Assembly (NCBI GenBank): GCA_017553505.1
Contig: JAFZLD010000012.1
Span: 1 to 38,494, forward strand
Origin: Lachnospiraceae bacterium
GTDB lineage: Bacteria; Bacillota; Clostridia; Lachnospirales; Lachnospiraceae
Reading direction: 5' to 3'
DNA length: 38,494 nt
The translations under genes and the position numbers were made by a program. The notes beneath the pieces are model-generated. The model was not told the DNA's origin. It searched no databases and saw only the letters and a list, made by a program, of their open reading frames with translations. Numbering within the stretch: position 1 is the first letter of the stretch; each line of letters begins with the position of its first letter. Shown here piece after piece: positions 1-38,494 of the stretch.

Positions 1-12
1 ATCCTCCACCAA

Positions 13-131
13 CAAAGAAGAGACTAGCCTGAGCCAGTCTCTTTGTAAACCGGGATGCAACCTCCCGGAAGGTATTCACTTTCAACCCACTATGGCCTCA
101 GGCCGGAACGAGAGGGGTTGCATCTCGTTTT
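13..131 (+). promoter_or_regulatory. Structured 5' leader with complementary hairpin loops
   Basis: Three hairpins precede the first gene. The first pairs 12-17 plus 21-25 with 36-46, with a small bulge. The second has stem CCGGGA/TCCCGG (50-55 with 63-68) and loop TGCAACC (56-62). The third has a 7-bp stem (107-113 with 123-129), a 9-nt loop ending in GGTTGCA (116-122), and then TTTTA. The loops of the second and third are perfectly complementary over 7 nt, so they could form a kissing complex; an alternative long pairing 54-62 with 116-124 would break both stems. A short GGCC-TCA-GGCC hairpin (94-104) lies between them. I do not recognise a known riboswitch class. The third hairpin with its T-run could act as a weak terminator. 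The 5' end may lie outside the window. Confidence 0.5.
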
Positions 132-151
132 ACAACTGAAGGAGGTATTTC

Positions 152-508
152 ATGAAAAAAACTATCAGAACCATTGCAGCATTAGCATTGGCTTTTGTTG
201 TATGCTACGCATCTGTGTCATCAAGCTATGCATATGTGTGCTCCAGATGTTGGAGCGGACAGATGGCAGAAGTATGTGGACAACAGAAGATACTGCTTGA
301 TTCCGGTGAACATTCATATGGATTCCTTGGAAGAAATAAGTGCTATGCTAAGTATTACAAGTCCCGAGGTGGATATGTTTGTCCGACTTGCTTTGCTGTA
401 GAAGAGTGGAAAGATAGCAACGGAGGATATTTATATCATTTGTGCTATGAATCACACAGCAAATGCTCTAAGGGCGAATATGACGTGTGCCAGTTCATCC
501 ATCCATAA
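152..508 (+). CDS. Small secreted cysteine-rich protein, unknown function
   Basis: This 118-residue protein has a clear Sec signal peptide: two Lys, a hydrophobic core and a probable cleavage after SYA near residue 27. The mature part is about 90 residues and holds nine cysteines, including two CxxC motifs (CSRC right after cleavage and CPTC in the middle) and five single Cys. That pattern suggests either a disulfide-stabilised extracellular protein or paired CxxC metal-binding knuckles. The start is fixed by AAGGAGG at 138-144 with good spacing. It sits just downstream of the structured leader and 25 bases upstream of a lipoprotein gene, so the two may be co-transcribed. I do not recognise the family, and no catalytic motif is visible. 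Translation, signal peptide and Cys count are seen directly; an extracellular role is inferred. Confidence 0.75.
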   Translation: MKKTIRTIAALALAFVVCYASVSSSYAYVCSRCWSGQMAEVCGQQKILLDSGEHSYGFLGRNKCYAKYYKSRGGYVCPTCFAVEEWKDSNGGYLYHLCYESHSKCSKGEYDVCQFIHP

Positions 509-533
509 TAAAGGAGGCTTTGACGGGTACTAA

Positions 534-2369
534 ATGAGAAAAATACCGGTATTTTTTGCTATAGTTTTTAGCTTTTTTCTTTTTAATGCGTGCGCAAAGG
601 AAAAGGCTGTAGAGGAAAAACCAATTCTAACACAAGACTACGAGCTTGAAAGTGCTGTTTTGGAAGGAGCACTCAGTTTTCCTACGGCAAAAATCACAGA
701 GGTGTCAGCGTATTACATGACATCTCTTAGTGACTCGTATTATTTAAATACATACACATTTGCTTCAAGAAAATTTAAATCAATAGAACTGCCCATTTCG
801 TCAGACAGTAATATCAGTTCATTTAATGTAGATATTGATGGCAATTCTTATTTTGTATTTACTGAAAAAGAGAAAGAAGAATTCAAAAAGTATCTCCTTA
901 AATGTGATTCAAAAGGAAAAGTGATTTTCAAGTCTGAGTTCAATGATTCAAGATTTTCCTTAATTGCAAATATTATTTTTACTAAAGATGGTGAACCTGC
1001 CGTTGCAGGCTCAGATATGTACGCAGTAATTAACGATAATGGAACAATATCAAAAGAAAGCGTAGAGGAACATTTTTTTGATTCGACTTTCTTGGATTTT
1101 GACTGGGATGCAGCCGGAATAGACGAAAAATCCGTATGCGAATACTATGTAAAAGGTCAAGATGAGGCTTGTGCCATTTTATATAAGGATTCGGTTTTTA
1201 CAGCTGTGAAAATCGCCAGAAAGGCGGAACGAGTACAAAGAGAAAAGAAACTAGTTATAGCCGCCTGCTCCGATCTTCAAAATGTTAGAAAAATGGCGCG
1301 GGACTATATGAAATCGCAGGATGAGTATGATGTTGTCATCAAAGATTATTCGCAATATGATTTGGACAATGCTGTAATGCATTTGGTGTCAGATATTCTG
1401 GCAGGAGAGAGTATTGATTTGATAAGTCTGGTTCCGGGAGCCAATCATTCTGATATGGTCAAAAAAGGACTTTATGCAGATTTGTCAGAATATATAAGTA
1501 AAAGCGACAAGATAAAGCCTGATGCTCTGTTTAAAAGCGCGTATGATATGGGATTACATGGAGGAGTCAGATATGCGATTCCTTCAGTGTTCTCGGTTCA
1601 AACTGTCGCGACTAATGATGAGTCCCTGTATAACGGGATAAAGACAGAGACAGTGAAATCCCTTATAAACAAAGGTAAGGGTAGAGAACTGATAAAAGAA
1701 GAATATGAGCTTCAATTTGCTTCTATTCTTTTAATGTTAAGGCTTGATGAGTTTATAGATTCTGATACAAGAACAGCAGACTTCAATAAAGATTCTTTCA
1801 GCGAAGCTGCGGTAATTGAGAAAACAATCCAAGGGCTTAGGTCTGAAGCAACAGAGCCAATGATTACAGAAACTATGATTGTCGGTCCGGATGACCTGAT
1901 TCATTTTCTTATGCATCATGGAAAGGATACAAAACTGGTAGGATACCCTGCAACCGGTGGAAATTTTGGCGTTTTGTTTGAGGGCTCTGGGATGTATGCG
2001 GTTTGTGATAAGTCGGTGAATAAGGACGTTGCATATGATTTTGTAGAATATGCATATCTTGAAGGTCAAAGGGAAGAGCATGCAATGTTTGTGTCTGACA
2101 AAGCTGCTTTTGCGAAGAATTTGGAACTTGCTTTTAGTGAGGATGAAAATCATATCGACGATGACCGTGATAAAGCAGCGATTGTTGAAGAAATTACAGA
2201 AGTGATTGATAATTCAAAGGTTCTTGATGATATGGACGGAATCATTGTTGACATTATTTTTGAGGAATTGGCCACCTATGTTAACGGTGATATAAATGTT
2301 GAGGACACCATAAACATCATTAACAAGAGAGTAAATATTTATTTACAGGAAAAGGGTTCGGATAATTAG
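534..2369 (+). CDS. Lipoprotein with solute-binding-protein-like C-terminal half
   Basis: The 611-residue product begins with a lipoprotein signal ending in LFNAC, so Cys20 is probably lipidated and the protein anchored outside the membrane. Residues about 30-225 look like a beta-rich domain with repeated short strands. From about residue 238 the pattern changes to an extracellular solute-binding-protein-like fold: a first strand (KKLVIAACSD), a segment ending in DLISL, then a KKGLYADLSEYI stretch and AIPSVFSVQT, which resemble ABC sugar-binding lipoproteins (SBP_bac_1-like). No permease or ATPase gene is nearby, so it is an orphan, possibly a sensor or binding protein rather than a transporter part. 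The ATG follows an in-frame stop directly (531-533), and the AAGGAGG site lies a rather long 16 bases upstream. A terminator follows. Family assignment is inference from sequence style. Confidence 0.7.
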   Translation: MRKIPVFFAIVFSFFLFNACAKEKAVEEKPILTQDYELESAVLEGALSFPTAKITEVSAYYMTSLSDSYYLNTYTFASRKFKSIELPISSDSNISSFNVDIDGNSYFVFTEKEKEEFKKYLLKCDSKGKVIFKSEFNDSRFSLIANIIFTKDGEPAVAGSDMYAVINDNGTISKESVEEHFFDSTFLDFDWDAAGIDEKSVCEYYVKGQDEACAILYKDSVFTAVKIARKAERVQREKKLVIAACSDLQNVRKMARDYMKSQDEYDVVIKDYSQYDLDNAVMHLVSDILAGESIDLISLVPGANHSDMVKKGLYADLSEYISKSDKIKPDALFKSAYDMGLHGGVRYAIPSVFSVQTVATNDESLYNGIKTETVKSLINKGKGRELIKEEYELQFASILLMLRLDEFIDSDTRTADFNKDSFSEAAVIEKTIQGLRSEATEPMITETMIVGPDDLIHFLMHHGKDTKLVGYPATGGNFGVLFEGSGMYAVCDKSVNKDVAYDFVEYAYLEGQREEHAMFVSDKAAFAKNLELAFSEDENHIDDDRDKAAIVEEITEVIDNSKVLDDMDGIIVDIIFEELATYVNGDINVEDTINIINKRVNIYLQEKGSDN

Positions 2370-2379
2370 ATGGTTTACA

Positions 2380-2420
2380 AGGTCGGCTGCGAGTGATTCG
2401 CGGCCGGCCTGTTATTGTGT
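2380..2420 (+). terminator. Intrinsic terminator after lipoprotein gene
   Basis: A 13-bp GC-rich stem (2380-2392 with 2398-2410, two G-T wobbles) closes a 5-base loop and is followed by a T-rich run (GTTATTGTGTT). It starts 11 bases after the lipoprotein stop and probably ends the first transcription unit. Confidence 0.75.
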
Positions 2421-2500
2421 TGAGAAAAAAACTCGCGATGAGAATAAATGTGCTTAATGAAATATTAAGAACTGTTCAGATAATTCAAAGGACTCATGGA

Positions 2501-2529
2501 TTGTAGCAGGGAAATTTGCGTGTTAAAAT
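2501..2529 (+). promoter_or_regulatory. Possible promoter for thioesterase gene
   Basis: TTGTAG (2501-2506) and TAAAAT (2524-2529) are separated by exactly 17 bases. The -10 matches consensus at five of six positions and the -35 at three. It lies 33 bases upstream of the start codon and downstream of a terminator, which fits a new transcription unit. Confidence 0.4.
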
Positions 2530-2562
2530 CATTACAGTTACCGAGAATGCAAGGAGAAAGCT

Positions 2563-2970
2563 ATGATCAAATTAGAAGAAGCAAGAGAAATGTTCAGTAA
2601 AGATTTATATGCCACCAAGCTCACCGGCGCGGTGATTGATGAAGTGGGAGAGGACTATGCGAAGTGCAGCCTGGTAATTACGCCGGATCATAGGAATGCG
2701 TATGGCGGCGTGATGGGTGGTGCTATATATACACTTGCGGATTTTGCTTTTGCCGTGGCGTCGAATTTTGATAAGCCTGTGGCAACGGTAAGCGTTGTGG
2801 GGCAGGCAAGTTTCATGAATGCTACAAAGGGCACGACTTTATATGCGGAGGCGAAGCTCTACAAGGACGGTCGCACCAATTGCTTCTACGAAGTGAGGGT
2901 GACAGATGACCTGGGGAAACTTGTATCGGTTGTGAATTTTAACGGGGCGCATGTGCCGAAGCAGGCTTAA
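2563..2970 (+). CDS. PaaI-family hotdog-fold thioesterase
   Basis: This 135-residue protein has the length and layout of the PaaI/YdiI acyl-CoA thioesterase group. The stretch HRNAYGGVMGGAIYTLADFA matches the family's core, where an Asn or His near the start and the GG-x-[ILV] helix turn line the active site, and the helix carries an acidic residue (D in TLADFA). The C-terminal strands (TTLYAEAKLYKDGRT, FYEVRVTDDLGKLV) complete a single hotdog fold. Members hydrolyse acyl- or aryl-CoA thioesters in the cytosol as homotetramers; the substrate here cannot be told. The start is supported by AAGGAG at 2551-2556. The gene ends 18 bases before the next one and may share its transcript. Confidence 0.85.
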   Translation: MIKLEEAREMFSKDLYATKLTGAVIDEVGEDYAKCSLVITPDHRNAYGGVMGGAIYTLADFAFAVASNFDKPVATVSVVGQASFMNATKGTTLYAEAKLYKDGRTNCFYEVRVTDDLGKLVSVVNFNGAHVPKQA

Positions 2971-2988
2971 CGGAAATGAGGGGTAATT

Positions 2989-4551
2989 ATGAGCAACAGT
3001 GATAAGGAAATGCGATTCTTCAGCATTTTGATATTGGCGGTTTTGGCGATTTATGTTTTGGCTTATACATTTACATTTGTGAAAGTCAAGAAGGAAGATA
3101 AGGCAAAGCAAATTGAAGCAGAGCAGAGGATGACGGAGTATCCGACATTAGAAGATTTGCTTGCGCACAAGGATGAGATTACAAAACTTGCTACGCAGGA
3201 TGGCGATATTGTATATGAGGTGACTGATAAAAACGTTATCGCCGGAATCATGAATACTTTGAAAGGCTTTGAACTTACAGCCGTACCGGTTAATCCGGAA
3301 GACGATAAGGGTTGTCCTCCGGGAGGTGTGACAGATGCGCTTGTTCTTTATTTTTATACCGAGAATGAAGGTGAATACTGGGAACTGGCGATTGATGACT
3401 ATAACAGACCAGCAGATTTTATTATCGAACATTCGACTATTGTATCTGCGGCGACGGATTACCGTATTACCGAGGCTGGGTACTACACCAAGGACGACAA
3501 GGTATACCACAAAATAAAGTCAATCATGCATAACGGCGAGCGTATAGACTTAAACGAACAGGCGGCATTGCATCCTGACCCTGAAATCGATTTTTCATAC
3601 AATCCCGAAACTGTTTTTGACGGAGAAGAGCTTAATTTTGTAAAAGAAAGCGGCTATGAAACCACAGATATCGATATAAGTTCAGACAAAGTTTTCTTTT
3701 GCTGTAACAGAGCCATAGAAACCGACATTGATTATGTGGATTACGAAGGTGTGCTGTTTGATTACGTTTGGGGCTATGCAGACAAGGACGGAGAGAACAG
3801 GACTGTATTTACGATAAAGTCTGACGATGCAGAATATCCTTATGCCGGAATCCAGGGAATTGTCGGTGCAACTGAAAGTAAGATATATGCATACCTGTTT
3901 TGTGCTAAGATGACCGATAGTGAAGACCCGTATAATAAGGCAGAGATTAAACATTATCTGGCTTCTTTTAATTATGACGGAGAACTGATTGATAAGGTAC
4001 CGTTAGATTATTCTTTTTACAAGGGATTATCGGTTGACGGGATTGTGACGGAGAGCGGGAAGGTTGCAATTTTCAGTGACGGCAACACGGTTTCTTTGTA
4101 TGACGAGAATTTGAACCTGATCTCGACAGTAACGGACAAAGAAATTACCTATATTGCGAAGGGTCCTGACGGGAATGTTGTCGCGCTTCTGTGGAATCGG
4201 GACTACATAAAGCATGTGGTATATGACGGTACTAATCTCAAGGTTGTTGATGAATACCCGATGCAGTATTATAAGTTTGAAGAGCATCCGCTTGGCGTGA
4301 CAGACGATTACAGAATACTCGCAATCAGGTATGATAAAGAAACCAATAGGTCTAAGATTATCACTGTGTATGTAGATAATTACGGTGCCTCGGAACTGAT
4401 GGATGTTACAGCTTCGCGCGGGGACGACGGCGATTATATAGAGAGCGCATGGCTTGAGGATGATAATACCATATTAGTCGAAGAAAGAACGGATTACGAC
4501 AGGCACTACGTTTCTCTTATCAGATATACCAAAGAAACCGAAAATAACTAA
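2989..4551 (+). CDS. Membrane-anchored extracytoplasmic protein, unknown
   Basis: The 520-residue product starts with a short charged N-terminus, then a single hydrophobic segment (about residues 9-30) and a Lys/Glu-rich stretch, so it is likely a signal-anchored protein facing outward. The rest is strongly acidic and made of many short beta strands with regularly spaced aromatic residues, from about residue 225 to the end resembling a beta-propeller (repeated patterns of the type F-x-Y-D-G-E-L and V-S-L-Y-D-E-N-L). A CPPGG motif lies near residue 107. No catalytic motif is recognised. GAGGGG lies just upstream of the ATG. It follows the thioesterase gene closely and precedes the rpsO promoter. 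The fold is inference from strand periodicity. Confidence 0.7.
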   Translation: MSNSDKEMRFFSILILAVLAIYVLAYTFTFVKVKKEDKAKQIEAEQRMTEYPTLEDLLAHKDEITKLATQDGDIVYEVTDKNVIAGIMNTLKGFELTAVPVNPEDDKGCPPGGVTDALVLYFYTENEGEYWELAIDDYNRPADFIIEHSTIVSAATDYRITEAGYYTKDDKVYHKIKSIMHNGERIDLNEQAALHPDPEIDFSYNPETVFDGEELNFVKESGYETTDIDISSDKVFFCCNRAIETDIDYVDYEGVLFDYVWGYADKDGENRTVFTIKSDDAEYPYAGIQGIVGATESKIYAYLFCAKMTDSEDPYNKAEIKHYLASFNYDGELIDKVPLDYSFYKGLSVDGIVTESGKVAIFSDGNTVSLYDENLNLISTVTDKEITYIAKGPDGNVVALLWNRDYIKHVVYDGTNLKVVDEYPMQYYKFEEHPLGVTDDYRILAIRYDKETNRSKIITVYVDNYGASELMDVTASRGDDGDYIESAWLEDDNTILVEERTDYDRHYVSLIRYTKETENN

Positions 4552-4595
4552 AAAACTTTGAATATTTCCATATAGCGCATAAATTCCTAAAACGC

Positions 4596-4624
4596 TTGCA
4601 TTTCTTGTCTTCTTATGGTAAGAT
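4596..4624 (+). promoter_or_regulatory. rpsO promoter
   Basis: TTGCAT (4596-4601) and TAAGAT (4619-4624) are 17 bases apart. This is the best sigma-A-like match in the 187-base gap before rpsO and gives an untranslated leader of about 105 bases. Confidence 0.6.
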
Positions 4625-4631
4625 ACTCAAG

Positions 4632-4738
4632 GTCTGTGAATATGCACAGATGTAACCATTAACCCTTTTCAAGGTTTTAAGACACTCCGACTTAGGACTT
4701 TGGAAACGGCGATTTTAGAAACATAGGAGGATTAAGAA
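4632..4738 (+). promoter_or_regulatory. rpsO leader, possible S15 autoregulation site
   Basis: The leader holds a small hairpin with arms TCTGTG/CACAGA (around 4633-4651) and a second possible stem around the TTAACCCTT...AAGG segment (4659-4680), before AGGAGG at 4726-4731. In many bacteria ribosomal protein S15 represses its own translation by binding such a leader, with different structures in different phyla. I infer only that the leader is long and structured enough; a specific S15 motif was not identified. Confidence 0.3.
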
Positions 4739-5005
4739 ATGATTTCTAAAGAGAAAAAGCAGGCAATTATCAAAGAGTATGCAAGAACCGAAGGCGACAC
4801 AGGTTCACCCGAAGTTCAGGTAGCTGTTCTTACAGCTCGTATTCAGGAGCTTACAGAGCACTTAAAGGCTAACCCTAAGGATAACCACTCTGCAAGAGGT
4901 ATGTACATGATGATCGGTCAGAGACGTGGATTACTTGACTACCTCAAGAAGAAAGATATCGAAAGATATCGTGAATTAATCGCTAAGCTTGGTCTTAGAA
5001 AGTAA
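4739..5005 (+). CDS. rpsO: 30S ribosomal protein S15
   Basis: The 88-residue product matches S15 along its whole length (usual length 88-89). It contains the characteristic stretches TGSPEVQVA near residues 20-29, the [16 protein letters not shown] segment that contacts 16S rRNA helix 22, and the ending [13 protein letters not shown]15 binds early to the central domain of 16S rRNA and helps form the intersubunit bridge. The start follows AGGAGG with normal spacing. It has its own promoter upstream and a terminator downstream, then pnp follows, the classic rpsO-pnp pairing. Confidence 0.98.
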
Positions 5006-5015
5006 TAACACATAT

Positions 5016-5050
5016 AAGGGGTGGGTATTTATATCCACCCTTTTGTTGTT
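5016..5050 (+). terminator. Terminator after rpsO
   Basis: Stem GGGTGGGTAT/ATATCCACCC (5019-5028 with 5031-5040) followed by TTTTGTTGTT. It lies 14 bases after the rpsO stop. Some read-through into pnp is likely, because no strong promoter is evident before pnp. Confidence 0.75.
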
Positions 5051-5095
5051 ATACTGAAGAGTTTTTCGCGATTAATTTGCAAGAAACCCGGTAAC

Positions 5096-5180
5096 GAGTA
5101 GAAGAAGCTTCCGAGACCACTTACAGCCTCACAAGAGTTTTCTTTTGCGAAGCTATAAGTAGTTTCGGCATCTTCTACTC
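5096..5180 (+). promoter_or_regulatory. Long hairpin in pnp leader (RNase III-type target)
   Basis: The 85 bases fold into one nearly continuous hairpin. A perfect 10-bp base (5096-5105 with 5171-5180) is followed by a small internal loop, then about 27 positions (5111-5137 with 5142-5168) with only four mismatches and a few G-T pairs, capped by a TTTT tetraloop (5138-5141). The AAGGAGA ribosome binding site of pnp begins 14 bases after the hairpin. In E. coli, pnp is autoregulated through a leader duplex cut by RNase III and then removed by PNPase. The layout here is strikingly similar, though the mechanism in this organism is inferred. Confidence 0.7.
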
Positions 5181-5207
5181 CAATAAAAATCATAAGGAGA
5201 ATGTAAA

Positions 5208-7292
5208 ATGTTCGACACTTTTACAATGGACCTCGCAGGTCGTACCTTACGCGTTGATATCAACCGTGTAGGTAAGCAGGCTAACGGTTGTGCATTCATG
5301 CACTACGGCGATACCACCGTACTTAGCACTGCAACAGCATCAGATGCTCCCAGAGAGGGCATCGATTTCTTCCCTCTTTCAGTTGAATACGAGGAGAAGT
5401 TATACGCCGTAGGTAAGATTCCCGGCGGTTTCAACAAGAGAGAAGGCAAGGCATCCGAGAACGCTATTCTTACAAGCCGCGTTATCGACCGTCCTATGCG
5501 TCCCTTATTCCCCAAGGATTATCGTAATGATGTAACCCTTAACAACATGGTAATGTCGGTTGATCCCGAGTGCCGTCCCGAGCTTGTAGCTATGCTTGGT
5601 TCCGCTATTGCAACCGCTATTTCGGACATTCCTTTCGACGGCCCTTGCGCTATGACTCAGGTAGGTCTTATCAATGGTGAGTTCATCATCAACCCTACTC
5701 AGGAGCAGTGGAAGAACGGCGATCTTCAGATGACAGTTGCTTCTACCAAGCAGAAAGTTATCATGATTGAAGCCGGCGCCAAGATCGTTCCCGAGGAAAA
5801 GATTATCGAAGCTATCTACAAGGCTCACGATGTTAACCAGACAGTTATCGCTTTCATCGAAGACATCGTTGCCAAGGTTGGTAAGAAGAAGCACGAATAC
5901 GAGAGCTGCGCAATTCCCGCAGAGATGTTCGATGCCATGAAGGCTATCGTAACTCCCGAAGAGATGGAAGTTGCAGTATTTACCGACGAGAAGCAGGTTA
6001 GAGAAGAGAACATCCGCGTAATCACCGAGAAGTTCAAAGAAGCTTTCGCTGAGAACGAAGAATGGCTTGCTATCCTTGGTGAAGCAGTTTACCAGTACGA
6101 GAAAAAGACAGTTCGTAAGATGATCCTTAAGGACCACAAGCGTCCCGACGGTCGTGAGATTACTCAGATCAGACCTCTTGCGGCTGAAGTTGATATTATC
6201 CCCAGAGTTCATGGTTCTTCCATGTTCACCAGAGGACAGACACAGATTTGTGACGTATGTACTCTTGCTCCTCTTTCAGAGGTTCAGAAGGTTGACGGTC
6301 TTGATGAGAACGTTGTATCCAAGAGATACATGCACCACTACAATTTCCCCGCTTACTCAGTTGGTGAGACCAAGGTAAGCCGCGGACCCGGACGTAGAGA
6401 AATCGGTCACGGTGCACTTGCAGAGAGAGCACTTCTCCCTGTACTTCCTTCAGAGGATGAGTTCCCTTACGCAATCCGTTGCGTATCCGAGACCTTCGAG
6501 TCCAACGGTTCTACTTCAATGGGTTCCACCTGTGCATCTTGTATGTCCCTTATGGCTGCAGGTGTTCCGATTAAGGCTATGGTAGCAGGTATTTCCTGTG
6601 GTCTTGTTACAGGCGATACAGATGATGACTTCGTACTTCTTACCGATATCCAGGGCTTAGAGGACTTCTTCGGCGACATGGACTTCAAGGTAACCGGTAC
6701 TACAGAAGGTATCACCGCTATTCAGATGGATATTAAGATTCACGGTCTTACAAGACCCATCGTTGAAGGCGCTATTGCACGTTGCCGTGAAGCAAGACTC
6801 TTTATCATGGACAACTGCATGAAGCCCGCAATCGCTGAGCCCAGACCGACCGTTAATGAATATGCACCCAAGATTGTTTCCATCCAGATCGATCCCGAGA
6901 AGATCGGTGATGTTGTGGGACAGAAGGGTAAGACCATTAACGCTATCATTGCTCAGACCGGCGTTAAGATTGATATTACCGATGACGGTATGGTAAGCGT
7001 ATGCGGTACCGACATCGAAATGATAAATAAGGCCGTTGAGCTCATCAACATTATCGTATCCGACTTCGTTGAAGGCGAGATTTACAAGGGTAAGGTTGTA
7101 AGCATCAAGGAATTTGGCGCATTTATCGAATTCGCACCTGGAAAAGAAGGCATGGTTCACATTTCCAAGATTGCCAAGGAAAGAATTGACCATGTAGAAG
7201 ACGTTCTTACACTCGGCGACAAGGTTACCGTTAAGTGCCTTGGCAAAGACAAGATGGGCCGCATCAGCTTCTCCATCAAGGACGCTCAGTAA
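5208..7292 (+). CDS. pnp: Polyribonucleotide nucleotidyltransferase (PNPase)
   Basis: The 694-residue protein has the full PNPase architecture at the usual length. It starts with the first RNase PH domain (about 10-140, with PGGFNKREGKASE), then an alpha-helical linker, and the second RNase PH domain (about 310-545, starting RPDGREITQIRPL and containing the phosphate-binding S-T-S-M-G-S region). A KH domain with GQKG (about 555-610) and a C-terminal S1 domain (about 620-690) follow. The enzyme degrades RNA 3' to 5' by phosphorolysis as a trimer in the cytosol. The start is fixed by AAGGAGA at 5194-5200. The gene uses a narrow, highly expressed-type codon set, which is why long open frames appear on its opposite strand. 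A long leader hairpin suggests autoregulation, and a terminator follows. Confidence 0.98.
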   Translation: MFDTFTMDLAGRTLRVDINRVGKQANGCAFMHYGDTTVLSTATASDAPREGIDFFPLSVEYEEKLYAVGKIPGGFNKREGKASENAILTSRVIDRPMRPLFPKDYRNDVTLNNMVMSVDPECRPELVAMLGSAIATAISDIPFDGPCAMTQVGLINGEFIINPTQEQWKNGDLQMTVASTKQKVIMIEAGAKIVPEEKIIEAIYKAHDVNQTVIAFIEDIVAKVGKKKHEYESCAIPAEMFDAMKAIVTPEEMEVAVFTDEKQVREENIRVITEKFKEAFAENEEWLAILGEAVYQYEKKTVRKMILKDHKRPDGREITQIRPLAAEVDIIPRVHGSSMFTRGQTQICDVCTLAPLSEVQKVDGLDENVVSKRYMHHYNFPAYSVGETKVSRGPGRREIGHGALAERALLPVLPSEDEFPYAIRCVSETFESNGSTSMGSTCASCMSLMAAGVPIKAMVAGISCGLVTGDTDDDFVLLTDIQGLEDFFGDMDFKVTGTTEGITAIQMDIKIHGLTRPIVEGAIARCREARLFIMDNCMKPAIAEPRPTVNEYAPKIVSIQIDPEKIGDVVGQKGKTINAIIAQTGVKIDITDDGMVSVCGTDIEMINKAVELINIIVSDFVEGEIYKGKVVSIKEFGAFIEFAPGKEGMVHISKIAKERIDHVEDVLTLGDKVTVKCLGKDKMGRISFSIKDAQ

Positions 7293-7305
7293 GATTTGAT
7301 TTTTG

Positions 7306-7340
7306 GGCAGGTGCACGCAAGTGTACCTGCCTATTTTATT
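7306..7340 (+). terminator. Terminator after pnp
   Basis: Stem GGCAGGTGCAC/GTGTACCTGCC (7306-7316 with 7321-7331) has one G-T pair and a GCAA tetraloop, followed by TATTTTATT. It is a strong intrinsic terminator 14 bases after the pnp stop. Confidence 0.85.
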
Positions 7341-7363
7341 ATTTTGAAAAGAGGAAGACTTCC

Positions 7364-7870
7364 ATGAAGAAATCCGTTAAATATATTATTTATCTTGCGG
7401 TATGCGCATTACTTGTGGTACTCGATCAGATTACCAAGAACCTCGCAGTCGCTGCCCTTGAGGGTAAGGACAATGCCGTATGGATTAAGAATGTTTTTGA
7501 ACTTGAATATTGTGAAAATACAGGAGCCGCTTTTTCAAGCTTTACCGGCAAGCAGGGATTCTTGCTTACCATTACAAGCGTTGTGCTCATTCTTATCATC
7601 GTTGAATTCGTAAGAATTCCCGAAGGTAAGAGATATGCGGCTTTGCGTATAGATTTTCTTTTGATAGTAGCGGGTGCAATCGGTAACATGATTGACAGAG
7701 TCAAGCAGGGTTATGTAGTCGATTTCTTTTACTTCGTACCCGTTAACTTTCCCAGATTCAACGTGGCGGACATTTATGTGACCGTTGCGATGGCTATGCT
7801 TGTTATCCTTTTGTTCATTGTATACAAGGACAACGAGACTGAATTTTTATTCAAATTTAAGAAGAAATAA
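7364..7870 (+). CDS. lspA: Lipoprotein signal peptidase (signal peptidase II)
   Basis: The 168-residue membrane protein has four hydrophobic segments and both catalytic motifs: GNMIDR with Asp111 and FNVADIYV with Asp136. The early D-Q-x-T-K and the E-x-x-x-N-x-G-A-A-F motif (ENTGAAFS) are also present. LspA cleaves prolipoproteins after diacylglycerol attachment, so it would process the lipoprotein encoded at the left of this window. The frame is open further upstream into pnp, but ATG 7364 is chosen because it gives the family length, follows GAGGAAG and lies after the pnp terminator. The first residues MKKSVKYIIYLAV look like a normal LspA N-terminus. Confidence 0.96.
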   Translation: MKKSVKYIIYLAVCALLVVLDQITKNLAVAALEGKDNAVWIKNVFELEYCENTGAAFSSFTGKQGFLLTITSVVLILIIVEFVRIPEGKRYAALRIDFLLIVAGAIGNMIDRVKQGYVVDFFYFVPVNFPRFNVADIYVTVAMAMLVILLFIVYKDNETEFLFKFKKK

Positions 7871-7878
7871 GGTATAAT
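7850..7878 (+). promoter_or_regulatory. Probable deoB promoter
   Basis: TTCAAA (7850-7855) and a perfect TATAAT (7873-7878) are 17 bases apart. The -35 lies inside the end of lspA and the -10 just after its stop codon. It would give a leader of about 57 bases before deoB. Confidence 0.6.
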
Positions 7879-7942
7879 ATTTTGATGGGGTAATGGTTAA
7901 TTAACTGAGGGATTTGGGTCCCATACACAGGAGGTAGATTCC

Positions 7943-9094
7943 ATGAAGAGAGTTTTTTTAATCGTTCTCGACAGTTACGGTTGCGGTGAGATGCCCGATG
8001 CGGCCGATTTTGGCGACAAGGGTGCAAGCACCATCAAAAGCGTAGCTTCAAGTAAGTTCTTTAATGCACCGAACATGCGTAAGTTCGGTCTTTACAATAT
8101 CGACGGTGTAGATTTACAGCCCAAGGAGTCGAATCCTTCAGCGGTTTATTGCAGACTCGCTGAGGTTTCCAAGGGTAAGGACACCACCATCGGACACTGG
8201 GAGATTGCAGGCGTTCAGTCACACAGCCCCTTACCTACTTATCCCGACGGCTTCCCCAAGGAAGTGCTTGATGAGTTTAGTAAGGCTGTAGGTCGCGGAG
8301 TTCTTTGCAACAAGCCTTACTCAGGTACCGTAGTTATCAATGAGTACGGCGATGAGCATGTTAAGACAGGCGACTTGATTGTATATACATCCGCTGACTC
8401 CGTATTCCAGATTGCGGCTCATGAAGACGTGGTTCCGCTTGAGGAGCTTTACGATATCTGCCGTAAGGCCCGTAAGATTTTACAGGGTAAGCATGGCGTA
8501 GGAAGAGTTATAGCCCGTCCTTTCATCGGTTCTAACGGTAACTACACCAGAACCGCTCACAGACACGACTTTTCACTTGAGCCTACAGGTGTTACCATGC
8601 TCGACCAGCTTATCGAGAACGGTAAGAGCGTACTTGCAATCGGTAAGATTAACGATATTTTTGCAGGCAAATCCATTTCAGAGTTCACATACACTTCCGG
8701 TAACCCCGAAGGTATCGAACGCACCATCGAGTGGATGGACAGAGATTTCGAAGGACTTTGCTTTGTTAACCTTGTAGATACAGATATGATTTACGGCCAC
8801 AGACGTGACATCGACGGTTACGCTAAGGCTATTTCATACTTTGATGACAATCTTAAGACAATGATCGGTAAGATGCGTGATGACGACATCCTTATGATTA
8901 CCGCCGACCACGGCTGTGATCCCGGATATACCGCTACTACCGACCACACAAGAGAATACATTCCGCTTCTTATGTACGGCAAGAATGTGAAGCCCGGCAA
9001 CATGGGCACCAGAGATTCTTTTACAGACATCGGTGCGACTGTGCTTGATTACTTCGGCATCACTCCCAAGTTCCCAGGCAAGAGCCTGCTCTGA
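7943..9094 (+). CDS. deoB: Phosphopentomutase
   Basis: The 383-residue product fits DeoB, an alkaline-phosphatase-superfamily Mn enzyme that interconverts ribose (or deoxyribose) 1- and 5-phosphates in nucleoside salvage. Visible motifs are the N-terminal metal site VLDSYGCGEMPDA, DTTIGHWEIAG, the NLVDTDMIYGHRRD segment and TADHGCDP followed by DHTREYIPLLMYG, all in the family order. The usual N-terminal DSVG(I) is DSYGCG here, a mild variation. AGGAGG at 7931-7936 supports the ATG. It appears to have its own promoter. No nucleoside phosphorylase or deoxyribose-phosphate aldolase gene is adjacent, so it stands alone between lspA and prfC. Confidence 0.97.
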   Translation: MKRVFLIVLDSYGCGEMPDAADFGDKGASTIKSVASSKFFNAPNMRKFGLYNIDGVDLQPKESNPSAVYCRLAEVSKGKDTTIGHWEIAGVQSHSPLPTYPDGFPKEVLDEFSKAVGRGVLCNKPYSGTVVINEYGDEHVKTGDLIVYTSADSVFQIAAHEDVVPLEELYDICRKARKILQGKHGVGRVIARPFIGSNGNYTRTAHRHDFSLEPTGVTMLDQLIENGKSVLAIGKINDIFAGKSISEFTYTSGNPEGIERTIEWMDRDFEGLCFVNLVDTDMIYGHRRDIDGYAKAISYFDDNLKTMIGKMRDDDILMITADHGCDPGYTATTDHTREYIPLLMYGKNVKPGNMGTRDSFTDIGATVLDYFGITPKFPGKSLL

Positions 9095-9098
9095 CGAA

Positions 9099-9142
9099 CT
9101 TTCGTGCAATAAGGAATGGTACATTTACACGAAAGGATTTTT
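9099..9142 (+). promoter_or_regulatory. Hairpin covering the prfC ribosome binding site
   Basis: CTTTCGTG (9099-9106) pairs perfectly with CACGAAAG (9128-9135) around a 21-base loop, and GATTTTTA follows. The second arm contains most of the only Shine-Dalgarno-like stretch for prfC (GAAAGGA, 9131-9137). It could be a weak deoB terminator or an RBS-blocking hairpin. Confidence 0.45.
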
Positions 9143-9150
9143 ACGTAACA

Positions 9151-10743
9151 ATGGGTAGTTTTGATTCAGAAATAAACAGAAGACGAACCTTCGCCATAAT
9201 ATCTCACCCCGATGCAGGTAAGACGACTCTTACTGAGAAGTTCTTATTATACGGCGGTGCCATCAATCTGGCAGGTTCGGTTAAAGGTAAAGCAACCGCG
9301 CGTCATGCGGTTTCCGACTGGATGGAAATAGAGAAAGAGCGTGGTATTTCCGTTACTTCCTCAGTACTTCAGTTTAACTATGACGGATATTGCATTAACA
9401 TTCTTGATACCCCGGGTCACCAGGACTTTTCAGAGGATACATATCGTACCCTCATGGCAGCCGACTCCGCGGTAATGGTAATAGACGGCGCAAAGGGCGT
9501 AGAGCCCCAGACACGTAAGCTCTTCAAAGTCTGCGCCATGAGAGGTATCCCGATTTTCACATTCGTTAACAAAATGGACCGTGATGCCAAGGACACCTTC
9601 GAACTTTTGGATGACGTAGAGACAGAGCTTGGTATCGCTACCTGTCCCTGCAACTGGCCTATCGGCTCCGGTAAGGGATTTAAAGGTGTATACGACAGAC
9701 AGACTCAGAAGATAGTCACCTTCTTTGACACCCAGAAGGGTACCAAGGAAGGTACGACAGACGTAGTAGATTTATCAGACACCGAAGGTGTGATCAAAGA
9801 AATCGGTCAGGACGCTTACGACAAGCTTACCGAGGAAATCGAGCTTCTTGACGGTGCCAGCGCAGAGTTTGATATCGATGCGGTAAGAAGCGGTAAGCTT
9901 ACACCTGTTTTCTTTGGCTCCGCTCTTACGAACTTTGGTGTTGAGATATTCTTACAGCACTTCCTTAAAATGGCTACGACACCTCTTCCCAGACACACGG
10001 AAGAGGGCGATATCGACCCTACAAGCGACGATTTCAGCGCATTCGTATTCAAGATTCAGGCCAACATGAACAAGGCTCACAGAGACCGTATCGCGTTCAT
10101 GCGTATCTGCTCCGGTAAGTTCGATGCCGACAACGAAGTTAAGCACGTTCAGGGCGGCAAGGTCATGAGACTTTCCCAGCCTCAGCAGATTATGGCTGAC
10201 GAAAGAAAAATATTAAGCGAAGCCTACGCAGGCGATATTATCGGCGTATTCGACCCAGGTATGTTCTCAATCGGCGACACTGTATGCGCTCCCAAGCGTA
10301 ACATTAAGTACGAAGGTATTCCTACTTTTGCGCCCGAGCATTTTGCAAGAGTGCGCCAGATTGATACCATGAAGCGTAAGCAGTTTGTTAAGGGCATCAC
10401 CCAGATTGCTCAGGAGGGTGCGATTCAGATATTCCAGGAGCTTAACTCCGGTCTTGAGGAGATTATCGTGGGCGTTGTAGGTGTGCTTCAGTTCGACGTA
10501 CTTAAGTACAGACTTGAGAACGAGTACAATGTTGAAATCAGACTTGAGCCCCTTCCGTACGAGCATATCAGATGGATTGAGAATACGGACATTGATGTAG
10601 CTAAGCTTACCGGTACTTCCGATATGAAGAAGGTTACCGACTTAAAGGGCCGTCCTTTGCTCCTCTTTGTTAACCCCTGGAGCATTCAGATGACCATAGA
10701 CAGAAACAAAGGCTTGGAGCTTTCCGAGTTTGCAAGAAACTAG
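9151..10743 (+). CDS. prfC: Peptide chain release factor 3 (RF3 GTPase)
   Basis: The 530-residue protein is a translational GTPase of RF3 length. It shows G1 (SHPDAGKTTLTEKF), a switch I region with ERGISVTSSV, G3 (DTPGHQDFSEDTYR) and G4 (NKMDRDA), then domains II and III with the RF3-typical EIIVGVVGVLQFDVLKYRLENEY. RF3 recycles RF1/RF2 from the ribosome after termination and takes part in post-peptidyl-transfer quality control. The T-ending of G1 and the ISVTSSVLQF segment distinguish it from EF-G. The spacing of AAGGA (9133-9137) to the ATG is long at 13 bases, and the site lies in a hairpin, so initiation may be weak or controlled. The next gene starts 19 bases downstream. Confidence 0.97.
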   Translation: MGSFDSEINRRRTFAIISHPDAGKTTLTEKFLLYGGAINLAGSVKGKATARHAVSDWMEIEKERGISVTSSVLQFNYDGYCINILDTPGHQDFSEDTYRTLMAADSAVMVIDGAKGVEPQTRKLFKVCAMRGIPIFTFVNKMDRDAKDTFELLDDVETELGIATCPCNWPIGSGKGFKGVYDRQTQKIVTFFDTQKGTKEGTTDVVDLSDTEGVIKEIGQDAYDKLTEEIELLDGASAEFDIDAVRSGKLTPVFFGSALTNFGVEIFLQHFLKMATTPLPRHTEEGDIDPTSDDFSAFVFKIQANMNKAHRDRIAFMRICSGKFDADNEVKHVQGGKVMRLSQPQQIMADERKILSEAYAGDIIGVFDPGMFSIGDTVCAPKRNIKYEGIPTFAPEHFARVRQIDTMKRKQFVKGITQIAQEGAIQIFQELNSGLEEIIVGVVGVLQFDVLKYRLENEYNVEIRLEPLPYEHIRWIENTDIDVAKLTGTSDMKKVTDLKGRPLLLFVNPWSIQMTIDRNKGLELSEFARN

Positions 10744-10762
10744 ACCGAAAGAAGCAGTTGTA

Positions 10763-13579
10763 ATGAAAAAGCTTTTGGATTATATGCGTCCTGAGAGCAA
10801 GAAGAAGCTTATTGCAGGTATTATCGTTTCTGCGATTCTGCTTGCGCTTATGTTTGCTTTCGGCGTAGGCGGTAAAAAGCATATGGTTCTCGGCGCGGCA
10901 CTGTGCCTCGGAACAGGCTTATTAGTTGCTTTCAGAAGACTCAATTTTTATCAGTCGCTCGTATGCGGAATTCTTTATCTGATTGTGGTTCCGCTTAGAA
11001 TGTTCTACAGGCTGGAACTTCCGATTAATAATCTTGTGTACACAAAGCGTAGTGCCATTATTATCAGCCTTGTTCTGATTTATGTGTTGTACCTTTTCTT
11101 TTACATAGTGACACAAAGAATTGGGGCTTCGTTTGGCGTAACGGGCATTTTCCTGCTTGTGCTTACAATTGCCGAGTATTATGTTTTTACTTTCAGAGAT
11201 ATGGCTATAAGCTTCGCAGATTTATTTGCGATAAGAACAGCCATTTCGGTAAGCGGTGAGTACAATTACACACCTTCGAGTGAGTTAATTTACAGCGTTT
11301 TATGGTTCGCTTTCTTCATAGCCTTAGGATTTAAGATTAATATATCGCCTAAGAGTATTAAGGAGCGGTTTGCGGGATACAGAGCGGTGCCGGTGCATAT
11401 TGCGGCGAGCGCTGCGGCTGCGGTTATAGTGTTCGGTTTCTTTTACATTATTGTGAAGACTCCGTTTCTTGCCAATCATGGCGTTAACGATGACAGCTGG
11501 GCTGAATGTCAGTTAAATTTAACCAACGGCTGTCTGATGTATCCTTTTGTTGAGCTTCGTGCCGGCAAGATTGACAAGCCTTCAGACTATTCGGCGGAGC
11601 GATTGCTTCAAATCGGCGGAGATTATTCGAACAGTTTTGTATCGCCCCGTGAGGAGAAGACTGAGAGACCCAATATCATTCTTATCATGAATGAGGCCTT
11701 CAGCGACCCGAGAGTGCTTGGGGATTTTGAGACCGGTCAGGAGCTTATGCCCTTTATGGACAGCCTTTATACAAGCGAGCGTTCCATAAGAGGCAACCTT
11801 TATATGCCGGTGCTCGGAGGACTTACCGTTAACAGTGAGTTTGAGGTGCTGACGGGTAATTCGATGTTCTTTCTTTCGGCAAGCTCGATTCCTTATGAGA
11901 CATCCATCAATTCTCCGATGCCGTCTCTGGCCAAGGAACTTGAGGCAATCGGGTATTCATCCATGGCAATGCATCCGCATGTGAGAATTGCTTACGGAAG
12001 AGATACCACTTACGAGAACTTCGGTTTTGATGAGTTTATAGATGTTAACGATTTCACGGTTAATATAGAGACTGTAGGCGCATACCCCGACGATGCGACC
12101 AATTATCGTGAGATAATCAAGCGATTCGAGTCAAGGGATAAGGACAAGCCGTTCTTTCTTTTTGACGTAACGATACAGAATCATTCACCGTACTGGAAAA
12201 AAGTGAGAGATACCAAGATTCTCTCCATTAACGGAACTTCCGAGGATTACGGTGAGAAGTACAGTCTTGAAGAGACGTACTTTGATTTGTTAAGAAAGTC
12301 CGATGATGCTTTTAAAGAACTCGTTGAGTACTTTGAGACGGTGGACGAGCCGACGATTATTTGCATGTTCGGCGATCATGAGGCAATTCTTTCGGACGAT
12401 TTCTACGACGCGGTTTTCGAAGGCACAGGCTACTCTGAGCAGAAGAAAAACGAGTTAAAATACATCACTCCCTACGTCATGGTGGCCAATTATGACGCTG
12501 ACTTTGAGAGCATGGGAGATTTCAGTGCCAATTACCTCGGAGCGGTTTTGCTTAACGAATTGGGACTTCCGATGTCACAGTTCAGAAAGTTCCAGCTTCA
12601 GGCTATGGATACTTACCCGATTATGTCGGTTCATGAACTTGCCGACGCAAGAGGCGTAAGCATTGACAGAGCGGATAACTCTGACAATGAATTAATCAAC
12701 GCGTATCGTATGTTCCAATATGATATGATGTTTGGTAAGGAGCCTACGGATGCCGTATATGTGCCGGAAGCCTACGGGAATGTTGCCGTGGCAGATGCAG
12801 GAGGCTTAAGCGAAGAATGGTATAACAAATTCACTACAGTGACTCACGCGCTCGGAACTACCGGCGATGGGCAGCTAGGCACCAATTCGCGAGAAGCTTT
12901 CATCTACAATTACAAGCGTGGCCAGAGACTGTTTGAAGCGGACATTCAGATAACTTCGGACGGTGTTGCGGTTATAAGGCATGACTGGGAACAGGATTTG
13001 GGCCAGGGACTTTCTTTGGCAGGAACCGACGGAACGGTAAGAGTACCGACGGCGGAAGAGTTCCTCAGCAAGAAGATATACGGCAAATACACGCCTTTGA
13101 CACTTGAAGAGTGGTTCGAGCTGATGGATGAGTACCCCGATGTATGGCTTATTACCGACAGTAAGTACAGCGGTACGGTAACGGAAGACTTTAAGCTCTT
13201 TCGTGATACAGCCGTTAATAGCGGTCATGCAGATGTACTTAACAGGGTTATAGTTCAGTTGTACTATCCGGAGATGTATGACGAGGTTGAGACCGCAGGA
13301 CATTTTGAACACTATATACTTACGCTGTATATGACCGGTTATCCCGAAGACAGTTCGGAGATGCTTAAGCTTCTTGAAAGCGACAAGGTAGATGCATTGA
13401 CCATGCCGGAAGACTATGTGGTCAATGAGCGGGTATTAAACGATATTGCGGGCAGACAGAATTACAAGGTGTTCCTGCACACAGTAGACGACCCTGAGAA
13501 GGCTGCGGAGCTTATGCAGTACGTGGACGGGCTCTACACCGATACACTGCTTGAGAGGCAGGTAAGAAGCATGAAATAA
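10763..13579 (+). CDS. LTA-synthase-like sulfatase domain fused to GDPD-like domain
   Basis: This 938-residue protein has about seven N-terminal membrane segments, then an extracytoplasmic sulfatase-fold domain of the LtaS/phosphoglycerol transferase type (about 300-590). Its motifs are MNEAFSD (metal Glu), GGLTVNSEFEVLTG with the probable nucleophile Thr355, MHPH and FGDHEA. After a linker comes a GDPD/PI-PLC-like TIM barrel (about 690-930): THALG with His695, GTNSREAF, FEADIQITSDG with Glu725 and Asp727, and RHDW with His740. LtaS enzymes polymerise glycerol phosphate onto lipid or sugar; GDPD enzymes hydrolyse glycerophosphodiesters. The TNS in place of the usual ENT resembles the uncharacterised GDPD/PI-PLC branch. 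An upstream TTG at 10730 is in frame, but ATG 10763 gives a normal N-terminus without overlapping prfC. The fused activity is inference. Confidence 0.88.
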   Translation: MKKLLDYMRPESKKKLIAGIIVSAILLALMFAFGVGGKKHMVLGAALCLGTGLLVAFRRLNFYQSLVCGILYLIVVPLRMFYRLELPINNLVYTKRSAIIISLVLIYVLYLFFYIVTQRIGASFGVTGIFLLVLTIAEYYVFTFRDMAISFADLFAIRTAISVSGEYNYTPSSELIYSVLWFAFFIALGFKINISPKSIKERFAGYRAVPVHIAASAAAAVIVFGFFYIIVKTPFLANHGVNDDSWAECQLNLTNGCLMYPFVELRAGKIDKPSDYSAERLLQIGGDYSNSFVSPREEKTERPNIILIMNEAFSDPRVLGDFETGQELMPFMDSLYTSERSIRGNLYMPVLGGLTVNSEFEVLTGNSMFFLSASSIPYETSINSPMPSLAKELEAIGYSSMAMHPHVRIAYGRDTTYENFGFDEFIDVNDFTVNIETVGAYPDDATNYREIIKRFESRDKDKPFFLFDVTIQNHSPYWKKVRDTKILSINGTSEDYGEKYSLEETYFDLLRKSDDAFKELVEYFETVDEPTIICMFGDHEAILSDDFYDAVFEGTGYSEQKKNELKYITPYVMVANYDADFESMGDFSANYLGAVLLNELGLPMSQFRKFQLQAMDTYPIMSVHELADARGVSIDRADNSDNELINAYRMFQYDMMFGKEPTDAVYVPEAYGNVAVADAGGLSEEWYNKFTTVTHALGTTGDGQLGTNSREAFIYNYKRGQRLFEADIQITSDGVAVIRHDWEQDLGQGLSLAGTDGTVRVPTAEEFLSKKIYGKYTPLTLEEWFELMDEYPDVWLITDSKYSGTVTEDFKLFRDTAVNSGHADVLNRVIVQLYYPEMYDEVETAGHFEHYILTLYMTGYPEDSSEMLKLLESDKVDALTMPEDYVVNERVLNDIAGRQNYKVFLHTVDDPEKAAELMQYVDGLYTDTLLERQVRSMK

Positions 13580-13610
13580 TCAAGTTACACGATAGATTTT
13601 ACATATAAGT

Positions 13611-13639
13611 TTGTCTTACAGACTTGCTTACGATACTAT
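13611..13639 (+). promoter_or_regulatory. Weak candidate promoter for asp23-nusB operon
   Basis: TTGTCT (13611-13616) and TACTAT (13634-13639) are 17 bases apart, with four of six matches at each. It lies in the 81-base gap after the fusion gene, the only sizable gap before the long operon to recN. Confidence 0.3.
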
Positions 13640-13660
13640 TTCTTTTCGGAGGATTTGAGT

Positions 13661-14023
13661 ATGGATTACGAAAAAAATATTAACTGCGAAAGACACGTTA
13701 AAATTGCCAACGACGTTGTGGGTAAGATTGCCGCAATCGCCGCTCTTGAGGTTGAGGGTGTATCCGCAATGGGTAACAACATCACCACGGAAATCATGGG
13801 CAAGGTCGGCATGAAGAACCTTATGAAGAACGTTAAGGTGGAGATTTTAAGCGGTAAGGTTAATGTGGAACTTGCCATTACCGTTGATTACGGTATGAAT
13901 ATTCCGGGACTCAGCCAGAATGTTCAGACACGTGTCAAGCAGGCAATTGAGAACATGACAAGCCTTGAAGTGGGCGACGTTAACGTACGTATCGCCGGCA
14001 TCAATCTTGTTAAAGAGGATTAG
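13661..14023 (+). CDS. yqhY: Asp23/Gls24 family envelope-stress protein (YqhY-like)
   Basis: The 120-residue protein matches the Asp23/Gls24 family: an N-terminal V-K-I-A-x-D-V-V-x-K-I-A segment, then ALEVEGVSAMG, and a C-terminal NVQTRVKQAIENMTSLEVGDVNVRI. Such proteins associate with the membrane or envelope stress; YqhY in Bacillus lies next to nusB and is linked to acetyl-CoA carboxylase control. Here it also sits one base upstream of nusB, which supports the YqhY identification. An in-frame TTG at 13655 is possible, but ATG 13661 with GGAGG at 13648-13652 is better. The accBC genes that precede it in Bacillus are absent here. Confidence 0.88.
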   Translation: MDYEKNINCERHVKIANDVVGKIAAIAALEVEGVSAMGNNITTEIMGKVGMKNLMKNVKVEILSGKVNVELAITVDYGMNIPGLSQNVQTRVKQAIENMTSLEVGDVNVRIAGINLVKED

Positions 14024-14024
14024 T

Positions 14025-14432
14025 ATGAAGAGAAGTGAATTAAGAGAAGTTTTGTTTAAGCTACTGTTCAGGGCAGAATTCAACGATGTATCCGAGATGC
14101 CCGAGCAGATGCAACTTTATTTTGACAACGACGCGGACAACTTAAAGATTAAGGACGAGGACCGCGAGTATATCATCAAGCGCGAGGAAGATATTTTAAG
14201 CAAGCTTTCCGAGATTGACAAAGAAATCTCCGAGAAGGCCGTAGGCTGGACCATCGACAGAATGGGCAAGGTTGATCTTGCAATTATCAGACTTGCGGTT
14301 TATGAGATTTTGTTTGATGCGGATATTCCGCTCGGCGTATCCATCAATGAAGCGGTTGAACTTGCCAAGAAATACGGCCGCGACGAATCAAAAAGCTTTG
14401 TAAACGGGGTGCTTGCTAAGTTTGGCAAATAG
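14025..14432 (+). CDS. nusB: Transcription antitermination factor NusB
   Basis: The 135-residue protein is all-helical with NusB landmarks: KRSELREVLFKLLFRAEF at the start, TIDRMGKVDLAIIRLAVYEIL in the middle (the L-R-x-A-x-Y/F-E motif) and VSINEAVELAKKYGRDESKSFVNGVLAK at the end. NusB with NusE (S10) binds boxA RNA and promotes antitermination of rRNA operons. The frame is open further upstream, but ATG 14025 gives the family length and follows AAGAGGA. The start codon lies one base after the asp23 stop, and its end overlaps xseA by 11 bases, so translation is probably coupled. Confidence 0.95.
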   Translation: MKRSELREVLFKLLFRAEFNDVSEMPEQMQLYFDNDADNLKIKDEDREYIIKREEDILSKLSEIDKEISEKAVGWTIDRMGKVDLAIIRLAVYEILFDADIPLGVSINEAVELAKKYGRDESKSFVNGVLAKFGK

Positions 14433-15624
14433 TGTTTATTCTGTTTCCCAGATTAACAAATACATAAAGAATATGTTTGGGAGTGATTACCTGCTTTCTA
14501 ACCTTTCGGTTAAGGGCGAGATAAGCAACTTAAAGTATCACTCATCGGGACATATATATTTTACCCTCAAGGACGAGAAGGGCGCCATCAAGGGCGTTAT
14601 GTTTTCATCCTATAGGCAGGGTCTTAAATTCACGCTCAAAGAAGGCATGCAGGTAACCGTAACCGGTTCCGTAGAAGTCTATGAGCGCGACGGCACCTAC
14701 CAGATTTACGCCCGCTCTATTAAGGAAGAGGGCGTAGGTAATTTATTCGAGCAGTTTGAAAAGCTAAAGGAAAAGTTAGAAGACTTGGGAATGTTCGACC
14801 CTTCCTATAAGCGTCCGATTCCTAAGTTCGTTAAGAAACTCGGGGTTATTACCGCACCCACCGGCGCGGCTGTACGAGACATAATAGATGTCTCGAAGAG
14901 ACGTAACCCCGGCATAGAGATTATTCTGTATCCCGCAATCGTGCAGGGTGACGATGCTCCCGCAAGCATAATAGCAGGACTTAAAGCTCTCTCAGAGTTC
15001 GGAGTGGATGTAATTATCTGCGGAAGAGGCGGCGGCTCCATGGAAGACCTTTGGGGCTTTAACGACGAGGGTGTTGCGGAAGCTATCTTTAACTGTACTG
15101 TCCCCGTAATATCCGCGGTGGGACATGAGACAGACTTTACGATAGCCGATTTTGTGGCTGATTTACGCGCTCCGACACCGTCAGCGGCGGCTGAACTTGC
15201 GGTATGTGACATGGCGACACTTGCCGCCGATTTAAGAAATAAAAAGGAAATCCTTAACAGGGACATAAGGCGAAGGATAAATAATCTTCGTAAAGACAGC
15301 GCCCATTATGCCGAGAGGCTGTCACTGCTTAACCCCGAGGCAAGACTTAAGAAGCGTAAGGAAAATCTTCTTTTGCTGAGAGATGCCTTAAACAGGGCAA
15401 TGGAGTCGATACTTCGGGACAGAAAGCACAGCATGGCGCTCTATGCCGAGAGGCTTCACGGACTCTCGCCCCTTCTTAAACTTTCCGGAGGCTATTCTTA
15501 TGTAGAAGGGCCGAGGGGCGGCGCGGTTAAAAGCGTTAAGGATGTTTCGGTTAACGACAGTTTGAAGATTAACGTGACGGACGGTTACATTACCGCCGTC
15601 GTTAAGGATAAACAGGAGGCTTAA
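14422..15624 (+). CDS. xseA: Exonuclease VII large subunit
   Basis: The 400-residue protein has the XseA layout: N-terminal OB-fold (VYSVSQINKYIKNMF, then LSNLSVKGEISNLKYHSSGHIYFTLKD), catalytic core with GVITAPTGAAVRDI and GRGGGSMEDLWGFNDE, then PVISAVGHETDFTIADFVADLRAPTPSAAAE, and a coiled-coil C-terminal region. With XseB it forms exonuclease VII, which degrades single-stranded DNA from both ends. No ATG is available near the expected N-terminus; TTG 14422 (spacing about 12 bases from GGGG at 14406-14409) or TTG 14413 are the candidates, both inside nusB. This implies coupling to nusB translation. The exact start is uncertain by three codons. Confidence 0.94.
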   Translation: MANSVYSVSQINKYIKNMFGSDYLLSNLSVKGEISNLKYHSSGHIYFTLKDEKGAIKGVMFSSYRQGLKFTLKEGMQVTVTGSVEVYERDGTYQIYARSIKEEGVGNLFEQFEKLKEKLEDLGMFDPSYKRPIPKFVKKLGVITAPTGAAVRDIIDVSKRRNPGIEIILYPAIVQGDDAPASIIAGLKALSEFGVDVIICGRGGGSMEDLWGFNDEGVAEAIFNCTVPVISAVGHETDFTIADFVADLRAPTPSAAAELAVCDMATLAADLRNKKEILNRDIRRRINNLRKDSAHYAERLSLLNPEARLKKRKENLLLLRDALNRAMESILRDRKHSMALYAERLHGLSPLLKLSGGYSYVEGPRGGAVKSVKDVSVNDSLKINVTDGYITAVVKDKQEA

Positions 15625-15625
15625 C

Positions 15626-15838
15626 ATGGCCGAGGATAAGAAGCAGACCATCGAAGAGATGTTTGAAACAATAGAAGGAACCATCGCAGAGCTTGAAAAA
15701 GACGACCTTCCTCTTGAAAAAGCATTTTCCTGCTACGAGGAAGGCATTAAGCTTGTCAAGAAATGCGAAGAAGAAATCGACGCAGTCGAGAAGAAAGTTA
15801 TGGTGTTAAGCGGAGGTGAAGTTCATGAGTTTTCATGA
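15626..15838 (+). CDS. xseB: Exonuclease VII small subunit
   Basis: The 70-residue protein matches XseB: T-I-E-E-M-F-E-x-I-E near the start, the core ELEKDDLPLEKAFSCYEEGIKLVKKCEE, and a short C-terminal helix. The small subunits coat the helical arm of XseA in the holoenzyme. AGGAGG at 15614-15619 supports the ATG, which lies one base after the xseA stop. Its end overlaps the start of ispA by 14 bases, and its final codons carry the GGAGG that serves ispA. Confidence 0.95.
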   Translation: MAEDKKQTIEEMFETIEGTIAELEKDDLPLEKAFSCYEEGIKLVKKCEEEIDAVEKKVMVLSGGEVHEFS

Positions 15839-16718
15839 AGATTTGAGCTTGCGTGTTGAGAAGGTCAATAAGCTTTTAGAGAGCGTTATGAAGGTCGACA
15901 CGGGTCTTTCGGAGTACCTTATGGAGGCTATGCGCTACAGCGTATACGGAACCGGCAAGAGACTCCGCCCGATTCTTATGGAGGCATCCGCTGAGCTCTT
16001 CAGAGGCGATGCGCCTGAGCTTCCTTACTTCATGGCTGCTATCGAGCTTATACACTCATATTCACTGGTGCACGACGATATGCCCTGCATCGACAACGAT
16101 GAGTACAGAAGAGGCCGCAAGACCACCCATGCGGTGTATGGCGAGACAACAGCGCTTCTTGCAGGCGACGGATTATTGAACTTCGCTTATGAGACAGCGG
16201 CGGCTGCTTTTAACGATACCAAGGATCCTGTTAAGACTGCGAACGCTCTTAAGATTCTTGCGCGTAAGGCAGGAATTTTCGGCATGGTAGGCGGTCAGGC
16301 TGTGGATGTACACTGCGAGAAGAACAACGACCCGCTTACGCAGGAGAAGCTTTTATATATACACGAGAACAAGACGGCGGCACTTATTGAAGCTGCCATG
16401 ATGATAGGCGCGGTACTGGGCGGTGCGTCCCAGACCGACGTTAAGAAGATGGAAGAGGCGGCATCCGCAATCGGCATCGCCTTCCAGATTCGTGACGACA
16501 TCCTTGATGTTGTGGGTACTTTCGAGGAACTCGGCAAGCCCATCGGCTCCGACGCCGACAACGATAAGGACACCTACGTAACCCTCTTTGGTTTCGACAA
16601 GGCCAAGGAAGACGTGCAGATGTATTCCGATAAGGCTTTAAGCATTATCGAAAGCTTTGGCGGAGACAAGGAATTCTTACTTAAACTCGTGGAAAGCCTT
16701 ATATCCCGCAACAAATAA
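15825..16718 (+). CDS. ispA: Farnesyl diphosphate synthase (polyprenyl synthetase)
   Basis: The 297-residue protein has the trans-prenyltransferase motifs: GTGKRLRP near residues 42-49, first Asp-rich motif HDDMPCIDNDEYRRGR (Asp84, Asp85, Asp90) and second QIRDDILDVVG. The four residues between the first Asp pair and the third Asp are the insertion typical of bacterial short-chain synthases of the IspA type, so farnesyl (or geranylgeranyl) diphosphate is the likely product. It condenses IPP and DMAPP made by the MEP pathway whose first enzyme, Dxs, is encoded next. ATG 15825 is preferred over the in-frame GTG at 15816 because GGAGGT (15811-15816) is well placed for it. Confidence 0.95.
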   Translation: MSFHEDLSLRVEKVNKLLESVMKVDTGLSEYLMEAMRYSVYGTGKRLRPILMEASAELFRGDAPELPYFMAAIELIHSYSLVHDDMPCIDNDEYRRGRKTTHAVYGETTALLAGDGLLNFAYETAAAAFNDTKDPVKTANALKILARKAGIFGMVGGQAVDVHCEKNNDPLTQEKLLYIHENKTAALIEAAMMIGAVLGGASQTDVKKMEEAASAIGIAFQIRDDILDVVGTFEELGKPIGSDADNDKDTYVTLFGFDKAKEDVQMYSDKALSIIESFGGDKEFLLKLVESLISRNK

Positions 16719-16744
16719 CTCTTTCTTTTGAAGGACTTGGCATT

Positions 16745-18610
16745 ATGGTACTTGAGAAGATACTTAAAGAAAACGATATTAAAAAGATTCCCGAATCCGA
16801 ATGGCCGCTTCTTGCAGGCGAGATAAGGGACTTTCTCATAGATAAGATCAGTGTGACCGGCGGACACTTAGGATCCAATCTTGGTGCCGTGGAGCTTACC
16901 ATGGCGCTTCACCTTTTCTGCAACCTTCCCGACGATAAGATTGTATGGGACGTAGGACATCAGTCATACACCCACAAGCTTCTTACGGGCAGAAGAGAAG
17001 GCTTCGACACACTGAGAAAATACGGCGGAATGGCAGGCTTCCCCAAGACCAAGGAAAGCCCCTGCGATTCGTTTAACACAGGTCACAGCTCCACCTCAAT
17101 TTCCGCAGGCCTCGGCCTTGTCAAGGCACGCGACCTTCGCGGCGAGAATCACACCATCGTATCCGTAATCGGTGACGGTTCTCTTACGGGCGGTATGGCT
17201 TACGAAGCGCTTAATAACGCATCCAAGCTTACCTCCAACTTCATTGTGGTACTTAACGACAATAACATGTCCATTTCCGAGAATGTCGGCGGCGTATCCA
17301 AGTATCTTAACTCAATCAGAACCGCAGACACCTACTTAGGGCTCAAAGAAAACGTGCTTAACACACTTCTTAAGGTTCCCGGCGGCGAAGGCATCGCCAA
17401 CCGCATCAGAAAGGCCAAGAGCACCGTTAAGAGTATGGTAGTTCCCGGCATGTTCTTTGAGGACATGGGCATTACATATTTAGGTCCCGTAGACGGCCAC
17501 AACGTTAAGGCAATCCTCAAGGTTCTTGAAGAAGCCAAGCACGTTAAGGGTCCTGTACTCGTACACGTCAATACCAAGAAAGGTAAGGGCTACCTTCCCG
17601 CCGAGAGACATCCTTCGAGATTCCACGGCACAGAGCCTTTTGACGTAGCAACGGGACTTCCTTCCCATCCTCACAACAAGGCTAATTACACCGACGTATT
17701 CTCCACCGTAATGGTTAAGCTCGGAGAGAGAAACGAAAAGGTAGTAGCCATAACCGCTGCAATGGCGGACGGCACCGGCCTTAAGAGATTCAGAAACGCT
17801 TATCTCGACAGATTCTTTGACGTAGGCATAGCGGAAGAGCACGCGGTTACTTTTGCCGCAGGACTTGCCGCAGGCGGTATGAGACCTGTCGTGGCCATAT
17901 ATTCATCGTTCTTGCAGAGAGCATACGATCAGATACTTCACGACGTGTGCATTCAGAACCTTCCCGTCACCTTTGCCATCGACAGAGCGGGTGTTGTGGG
18001 AAGCGACGGTGAGACCCATCAGGGTATATTTGATTTATCGTATTTATCATCGATACCGGGCATTACCATAATGGCACCCAAGAACAAGTGGGAGCTTTCC
18101 GACATGCTTAAGTTCGCGGTTTCTTTTGACGGACCCGTAGCCATAAGATATCCGAGAGGCGAGGCTTATGACGGACTTGAGGCCTTCAGAGCACCGGTTG
18201 AGTATGCTAAGAGTGAGATAATCTACAGCGAGAAAGACATTGCGCTTGTTGCGGTCGGCTCCATGGTTAAGACTGCCGAGAAGGTAAGAGACCGACTGAA
18301 ACTCGCGGGATATAACTGTACGCTTGTCAACGCGCGCTTTGTTAAGCCGCTTGATGAAGCTATGTTTACTACACTTACCGGCGAGCACAAGCTCATAGTA
18401 ACGCTTGAAGAGAACGTCGCAAGCGGCGGTTTCGGAGAGCGCGTGCGGGACTTTATGGACAGAGAAGGCTCAGACAGTGAGCTTATCACAATTTCCATCC
18501 CCGACGAGTATGTGGAACACGGTAACGTGGATATACTTAAAAAAGAAATCGGCATTGACGAAGAAACTGTTTATAACAAAATAATGTCAAAAGCCACTCG
18601 AATTTGGTAA
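16745..18610 (+). CDS. dxs: 1-deoxy-D-xylulose-5-phosphate synthase
   Basis: The 621-residue protein is full-length DXS. It has SVTGGHLGSNLGAVELTMALH at the N-terminus, the thiamine-diphosphate site GDGSLTGGMAYEALNNAS, the KKGKGYLPAE segment, HGTEPFD, the catalytic Glu region GIAEEHAVTFAAGLAAGG, and a transketolase C-terminal domain (VALVAVGSMV...). It condenses pyruvate and glyceraldehyde 3-phosphate to DXP, entering the MEP isoprenoid pathway and feeding thiamine and pyridoxal synthesis. The gene follows ispA by 26 bases with AAGGA before the ATG, so supply and use of C5 units are co-expressed. The tlyA start lies four bases after its stop. Confidence 0.97.
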   Translation: MVLEKILKENDIKKIPESEWPLLAGEIRDFLIDKISVTGGHLGSNLGAVELTMALHLFCNLPDDKIVWDVGHQSYTHKLLTGRREGFDTLRKYGGMAGFPKTKESPCDSFNTGHSSTSISAGLGLVKARDLRGENHTIVSVIGDGSLTGGMAYEALNNASKLTSNFIVVLNDNNMSISENVGGVSKYLNSIRTADTYLGLKENVLNTLLKVPGGEGIANRIRKAKSTVKSMVVPGMFFEDMGITYLGPVDGHNVKAILKVLEEAKHVKGPVLVHVNTKKGKGYLPAERHPSRFHGTEPFDVATGLPSHPHNKANYTDVFSTVMVKLGERNEKVVAITAAMADGTGLKRFRNAYLDRFFDVGIAEEHAVTFAAGLAAGGMRPVVAIYSSFLQRAYDQILHDVCIQNLPVTFAIDRAGVVGSDGETHQGIFDLSYLSSIPGITIMAPKNKWELSDMLKFAVSFDGPVAIRYPRGEAYDGLEAFRAPVEYAKSEIIYSEKDIALVAVGSMVKTAEKVRDRLKLAGYNCTLVNARFVKPLDEAMFTTLTGEHKLIVTLEENVASGGFGERVRDFMDREGSDSELITISIPDEYVEHGNVDILKKEIGIDEETVYNKIMSKATRIW

Positions 18611-18614
18611 TATT

Positions 18615-19418
18615 ATGAAGGAAAGACTGGATGTACTACTGGTCAGTCAGGGGCTGTGCGAGTCAAGAGAAAAAGCCAAGACCGTTATTATGAGCGGAGA
18701 CGTATTCGTAAACGGTCAGCGCGAAGATAAAGCCGGCACCATGTTTGACCCCGAGAAAATCAAAATAGAAGTACGTGGCGACAAGCTTAAATATGTAAGT
18801 CGCGGCGGATTGAAACTCGAGAAAGCTTTGGCGGTGTTCCCGATAGACCTAAACGGCGCGGTGTGCATGGACATCGGAGCTTCCACCGGAGGATTTACCG
18901 ATTGCATGCTCCAAAACGGAGCCGTAAAGGTGTATTCTATAGATGTGGGTCACGGTCAGCTGGCCTGGAGCCTTCGCAACGACGAGAGGGTCGTCTGCAT
19001 GGAAAAGACCAATTTCCGCTATGTGGAGCCCACAGACTTGCCGGATGTGCCTGATTTTGCATCATGCGATGTATCGTTTATATCGCTTACCAAGATTCTT
19101 GAGCCGGCGGTTAAGATACTTAAGGTCGGAGGCTACATGGTATGCCTCATAAAGCCCCAGTTTGAAGCAGGCAGAGAAGAAGTCGGCAAGAAAGGCGTTG
19201 TCCGCGACAAGAAAGTCCACGAAGCCGTTATCAACAAGGTAATCGATTATGCCAAGTCCGTAGGATTCGCGATATGCGGCCTTGACTATTCGCCCATAAG
19301 AGGTCCCGAAGGCAACATCGAGTACCTGCTATACATGAAGAAAGACACCGAAGGTGACGCCTTCGAGCCCGATATAGAATCAACAGTCAATAAAGCACAC
19401 GAATCACTCGACAAGTGA
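18615..19418 (+). CDS. tlyA: TlyA-family rRNA 2'-O-methyltransferase
   Basis: The 267-residue protein has an N-terminal S4 RNA-binding domain (KERLDVLLVSQGLCESREKAKTVI..GDVFVNG) and an FtsJ-like methyltransferase domain with the SAM-binding loop DIGASTGGFTDCML, then DVGHGQLAW, and CDVSFISLTKIL. TlyA 2'-O-methylates cytidines in 16S and/or 23S rRNA and determines capreomycin sensitivity in mycobacteria; Clostridia homologues lie as here between dxs and nadK. Some are annotated as haemolysins for historical reasons. There is no clear Shine-Dalgarno sequence in the short gap after dxs, so translation likely depends on coupling. Confidence 0.94.
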   Translation: MKERLDVLLVSQGLCESREKAKTVIMSGDVFVNGQREDKAGTMFDPEKIKIEVRGDKLKYVSRGGLKLEKALAVFPIDLNGAVCMDIGASTGGFTDCMLQNGAVKVYSIDVGHGQLAWSLRNDERVVCMEKTNFRYVEPTDLPDVPDFASCDVSFISLTKILEPAVKILKVGGYMVCLIKPQFEAGREEVGKKGVVRDKKVHEAVINKVIDYAKSVGFAICGLDYSPIRGPEGNIEYLLYMKKDTEGDAFEPDIESTVNKAHESLDK

Positions 19419-19434
19419 TCGGAATGGAGAAGTT

Positions 19435-20292
19435 ATGAATCGCTTTCTGGTACGCACCAATGAATCCAAGGATGAAGGATTCAAGATTACAAACACGATT
19501 AAGGATTTCCTTGAAAAGAACGGCAAGACCGTACAGATTGAGGTAATGGACGATAAGAAGATCTACGGCAAGGAAGAAGCTTCTTTCTTTGACAAAGAAA
19601 ACCGTCCCGATGCCGTAATCGTACTCGGCGGAGACGGCACCATGCTCAGAGCCGCAAGAGATTTCGTGGAAGAGGAGGTTCCGATTCTCGGCGTGAACTT
19701 GGGAAGCCTCGGATACCTTGCGGAAGTTGAAAAGTCTCATATCACCGAAGCACTTAAGAAGCTTATTTCGGGCGATTACTTCATCGAAGAGCGCATGATG
19801 CTTGAAGGAAACATTTTAAGAGACGGTCAGTCGGTTGCTCACACCATGGCACTTAATGACATTGCGGTTCTTAAGTCACTTCCGTTCAGAGCGATTAACT
19901 TCGACGTATATGTGAACGGTCAGTTCTTAAAGAGCTACGGCGCTGACGGTGTTATCGTATCGACACCCACCGGTTCAACCGGTTACAACCTTTCCGCAGG
20001 CGGCCCCATTGTGGAGCCTTGCGCAGACTTACTTGTTATGACTCCGGTATGTCCTCATACCATGAATTCCCGCAGCATTATCTTAGCGGGCGAGGACGAA
20101 GTCTACATAGAGATTAAAGACGCCAAGAACGGCGGCGAGCAGGCTGCTTTTGCCATGAGCGACGGAGCCGCACACTTCGACCTTAAGACGGGTGATTCTT
20201 TCGTCTTAAGAAGAAGCGAGAGACGCACCAGAATCATCAAGCTTAAGAAAGAAAGCTTCCTTGAAATTCTGCAAAAGAAAATGAACGACTAA
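19435..20292 (+). CDS. nadK: NAD kinase
   Basis: The 285-residue protein contains GGDGT at residues 65-69, the substrate loop NLGSLGYLAE, the block GVIVSTPTGSTGYNLSAGGPIVEP and the C-terminal strand region RSEIRRTRIIKL-like segment. It phosphorylates NAD to NADP using ATP or polyphosphate and is a cytosolic homotetramer or dimer. GGAG before the ATG (19424-19427) supports the start. It lies in the conserved tlyA-nadK-argR-recN order, with 16 and 26 base gaps on either side, so one transcript is likely. Confidence 0.96.
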   Translation: MNRFLVRTNESKDEGFKITNTIKDFLEKNGKTVQIEVMDDKKIYGKEEASFFDKENRPDAVIVLGGDGTMLRAARDFVEEEVPILGVNLGSLGYLAEVEKSHITEALKKLISGDYFIEERMMLEGNILRDGQSVAHTMALNDIAVLKSLPFRAINFDVYVNGQFLKSYGADGVIVSTPTGSTGYNLSAGGPIVEPCADLLVMTPVCPHTMNSRSIILAGEDEVYIEIKDAKNGGEQAAFAMSDGAAHFDLKTGDSFVLRRSERRTRIIKLKKESFLEILQKKMND

Positions 20293-20318
20293 GTCGCACC
20301 GAGCAAAAGGGGATTACA

Positions 20319-20771
20319 GTGAAGAATAACAGACATAAGAAAATTTTGGAACTTATTGAGAAGTTTGATATCGATACGCAGGACGAACTCTGCAAGAGAC
20401 TTGAAGAGGCCGGCTTTTCGGTTACACAGGCCACCGTTTCGAGAGATATCAACAATCTGCATCTTTACAAGAAGAATCTTGGCAACGGACGCCAGAAATA
20501 CGCTATTGACGTAGACAACGACCACGAACTTGACGAGAAGTACAGAAGAGTTCTTACCGACGGATTCGTATCCATCGATATGGCTCAGAACATTCTTGTT
20601 ATCAAGACCGTGTCGGGTATGGCTATGGTGGTTGCCGCAGCAATAGATTCACTTAAGTTTACCGAGATTGTGGGCACAATCGCAGGTGACGATACCATCA
20701 TGATGGCCATCAGAACGGTAGAAGATACCAAGGCCGTTATGTCAAAGATTCAAAGTATCATAGGGGACTGA
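20319..20771 (+). CDS. argR: Arginine repressor
   Basis: The 150-residue protein has the N-terminal winged helix of ArgR/AhrC (KILELIEKFDIDTQDELCKRLEEAGFSVTQATVSRDI, with the recognition helix SVTQATVSRDI) and the C-terminal oligomerisation and arginine-binding domain ending EIVGTIAGDDTIMMAIRT. As an arginine-loaded hexamer it represses arginine biosynthesis and can activate catabolism. GTG 20319 is the start, supported by AAGGGG at 20307-20312. The argR-recN adjacency is conserved in Firmicutes and does not imply a repair role. Confidence 0.96.
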   Translation: MKNNRHKKILELIEKFDIDTQDELCKRLEEAGFSVTQATVSRDINNLHLYKKNLGNGRQKYAIDVDNDHELDEKYRRVLTDGFVSIDMAQNILVIKTVSGMAMVVAAAIDSLKFTEIVGTIAGDDTIMMAIRTVEDTKAVMSKIQSIIGD

Positions 20772-20821
20772 TGCCCTTAAGATAGATATAGCCAAACTCC
20801 GGGAGAGAAAAGGCAGAAATT

Positions 20822-22507
20822 ATGTTAGAGTATATGCATGTAAGAAATCTGGCTCTTATCAAGGATTGTGAGATTTCTTTCACCAAGGGGCTTAACATTT
20901 TGACCGGCGAGACAGGTGCCGGTAAATCAGTGTTGCTTGGTTCCGTGAATTTAGCCCTTGGAGCCAAGGCAGATAAGGAGATTATACGTACGGGGGAGGA
21001 AGAAGCTTATGTGGAGCTTGTTTTTTCTCTTAACGAATCTGCCCGAAAGACCCTTGAATCTATGGAAATTACGGCCGATGAAGGAACGGTCGTCGTGTCC
21101 AGAAAAATTACCCCCACCAAGAACGTATTTAAGATTAACGGAGAGATAGTGCCGGCCAAGCAGGTCAAAGAACTTGCGGGCGGTCTTCTTGACATTCACG
21201 GACAGCACGAGCATCAGTCGCTTCTTAACAATGTTAAGCAACGTGATATGATTGATGCTTACGGCGGCGACAAGGTAAGAGATGCATTGAAAGCCGTGGC
21301 TGAGGCGTGTGAACGTTTCAATGCGCTAAAAGAAGAGCTTGAGAACGCCTGCTCCAAGTCTGAAGGCAGAGAACGTGAGATAAGCCTTCTTAAGTACGAG
21401 TGCGACGAGATAGAAGCGGCTGAGCTTGTAATCGGCGAGGACGAGGAACTTGAAGAAGCATATAAGAAGATGCAATCCGCCGAGAAGTTACTCGGATACG
21501 TCAATGAATCCATGGCGCTTATATCAGGCGGGGCGGAAGGCGATGCGGGAAGCCTTGTATCAAGAGCTTTGGGCCTTATGAGAAAGGCATCGGGACTTGA
21601 TGAAGGTGCGGAAAAGATGGCAGATGTCCTTTCAAATGTTGAGGATATGCTTGGAGACTTTTCGCTTGAGGCATCACGCTACGCCGAGAGTCTTGAATTT
21701 TCCGAGGAAGATTTTGTTAGGACCGAAGAGCGCCTTAACGTTATCAACAGTCTGAAGCTTAAATTTGGTTCCACAATTCAAAAGATTTTGGATTATTACG
21801 AAGAAAAGTCGGCAGAACTTGAAAAACTCGAGAATCTGACCGAATACATAGAGAAGCTTAAAAAGGATACTGACGCAGCACTTGCGGATTATGTGGCAAA
21901 GGCCCATACCTTGAGTGAACTTCGTAAGAGTGCGGCGGAAGACTTTTCTAAGCTTTTGGCGAGCGAACTTCTGTCGCTCAGCTTCCTTGATGCAAGATTT
22001 AATGTTCTTATCGAAAGCAATGAGAATGTTGTAAACAAGAATGGTTTTGATAATGTAGAGTTCATGATTTCAACCAACCCCGGCGAGCCCATGAAGCCTA
22101 TCAAGAACGTGGCCAGCGGCGGTGAACTTTCAAGAATCATGCTTGCGATTAAGACAATCTTAGCCAAGCGTGATGAAGTCGATGCGCTTATTTTTGACGA
22201 GATTGATGCAGGTATCAGCGGTCGTACCGCATGGGAAGTATCGGGAAGATTGTCCAGACTTGCAAGAGAGCATCAGGTTATAGCGATTACTCACCTTGCA
22301 CAGATTGCGGCTTCTGCCGATTCGCACTTTGAGATAGTTAAGAATGTAGAGGACGGAAGCACCGTTACCAACATTTTGAGACTTGACGGTGACGGAGAGA
22401 TAAGAGAACTTGCGAGAATGTTAGGCTCGGATTCCCTTGATGAAGCAACACTTACCAATGCAAGAGAATTAAAGGCCAAGGCCAATGAGCGAAAGGAAAC
22501 TGTATAG
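20822..22507 (+). CDS. recN: DNA repair protein RecN
   Basis: The 561-residue protein is an SMC-like ATPase. It has Walker A GETGAGKS (residues 29-36), a long central coiled-coil region rich in Glu, Lys and Leu, the ABC signature ASGGELSRIMLAIK, and Walker B ALIFDEIDAGISG. RecN acts early in double-strand break repair by holding DNA ends together. Length is the usual 550-570. No canonical Shine-Dalgarno sequence is closer than the GGGAGAGAAAAGG segment (20803-20815). It ends one base before the next start codon (TAG followed at once by ATG). In spore formers recN is normally followed by spoIVB and spo0A; neither is present here. Confidence 0.97.
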   Translation: MLEYMHVRNLALIKDCEISFTKGLNILTGETGAGKSVLLGSVNLALGAKADKEIIRTGEEEAYVELVFSLNESARKTLESMEITADEGTVVVSRKITPTKNVFKINGEIVPAKQVKELAGGLLDIHGQHEHQSLLNNVKQRDMIDAYGGDKVRDALKAVAEACERFNALKEELENACSKSEGREREISLLKYECDEIEAAELVIGEDEELEEAYKKMQSAEKLLGYVNESMALISGGAEGDAGSLVSRALGLMRKASGLDEGAEKMADVLSNVEDMLGDFSLEASRYAESLEFSEEDFVRTEERLNVINSLKLKFGSTIQKILDYYEEKSAELEKLENLTEYIEKLKKDTDAALADYVAKAHTLSELRKSAAEDFSKLLASELLSLSFLDARFNVLIESNENVVNKNGFDNVEFMISTNPGEPMKPIKNVASGGELSRIMLAIKTILAKRDEVDALIFDEIDAGISGRTAWEVSGRLSRLAREHQVIAITHLAQIAASADSHFEIVKNVEDGSTVTNILRLDGDGEIRELARMLGSDSLDEATLTNARELKAKANERKETV

Positions 22508-23701
22508 ATGGATATAGATTGGGAACAGAAAAAAAGGGGTTTCAGGGCAGTATATTTTTTCTCCTTGCTTATCTACTTCACCGTTCTTTTTATGCTGTAT
22601 TTTAATCAGACGGCAGTCTTATATAACGGAGCGAATAACTTTGAATCGGATACCGCGGTTCACATCAGAATGGCTGTTGTTGACGGGTATTATCACAGTC
22701 TTGCCGCTTTTGTTTATTTGTTTTTTGCGAAAATTGTGAGATTTGAAGCAGCTCTTATGTTGATAGCAACTTTGCTTGCTATTCTTACTGTGGGCGCAAT
22801 TCCGCTTACGGCGGGGCTCGTGCGCGAAGTGTTAAAAAGAAGCGGAGTGGAATTATACGATCCAATTATCTGGGTCATTGCTTTTGCCGGTAACGTACTT
22901 ATCGCTTTCTACGTAAAGGCGGCGAATCGCGCGCATTATATCGGTTATCAGAGCCCGAATATGTGGCACAATTCCACTTATACGTTTATGCGATTCTTTG
23001 CGATTCTTACGATGATTGTTTTCCTTAAATTGTATGATGATTATAAGGATAAGGTGTCGGTTTGGAAGTGGCTTCTTTTTACGCTTCTTCTTACAGTTAC
23101 AACAGGCTTTAAGGCCAGCTTCTTGACTGTCTTCGCGCCGGTGCTTGCGATTGTTCTTATCAGGGATTTGTGTAAGAAGACCAAATTTTGGAACGTGTTC
23201 TTTATGGCTTTAAGCGTTGTTCCACCTATTGCCGTCATGGTAGTTCAAAGCATCGTTTTGTCCGGTACCGACGGCTCTAACGGGTATGCCATCAAGCCTT
23301 TTGCGGCTCTTAGCATGAGGGGCGACCATCCAAAGGCAGCGCTCGTTCTTTCCGTGTTGTTCCCGGTTATTCTTTTGCTGGCGCATATTAAGGATTTTTA
23401 TAAGGATAAGTATTATTTCTGGTCGCTTGTGATGTGGGCGGTTGGATTTGTTGAGGTATTTCTCTTCATAGAGACCGGCGAGCGTGCGCTCGACAGTAAC
23501 TTTATGTGGGGATACTCCATATCGTTGTTCTTCCTTTTTGTTTCATCGATGATCAGGCTGTTCAAAGACCTTTTTATCGAAAAAACAAGTATTGTCGTAA
23601 AGATAATAGGTTGTGTTGCTGCGGCAGCGCTTGTATGGCATGTGGTGAGCGGCATCAATTATCTCAGTATACTCTATTCGGGGGTAACGTATTTTGCCTG
23701 A
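22508..23701 (+). CDS. Polytopic membrane protein, possibly GT-C-like
   Basis: The 397-residue protein has about ten hydrophobic segments. The first extracytoplasmic loop carries an acidic motif region (NNFESDTAVHIRMA) and a following HSL, reminiscent of GT-C glycosyltransferases that use a dolichyl- or undecaprenyl-phosphate sugar. A later loop holds YQSPNMWHNSTYTFMRFF, a pattern also seen in polytopic transferases of this kind. No domain can be named with confidence, so a glycosyltransferase role is only a suggestion. The ATG follows the recN stop directly, and AAAGGA lies 11 bases upstream. The tcdA start overlaps its end. A probable role in surface polysaccharide or glycolipid assembly would fit the other envelope genes in this window. 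Confidence 0.7.
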   Translation: MDIDWEQKKRGFRAVYFFSLLIYFTVLFMLYFNQTAVLYNGANNFESDTAVHIRMAVVDGYYHSLAAFVYLFFAKIVRFEAALMLIATLLAILTVGAIPLTAGLVREVLKRSGVELYDPIIWVIAFAGNVLIAFYVKAANRAHYIGYQSPNMWHNSTYTFMRFFAILTMIVFLKLYDDYKDKVSVWKWLLFTLLLTVTTGFKASFLTVFAPVLAIVLIRDLCKKTKFWNVFFMALSVVPPIAVMVVQSIVLSGTDGSNGYAIKPFAALSMRGDHPKAALVLSVLFPVILLLAHIKDFYKDKYYFWSLVMWAVGFVEVFLFIETGERALDSNFMWGYSISLFFLFVSSMIRLFKDLFIEKTSIVVKIIGCVAAAALVWHVVSGINYLSILYSGVTYFA

Positions 23702-24380
23702 GTCGATTTTTGACAGAACCGAAAAGTTAATAGGCGAAGATAAAGTGGCTGGTTTACATAACAAGACTATTGCTGTATTTGGACTCGGCGGCGTGGGAGG
23801 TTATGTATGCGAGGCTTTGGCGCGTGCCGGAGTGGGTCATCTTGTATTGGTGGATCATGATACGGTTAACATAACTAATATCAACCGACAGGTGATAGCA
23901 CTTCACTCAACCCTCGGAATGAAGAAGACCGATGCTTTTTTTGCGAGGCTTAAGGACATTAATCCGAACATTGAAGTAACTGTTCATGACTGCTTTTTTT
24001 TGCCCGAGAACAGTAGTATTATAGATTTTAAGAAGTTAGATTACGTGGCCGATTGTGTGGACACAGTCACGGCCAAGATTGAGATAATAAGTAAGTGCAA
24101 GGAAGCCGGAACGCCCGTGATTTCCTCTATGGGAACGGGCAATAAGCTTGACCCGGGACAGTTTCAGATTGCGGACATCAGTAAGACTGAGGTATGTCCT
24201 CTTGCCAAGGTAATGCGTAAGGAGCTTAAGGATCGCGGAATCAAGAAGGTAAAGGTTCTTTTTTCCAAGGAATTGCCTGTAAAGACGGGACTCAGGACTC
24301 CGGCGAGCATTTCTTTTGTGCCTCCCGTTGCGGGGCTTATGATTGCCGGCGAGATAGTAAGAGATTTGATTAAGGATTAA
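23694..24380 (+). CDS. tcdA: tRNA t6A dehydratase TcdA (ThiF/HesA family)
   Basis: The 228-residue protein is an E1-like adenylating enzyme. It opens with FDRTEKLIGEDKV, the TcdA-type R-T-x-x-L-I-G. GLGGVGGYVCEALARAGVG (from residue 30) is the ATP-binding loop, and DHDTVNITNINRQ, DCVDTVTAK and SMGTGNKLDPGQFQIADIS follow. The family cyclises tRNA threonylcarbamoyladenosine at position 37 to ct6A, improving decoding of ANN codons. TTG 23694 is the start, overlapping the previous gene by eight bases, with GGGGG at 23680-23684 in a suitable place. Related MoeB/ThiF proteins are alternatives, but no ThiS or MoaD partner is nearby and the length fits TcdA. Confidence 0.92.
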   Translation: MPESIFDRTEKLIGEDKVAGLHNKTIAVFGLGGVGGYVCEALARAGVGHLVLVDHDTVNITNINRQVIALHSTLGMKKTDAFFARLKDINPNIEVTVHDCFFLPENSSIIDFKKLDYVADCVDTVTAKIEIISKCKEAGTPVISSMGTGNKLDPGQFQIADISKTEVCPLAKVMRKELKDRGIKKVKVLFSKELPVKTGLRTPASISFVPPVAGLMIAGEIVRDLIKD

Positions 24381-24418
24381 AGTAATTGTTCGAATAAAAA
24401 TTTTGATTGGAGAATACC

Positions 24419-25864
24419 ATGAAAAAGATTTTGTTTGTTGCAAGTGAAGGTGTACCTTTTATCAAAACAGGAGGCCTGGCGGACGTTGTGGGATCGCTTC
24501 CCAAATGTATCGACAAGAGATACTTCGACGTTCGCGTATTCATGCCCAAGTACGCATGCATGCGCGATGAAGTAAAGGCCAAGATGCAGTATGTGACCCA
24601 TTTCTATATGGATTACAACTGGAAGAATGAGTATGTGGGAGTACTTACGGCGGTAGAAGAAGGTATCACTTATTACTTCATCGACAGCGAATATTACTTT
24701 AACGGACTTAAGCCTTACGGCAACGATCCACTTTTTGAAATTGAAAAATATGCATACTTTTCGAAGGCCGTTCTTTCGGCACTTCCGCTTTTAGATTTTC
24801 AACCCGATGTAATACATTGTCATGACTGGCAGACCGGCCTTGTGCCTGTCTATCTTAAGGAACGCTTTATGGGCAACGAGTTCTACCGCGGCATCAAGAG
24901 CGTTATGACCATTCACAACCTTAAGTTTCAGGGCAAATGGGACGTTAAGGCTGTTAAGAACATCACCGGTCTTTCCGACTATTTCTTTACCTCAGACAAA
25001 CTTGAAGCGTATAAGGACGCTAACCTGTTAAAGGGTGGTCTTGTATATGCAGACGCTATCACAACTGTAAGTGCTACCTATGCGCAGGAGATTATGACAG
25101 ACTTCTACGGCGAGGGCTTAAACGGCCTGCTGGGAGCTCGTGCCAACGACCTTCGCGGTATTGTCAACGGTATCGACTACGAGGAGTTCAATCCCGCAAC
25201 GGACAAGGCACTCAAGTATCCTTACGACGCAATCACTTTCAGAAAAGAAAAAATAAAGAACAAGACAGCTCTGCAGGCGGAATTGGGGCTTGCGGTTAAT
25301 GCCAAGACCATGATGATAGGCATTATCTCGCGCCTTACCGACCAGAAGGGTCTCGATCTTATTGCCTACATGATGGACGAGCTTTGTCAGGACAACGTTC
25401 AGATAGTAGTGGTGGGTACCGGCGAGGAACGCTATGAGAACATGTTCCGCCACTTCGATTGGAAGTACGGCGACAAGGTATCCGCCAATATTTATTACTC
25501 GGACGATCTTGCTCACAGAGTATACGCTTCCTGCGATGCATTCTTAATGCCCTCGTTATTCGAGCCCTGCGGCCTTTCGCAGCTTATCGCGCTTCGATAC
25601 GGTACAATTCCCATCGTACGTGAGACGGGCGGCTTAAAGGACACCGTAGAGCCTTACAACGAGTACGAGAGCAAGGGTACGGGATTTTCTTTTACCAACT
25701 ACAATGCCCACGAGATGCTCGCCTGCATCCGCTACGCCGAGCGCATCTACTACGACAAGAAACGCGAATGGAACAAGCTCATCGACCGCGCTATGGCCTG
25801 CGATTTCTCATGGCACAAGAGCGCGCTGAAATATCAGGAGATGTACGACTGGCTTGTAGGCTAG
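24419..25864 (+). CDS. glgA: Glycogen synthase (ADP-glucose type)
   Basis: The 481-residue protein is a GT5 starch/glycogen synthase. KTGGLADVVGSLP (Lys16) binds ADP-glucose, HCHDWQTGLVP and TIHNLKFQG follow, and the C-terminal domain has ISRLTDQKGLDL and the EX7E region PSLFEPCGLSQLIALRYG, then VRETGGLKDTV. It extends alpha-1,4-glucan chains. The frame is open a few codons upstream, but ATG 24419 with GGAG at 24409-24412 gives the canonical MKKILFVASE start. No glgB, glgC, glgD or glgP is adjacent, so the rest of the glycogen pathway lies elsewhere. A large hairpin follows the stop. Confidence 0.96.
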   Translation: MKKILFVASEGVPFIKTGGLADVVGSLPKCIDKRYFDVRVFMPKYACMRDEVKAKMQYVTHFYMDYNWKNEYVGVLTAVEEGITYYFIDSEYYFNGLKPYGNDPLFEIEKYAYFSKAVLSALPLLDFQPDVIHCHDWQTGLVPVYLKERFMGNEFYRGIKSVMTIHNLKFQGKWDVKAVKNITGLSDYFFTSDKLEAYKDANLLKGGLVYADAITTVSATYAQEIMTDFYGEGLNGLLGARANDLRGIVNGIDYEEFNPATDKALKYPYDAITFRKEKIKNKTALQAELGLAVNAKTMMIGIISRLTDQKGLDLIAYMMDELCQDNVQIVVVGTGEERYENMFRHFDWKYGDKVSANIYYSDDLAHRVYASCDAFLMPSLFEPCGLSQLIALRYGTIPIVRETGGLKDTVEPYNEYESKGTGFSFTNYNAHEMLACIRYAERIYYDKKREWNKLIDRAMACDFSWHKSALKYQEMYDWLVG

Positions 25865-25873
25865 GAGCGATGC

Positions 25874-25938
25874 AAAAGAATAATAAGCGCAGAGTCTTGG
25901 CGTTTACGCCAAAGAGGCTGTGATTATTATTTCTTTTA
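25874..25938 (+). terminator. Large terminator-like hairpin after glgA
   Basis: An outer stem pairs the AAAAGAATAATAA segment (25874-25886) with TTATTATTTCTTTT (25924-25937) with one bulge. An inner stem has CTTGGCG/CGCCAAAG arms (25896-25902 with 25907-25914) around TTTA. It ends in a T-rich run and starts ten bases after the glgA stop. Confidence 0.7.
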
Positions 25939-26133
25939 TACCGCGACAGCGGGACGATTATTGAGCCTGCTTTTTAGGGTCAATAATAGGCATCGTGTTG
26001 TATAGGGAATCGTTTGGTTGGTATCGCGGCTAAAGCCAATCAACCAGTCGTAAAATTGTAATTACAAGGCCATCGAAACCCGGGGGTAAAATGATTTCGT
26101 GACCTTGTTTTTTACTAAAAAATATAAAGGAGA
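25939..26133 (+). promoter_or_regulatory. Structured intergenic leader ending in a terminator
   Basis: After the glgA hairpin come ATTATTGA/TCAATAAT (25957-25964 with 25980-25987), then a GGTTGG/CCAATC stem region (26016-26042), a perfect TTGTAATTACAA palindrome (26056-26067), and a final stem with ACAAGG/CCTTGT and CGAAA/TTTCG arms (26064-26108) followed by TTTTT. The CGATGC at 25868-25873 can also pair with GCATCG at 25990-25995, closing the first half. GGTTGGTATCGCGGC (26016-26030) resembles the T-box core. A regulated leader for the downstream membrane gene is plausible, but no known class is confirmed. Confidence 0.45.
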
Positions 26134-26139
26134 ATGGTA

Positions 26140-26805
26140 ATGGGTAAAAAAAGAACTACGTTGGGGACGCAACTGTATGTTGCGCTTATGGTGCAACTCG
26201 TTGGGATGGCACTTGTTGCGCTTTTAGGAATTGTGAGCATTTTTCAATATCCCAAAGAACTCAGGTGGGTAATGCTTATTATAATGCCGATAGCGTTGGG
26301 TATAGCGACGCTGATCTACTGGTGTTATTTTGACGCGTTCAGAAAGAATGAGCCACAGAGAATCAGAAGGCTTACCAAGGTATTACTGATTATAATTGTT
26401 GTAGGTCTTGTGCTGTTTGTGTTGCCTGATGTAATGCTACCCAATTCGCGCCAATTCACATCTGAGATTAACGCGAATATTAACAGTAAAACAATTATGT
26501 TAAACGGTGTGCTGGGAGCCTCGGTTTTCGCCATAACGCTTTATGAACTTCAGAGAGAAAAAATAAGAGACATCAGTGTTTTTGATAAGCGATTATGGAT
26601 TGTGGTACTGGCTATAGAAGCTTTCTTTTTCCTTTCTGTTCTTTTCGGAAAAGGTTCTGTGCTGGGCGTTACCAATCCGGCTGAGGTTATCTCGTCATTT
26701 ATAACCGGTGCTTCTCAGACCTTGATTGCCTGCTGGATTACCAATCCCGAGAAGTTCTATGTTGACGAGAATCAAGGCGTGGTGCCGCCGGCAGGAATTG
26801 TTTAA
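26140..26805 (+). CDS. Multi-spanning membrane protein, unknown function
   Basis: The 221-residue protein has about six hydrophobic segments. A basic stretch (RKNEPQRIRRLTK) separates the second and third, and a short polar C-terminal tail ends in PPAGIV. I do not recognise a domain. ATG 26140 is preferred to ATG 26134 because AAAGGAG (26126-26132) is seven bases before it and only one before the other. It stands behind the structured leader and 136 bases before the GGDEF gene. The sequence between them holds a T/A-rich stretch without a clear terminator, so the two could share a transcript. Confidence 0.7.
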   Translation: MGKKRTTLGTQLYVALMVQLVGMALVALLGIVSIFQYPKELRWVMLIIMPIALGIATLIYWCYFDAFRKNEPQRIRRLTKVLLIIIVVGLVLFVLPDVMLPNSRQFTSEINANINSKTIMLNGVLGASVFAITLYELQREKIRDISVFDKRLWIVVLAIEAFFFLSVLFGKGSVLGVTNPAEVISSFITGASQTLIACWITNPEKFYVDENQGVVPPAGIV

Positions 26806-26941
26806 AACCCCGTTAATTCCCCTGTATTATCATTTTCCTGTAGTTTGAGTTTAACTTAGGAAGAAGATATCCGAAAGCTTTGGAACGCGTTCTTTTGCGC
26901 TAGGCGGAGAAGAATGGCAGAGGTTTTTAGGAAGGGGAAAT

Positions 26942-28333
26942 ATGGATTACGCTAAGATGATTGATTCCGTGCAGGGAGTTGCTTGTATAGTTTCGGTGAG
27001 AAAGGGTGTCGAGGGGGAAGCGGCAATTACTATTGCTGCGGCCAATAAGAGGTATCTGGCATCGGTTAATAAGCTTGATGAGGAGTTTGTTCCGAACAGG
27101 CCTTATTCTTATTACATCGCGCAGGACCCTAATTTCGATGCGCTTGCAAGGGGTTGCGTTTCTACCCACAAGATAGCCCATCAGTATGTCAATGCCGAGC
27201 TTTATGATTCATGGCTTGATCTGTATATGATTCCCTTGGAAGATGATAAAGACGGAAACGGGTATTGTCTGTTTACTTATGAGATGACGCCTAAGTCCGA
27301 TTCGGAGAAGATGGTCGATATTTCTGCTGCGACTGCTTTTTCCGTGCTTAAAACTTGCATTAAATTCAGGGAGAATGAAGATTTTAAGGCAACGCTTGAT
27401 TCTATAGTCAAGGACATAAGAATGCAGTGTGAATCTGACGGTTGCGCACTTATACTTACAGATACTGTTAACAGAAGGATTGATTTATTAAGCTTTGACA
27501 GTCACAACATTTATGCGCCTGTTGACGAGGATGTGTTTTTTAAGCCTGAATTCTACAATATTGTGGAGACCTGGCATGATTTCTTAAGCGGGTCAAACTG
27601 CATCATTATATCAAGTGAGAAAGAATTCGATGCTGTTAAAGAAAAATCACCGGACTGGTATAAGTCGCTTAAGTATTCGGGGGTTAAAAACCTGGTGCTT
27701 TATCCGTTACGAATTAAAGACAATCTTTACGGATACATTTTTGCAACCAATTTTAACGCCGATAAGACTCCTTTTATCAGAGAGGTAATGGAACTTAACT
27801 CATATGTACTGTCAGCTGAGACAGAAAATTACAGAATGCGTCAGCAGCTTGAAATGCTCAGTAATACCGACTTGCTTACGGGCGTTATGAACCGTAATGC
27901 CATGAACAGCCGTGTATATCGGCTTAATGACGATGAGGCGGCGCGCGGAAGAGGTGTGGGAGCCATATTCGTGGACGTCAACGGGCTTAAGGTTGTTAAT
28001 GATACCAAGGGACATCAGGCAGGCGATAAGCTGATAATGGGTGTAGCCGAAACGCTTCGCAACACTTGTCGGGGCAAGGAAGTTTATCGTGCCGGCGGCG
28101 ATGAGTTTGTAATTATCGCAGCAGATACGACCCGTGAAGAGTTTGACTCGTTATTTGACAAGTTAAAGTCATATTCGGGCAAGGACGGAGGACCTTCTTT
28201 TGCCATAGGTGCGGCATATGAAGATAAGAACGTCAGCATGAAGCGTATCATGAAAGTAGCCGATGCCGAAATGTACAAGGACAAGGCCGACTACTACAAG
28301 GCTCATCCCGATGCGGAGAGAAGAAATAAATAG
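26942..28333 (+). CDS. GAF-like/GGDEF protein (probable diguanylate cyclase)
   Basis: The 463-residue soluble protein ends in a GGDEF domain (about 300-455) with an intact active loop GGDEF at residues 385-389, preceded by the NTDLLTGVMNRNAM entry and VFVDVNGLK-type strand (IFVDVNGLKVVNDTKGHQAGD). Residues about 150-295 look GAF-like (MQCESDGCALILTDTV...LVLYPLRIKDNLYGYIFATN), and about 1-140 is an unrecognised N-terminal sensory region. The allosteric RxxD site upstream of GGDEF is not preserved (CRGK at that position), so product inhibition is probably absent. It should make c-di-GMP in response to a cytosolic signal. GGAAGGGG precedes the ATG. A terminator-like hairpin follows. Confidence 0.92.
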   Translation: MDYAKMIDSVQGVACIVSVRKGVEGEAAITIAAANKRYLASVNKLDEEFVPNRPYSYYIAQDPNFDALARGCVSTHKIAHQYVNAELYDSWLDLYMIPLEDDKDGNGYCLFTYEMTPKSDSEKMVDISAATAFSVLKTCIKFRENEDFKATLDSIVKDIRMQCESDGCALILTDTVNRRIDLLSFDSHNIYAPVDEDVFFKPEFYNIVETWHDFLSGSNCIIISSEKEFDAVKEKSPDWYKSLKYSGVKNLVLYPLRIKDNLYGYIFATNFNADKTPFIREVMELNSYVLSAETENYRMRQQLEMLSNTDLLTGVMNRNAMNSRVYRLNDDEAARGRGVGAIFVDVNGLKVVNDTKGHQAGDKLIMGVAETLRNTCRGKEVYRAGGDEFVIIAADTTREEFDSLFDKLKSYSGKDGGPSFAIGAAYEDKNVSMKRIMKVADAEMYKDKADYYKAHPDAERRNK

Positions 28334-28341
28334 CGGCATAT

Positions 28342-28366
28342 AGCCCACCCATTGCGGTGGGCTTAA
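28342..28366. terminator. Terminator-like hairpin before hicAB
   Basis: AGCCCACC (28342-28349) pairs with GGTGGGCT (28356-28363) around a 6-base loop, followed only by TAATTA. It lies eight bases after the GGDEF gene stop. The T-run is poor, so it may be a weak terminator. Confidence 0.55.
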
Positions 28367-28375
28367 TTACGCTTG

Positions 28376-28404
28376 TTGACAATACGTATTAATACGTATA
28401 TTAT
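28376..28404 (+). promoter_or_regulatory. hicAB promoter with palindromic operator
   Basis: A perfect TTGACA (28376-28381) and TATTAT (28399-28404) are 17 bases apart. The spacer is an 18-bp perfect palindrome (28382-28399) built from two ATACGTAT elements flanking TA. This is the expected site for autorepression by the ribbon-helix-helix antitoxin encoded downstream. Confidence 0.8.
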
Positions 28405-28423
28405 AAAAGAGAAGGGGTAAGGT

Positions 28424-28615
28424 ATGCCGTTAACATCTAAGGAACTGATAAAAAAGCTTAAGAAGCACGGGTTTGAGATAGTATCTCAAAACGGCTCATA
28501 TGTTAAGCTATATAATAGAAAGACGAATAAAACTTTAATAGTCCCATACTACAGCAAGGATTTGAAAAAAGGTTTGGAACATGCGATACTTAAACAAGCA
28601 GGATTGGAGGAGTAA
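28424..28615 (+). CDS. hicA: HicA-family toxin, both signature His replaced by Tyr
   Basis: The 63-residue product has the HicA dsRBD-like layout: LTSKELIKKLKKHGFEIV, then a NGSYVKL strand, VPYYSKDLKKGLEHAI and the LKQAGL ending. Typical HicA proteins have GSH and V-P-x-H; the first His is the catalytic residue for mRNA cleavage. Here position 26 is Tyr (GSY) and the second His is also Tyr (VPYY), seen in the codons TAT and TAC. AAGGGG before the ATG, a strong promoter and a following hicB gene one base downstream make this a complete pair. The toxin may be inactive, or use another residue. Family assignment is firm; activity is doubtful. Confidence 0.85.
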   Translation: MPLTSKELIKKLKKHGFEIVSQNGSYVKLYNRKTNKTLIVPYYSKDLKKGLEHAILKQAGLEE

Positions 28616-28616
28616 T

Positions 28617-29015
28617 ATGAACAGATATTTTTATCCCGCTGTTTTTCATACGGAAGAAGGAGGAAGCTACTGGATTTCTTTTCCTGATTTTCCGGAATGT
28701 CTTACACAAGGCGAGACAATTGAAGATGCATACAATATGGCATCGGAAGCGCTTGGGTTGTGTATAGATGAGAGGCTGAAAAATAATGAAGAACTGCCCA
28801 AGGTGTCGTCACCGGTAGATTATACGGTTACGGGAGACGATTTTTCCTGCCTTATAGAATTCGACCTTGAGAGGTACAGACGTACTCACAATACCAAGTC
28901 GGTTAAGAAGACACTAAGTATTCCCGAGTGGCTCAATGAAGCCGCCATCAAGCAGAATGTTAATTTCTCACAGGTGCTACAGGATGCGCTTATGAGTAAG
29001 ATTGGTATGATGTGA
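28617..29015 (+). CDS. hicB: HicB-family antitoxin with C-terminal DNA-binding domain
   Basis: The 132-residue product has a HicB RNase-H-like fold (YFYPAVFHTEEGGSYWISFPDFPECLTQGETIEDAYNMA, with the WISFPDFPECLTQG signature) and a C-terminal ribbon-helix-helix-like segment (KKTLSIPEWLNEAAIKQNVNFSQVLQDALMSKIG). It would neutralise HicA and repress the pair's promoter through the palindromic operator. The frame opens further upstream within hicA, but ATG 28617 with GGAGG (28605-28613 region) gives the canonical start. It lies one base after the hicA stop. The gene ends 25 bases before the next one. Confidence 0.92.
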   Translation: MNRYFYPAVFHTEEGGSYWISFPDFPECLTQGETIEDAYNMASEALGLCIDERLKNNEELPKVSSPVDYTVTGDDFSCLIEFDLERYRRTHNTKSVKKTLSIPEWLNEAAIKQNVNFSQVLQDALMSKIGMM

Positions 29016-29040
29016 ACCTAACGTTTCGGAGGGGATAATT

Positions 29041-29715
29041 ATGAACAAGAAGCAAAAGAAACTCATTACATACATAGCAATCAATTCAGTTTTGGTGATT
29101 GCGATTATAGTGTTTGTGGTAAAGATAATTTCCGGTAAAGGCAAGGAGTCTGACGTGATGTCGCAGATTGATGCGCCAATGCAGACGGAGAAGTTATACG
29201 CGGGCGAAGAAGTCAAAGAAGTCGTGACCATCAATACGAAGGTTATTGAGGACGGACTTCGGGAGATGGGTACTCTGATTACACAGGAGTATTATTTCAC
29301 GCAGGTTGAGGAGTATACCAATACCGAGAAATTCTGGATATTTGATTCGACGGCTTCTTTTACCTACAGCTATGACGGAGTTGTGGCTGCGGGAATAGAT
29401 TGCAGTCAGATTACGGTTGTGAAGGATGATGAAAAGAAGGTCATCACGATTACGATTCCCAAGGCTGAGATTACTTCGGTGACGATTGACAATGACAGCT
29501 TTAAGAAGTACGAAGAGAAGAACGGTCTTTGGAATAAGGTGACGACGGATAAGTTCAATGATTCCATGGCTGCGTTCAAGGAAACTGCCAAGAACAACGC
29601 TGTTGCCAAGGGGCTTCTTGAGAACGCCGATAAGAGTGCGGAGCAGATGATTGTTTCTTTTGCCAAGTCGGTGTCGACGGATGCAGAGTATAAGATTGAA
29701 ACGGTTAGAAAGTAG
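29041..29715 (+). CDS. DUF4230-like membrane-anchored protein
   Basis: The 224-residue product has one N-terminal hydrophobic anchor (about residues 9-27) and an outward-facing domain whose strand pattern resembles DUF4230: IEDGLREMGTLITQEYYFTQVEEY, then an SYDGVVAAGIDCSQITVVKDDEKKVITITIPKAEITSV core and a helical C-terminus. DUF4230 proteins are widespread and uncharacterised. Strong GGAGGGG upstream of the ATG. The next gene begins 11 bases after its stop, so the two membrane proteins probably work together. DUF assignment is by sequence recall and moderately sure. Confidence 0.72.
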   Translation: MNKKQKKLITYIAINSVLVIAIIVFVVKIISGKGKESDVMSQIDAPMQTEKLYAGEEVKEVVTINTKVIEDGLREMGTLITQEYYFTQVEEYTNTEKFWIFDSTASFTYSYDGVVAAGIDCSQITVVKDDEKKVITITIPKAEITSVTIDNDSFKKYEEKNGLWNKVTTDKFNDSMAAFKETAKNNAVAKGLLENADKSAEQMIVSFAKSVSTDAEYKIETVRK

Positions 29716-29726
29716 GGGGTGACGTT

Positions 29727-30530
29727 ATGGAATTACTTAAGAAAACAGCGATAGGATTGTTACTTGCGGCTGTGGCACTTTTCTCCATAGCGGTGATTAC
29801 GCCTGCGGCGACCAAACAGAGCAATCATGTACATACATATGAGCAGCTGGACAGAGAGATAGGCAATACTTTGAAGCTTACGGCGGGCGCGACTGCAGTG
29901 TCTGCGGTTATATCGTTACTGCCGGATGATACGTGTACGCCTATTGCCGAACAGTTCGCGGAACTCGGAACGTACTTTGTGATAGTGTTAAGTGCGTTAT
30001 ATCTTGAGAAGTATTTGATTACGATTCTTGGATTTGTGTCGTTCTCGATACTGATACCGCTTGTGTGCCTGATACTGGGAATAGGAGTCCTCGGCAAGAA
30101 GGATAAGGCCAATGTGCTGGCGCTTAAGCTCGGAATTTTTGCAATACTCATTTACTTCCTGATTCCGCTTAGCGTTAAGACTTCAGAGGCTATCTACAAT
30201 ACATATGAGAGCACGATGGAAGAGACGCTTACCACGGCCAATGAGATTACAGTTACCGATGAGGACGCGAACGCTGTAGAGAAGTTTTTAAGCTGGATTA
30301 AGAATGCCGCTGTGACGGTGGTAGACTATGTTACGGGACTGTTAAGCCGCTTCGTGGAGGCAATTGCGGTCATGATGGTAACGTCGTGCCTGATACCGAT
30401 TTTGGTAGTGATATTCTTCTCGTGGCTCATGCGGCTACTGTTCAAGGTTGATATATCGTTCATTGATATTAAGCTCCTTCCCGGTAAGAAACGTCATCTG
30501 CTTCCGAAGATTGAGAGCGAAGAAAAATAA
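29727..30530 (+). CDS. Membrane protein, unknown, paired with DUF4230-like gene
   Basis: The 267-residue product has a signal-like or first hydrophobic segment, then three or four further membrane segments and a soluble basic C-terminus. An outward loop between segments carries His and Asp/Glu (NHVHTYEQLDREIGN), and a second loop is rich in Thr and Glu (YNTYESTMEETLTTANEITVTDEDA). No domain is recognised. GGGGGTGA lies before the ATG. The tight spacing with the preceding gene suggests a two-gene unit. A role for the pair cannot be stated from the sequence. Confidence 0.7.
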   Translation: MELLKKTAIGLLLAAVALFSIAVITPAATKQSNHVHTYEQLDREIGNTLKLTAGATAVSAVISLLPDDTCTPIAEQFAELGTYFVIVLSALYLEKYLITILGFVSFSILIPLVCLILGIGVLGKKDKANVLALKLGIFAILIYFLIPLSVKTSEAIYNTYESTMEETLTTANEITVTDEDANAVEKFLSWIKNAAVTVVDYVTGLLSRFVEAIAVMMVTSCLIPILVVIFFSWLMRLLFKVDISFIDIKLLPGKKRHLLPKIESEEK

Positions 30531-30552
30531 AGAGAACGGTTAGGTTTTTTAC

Positions 30553-31968
30553 ATGTCTTTAAGAGGTTTGTATTATATGGCGCAGGAATACCTCTTTCTC
30601 GGAGGTATTCTTGCGGTTGTATTGGTAACGTCATTTCTGGTTGTTCGCCACTTTCATGCCAAACGTAACGGAAAAGAACATAGGAAAATAAATGTTAAGC
30701 GACTTTTATGGTGGCTTGTATTTTTGTGCTACATTTTTGTGGTGGCCGGCGCTACGTTGTTCAGTCGAGGCGGCAACTATGAATACGATATGATTCCGCC
30801 ACTGTTTTATTCATATAAAAACGCGTGGAATAACTGGTCAATTACTGAGTGGCGCAATATCATACTGAATATTTGCATGTTTGTGCCCTTTGGGCTGTTG
30901 CTCCCTATGGGCTTAAAGTGGTTTAGAAAGTGTTACAGAACTTATGTGGCAGGCTTCCTGTTTTCATTGTTCATAGAGCTTTCTCAGATGATTTTCAAGA
31001 TCGGAATCTTCGAGCCTGACGACCTGCTTGACAATACTCTGGGCGCGATTATAGGTTTCGGACTGTTTCTGGTGTTATTTAAATTATATGCCAAAGAAAA
31101 AGCAAATCTTAAGAAAGGTGCGACATTTGCAAGCAATATCCCGCTGATTTTGGTCGTTGCAAGTTTTTTTGCGATATTTATTACGTACTCGGGCAAGGAA
31201 CTGGGAAATAATAACAACCGTTATAGTATGACTTATGACGTGAATCTGCTAAATATTCATGGCGCGGAGTTTGCCGATGACTCGACCGTTCGTCTGACCG
31301 TATACACTTCCGAGATACTTACGGAGAAAGAAGCGTATAAGTGCGCAGAGGATATCTTTAAAAGATTCGACGGCGCGATGAATTATCAATACGCGGGCTA
31401 TTATGATGATGAGGCCTGGATTCGCTCGAAAGTCGGCGATGAAACAAATGAGATAAAAATACAATATGCCGGCGGGACGTTTGAATACTCGATAATGAGT
31501 CGATATTCGGAAAAAGGGTATGCTTATACCGAAAGCGAAGTGAGAGATATACTGAGTCAATATGGGTATACCATATGCAAAGACGCGGAATTCTCTGTTA
31601 AAGATGATATGCGCTTGTGCTTTGAAGTGGACAGGTGTGAAGAAAATGGAAACGTTGTGGACGGAAGACTGGAAGTTAAGTTGTCGAGAGATAAGCGCAT
31701 TTTATGGTTGAAAGACAGCCTCCTTACGCTTAAACCCTACAAGGAATATGATGCCATCAGTGTGGCTGAAGCATACAGGCGCCTTAAGGAAGGTAAGTTC
31801 AAACGATACGGAAATGATTATCTCGATATAGAAGTTTTGTCTTGTAAAATTGCCTATAGTGTTGATTCCAAAGGTTTTTACCAGCCCAATTACCGCTTTG
31901 ATGTAAATATCAACGGCAAGGAAGCGTGGATTATGATTCCTGCCCTTGAAATGTCGCAGGAATTTTAA
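30553..31968 (+). CDS. VanZ-domain membrane protein with C-terminal extracytoplasmic domain
   Basis: The 471-residue product has a VanZ-like N-terminal half: membrane segments, WRNIILNICMFVPFGLLLPMGLK, then a helix-rich FSLFIELSQMIFKIGIFEPDDLLDNTLGAIIGFGLF, the typical VanZ ending. VanZ-family proteins affect glycopeptide and lipoglycopeptide sensitivity; their biochemical role is unclear. Residues about 225-471 form an acidic, beta-rich outward domain that might be YcdB/PepSY-like, uncertain. The start may be ATG 30577 instead, which has an AAGAGG-like site. It ends 84 bases before the moxR gene. Confidence 0.82.
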   Translation: MSLRGLYYMAQEYLFLGGILAVVLVTSFLVVRHFHAKRNGKEHRKINVKRLLWWLVFLCYIFVVAGATLFSRGGNYEYDMIPPLFYSYKNAWNNWSITEWRNIILNICMFVPFGLLLPMGLKWFRKCYRTYVAGFLFSLFIELSQMIFKIGIFEPDDLLDNTLGAIIGFGLFLVLFKLYAKEKANLKKGATFASNIPLILVVASFFAIFITYSGKELGNNNNRYSMTYDVNLLNIHGAEFADDSTVRLTVYTSEILTEKEAYKCAEDIFKRFDGAMNYQYAGYYDDEAWIRSKVGDETNEIKIQYAGGTFEYSIMSRYSEKGYAYTESEVRDILSQYGYTICKDAEFSVKDDMRLCFEVDRCEENGNVVDGRLEVKLSRDKRILWLKDSLLTLKPYKEYDAISVAEAYRRLKEGKFKRYGNDYLDIEVLSCKIAYSVDSKGFYQPNYRFDVNINGKEAWIMIPALEMSQEF

Positions 31969-31989
31969 CGGCAATCGGACCTTGAATGG

Positions 31990-32018
31990 TGGACAATTGT
32001 GGCAAATAAAAGTACAAT
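31990..32018 (+). promoter_or_regulatory. Promoter of the moxR operon
   Basis: TGGACA (31990-31995) and TACAAT (32013-32018) are 17 bases apart, each with five of six consensus matches. An 18-bp perfect palindrome overlaps the -10. Confidence 0.6.
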
Positions 32019-32031
32019 TTAATTAAATTGT
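32014..32031. promoter_or_regulatory. 18-bp perfect palindrome at moxR promoter
   Basis: ACAATTTAATTAAATTGT is a perfect inverted repeat covering five bases of the -10 and the probable transcription start. It fits a dimeric regulator's operator, but no candidate regulator gene is adjacent. Confidence 0.55.
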
Positions 32032-32052
32032 TGTGGGTATTTCGGAGGGTTT

Positions 32053-32982
32053 ATGATTAATAAGATTAATAGTGCGATTACGGAATGTTTTGTCGGCAAG
32101 GATGAGGTGGTTAAGTCGCTTCTTACCTGCTTACTTGCGGGGGGACATGTGCTCCTTGAAGATGTGCCGGGTGTAGGTAAGACTACACTTGCGAAGACGC
32201 TTTCAAAGGTTATCGGAGCCGACTTCGGCCGTATTCAGTTTACACCGGACACTATGCCGTCAGACGTAACGGGAGTGTCCGTTTATAATGCAAAAACCGG
32301 TGAATTCGAGGTTAAGGCCGGAGCTATCATGCATGAGATAGTGCTTGCGGACGAGATTAACCGTACCACACCGAAGACCCAGTCAGCACTGCTTGAGGCC
32401 ATGTCCGAGGGGCATGTGACGGTTGATGCCACAGAGCTTCTTTTGCCGGAAGTATTCATGGTAATAGCGACGCAGAACCCTATAGAGTTCATGGGTACGT
32501 ATCCGCTTGCCGAGGCATTCACCGACAGATTCATGATGAAATTAAGCATCGGCTACCCGGACAAGGACTCCGAGATTAAATTGACGGAGCTTCACTTAAA
32601 GGGCATGACCCCCGAGAGCGCGACCAATGTCTGCTCGCCTGCGGACATTTCCGCTATGCGCAAGGCAGTCGACGCTGTGACGGTTTCCAAGGCCGTTATT
32701 GAATATACAGAGAATATCGTAACACTTACCCGCGAGTCCAAGGACTTTACGGTTGGTGCGAGCCCGCGTGCAATGCTTTCGCTTATTAAGGCGGCACAGG
32801 CTACGGCTTATCTTGACGGCAGAGACTTCGTGAAGCCCGATGATATTAAGGCTTGTGCTGTTAATGTGCTTCATCACAGATTGACGCTTACATCCGAGGC
32901 GCGTATCCGCAAGGAGAGTATCGATAAGCTTATCACTGCGCTTGTGCTTCAGGCGAAGATTCCCATGGAGAGAGGGTTATGA
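32053..32982 (+). CDS. MoxR-family AAA+ ATPase
   Basis: The 309-residue protein has Walker A PGVGKTT (near residues 39-45), the GRIQFTPDTMPSDVTG segment typical of MoxR proteins, Walker B VLADEINRTTPKTQSALLEAMSEG, sensor 1 MVIATQNPIE and arginine-bearing AFTDRFMMKL. MoxR ATPases act as chaperones, usually for a DUF58/von Willebrand-type partner encoded next door, as here. AGGG before ATG 32053. It overlaps the DUF58 gene by four bases (ATGA), so the two proteins are translationally coupled. Confidence 0.96.
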   Translation: MINKINSAITECFVGKDEVVKSLLTCLLAGGHVLLEDVPGVGKTTLAKTLSKVIGADFGRIQFTPDTMPSDVTGVSVYNAKTGEFEVKAGAIMHEIVLADEINRTTPKTQSALLEAMSEGHVTVDATELLLPEVFMVIATQNPIEFMGTYPLAEAFTDRFMMKLSIGYPDKDSEIKLTELHLKGMTPESATNVCSPADISAMRKAVDAVTVSKAVIEYTENIVTLTRESKDFTVGASPRAMLSLIKAAQATAYLDGRDFVKPDDIKACAVNVLHHRLTLTSEARIRKESIDKLITALVLQAKIPMERGL

Positions 32983-34127
32983 TAAGAAACAGGCTGATTT
33001 GGCTTTTCTTATTCGGGCTGTCCCTTGTAGGGATCAGCTTCTACGGAGGGGCGGCAAGTTACGGCTTCTTTTTCGTGATGCTTTTTATTCCGCTTATCTC
33101 GCTTTTGTATCTGTTCGTGGTGTATCTTACGTTTAAGATTTACCAGAGGGTAGAGAAGGGCGATATTATGGCGGGGGAGACGACGCCTTATTATTTCACG
33201 CTTCAAAATGAAGGCTTTACGGGCTTTTCGAGCATCCGTGTGGTTTTCTTTTCTACATTTTCCAAAGTTTTATCCATCGATGACAAGAGAGAATATGAGC
33301 TTTATCCCCACGCAGGTATCCGCAAGGACACCTTTTTGGTGTGCAAGTATCGCGGTGAATACGAGGTGGGTATTAAGCGAGTCGAAATAACCGACATTTT
33401 CAGGCTGTTTCACTGGTCATACAGGAACAAAGAAACTGTCAGACTTCAGATTAAGCCTGCAATTGTGCGCCTTAACAACCTTAAGGATATTGATGTGGAT
33501 GTGCTGTCTTACAGAGACTCGAACATTAATATGTCGGAGCCGGACCTTCCTGTCAGAGACTATGTGTCGGGTGATGATGTGAGACTGATTCATTGGAAGA
33601 AGACGGCAACGGCAGGCAACCTTATGATGCGTACCGTTACGGGAGAGGAAAAGCAGGGCATCAGTATTGTGGTGCCGGCAAGACGCGTCTCCGAAGATGA
33701 ATTTGAGTTTATTCCGCGCGAGAACAGAGTGCTCGAGGCCGCGGTGGCCACGACGCTTCTTTTTGCCGAAAGAAACATTCCCGCAGACATATATCTGACC
33801 GCAGATGAGACTGTAAGTGTCAGAAACCTTGAGAGTTTCAACTTCGCTTACGAAGAAATTGCCAAGGTCAATTTCGATATGCATTTTAACGAGGATGCCT
33901 TTTATGACAATATGCTGTATTCTGGCAATGTTACGCGCAGTAAGATGGCGTTTTTCTTTGTGTGCGAAGTGACAGAGAGTCTGCAGATTCTGATAGAGCG
34001 ACTTAAGCGTGAAAATGTGGCGGTTGCCTGCTATGTGGTGGGTGATACGACGAATCTGAGAGCTGATTCGCAGGGTGTCAGGTACATAGGTCTGCCGGTG
34101 GACGATAAGCTTACGGAGGTGATGTGA
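32979..34127 (+). CDS. DUF58 protein
   Basis: The 382-residue product begins with two membrane segments, then a beta-rich part, and the DUF58 signature in VRDYVSGDDVRLIHWKKTATAGNLMMRTVTGEE, followed by a von Willebrand-like region (GISIVVPAR...VLEAAVATTLLFAERNIPADIYL). DUF58 proteins accompany MoxR ATPases. The ATG overlaps the moxR end, and the next gene overlaps its stop by one base (TGATG). It is likely part of a membrane complex with the MoxR ATPase and the transglutaminase. Confidence 0.92.
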   Translation: MIRNRLIWLFLFGLSLVGISFYGGAASYGFFFVMLFIPLISLLYLFVVYLTFKIYQRVEKGDIMAGETTPYYFTLQNEGFTGFSSIRVVFFSTFSKVLSIDDKREYELYPHAGIRKDTFLVCKYRGEYEVGIKRVEITDIFRLFHWSYRNKETVRLQIKPAIVRLNNLKDIDVDVLSYRDSNINMSEPDLPVRDYVSGDDVRLIHWKKTATAGNLMMRTVTGEEKQGISIVVPARRVSEDEFEFIPRENRVLEAAVATTLLFAERNIPADIYLTADETVSVRNLESFNFAYEEIAKVNFDMHFNEDAFYDNMLYSGNVTRSKMAFFFVCEVTESLQILIERLKRENVAVACYVVGDTTNLRADSQGVRYIGLPVDDKLTEVM

Positions 34128-36370
34128 TGGTTAAACTGTTATATCGCCTCATCATAATATTTCCGCTTGCAATTCTCGGCACGGGCATGGCGGTTGACTT
34201 AATCTACGGGGAACCGCTGACAGCGGGAGAGTTGTTTCTTGCTCTGCTGTTTGCGGCATTCCTGCCGATTATCAGCAGAGTGGGATCTCAGTTCAGGGTC
34301 ATTGCGATAGGCGGTGTGCTGATTGTGTCGGCGGCGGTGCTGTTTGTTACCATGAGGTTTGGTAGTGCGGATTCGCAGAAAGCGATTATCAGGGCATTTA
34401 TTATAATCGGCATATCGATAGGAATGTCGGCCATAGGATTCATTGTTGTGAAGAGCCGCGGCGTGAAGATTACGGTGGCGCTTGCGTTGCTTGTATTCCT
34501 TATTGCAACGACGCTTCTTGGCTACCTCACTACGAAAATTGAGATGGCTCTTTGCGTGGTTTATATTATTACCGTTGCCTTCGAAGAGTCGCAGCGGTAT
34601 TTCAGGCGGGGCGAGACTTTCGACCGCGAAAAGTTCGTGGTTTTTACGTGGCCGTTCGCTTTGGCCTTTTTCCTGATTATCTTGCTTTTTAAGGCACCGA
34701 ATAAACCTTACGACTGGGCGATATTCGTAAAGATGTATGAGCGCACCAAAGCGATTACAATCGAGATTAAAGAGAAGCTGTTTTCGCGCCACTCGGAGGA
34801 TTACGACTCCGCAATGTTAGGCTTTTCGGGCGACGGCAGAATCGCCGGTGAAGTCGGCGGCAAGGGCGAGGAAATCCTTAAAATCGTCACGAGCAAAAGA
34901 AAGAACGATACTATATATCTTACCGGAAAAATTTTTGCAAACTTCGACGGTCACGAGTGGACTAGTATACCTGCCTATGTGGAGGGAGAGCGCGTAATCG
35001 ATTCGATGATGGCGCTTAGCGCAGCGCTTATGTACGGCGAGAAAAGTTCGAATGACTATATAAGACCCGAGAATATAGACATAACATTCTTGCCGTTTTC
35101 AAGTAAGTACATGTTTGCGCCTTCCAAGTACATAAGCCTTAGCGACGGATTCCATGCCATAGATTATTCGGAGCAGGACGGAGCCATTTTCTTTGACAAG
35201 ACGCAGATAATAAATGCGCAGTATAAGATTGTGGGGCTGTCCGTCAATTACAATCCGACGGCCATGAATATGATAACTTCGGGAACTTACAAGGTTGATG
35301 AGGAAGCTTGGGACAGGATGATTTCCGCCTACAGACTCTACGACTTTTCGGACATTTCTTTTGAAACTGCCGAGGGGTATGCAGACTATGTCAAGGCTCA
35401 TTATTTAAGCCCTGTGAATGTGTCGGGCGAAGTGGCGGAAACGCTTAAGGCGATAGAAGAGGCCGGCAATACCGATTATGAGAGGCTTAAACTCTTGGAA
35501 TCAGCGTTTAAATCGATGACCTACACCAATATGCCCGGTAAGCTTCCCGGCAAGGTGACGGATGCAGAGAGCTTTCTTGATTATTTCCTTACGGAGTCGC
35601 AGAAGGGCTATTGCGTGCATTATGCGACGGCTTTCTGCCTTATGGCGCGGGCTATGGGATACCCGTCGAGATATGTGCAGGGCTATCAGGTGCCGGTTAC
35701 GGATAGCAGCGATACGCGCGTGGATACATCGATGGCGCACGCATGGCCTGAAGTCTGGCTGGACGGTGTAGGCTGGGTGATTTTTGAACCGACTCCGGGA
35801 AGATATACCGCAGGAGCGGGCTGGGCTACAAAAGCGGAGCTTGCGGCGGATGCAGAGGGCAGAAGCAATTCACCGCAGCAGGACGAGTACTCCTATGACA
35901 ATTCCGAAACTGTAATCGAGTTTGACAAAGAAAACGTCGTTGAAGAGGAAGAGAAGACACCGATTAACTGGTACATCTTTGCAATACCGGTAGCGGCATT
36001 CCTTCTTTTTGCAATGCTGTTTATATTGATTGAAGTTCTTATAAACAGGCACCGCTTTAAGAAAGCATCTGCGGATGAAAAAGCAGATATTCTGTGCGTA
36101 AGAATCATGAATATGTTATTATTTTGTGGTAAGAAGCCCATGCCCGGAGAGACGTTGAGTGAGTTCGGAAGTAGGCTACAGTCCGAAGGCGTTGAGTATG
36201 GACTGGGATTCATTCCTTGTTACGAGCGGCTCCTTTATTCGGACAGGGGCGTCGACGCGGATTCTTTGGCTGAGATAGTAAAGAGCGAAGAGGCGGTGGC
36301 AAGACTTCTTAAGGAAACCAGAAAATGGCTGTATCTGTTCTACAGGTTACGAAGCCTTTACAAGAAATAA
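34127..36370 (+). CDS. Transglutaminase-core membrane protein (TgpA/YebA-like)
   Basis: The 747-residue product has about seven N-terminal membrane segments, a large outward domain with a transglutaminase core, and one C-terminal membrane segment followed by a cytosolic tail (about 660-747). Catalytic residues are Cys496 in YCVHYATAFC, His538 in MAHAWPEVW and an acidic third residue in FEPTPG (Glu554). This is the usual third gene after MoxR and DUF58 (Bacillus yeaC-yeaD-yebA). The substrate is unknown. GGAGGT is six bases before ATG 34127; a GTG directly before it is less likely. Confidence 0.93.
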   Translation: MVKLLYRLIIIFPLAILGTGMAVDLIYGEPLTAGELFLALLFAAFLPIISRVGSQFRVIAIGGVLIVSAAVLFVTMRFGSADSQKAIIRAFIIIGISIGMSAIGFIVVKSRGVKITVALALLVFLIATTLLGYLTTKIEMALCVVYIITVAFEESQRYFRRGETFDREKFVVFTWPFALAFFLIILLFKAPNKPYDWAIFVKMYERTKAITIEIKEKLFSRHSEDYDSAMLGFSGDGRIAGEVGGKGEEILKIVTSKRKNDTIYLTGKIFANFDGHEWTSIPAYVEGERVIDSMMALSAALMYGEKSSNDYIRPENIDITFLPFSSKYMFAPSKYISLSDGFHAIDYSEQDGAIFFDKTQIINAQYKIVGLSVNYNPTAMNMITSGTYKVDEEAWDRMISAYRLYDFSDISFETAEGYADYVKAHYLSPVNVSGEVAETLKAIEEAGNTDYERLKLLESAFKSMTYTNMPGKLPGKVTDAESFLDYFLTESQKGYCVHYATAFCLMARAMGYPSRYVQGYQVPVTDSSDTRVDTSMAHAWPEVWLDGVGWVIFEPTPGRYTAGAGWATKAELAADAEGRSNSPQQDEYSYDNSETVIEFDKENVVEEEEKTPINWYIFAIPVAAFLLFAMLFILIEVLINRHRFKKASADEKADILCVRIMNMLLFCGKKPMPGETLSEFGSRLQSEGVEYGLGFIPCYERLLYSDRGVDADSLAEIVKSEEAVARLLKETRKWLYLFYRLRSLYKK

Positions 36371-36392
36371 ATGTTAAAAGAGGAATTAAGCG

Positions 36393-37691
36393 TTGGAAAA
36401 ATACTACATTACGGGACACAAGAACCCCGACCTTGACACTATCTGTAGCGCGATGGCGTATGCGAAATTAAAATCGATTCTGGATCCGGACAACGAATAT
36501 GTTGCGGTAAGATGCGGACATCTCGGAGAGAGCTGTAAGAATATCCTCGCGGCGCTTGAAATTACGCCGCCTCCGTATATGCCCGACGTGTATCCGAAGG
36601 TCAAGGATGTAATGTTAAGTCCTAATTTAATGGTGGAAAAGAAGGCCAGCATGACCGAGATTGCCAAGTCTTACAAGGACACCAATCCTTCGGTTACGCC
36701 TATTTTCGACGGCGGCAAGTTCATAGGCCTTCTGTCGATTGATGATATTACCGCGTGGTATCTTGAAGGCATTCGTAACGGCAACGATTTGAGCCGGATT
36801 CCCACTGTGGGCGAGGTGATGCGCGACCAGGCCGAGCCTTTGCTTGCGGGCGATTTGTTCGAAGATGCCAAGAAAGCTTTATCGGCGTCACCCAAGCGCG
36901 GACTTTCGGTATTTGAAGACGGCGAGTTCATCGGATACGTTACCCGTCGCTGCTTCTTAAAAGCCCCCAAGTACAACGTTATCTTAATGGATCACAACGA
37001 GCCCCGTCAGAGCATCAAGGGCATCGAGACCGCCAACGTTGCGGAGATTATCGACCACCACAGGCTCGATACCATGAAGACCAACACACCTATCTTCATC
37101 GATGCCGAGCCCCTCGGAAGCACCTGTACCATCGTATACGAGCTTTTTGTCCGCAACAAACTCATGCCGGACAAAGAAACCGCGAAGCTCCTGCTTACCG
37201 GTATGATGTCCGATACTTTAATTCTTAAGTCCCCCACCACCACACCTGTGGATGTTGAGGCGGCCCATGCTTTGGCCGAGATAGTAGGCGAGAGCGTTCA
37301 GAACTTCGGTATCAAGATATTCAGCCACGTCGAGAGCCTCTCTGCCCTCAAGCCGGAGAAAGCAATCCTTACCGACTTCAAGCGCTACACCGAGAAAGGC
37401 GTCATGCTCGGCATCGGCCAGTGCGAAGCCACTACCCTTAACGACCTTGACGACTACAAAGACAAATTCCTCAAAGCCCTCGAAGACGTCCGCCTAAAGA
37501 ACGGCCTCGACTGGGCAGTAGTAATGATAACAGATGTTATGAAAGAAAATAGCGTTCTTTTGTCCACAGATTTCAAGGCTTCCAAGAACCTTCCTTACGC
37601 ACTTCTTGAGGAAGGCATCTACGATATGCCCGGAGTTATGAGCCGTAAGAAGCAGTTGTTGCCGGAGATGCTGTTTGCGTTAGGAATGTAG
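36393..37691 (+). CDS. ppaC: CBS-type manganese-dependent inorganic pyrophosphatase
   Basis: The 432-residue product is a family II (DHH) pyrophosphatase: GHKNPDLDTICSA at the N-terminus, a pair of CBS domains inserted at about residues 70-190, then LMDHNE, IIDHHR, GMMSDTLILKSP and the C-terminal DHHA2 part ending with SRKKQLLPEM. CBS domains make such enzymes adenine-nucleotide regulated. The DRTGG domain found in some clostridial homologues is missing, as expected from the short length. TTG 36393 with AGAGGA upstream gives MEKYYITGHKNPD, which aligns with the family start. Confidence 0.96.
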   Translation: MEKYYITGHKNPDLDTICSAMAYAKLKSILDPDNEYVAVRCGHLGESCKNILAALEITPPPYMPDVYPKVKDVMLSPNLMVEKKASMTEIAKSYKDTNPSVTPIFDGGKFIGLLSIDDITAWYLEGIRNGNDLSRIPTVGEVMRDQAEPLLAGDLFEDAKKALSASPKRGLSVFEDGEFIGYVTRRCFLKAPKYNVILMDHNEPRQSIKGIETANVAEIIDHHRLDTMKTNTPIFIDAEPLGSTCTIVYELFVRNKLMPDKETAKLLLTGMMSDTLILKSPTTTPVDVEAAHALAEIVGESVQNFGIKIFSHVESLSALKPEKAILTDFKRYTEKGVMLGIGQCEATTLNDLDDYKDKFLKALEDVRLKNGLDWAVVMITDVMKENSVLLSTDFKASKNLPYALLEEGIYDMPGVMSRKKQLLPEMLFALGM

Positions 37692-37747
37692 AGCAGTCAG
37701 CTACTTTGGGCATCAGAAATAATAATTGCACTTATTTGATAGTCGAC

Positions 37748-37776
37748 TTGAAATATTTATAAGAAAATTTGATTAT
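37748..37776 (+). promoter_or_regulatory. Possible small RNA promoter
   Basis: TTGAAA (37748-37753) and GATTAT (37771-37776) are 17 bases apart. About 40 bases later comes a strong terminator, so a transcript of roughly 65-70 nt with no ORF is possible. Confidence 0.35.
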
Positions 37777-37813
37777 CTTACCTTAGATATAGTCATTTGG
37801 AAGATATACGCTT

Positions 37814-37851
37814 AAGCCTTACAGTGTAGAAACTACATTGTAAGGCTTTTT
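37814..37851 (+). terminator. Strong intrinsic terminator downstream of ppaC
   Basis: A 16-bp stem with one G-T pair (37814-37829 with 37833-37848) and AAA loop, followed by TTTTT overlapping the end of the stem. It lies 123 bases after the ppaC stop and may end either the ppaC transcript or a small RNA. Confidence 0.85.
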
Positions 37852-38323
37852 ATAGTTCCCAAGGTTTCAAAAGACTATAGCAGAAGTGCCTGTTCTTTGT
37901 TTGCCTAAAAGAATCCATTGCGTTTCTTGTCTTATAGTTTTTTCTATTAAACAGCCGAATATATGGTATGACTCAAATTAGTGTATTTAGCAACGACTTT
38001 AGAATTGCTAATCGTTTTGCCAATATTTGCTACAATTGTGTTTTATATCCCATAATTAGTAATCACTATGTGCCGTAGGATAAGATAAGGAACTTATATA
38101 GTTTAAGTTTAGATTGGCATAAGTGCATTTATCTAATTAGATTAAAGTAAATGGAAAAAAAGATTTCCATTTACTAGCGTTCAATGTCAGATGATATAGT
38201 GATATAGTGAGAAATAGTACTCAACATATACGCTAAGAGTACATTGATGGGGTTGCATTATCTGCTTTGGCGCGCGAAAAGTTAGATAATAGCGATAATA
38301 ATATAATGAAAGGAGATCGGTGT

Positions 38324-38380
38324 ATGGACAAAATTCAGAAGGTCATGGGTAAGTACAATAGCTTTAAGACCGGCCGCTGA
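38324..38380 (+). pseudogene. 18-codon ORF, probable truncated gene start
   Basis: A strong GAAAGGAG (38308-38315) precedes ATG 38324, and the frame stops after 18 codons (MDKIQKVMGKYNSFKTGR). The immediately following sequence is a series of degenerate repeats. I read this as the 5' end of a gene cut off by an inserted element; a genuine tiny peptide is the alternative. TATAAT at 38302-38307 is nearby but lacks a clear -35. Confidence 0.4.
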
Positions 38381-38494
38381 GTTGTAATCCGAGGTGCCAG
38401 TTTGTAAGGCGAAATGCTTGTTTGTAAATTGAAAACTGCATATTTGTAAACGAAACGCCAGTTTTGTACGCCAGATGCCATTTTTGTAAACGAG
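38381..38494. repeat. Phased ~20-bp degenerate repeats, probable transposon end
   Basis: The core TTTGTAA (or close variants) begins at 38381 (GTTGTAA), 38401, 38421, 38443, 38463 and 38483, that is every 20 bases with one step of 22. The consensus is about TTTGTAAACGAAATGCCAGT. The array runs off the window end. Spacing of about two helical turns fits an array of protein-binding sites. IS21-family ends carry multiple such repeats, and I infer that an IS21-like or similar element starts here. No transposase is in the window. Confidence 0.55.

Follow-up and report, generated by a model that had tools for sequence, protein, structure and literature searches.

A Lachnospiraceae protein joining a GacH/LtaS-like sulfatase-fold domain to a variant glycerophosphodiester phosphodiesterase domain

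Enzymes such as GlpQ and WhyD aside, the trimming and removal of glycerol phosphate (GroP) decorations and of lipoteichoic acid (LTA) after their synthesis is, to our knowledge, poorly understood. Among the enzymes that make such structures, the LTA synthase LtaS has five transmembrane (TM) segments and GacH, the enzyme that transfers GroP to the group A streptococcal carbohydrate, is not known to carry a glycerophosphodiester phosphodiesterase (GDPD) domain. GacH is reported to cleave phosphatidylglycerol and to attach GroP to GlcNAc side chains (PMC12282279), and GlpQ is reported to be specific for sn-glycerol-3-phosphate and to leave intact LTA, the other enantiomer, undegraded (PMC7086022); an eraser of an LtaS- or GacH-type product would therefore need another stereospecificity. 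No description of a fusion or combination of the two enzyme types was found among the titles and abstract beginnings of the matches listed for open-licence PMC papers.

The fused gene and its two catalytic domains

The window, i.e., the whole stretch of 38,494 nucleotides that was analysed, comes from a Lachnospiraceae genome, the host being a gut-type bacterium. The gene under study has prfC, asp23-like, nusB and xseA as neighbouring genes and comprises the following features:

10763..13579, + strand: coding sequence, 938 aa, membrane module plus phosphoglycerol-transferase-like sulfatase domain plus variant GDPD domain
10811..11455, + strand: N-terminal membrane module with seven predicted TM segments, residues 17-231 (hydropathy only)
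11669..12490, + strand: sulfatase-fold domain PF00884, GacH/LtaS-like, residues 303-576 (Pfam, solved-structure comparison)
11825..11827, + strand: T355, predicted nucleophile, in GGLTVNSEF (alignment; role by homology to LtaS/GacH)
12374..12379, + strand: D538-H539, predicted metal ligands, in FGDH (alignment; role by homology)
12713..12808, + strand: linker between the catalytic domains, residues 651-682 (dN/dS comparison)
12809..13561, + strand: variant GDPD domain of the HAxG/TNS/DxK class, residues 683-933 (Pfam, alignment)
12845..12847, + strand: H695, catalytic His of the HRG-equivalent motif, here HALG (alignment)
12935..12943, + strand: E725 and D727, metal ligands (alignment)
12980..12982, + strand: H740, second catalytic His (alignment)
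13157..13165, + strand: D799-S-K801, third metal ligand (Asp for the canonical Glu) and Lys (alignment)

The open reading frame (10763-13579) translates into 938 residues with zero internal stops; the program-called frame opens further upstream with a TTG (10730), and 19 bases separate the prfC stop (10743) from the ATG at 10763. Both domains matched Pfam above the cut-off, PF00884 at residues 303-576 (E 9.1e-29, 101 bits vs. 25) and PF03009 at residues 707-928 (E 8.6e-10, 39.6 bits vs. 23.6); profile comparison with PDB sequences recognised both folds as well. An earlier sequence-only reading had proposed a single-protein fusion of a transferase with a member of the GDPD superfamily, and both parts of that proposal hold, as do all the positions it named (T355, F536-G537-D538-H539, H695, E725, D727, H740). 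A frameshift joining two genes, an artefact that this reading had raised, was excluded, as was a misassembly, because two more full-length copies exist in other Lachnospiraceae, one 97% (L012) and one 48% (L013) identical. In comparison with the 97% copy, dN/dS was 0.082 in the membrane part, 0.048 in the sulfatase and 0.068 in the GDPD, and purifying selection acts on both catalytic domains; the linker gave the highest value among the compared parts (0.175), derived from 10 changes only.

The seven sulfatase-domain residues E311, T355, H404, R413, H474, D538 and H539 align with their counterparts in LtaS-type proteins, and 7/7 are kept in the window protein as well as in its 48% identical relative. 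We take T355 to be the nucleophile and D538 and H539 to be metal ligands by homology to LtaS/GacH, and the set would also include the substrate-binding His/Arg known from LtaS. The closest solved sequences were those of GacH (E 1.3e-19, residues 268-549), followed by LTA synthase chains, and the protein fell below the curated cut-off of the NCBIfam LtaS equivalog NF053595 (64.6 vs. 970 bits), therefore its product need not be LTA. The description of the domain as LTA-synthase-like is thus loosely right. The N-terminus, judged by sequence and hydropathy only, is rich in Lys and Arg, from which both catalytic domains are predicted to lie outside. AlphaFold2 prediction on the three full-length fusions, from an alignment of 3 rows, reached a pLDDT of only 32.8 and a pTM of 0.25 and was set aside.

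The state of the two active sites bears on the possibility that the GDPD serves phosphate scavenging by degrading own or foreign GroP polymers, with the LtaS/GacH membrane module acting only as a well-placed anchor. Under phosphate limitation, secreted GlpQ enzymes break down wall teichoic acid. WhyD, whose GlpQ domain sits on an anchor of seven TM segments, is reported to trim wall teichoic acid (PMC9208761), and a protein of another genome of the same genus (L104 in G014), made of the membrane module and a GDPD with no sulfatase, has a WhyD-like layout. In the window protein, however, both sites are intact and under selection, the sulfatase being therefore more than an anchor, and no phosphate-regulon gene was found by name among the nine neighbours scanned with Pfam; we regard scavenging as improbable.

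A GDPD class with three linked active-site changes

The absence of the Glu of ENT, already pointed out from the sequence, was confirmed, T707-N708-S709 standing in its place, and two further changes were found, the Arg of HRG being Ala696 and the third metal ligand being Asp799 instead of Glu. The window GDPD (HALG, TNS, D799) thus lacks the canonical GlpQ-like set of HRG, ENT and third Glu, and the three linked changes (HRG to HAxG, ENT to TN[S/C], third ligand Glu to Asp) are the mark of a class. Canonical controls kept the Arg of HRG in 38/41 cases, the Glu of ENT in 41/41 and the third Glu in 33/41, and the catalytic quartet H-E-D-H was intact in 44 of the 50 other domains of the variant class.

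Three linked changes suggest a chemistry or a substrate unlike that of a canonical GDPD, and the domain could in principle be a synthetase or transferase that makes a phosphodiester, e.g., by passing GroP to a second acceptor or by forming a cyclic product, as the GDPD-derived effector AvrBs2 is reported to be a synthetase (PMC12807533). The AvrBs2 profile weakly matched three GDPDs of the class (L104, E 9.5e-4; L139, E 0.0026; L146, E 0.0033), but with scores of just 15-17 bits where the cut-off is 1000, the window protein reached only E 0.09, and the catalytic His pair and the metal ligands are retained; a synthetase appears quite improbable.

The two domains might also act in sequence on lipid, the GDPD being a lipase that clears or recycles phosphatidylglycerol, lyso-phosphatidylglycerol or a related by-product and leaves the polymer untouched. 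The Staphylococcus aureus GDPD enzyme LpgD is reported to be a lysophosphatidylglycerol phospholipase D involved in membrane homeostasis (PMC10404611), the cleavage of phosphatidylglycerol reported for GacH (PMC12282279) makes a lipid-acting partner plausible, and one protein of the class (L097) weakly matched the NCBIfam lysophosphatidylglycerol phospholipase D family (E 1.6e-4, below the cut-off). The window protein, however, gave no match to that NCBIfam model up to E 0.1, and TagF-like enzymes too are found fused to the class, with two copies in one genome (L097). TagF-like enzymes use CDP-glycerol, not phosphatidylglycerol, and what the partners have in common is a GroP diester product; a lipase role seems rather unlikely.

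Linkage with GroP transferases and origin of the fusion

In a first set, a GroP-transferase partner was found at 11/48 variant-class loci, two as fused LtaS-like proteins, eight as LtaS- or OpgB-like neighbours (-3 bp to 3.3 kb) and one with the TagF fusions, as compared to 0/40 canonical GDPD loci in a first comparison (Fisher p 0.0008); the stretch examined covered up to ~8 kb on each side of a locus, less at contig ends. A second set of 28 genera, each represented by a single genome and all but one absent from the first set (27 of 28), had a partner at 5/28 loci (two fused, three neighbours within 909 bp), and fifteen further canonical loci, examined later, had none (0/15), which gives for the sampled Clostridia 16/76 variant-class loci vs. 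0/55 canonical ones. For the first 40 canonical stretches, the strongest canonical GDPD rows were taken from a list that covered 42 of the 47 first-set genomes, and the 15 added ones comprised G515:C27, weaker canonical rows and the canonical GDPDs of G000, G014, G015 and G194; the lower-scoring rows G761:C25 and G395:C76 were left out, and the canonical loci were drawn from 34 genomes, not including G501, G549, G787 and G701, which harbor class-level fusions, nor those of the second set. Two sulfatase fusions recognized by Pfam (L142, and L144 below the cut-off) were missed by our custom sulfatase models and stand outside the 11/48, which with them becomes 13/48, and a TagF-like gene lying 4.1 kb away from L100 was left out of the partner count. 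The remaining 60/76 loci (58 if the two Pfam-only fusions are counted) had no GroP-transferase partner in the stretch examined, the class having therefore other jobs or acting in trans.

Six more genomes, belonging to four families of the sampled Clostridia, carried fusions of the variant GDPD to LtaS-like proteins. With the NCBIfam LtaS model, the sulfatase domains of L143, L146, L226 and L228 reached respectively 222, 296, 277 and 312 bits, and L146 matched 2w8d with an E of 1.3e-63. The sulfatases of 508-532 aa that adjoin the GDPD at L073, L074, L075 and L091 had their best match in the OpgB/MdoB family, below the curated cut-offs. Hydropathy indicated no TM segment in the two TagF-fused GDPDs and at least one in 9/9 GDPD proteins of the eight first-set neighbour loci, and the variant GDPD appears to be located wherever its partner enzyme is. 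One of the two active sites was lost in three sulfatase fusions (L146; L142 and L144), therefore joint activity is not always retained.

The exact GacH-type fusion is rare, being found in full length in 2/18 genomes of the same genus (its own included) and, among 397 sampled genomes of the family, only in that of the window, while UBA3632 has one too. Such rarity would suit a chance fusion of domains with no functional coupling, yet the GDPD class is paired with three kinds of GroP transferase and canonical GDPD loci are not, both parts are under purifying selection, the fused GDPDs do not form one clade, and G014 keeps both functions, split over two proteins; we regard chance as very unlikely. 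A single clade of fused GDPDs was rejected by the AU test (p=0.0007) for a group that included L104 (GDPD on the membrane module only), omitted L146 and was chosen after inspection of a similar earlier tree, and in the sulfatase tree, from which L226 and L228 are absent, L143 and L146 also fell outside the window clade. Two or more fusion gains would be the simple reading, the tree being also compatible with one old fusion lost many times. G014, whose genome is 82% complete, has an orthologous protein without GDPD and, as L104, a homologous membrane module with GDPD and no sulfatase, for which reciprocal loss after duplication would be plausible. The TM tree groups the G014 GDPD protein with UBA3632 (92/88) and the G014 transferase with the window (84/89), the first GDPD tree places the G014 GDPD beside that of the window (93), and the second leaves the order unsettled.

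Proposed function and comparison with known systems

Our preferred reading, to which we tentatively assign a probability of about 45%, is that the protein may act as a membrane-tethered extracytoplasmic two-enzyme unit, with a GroP writer and a GDPD eraser trimming or removing surface GroP. Because of the homology to GacH/LtaS and the intact residues, T355 of the sulfatase-fold domain would take GroP from phosphatidylglycerol, and the domain would then, like GacH and LtaS, place it on a surface glycan, a glycolipid or a growing GroP chain. The C-terminal variant GDPD would hydrolyse an adjacent glycerophosphodiester, most likely trimming or removing GroP of the same kind, and one protein would thereby set the number or the length of the GroP groups. 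We infer both activities, the outside location and a substrate pool shared by the two domains. Of the coupled polymer synthesis/editing first suggested for this protein, the functional link is supported by recurrent fusion and gene pairing, unlike canonical loci; the GDPD may cut the transferase product, or else a lipid or another diester.

The recurrence of the same pairing in related bacteria suggests a built-in way of editing the cell surface. The repeated ties of this hydrolase class to enzymes making GroP diesters, by fusion or by gene pairing, mark it as a direct candidate for the eraser so far missing; being recognisable by three residues, it can be annotated across Clostridia, and the single-chain form puts both functions in one gene, testable by two point mutants. 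A wider hypothesis, possible though doubtful, would see in the HAxG/TN/DxK GDPD the erasing partner in a GroP writer-eraser system widespread among Clostridia; its active-site changes might confer specificity for sn-glycerol-1-phosphate diesters (LtaS-, GacH- and OpgB-type products, refractory to GlpQ); the fused form would be a single-chain bifunctional surface-polymer editor, its halves able to decay into regulatory pseudo-domains, like bifunctional second-messenger enzymes.

Among known hydrolases, the Bacillus subtilis GlpQ-type GDPD (PDB 5t91), a teichoic-acid hydrolase, shares with the window GDPD the barrel, the His pair and two acidic ligands, and differs from it in having HRG for HALG, ENT for TNS and Glu for Asp as third ligand. 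WhyD of Streptococcus pneumoniae, with its seven-TM anchor and GlpQ domain, is likewise a membrane-tethered GDPD tailoring a surface polymer, a layout shared by L104, but it is described as consisting of TM segments and a GlpQ domain only, without transferase (PMC9208761), unlike the window protein. The same difference holds for LpgD (PDB 8ghh), a GDPD enzyme reported to act on membrane lipid, for which no transferase is described (PMC10404611). Among the transferases, OpgB/MdoB phosphoglycerol transferase I resembles the sulfatases at L073, L074, L075 and L091, but there the two are separate genes. LtaS and LtaP, the LTA synthase and primase (PDB 2w5q, 2w8d, 4uoo, 4uop), have fold and key residues in common with the window protein, which differs from LtaS by its seven predicted TM segments and its GDPD; LtaS is nearer to the sulfatase domains of L143, L146, L226 and L228 than to that of the window (64.6 bits). 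The nearest solved sequence to residues 268-549 is that of GacH (PDB 5u9z, 5wcx, 6dgm), whose structures cover fragments of 382-383 residues and to whose architecture the window protein adds a GDPD.

The fused gene and how rare its exact form is

The sequence-only reading had proposed a single protein joining an LTA-synthase-like enzyme to a GDPD-like one, and this fusion is confirmed: both domains pass the curated Pfam cut-offs (PF00884 at residues 303-576, PF03009 at 707-928), and full-length copies exist at 97% and 48% identity. The genome that carries its gene (G000) measures 3.13 Mb, and the local gene order is pnp, lspA, deoB, prfC, window gene, asp23-like, nusB, xseA, polyprenyl synthetase:

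10763-13579 (+), window gene, 19 bases after prfC and 75 bases ahead of an asp23-family gene

Seven transmembrane (TM) segments are predicted from hydropathy after an N-terminus rich in Lys/Arg. Searching G000 with the query for this protein (P0001) gave no match besides the protein itself; the genome encodes one further PF00884 protein above the cut-off (731 aa, distant) and one further GDPD of about 290 aa. Elsewhere in the window, inspection by eye suggests that the 397-aa product of 22508-23701 (+) is polytopic.

The solved sequence nearest to the transferase half is GacH (E 1.3e-19), followed by the LTA synthase chains 4uoo (E 8.7e-17), 2w5q (E 6.4e-10) and 2w8d (E 1.4e-9) and the LTA primase 4uop (E 2.6e-8). 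Residues E311, T355, H404, R413, H474, D538 and H539 are all present in the aligned sulfatase domain. As the protein scores below the LtaS equivalog cut-off, the safe name is phosphoglycerol transferase of GacH/LtaS type.

The sulfatase-GDPD fusion is real and its exact window form is rare. Full-length copies were found in the window, in Lachnospiraceae bacterium YSD2013 (locus L012, the 97% copy, equalled in identity by L002 of genome G015) and in UBA3632 (L013, 48%), the last lying between prephenate-dehydrogenase-like and leuS-like genes (named by eye) and drawn from a different collection than the 397 family genomes sampled. The full-length fusion occurs in 2 of 18 same-genus genomes, own included. 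P0001 matched in 309/397 family genomes, and among the matches listed, with two candidates scored per genome, all but the window's own end by residue 681; a GDPD-domain match was obtained in 30/397, and among these, by our own models, the window protein alone carries both domains. The sulfatase and GDPD families are each already known; no description of their combination was found among the entries listed in literature searches aimed at it.

A variant GDPD class and its recurrent partner

Judged from alignments, the variant GDPDs are a coherent class, with a predicted catalytic set mostly complete and an active site altered elsewhere. Across 20 aligned variant domains the first His, E-x-D and third Asp are invariant, and the second His and Lys are found in at least 90%. 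Three active-site columns jointly set the class apart from 41 canonical GDPD domains of the same genome set: at position 696 the class has A/S/G in 48/50 and the controls have Arg in 38/41, position 707 is Glu in 0/50 vs 41/41, and position 799 is Asp in 48/50, the controls having Glu (33/41), gaps (5) or others (3). The H695/E725/D727/H740 quartet is complete in 44/50 domains, the six exceptions being L087, L096, the second copy in L097, L100, L146 and L148 (a gap at the first His). Top PDB matches of the variant profile were the GP-PDE-domain proteins 9f49, 9eul and 9euf, and also B. subtilis GlpQ (5t91).

Other architectures were observed:

L140, 7455-8747 (+), genome G752: 430 aa, fusion of variant GDPD and 4HBT thioesterase-like domain
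L134, 7264-8631 (-): variant GDPD after a Cu_amine_oxidN1 domain above cut-off (below cut-off in L086 and L094)
L090, 8336-11776 (-): 1146 aa, GBS Bsp-like repeats, then C-terminal GDPD, assigned by Pfam (L093 resembles it in length; the assignment covers L090)

The GDPD profile matched in 21/391 class, 72/339 order and 7/388 phylum genomes, own included in each. Set 1 comprised 48 loci. The family search supplied 30 of them; the class search gave 20 places outside the own genome, of which 18 were used, since G077 had already been included and G531 was omitted because its genus was represented four times. By our own models, 11/48 have a glycerol phosphate (GroP) transferase partner; L142 and L144 hold further fusions per Pfam, outside the 11/48. 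No partner was found in 40 canonical-GDPD stretches from set-1 genomes, scanned with the same models (582 kb vs 702 kb), giving Fisher p values of 0.0008 for 11/48 and 0.0002 for 13/48, to be taken as guides because related genomes are not independent. Set 2 took one genome from each of 28 order genera, 27 of them new (that of G1406 was already in set 1), and had a partner in 5/28, where L226 and L228, each from the sole matching genome of its genus, were known to have long frames before the set was chosen.

GroP-transferase partners by locus (distance in bp)
Fused LtaS-like, set 1: L143, L146
Neighbours, set 1: L073 (-3), L145 (7), L075 (40), L091 (345), L074 (427), L076 (531), L077 (1107), L139 (3329)
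GDPD-TagF fusions, set 1: two in L097
New LtaS-GDPD fusions, set 2: L226 (836 aa), L228 (837 aa)
Neighbours, set 2: L235 (28-base overlap), L225 (478), L222 (909)

The neighbours in L073, L074, L075 and L091 best match OpgB-type phosphoglycerol transferases. The L097 fusions form a tandem in genome G194, with two further TagF-like genes within 6.2 kb (own model):

L097, 6490-8535 and 8982-11129 (-): N-terminal variant GDPD, C-terminal PF04464, a TagF/TarF-like CDP-glycerol glycerophosphotransferase in both

Together, 16/76 loci have a partner vs 0/40 (Fisher p 0.001, likewise a guide), and 15 additional canonical loci had none (0/55 overall). The synthesis/editing system suggested for one odd protein is thus partly supported, and extended to a recurrent pairing.

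Two long LtaS-like proteins were also recorded:

L225, 9329-11608 (+), genome G1170: 759 aa, 478 bases from a variant GDPD gene; towards the C-terminus a possible S-layer homology domain (22.2 bits, cut-off 20.8)
L110, 6507-9719 (-), genome G360: 1070 aa, family 2 glycosyltransferase domain, then fused LtaS-like sulfatase, adjoining a second long LtaS-like protein (813 aa)

Origin, possible splitting and decay of the fusions

A single clade of LtaS-fused GDPD domains (including L104, excluding L146) was rejected (p-AU 0.0007). The trees point to two or more fusion gains, unless one old fusion was lost many times. Genome G014, of the window's genus and 82% complete, holds two separate proteins:

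L103, 9635-11644 (-): 669 aa, between prfC and nusB/xseA, ending at the linker, without GDPD
L104, 3535-5157 (+), other contig: 540 aa, homologous membrane module and GDPD, without sulfatase

Relative to the window protein, the former has 64% identity in the sulfatase and 53% in the TM module, the latter 42% in the TM module and 56% in the GDPD. In the TM tree the 540-aa protein groups with UBA3632 (92/88) and the 669-aa protein with the window (84/89). With moderate support, the pattern is consistent with duplication of a bifunctional protein, after which one copy lost the GDPD and the other the sulfatase, both functions being kept on two membrane proteins.

Catalytic residues were compared in eight sulfatase-GDPD proteins. 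The proteins of the window, UBA3632, L226 and L228 have both sites complete, as does L143, where Ser replaces Thr; the GDPD site is lost in L146 and the sulfatase site in L142 and L144. The second TagF-fused GDPD of L097 has also lost its catalytic residues. In bifunctional enzymes with opposed activities one half can die while the chain stays joined, and we suggest that a dead half may act as a regulatory or docking part.

Proposed mechanism and stereochemistry

GDPD catalysis uses an adjacent hydroxyl and passes through a cyclic intermediate (PMC10404611, PMC6299612). GroP that a GacH/LtaS-type enzyme has attached to a glycan or built into a chain would supply such a hydroxyl.

TagF-fused GDPDs form a separate group in both trees (96 and 100), and the members tested (L095, L097, L099, L100, L102) have no TM segments by hydropathy; these two features would allow them a different specificity. 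If the active-site changes of the class switch stereospecificity, the GDPDs fused to TagF-like enzymes would need the sn-3 form, since these enzymes use CDP-glycerol. LTA is a polymer of sn-glycerol-1-phosphate, and the sn-3-specific GlpQ is unable to degrade it intact (PMC7086022). Set against this specificity of GlpQ, the three linked active-site changes become the most interesting detail of the variant class, as they may switch stereospecificity.
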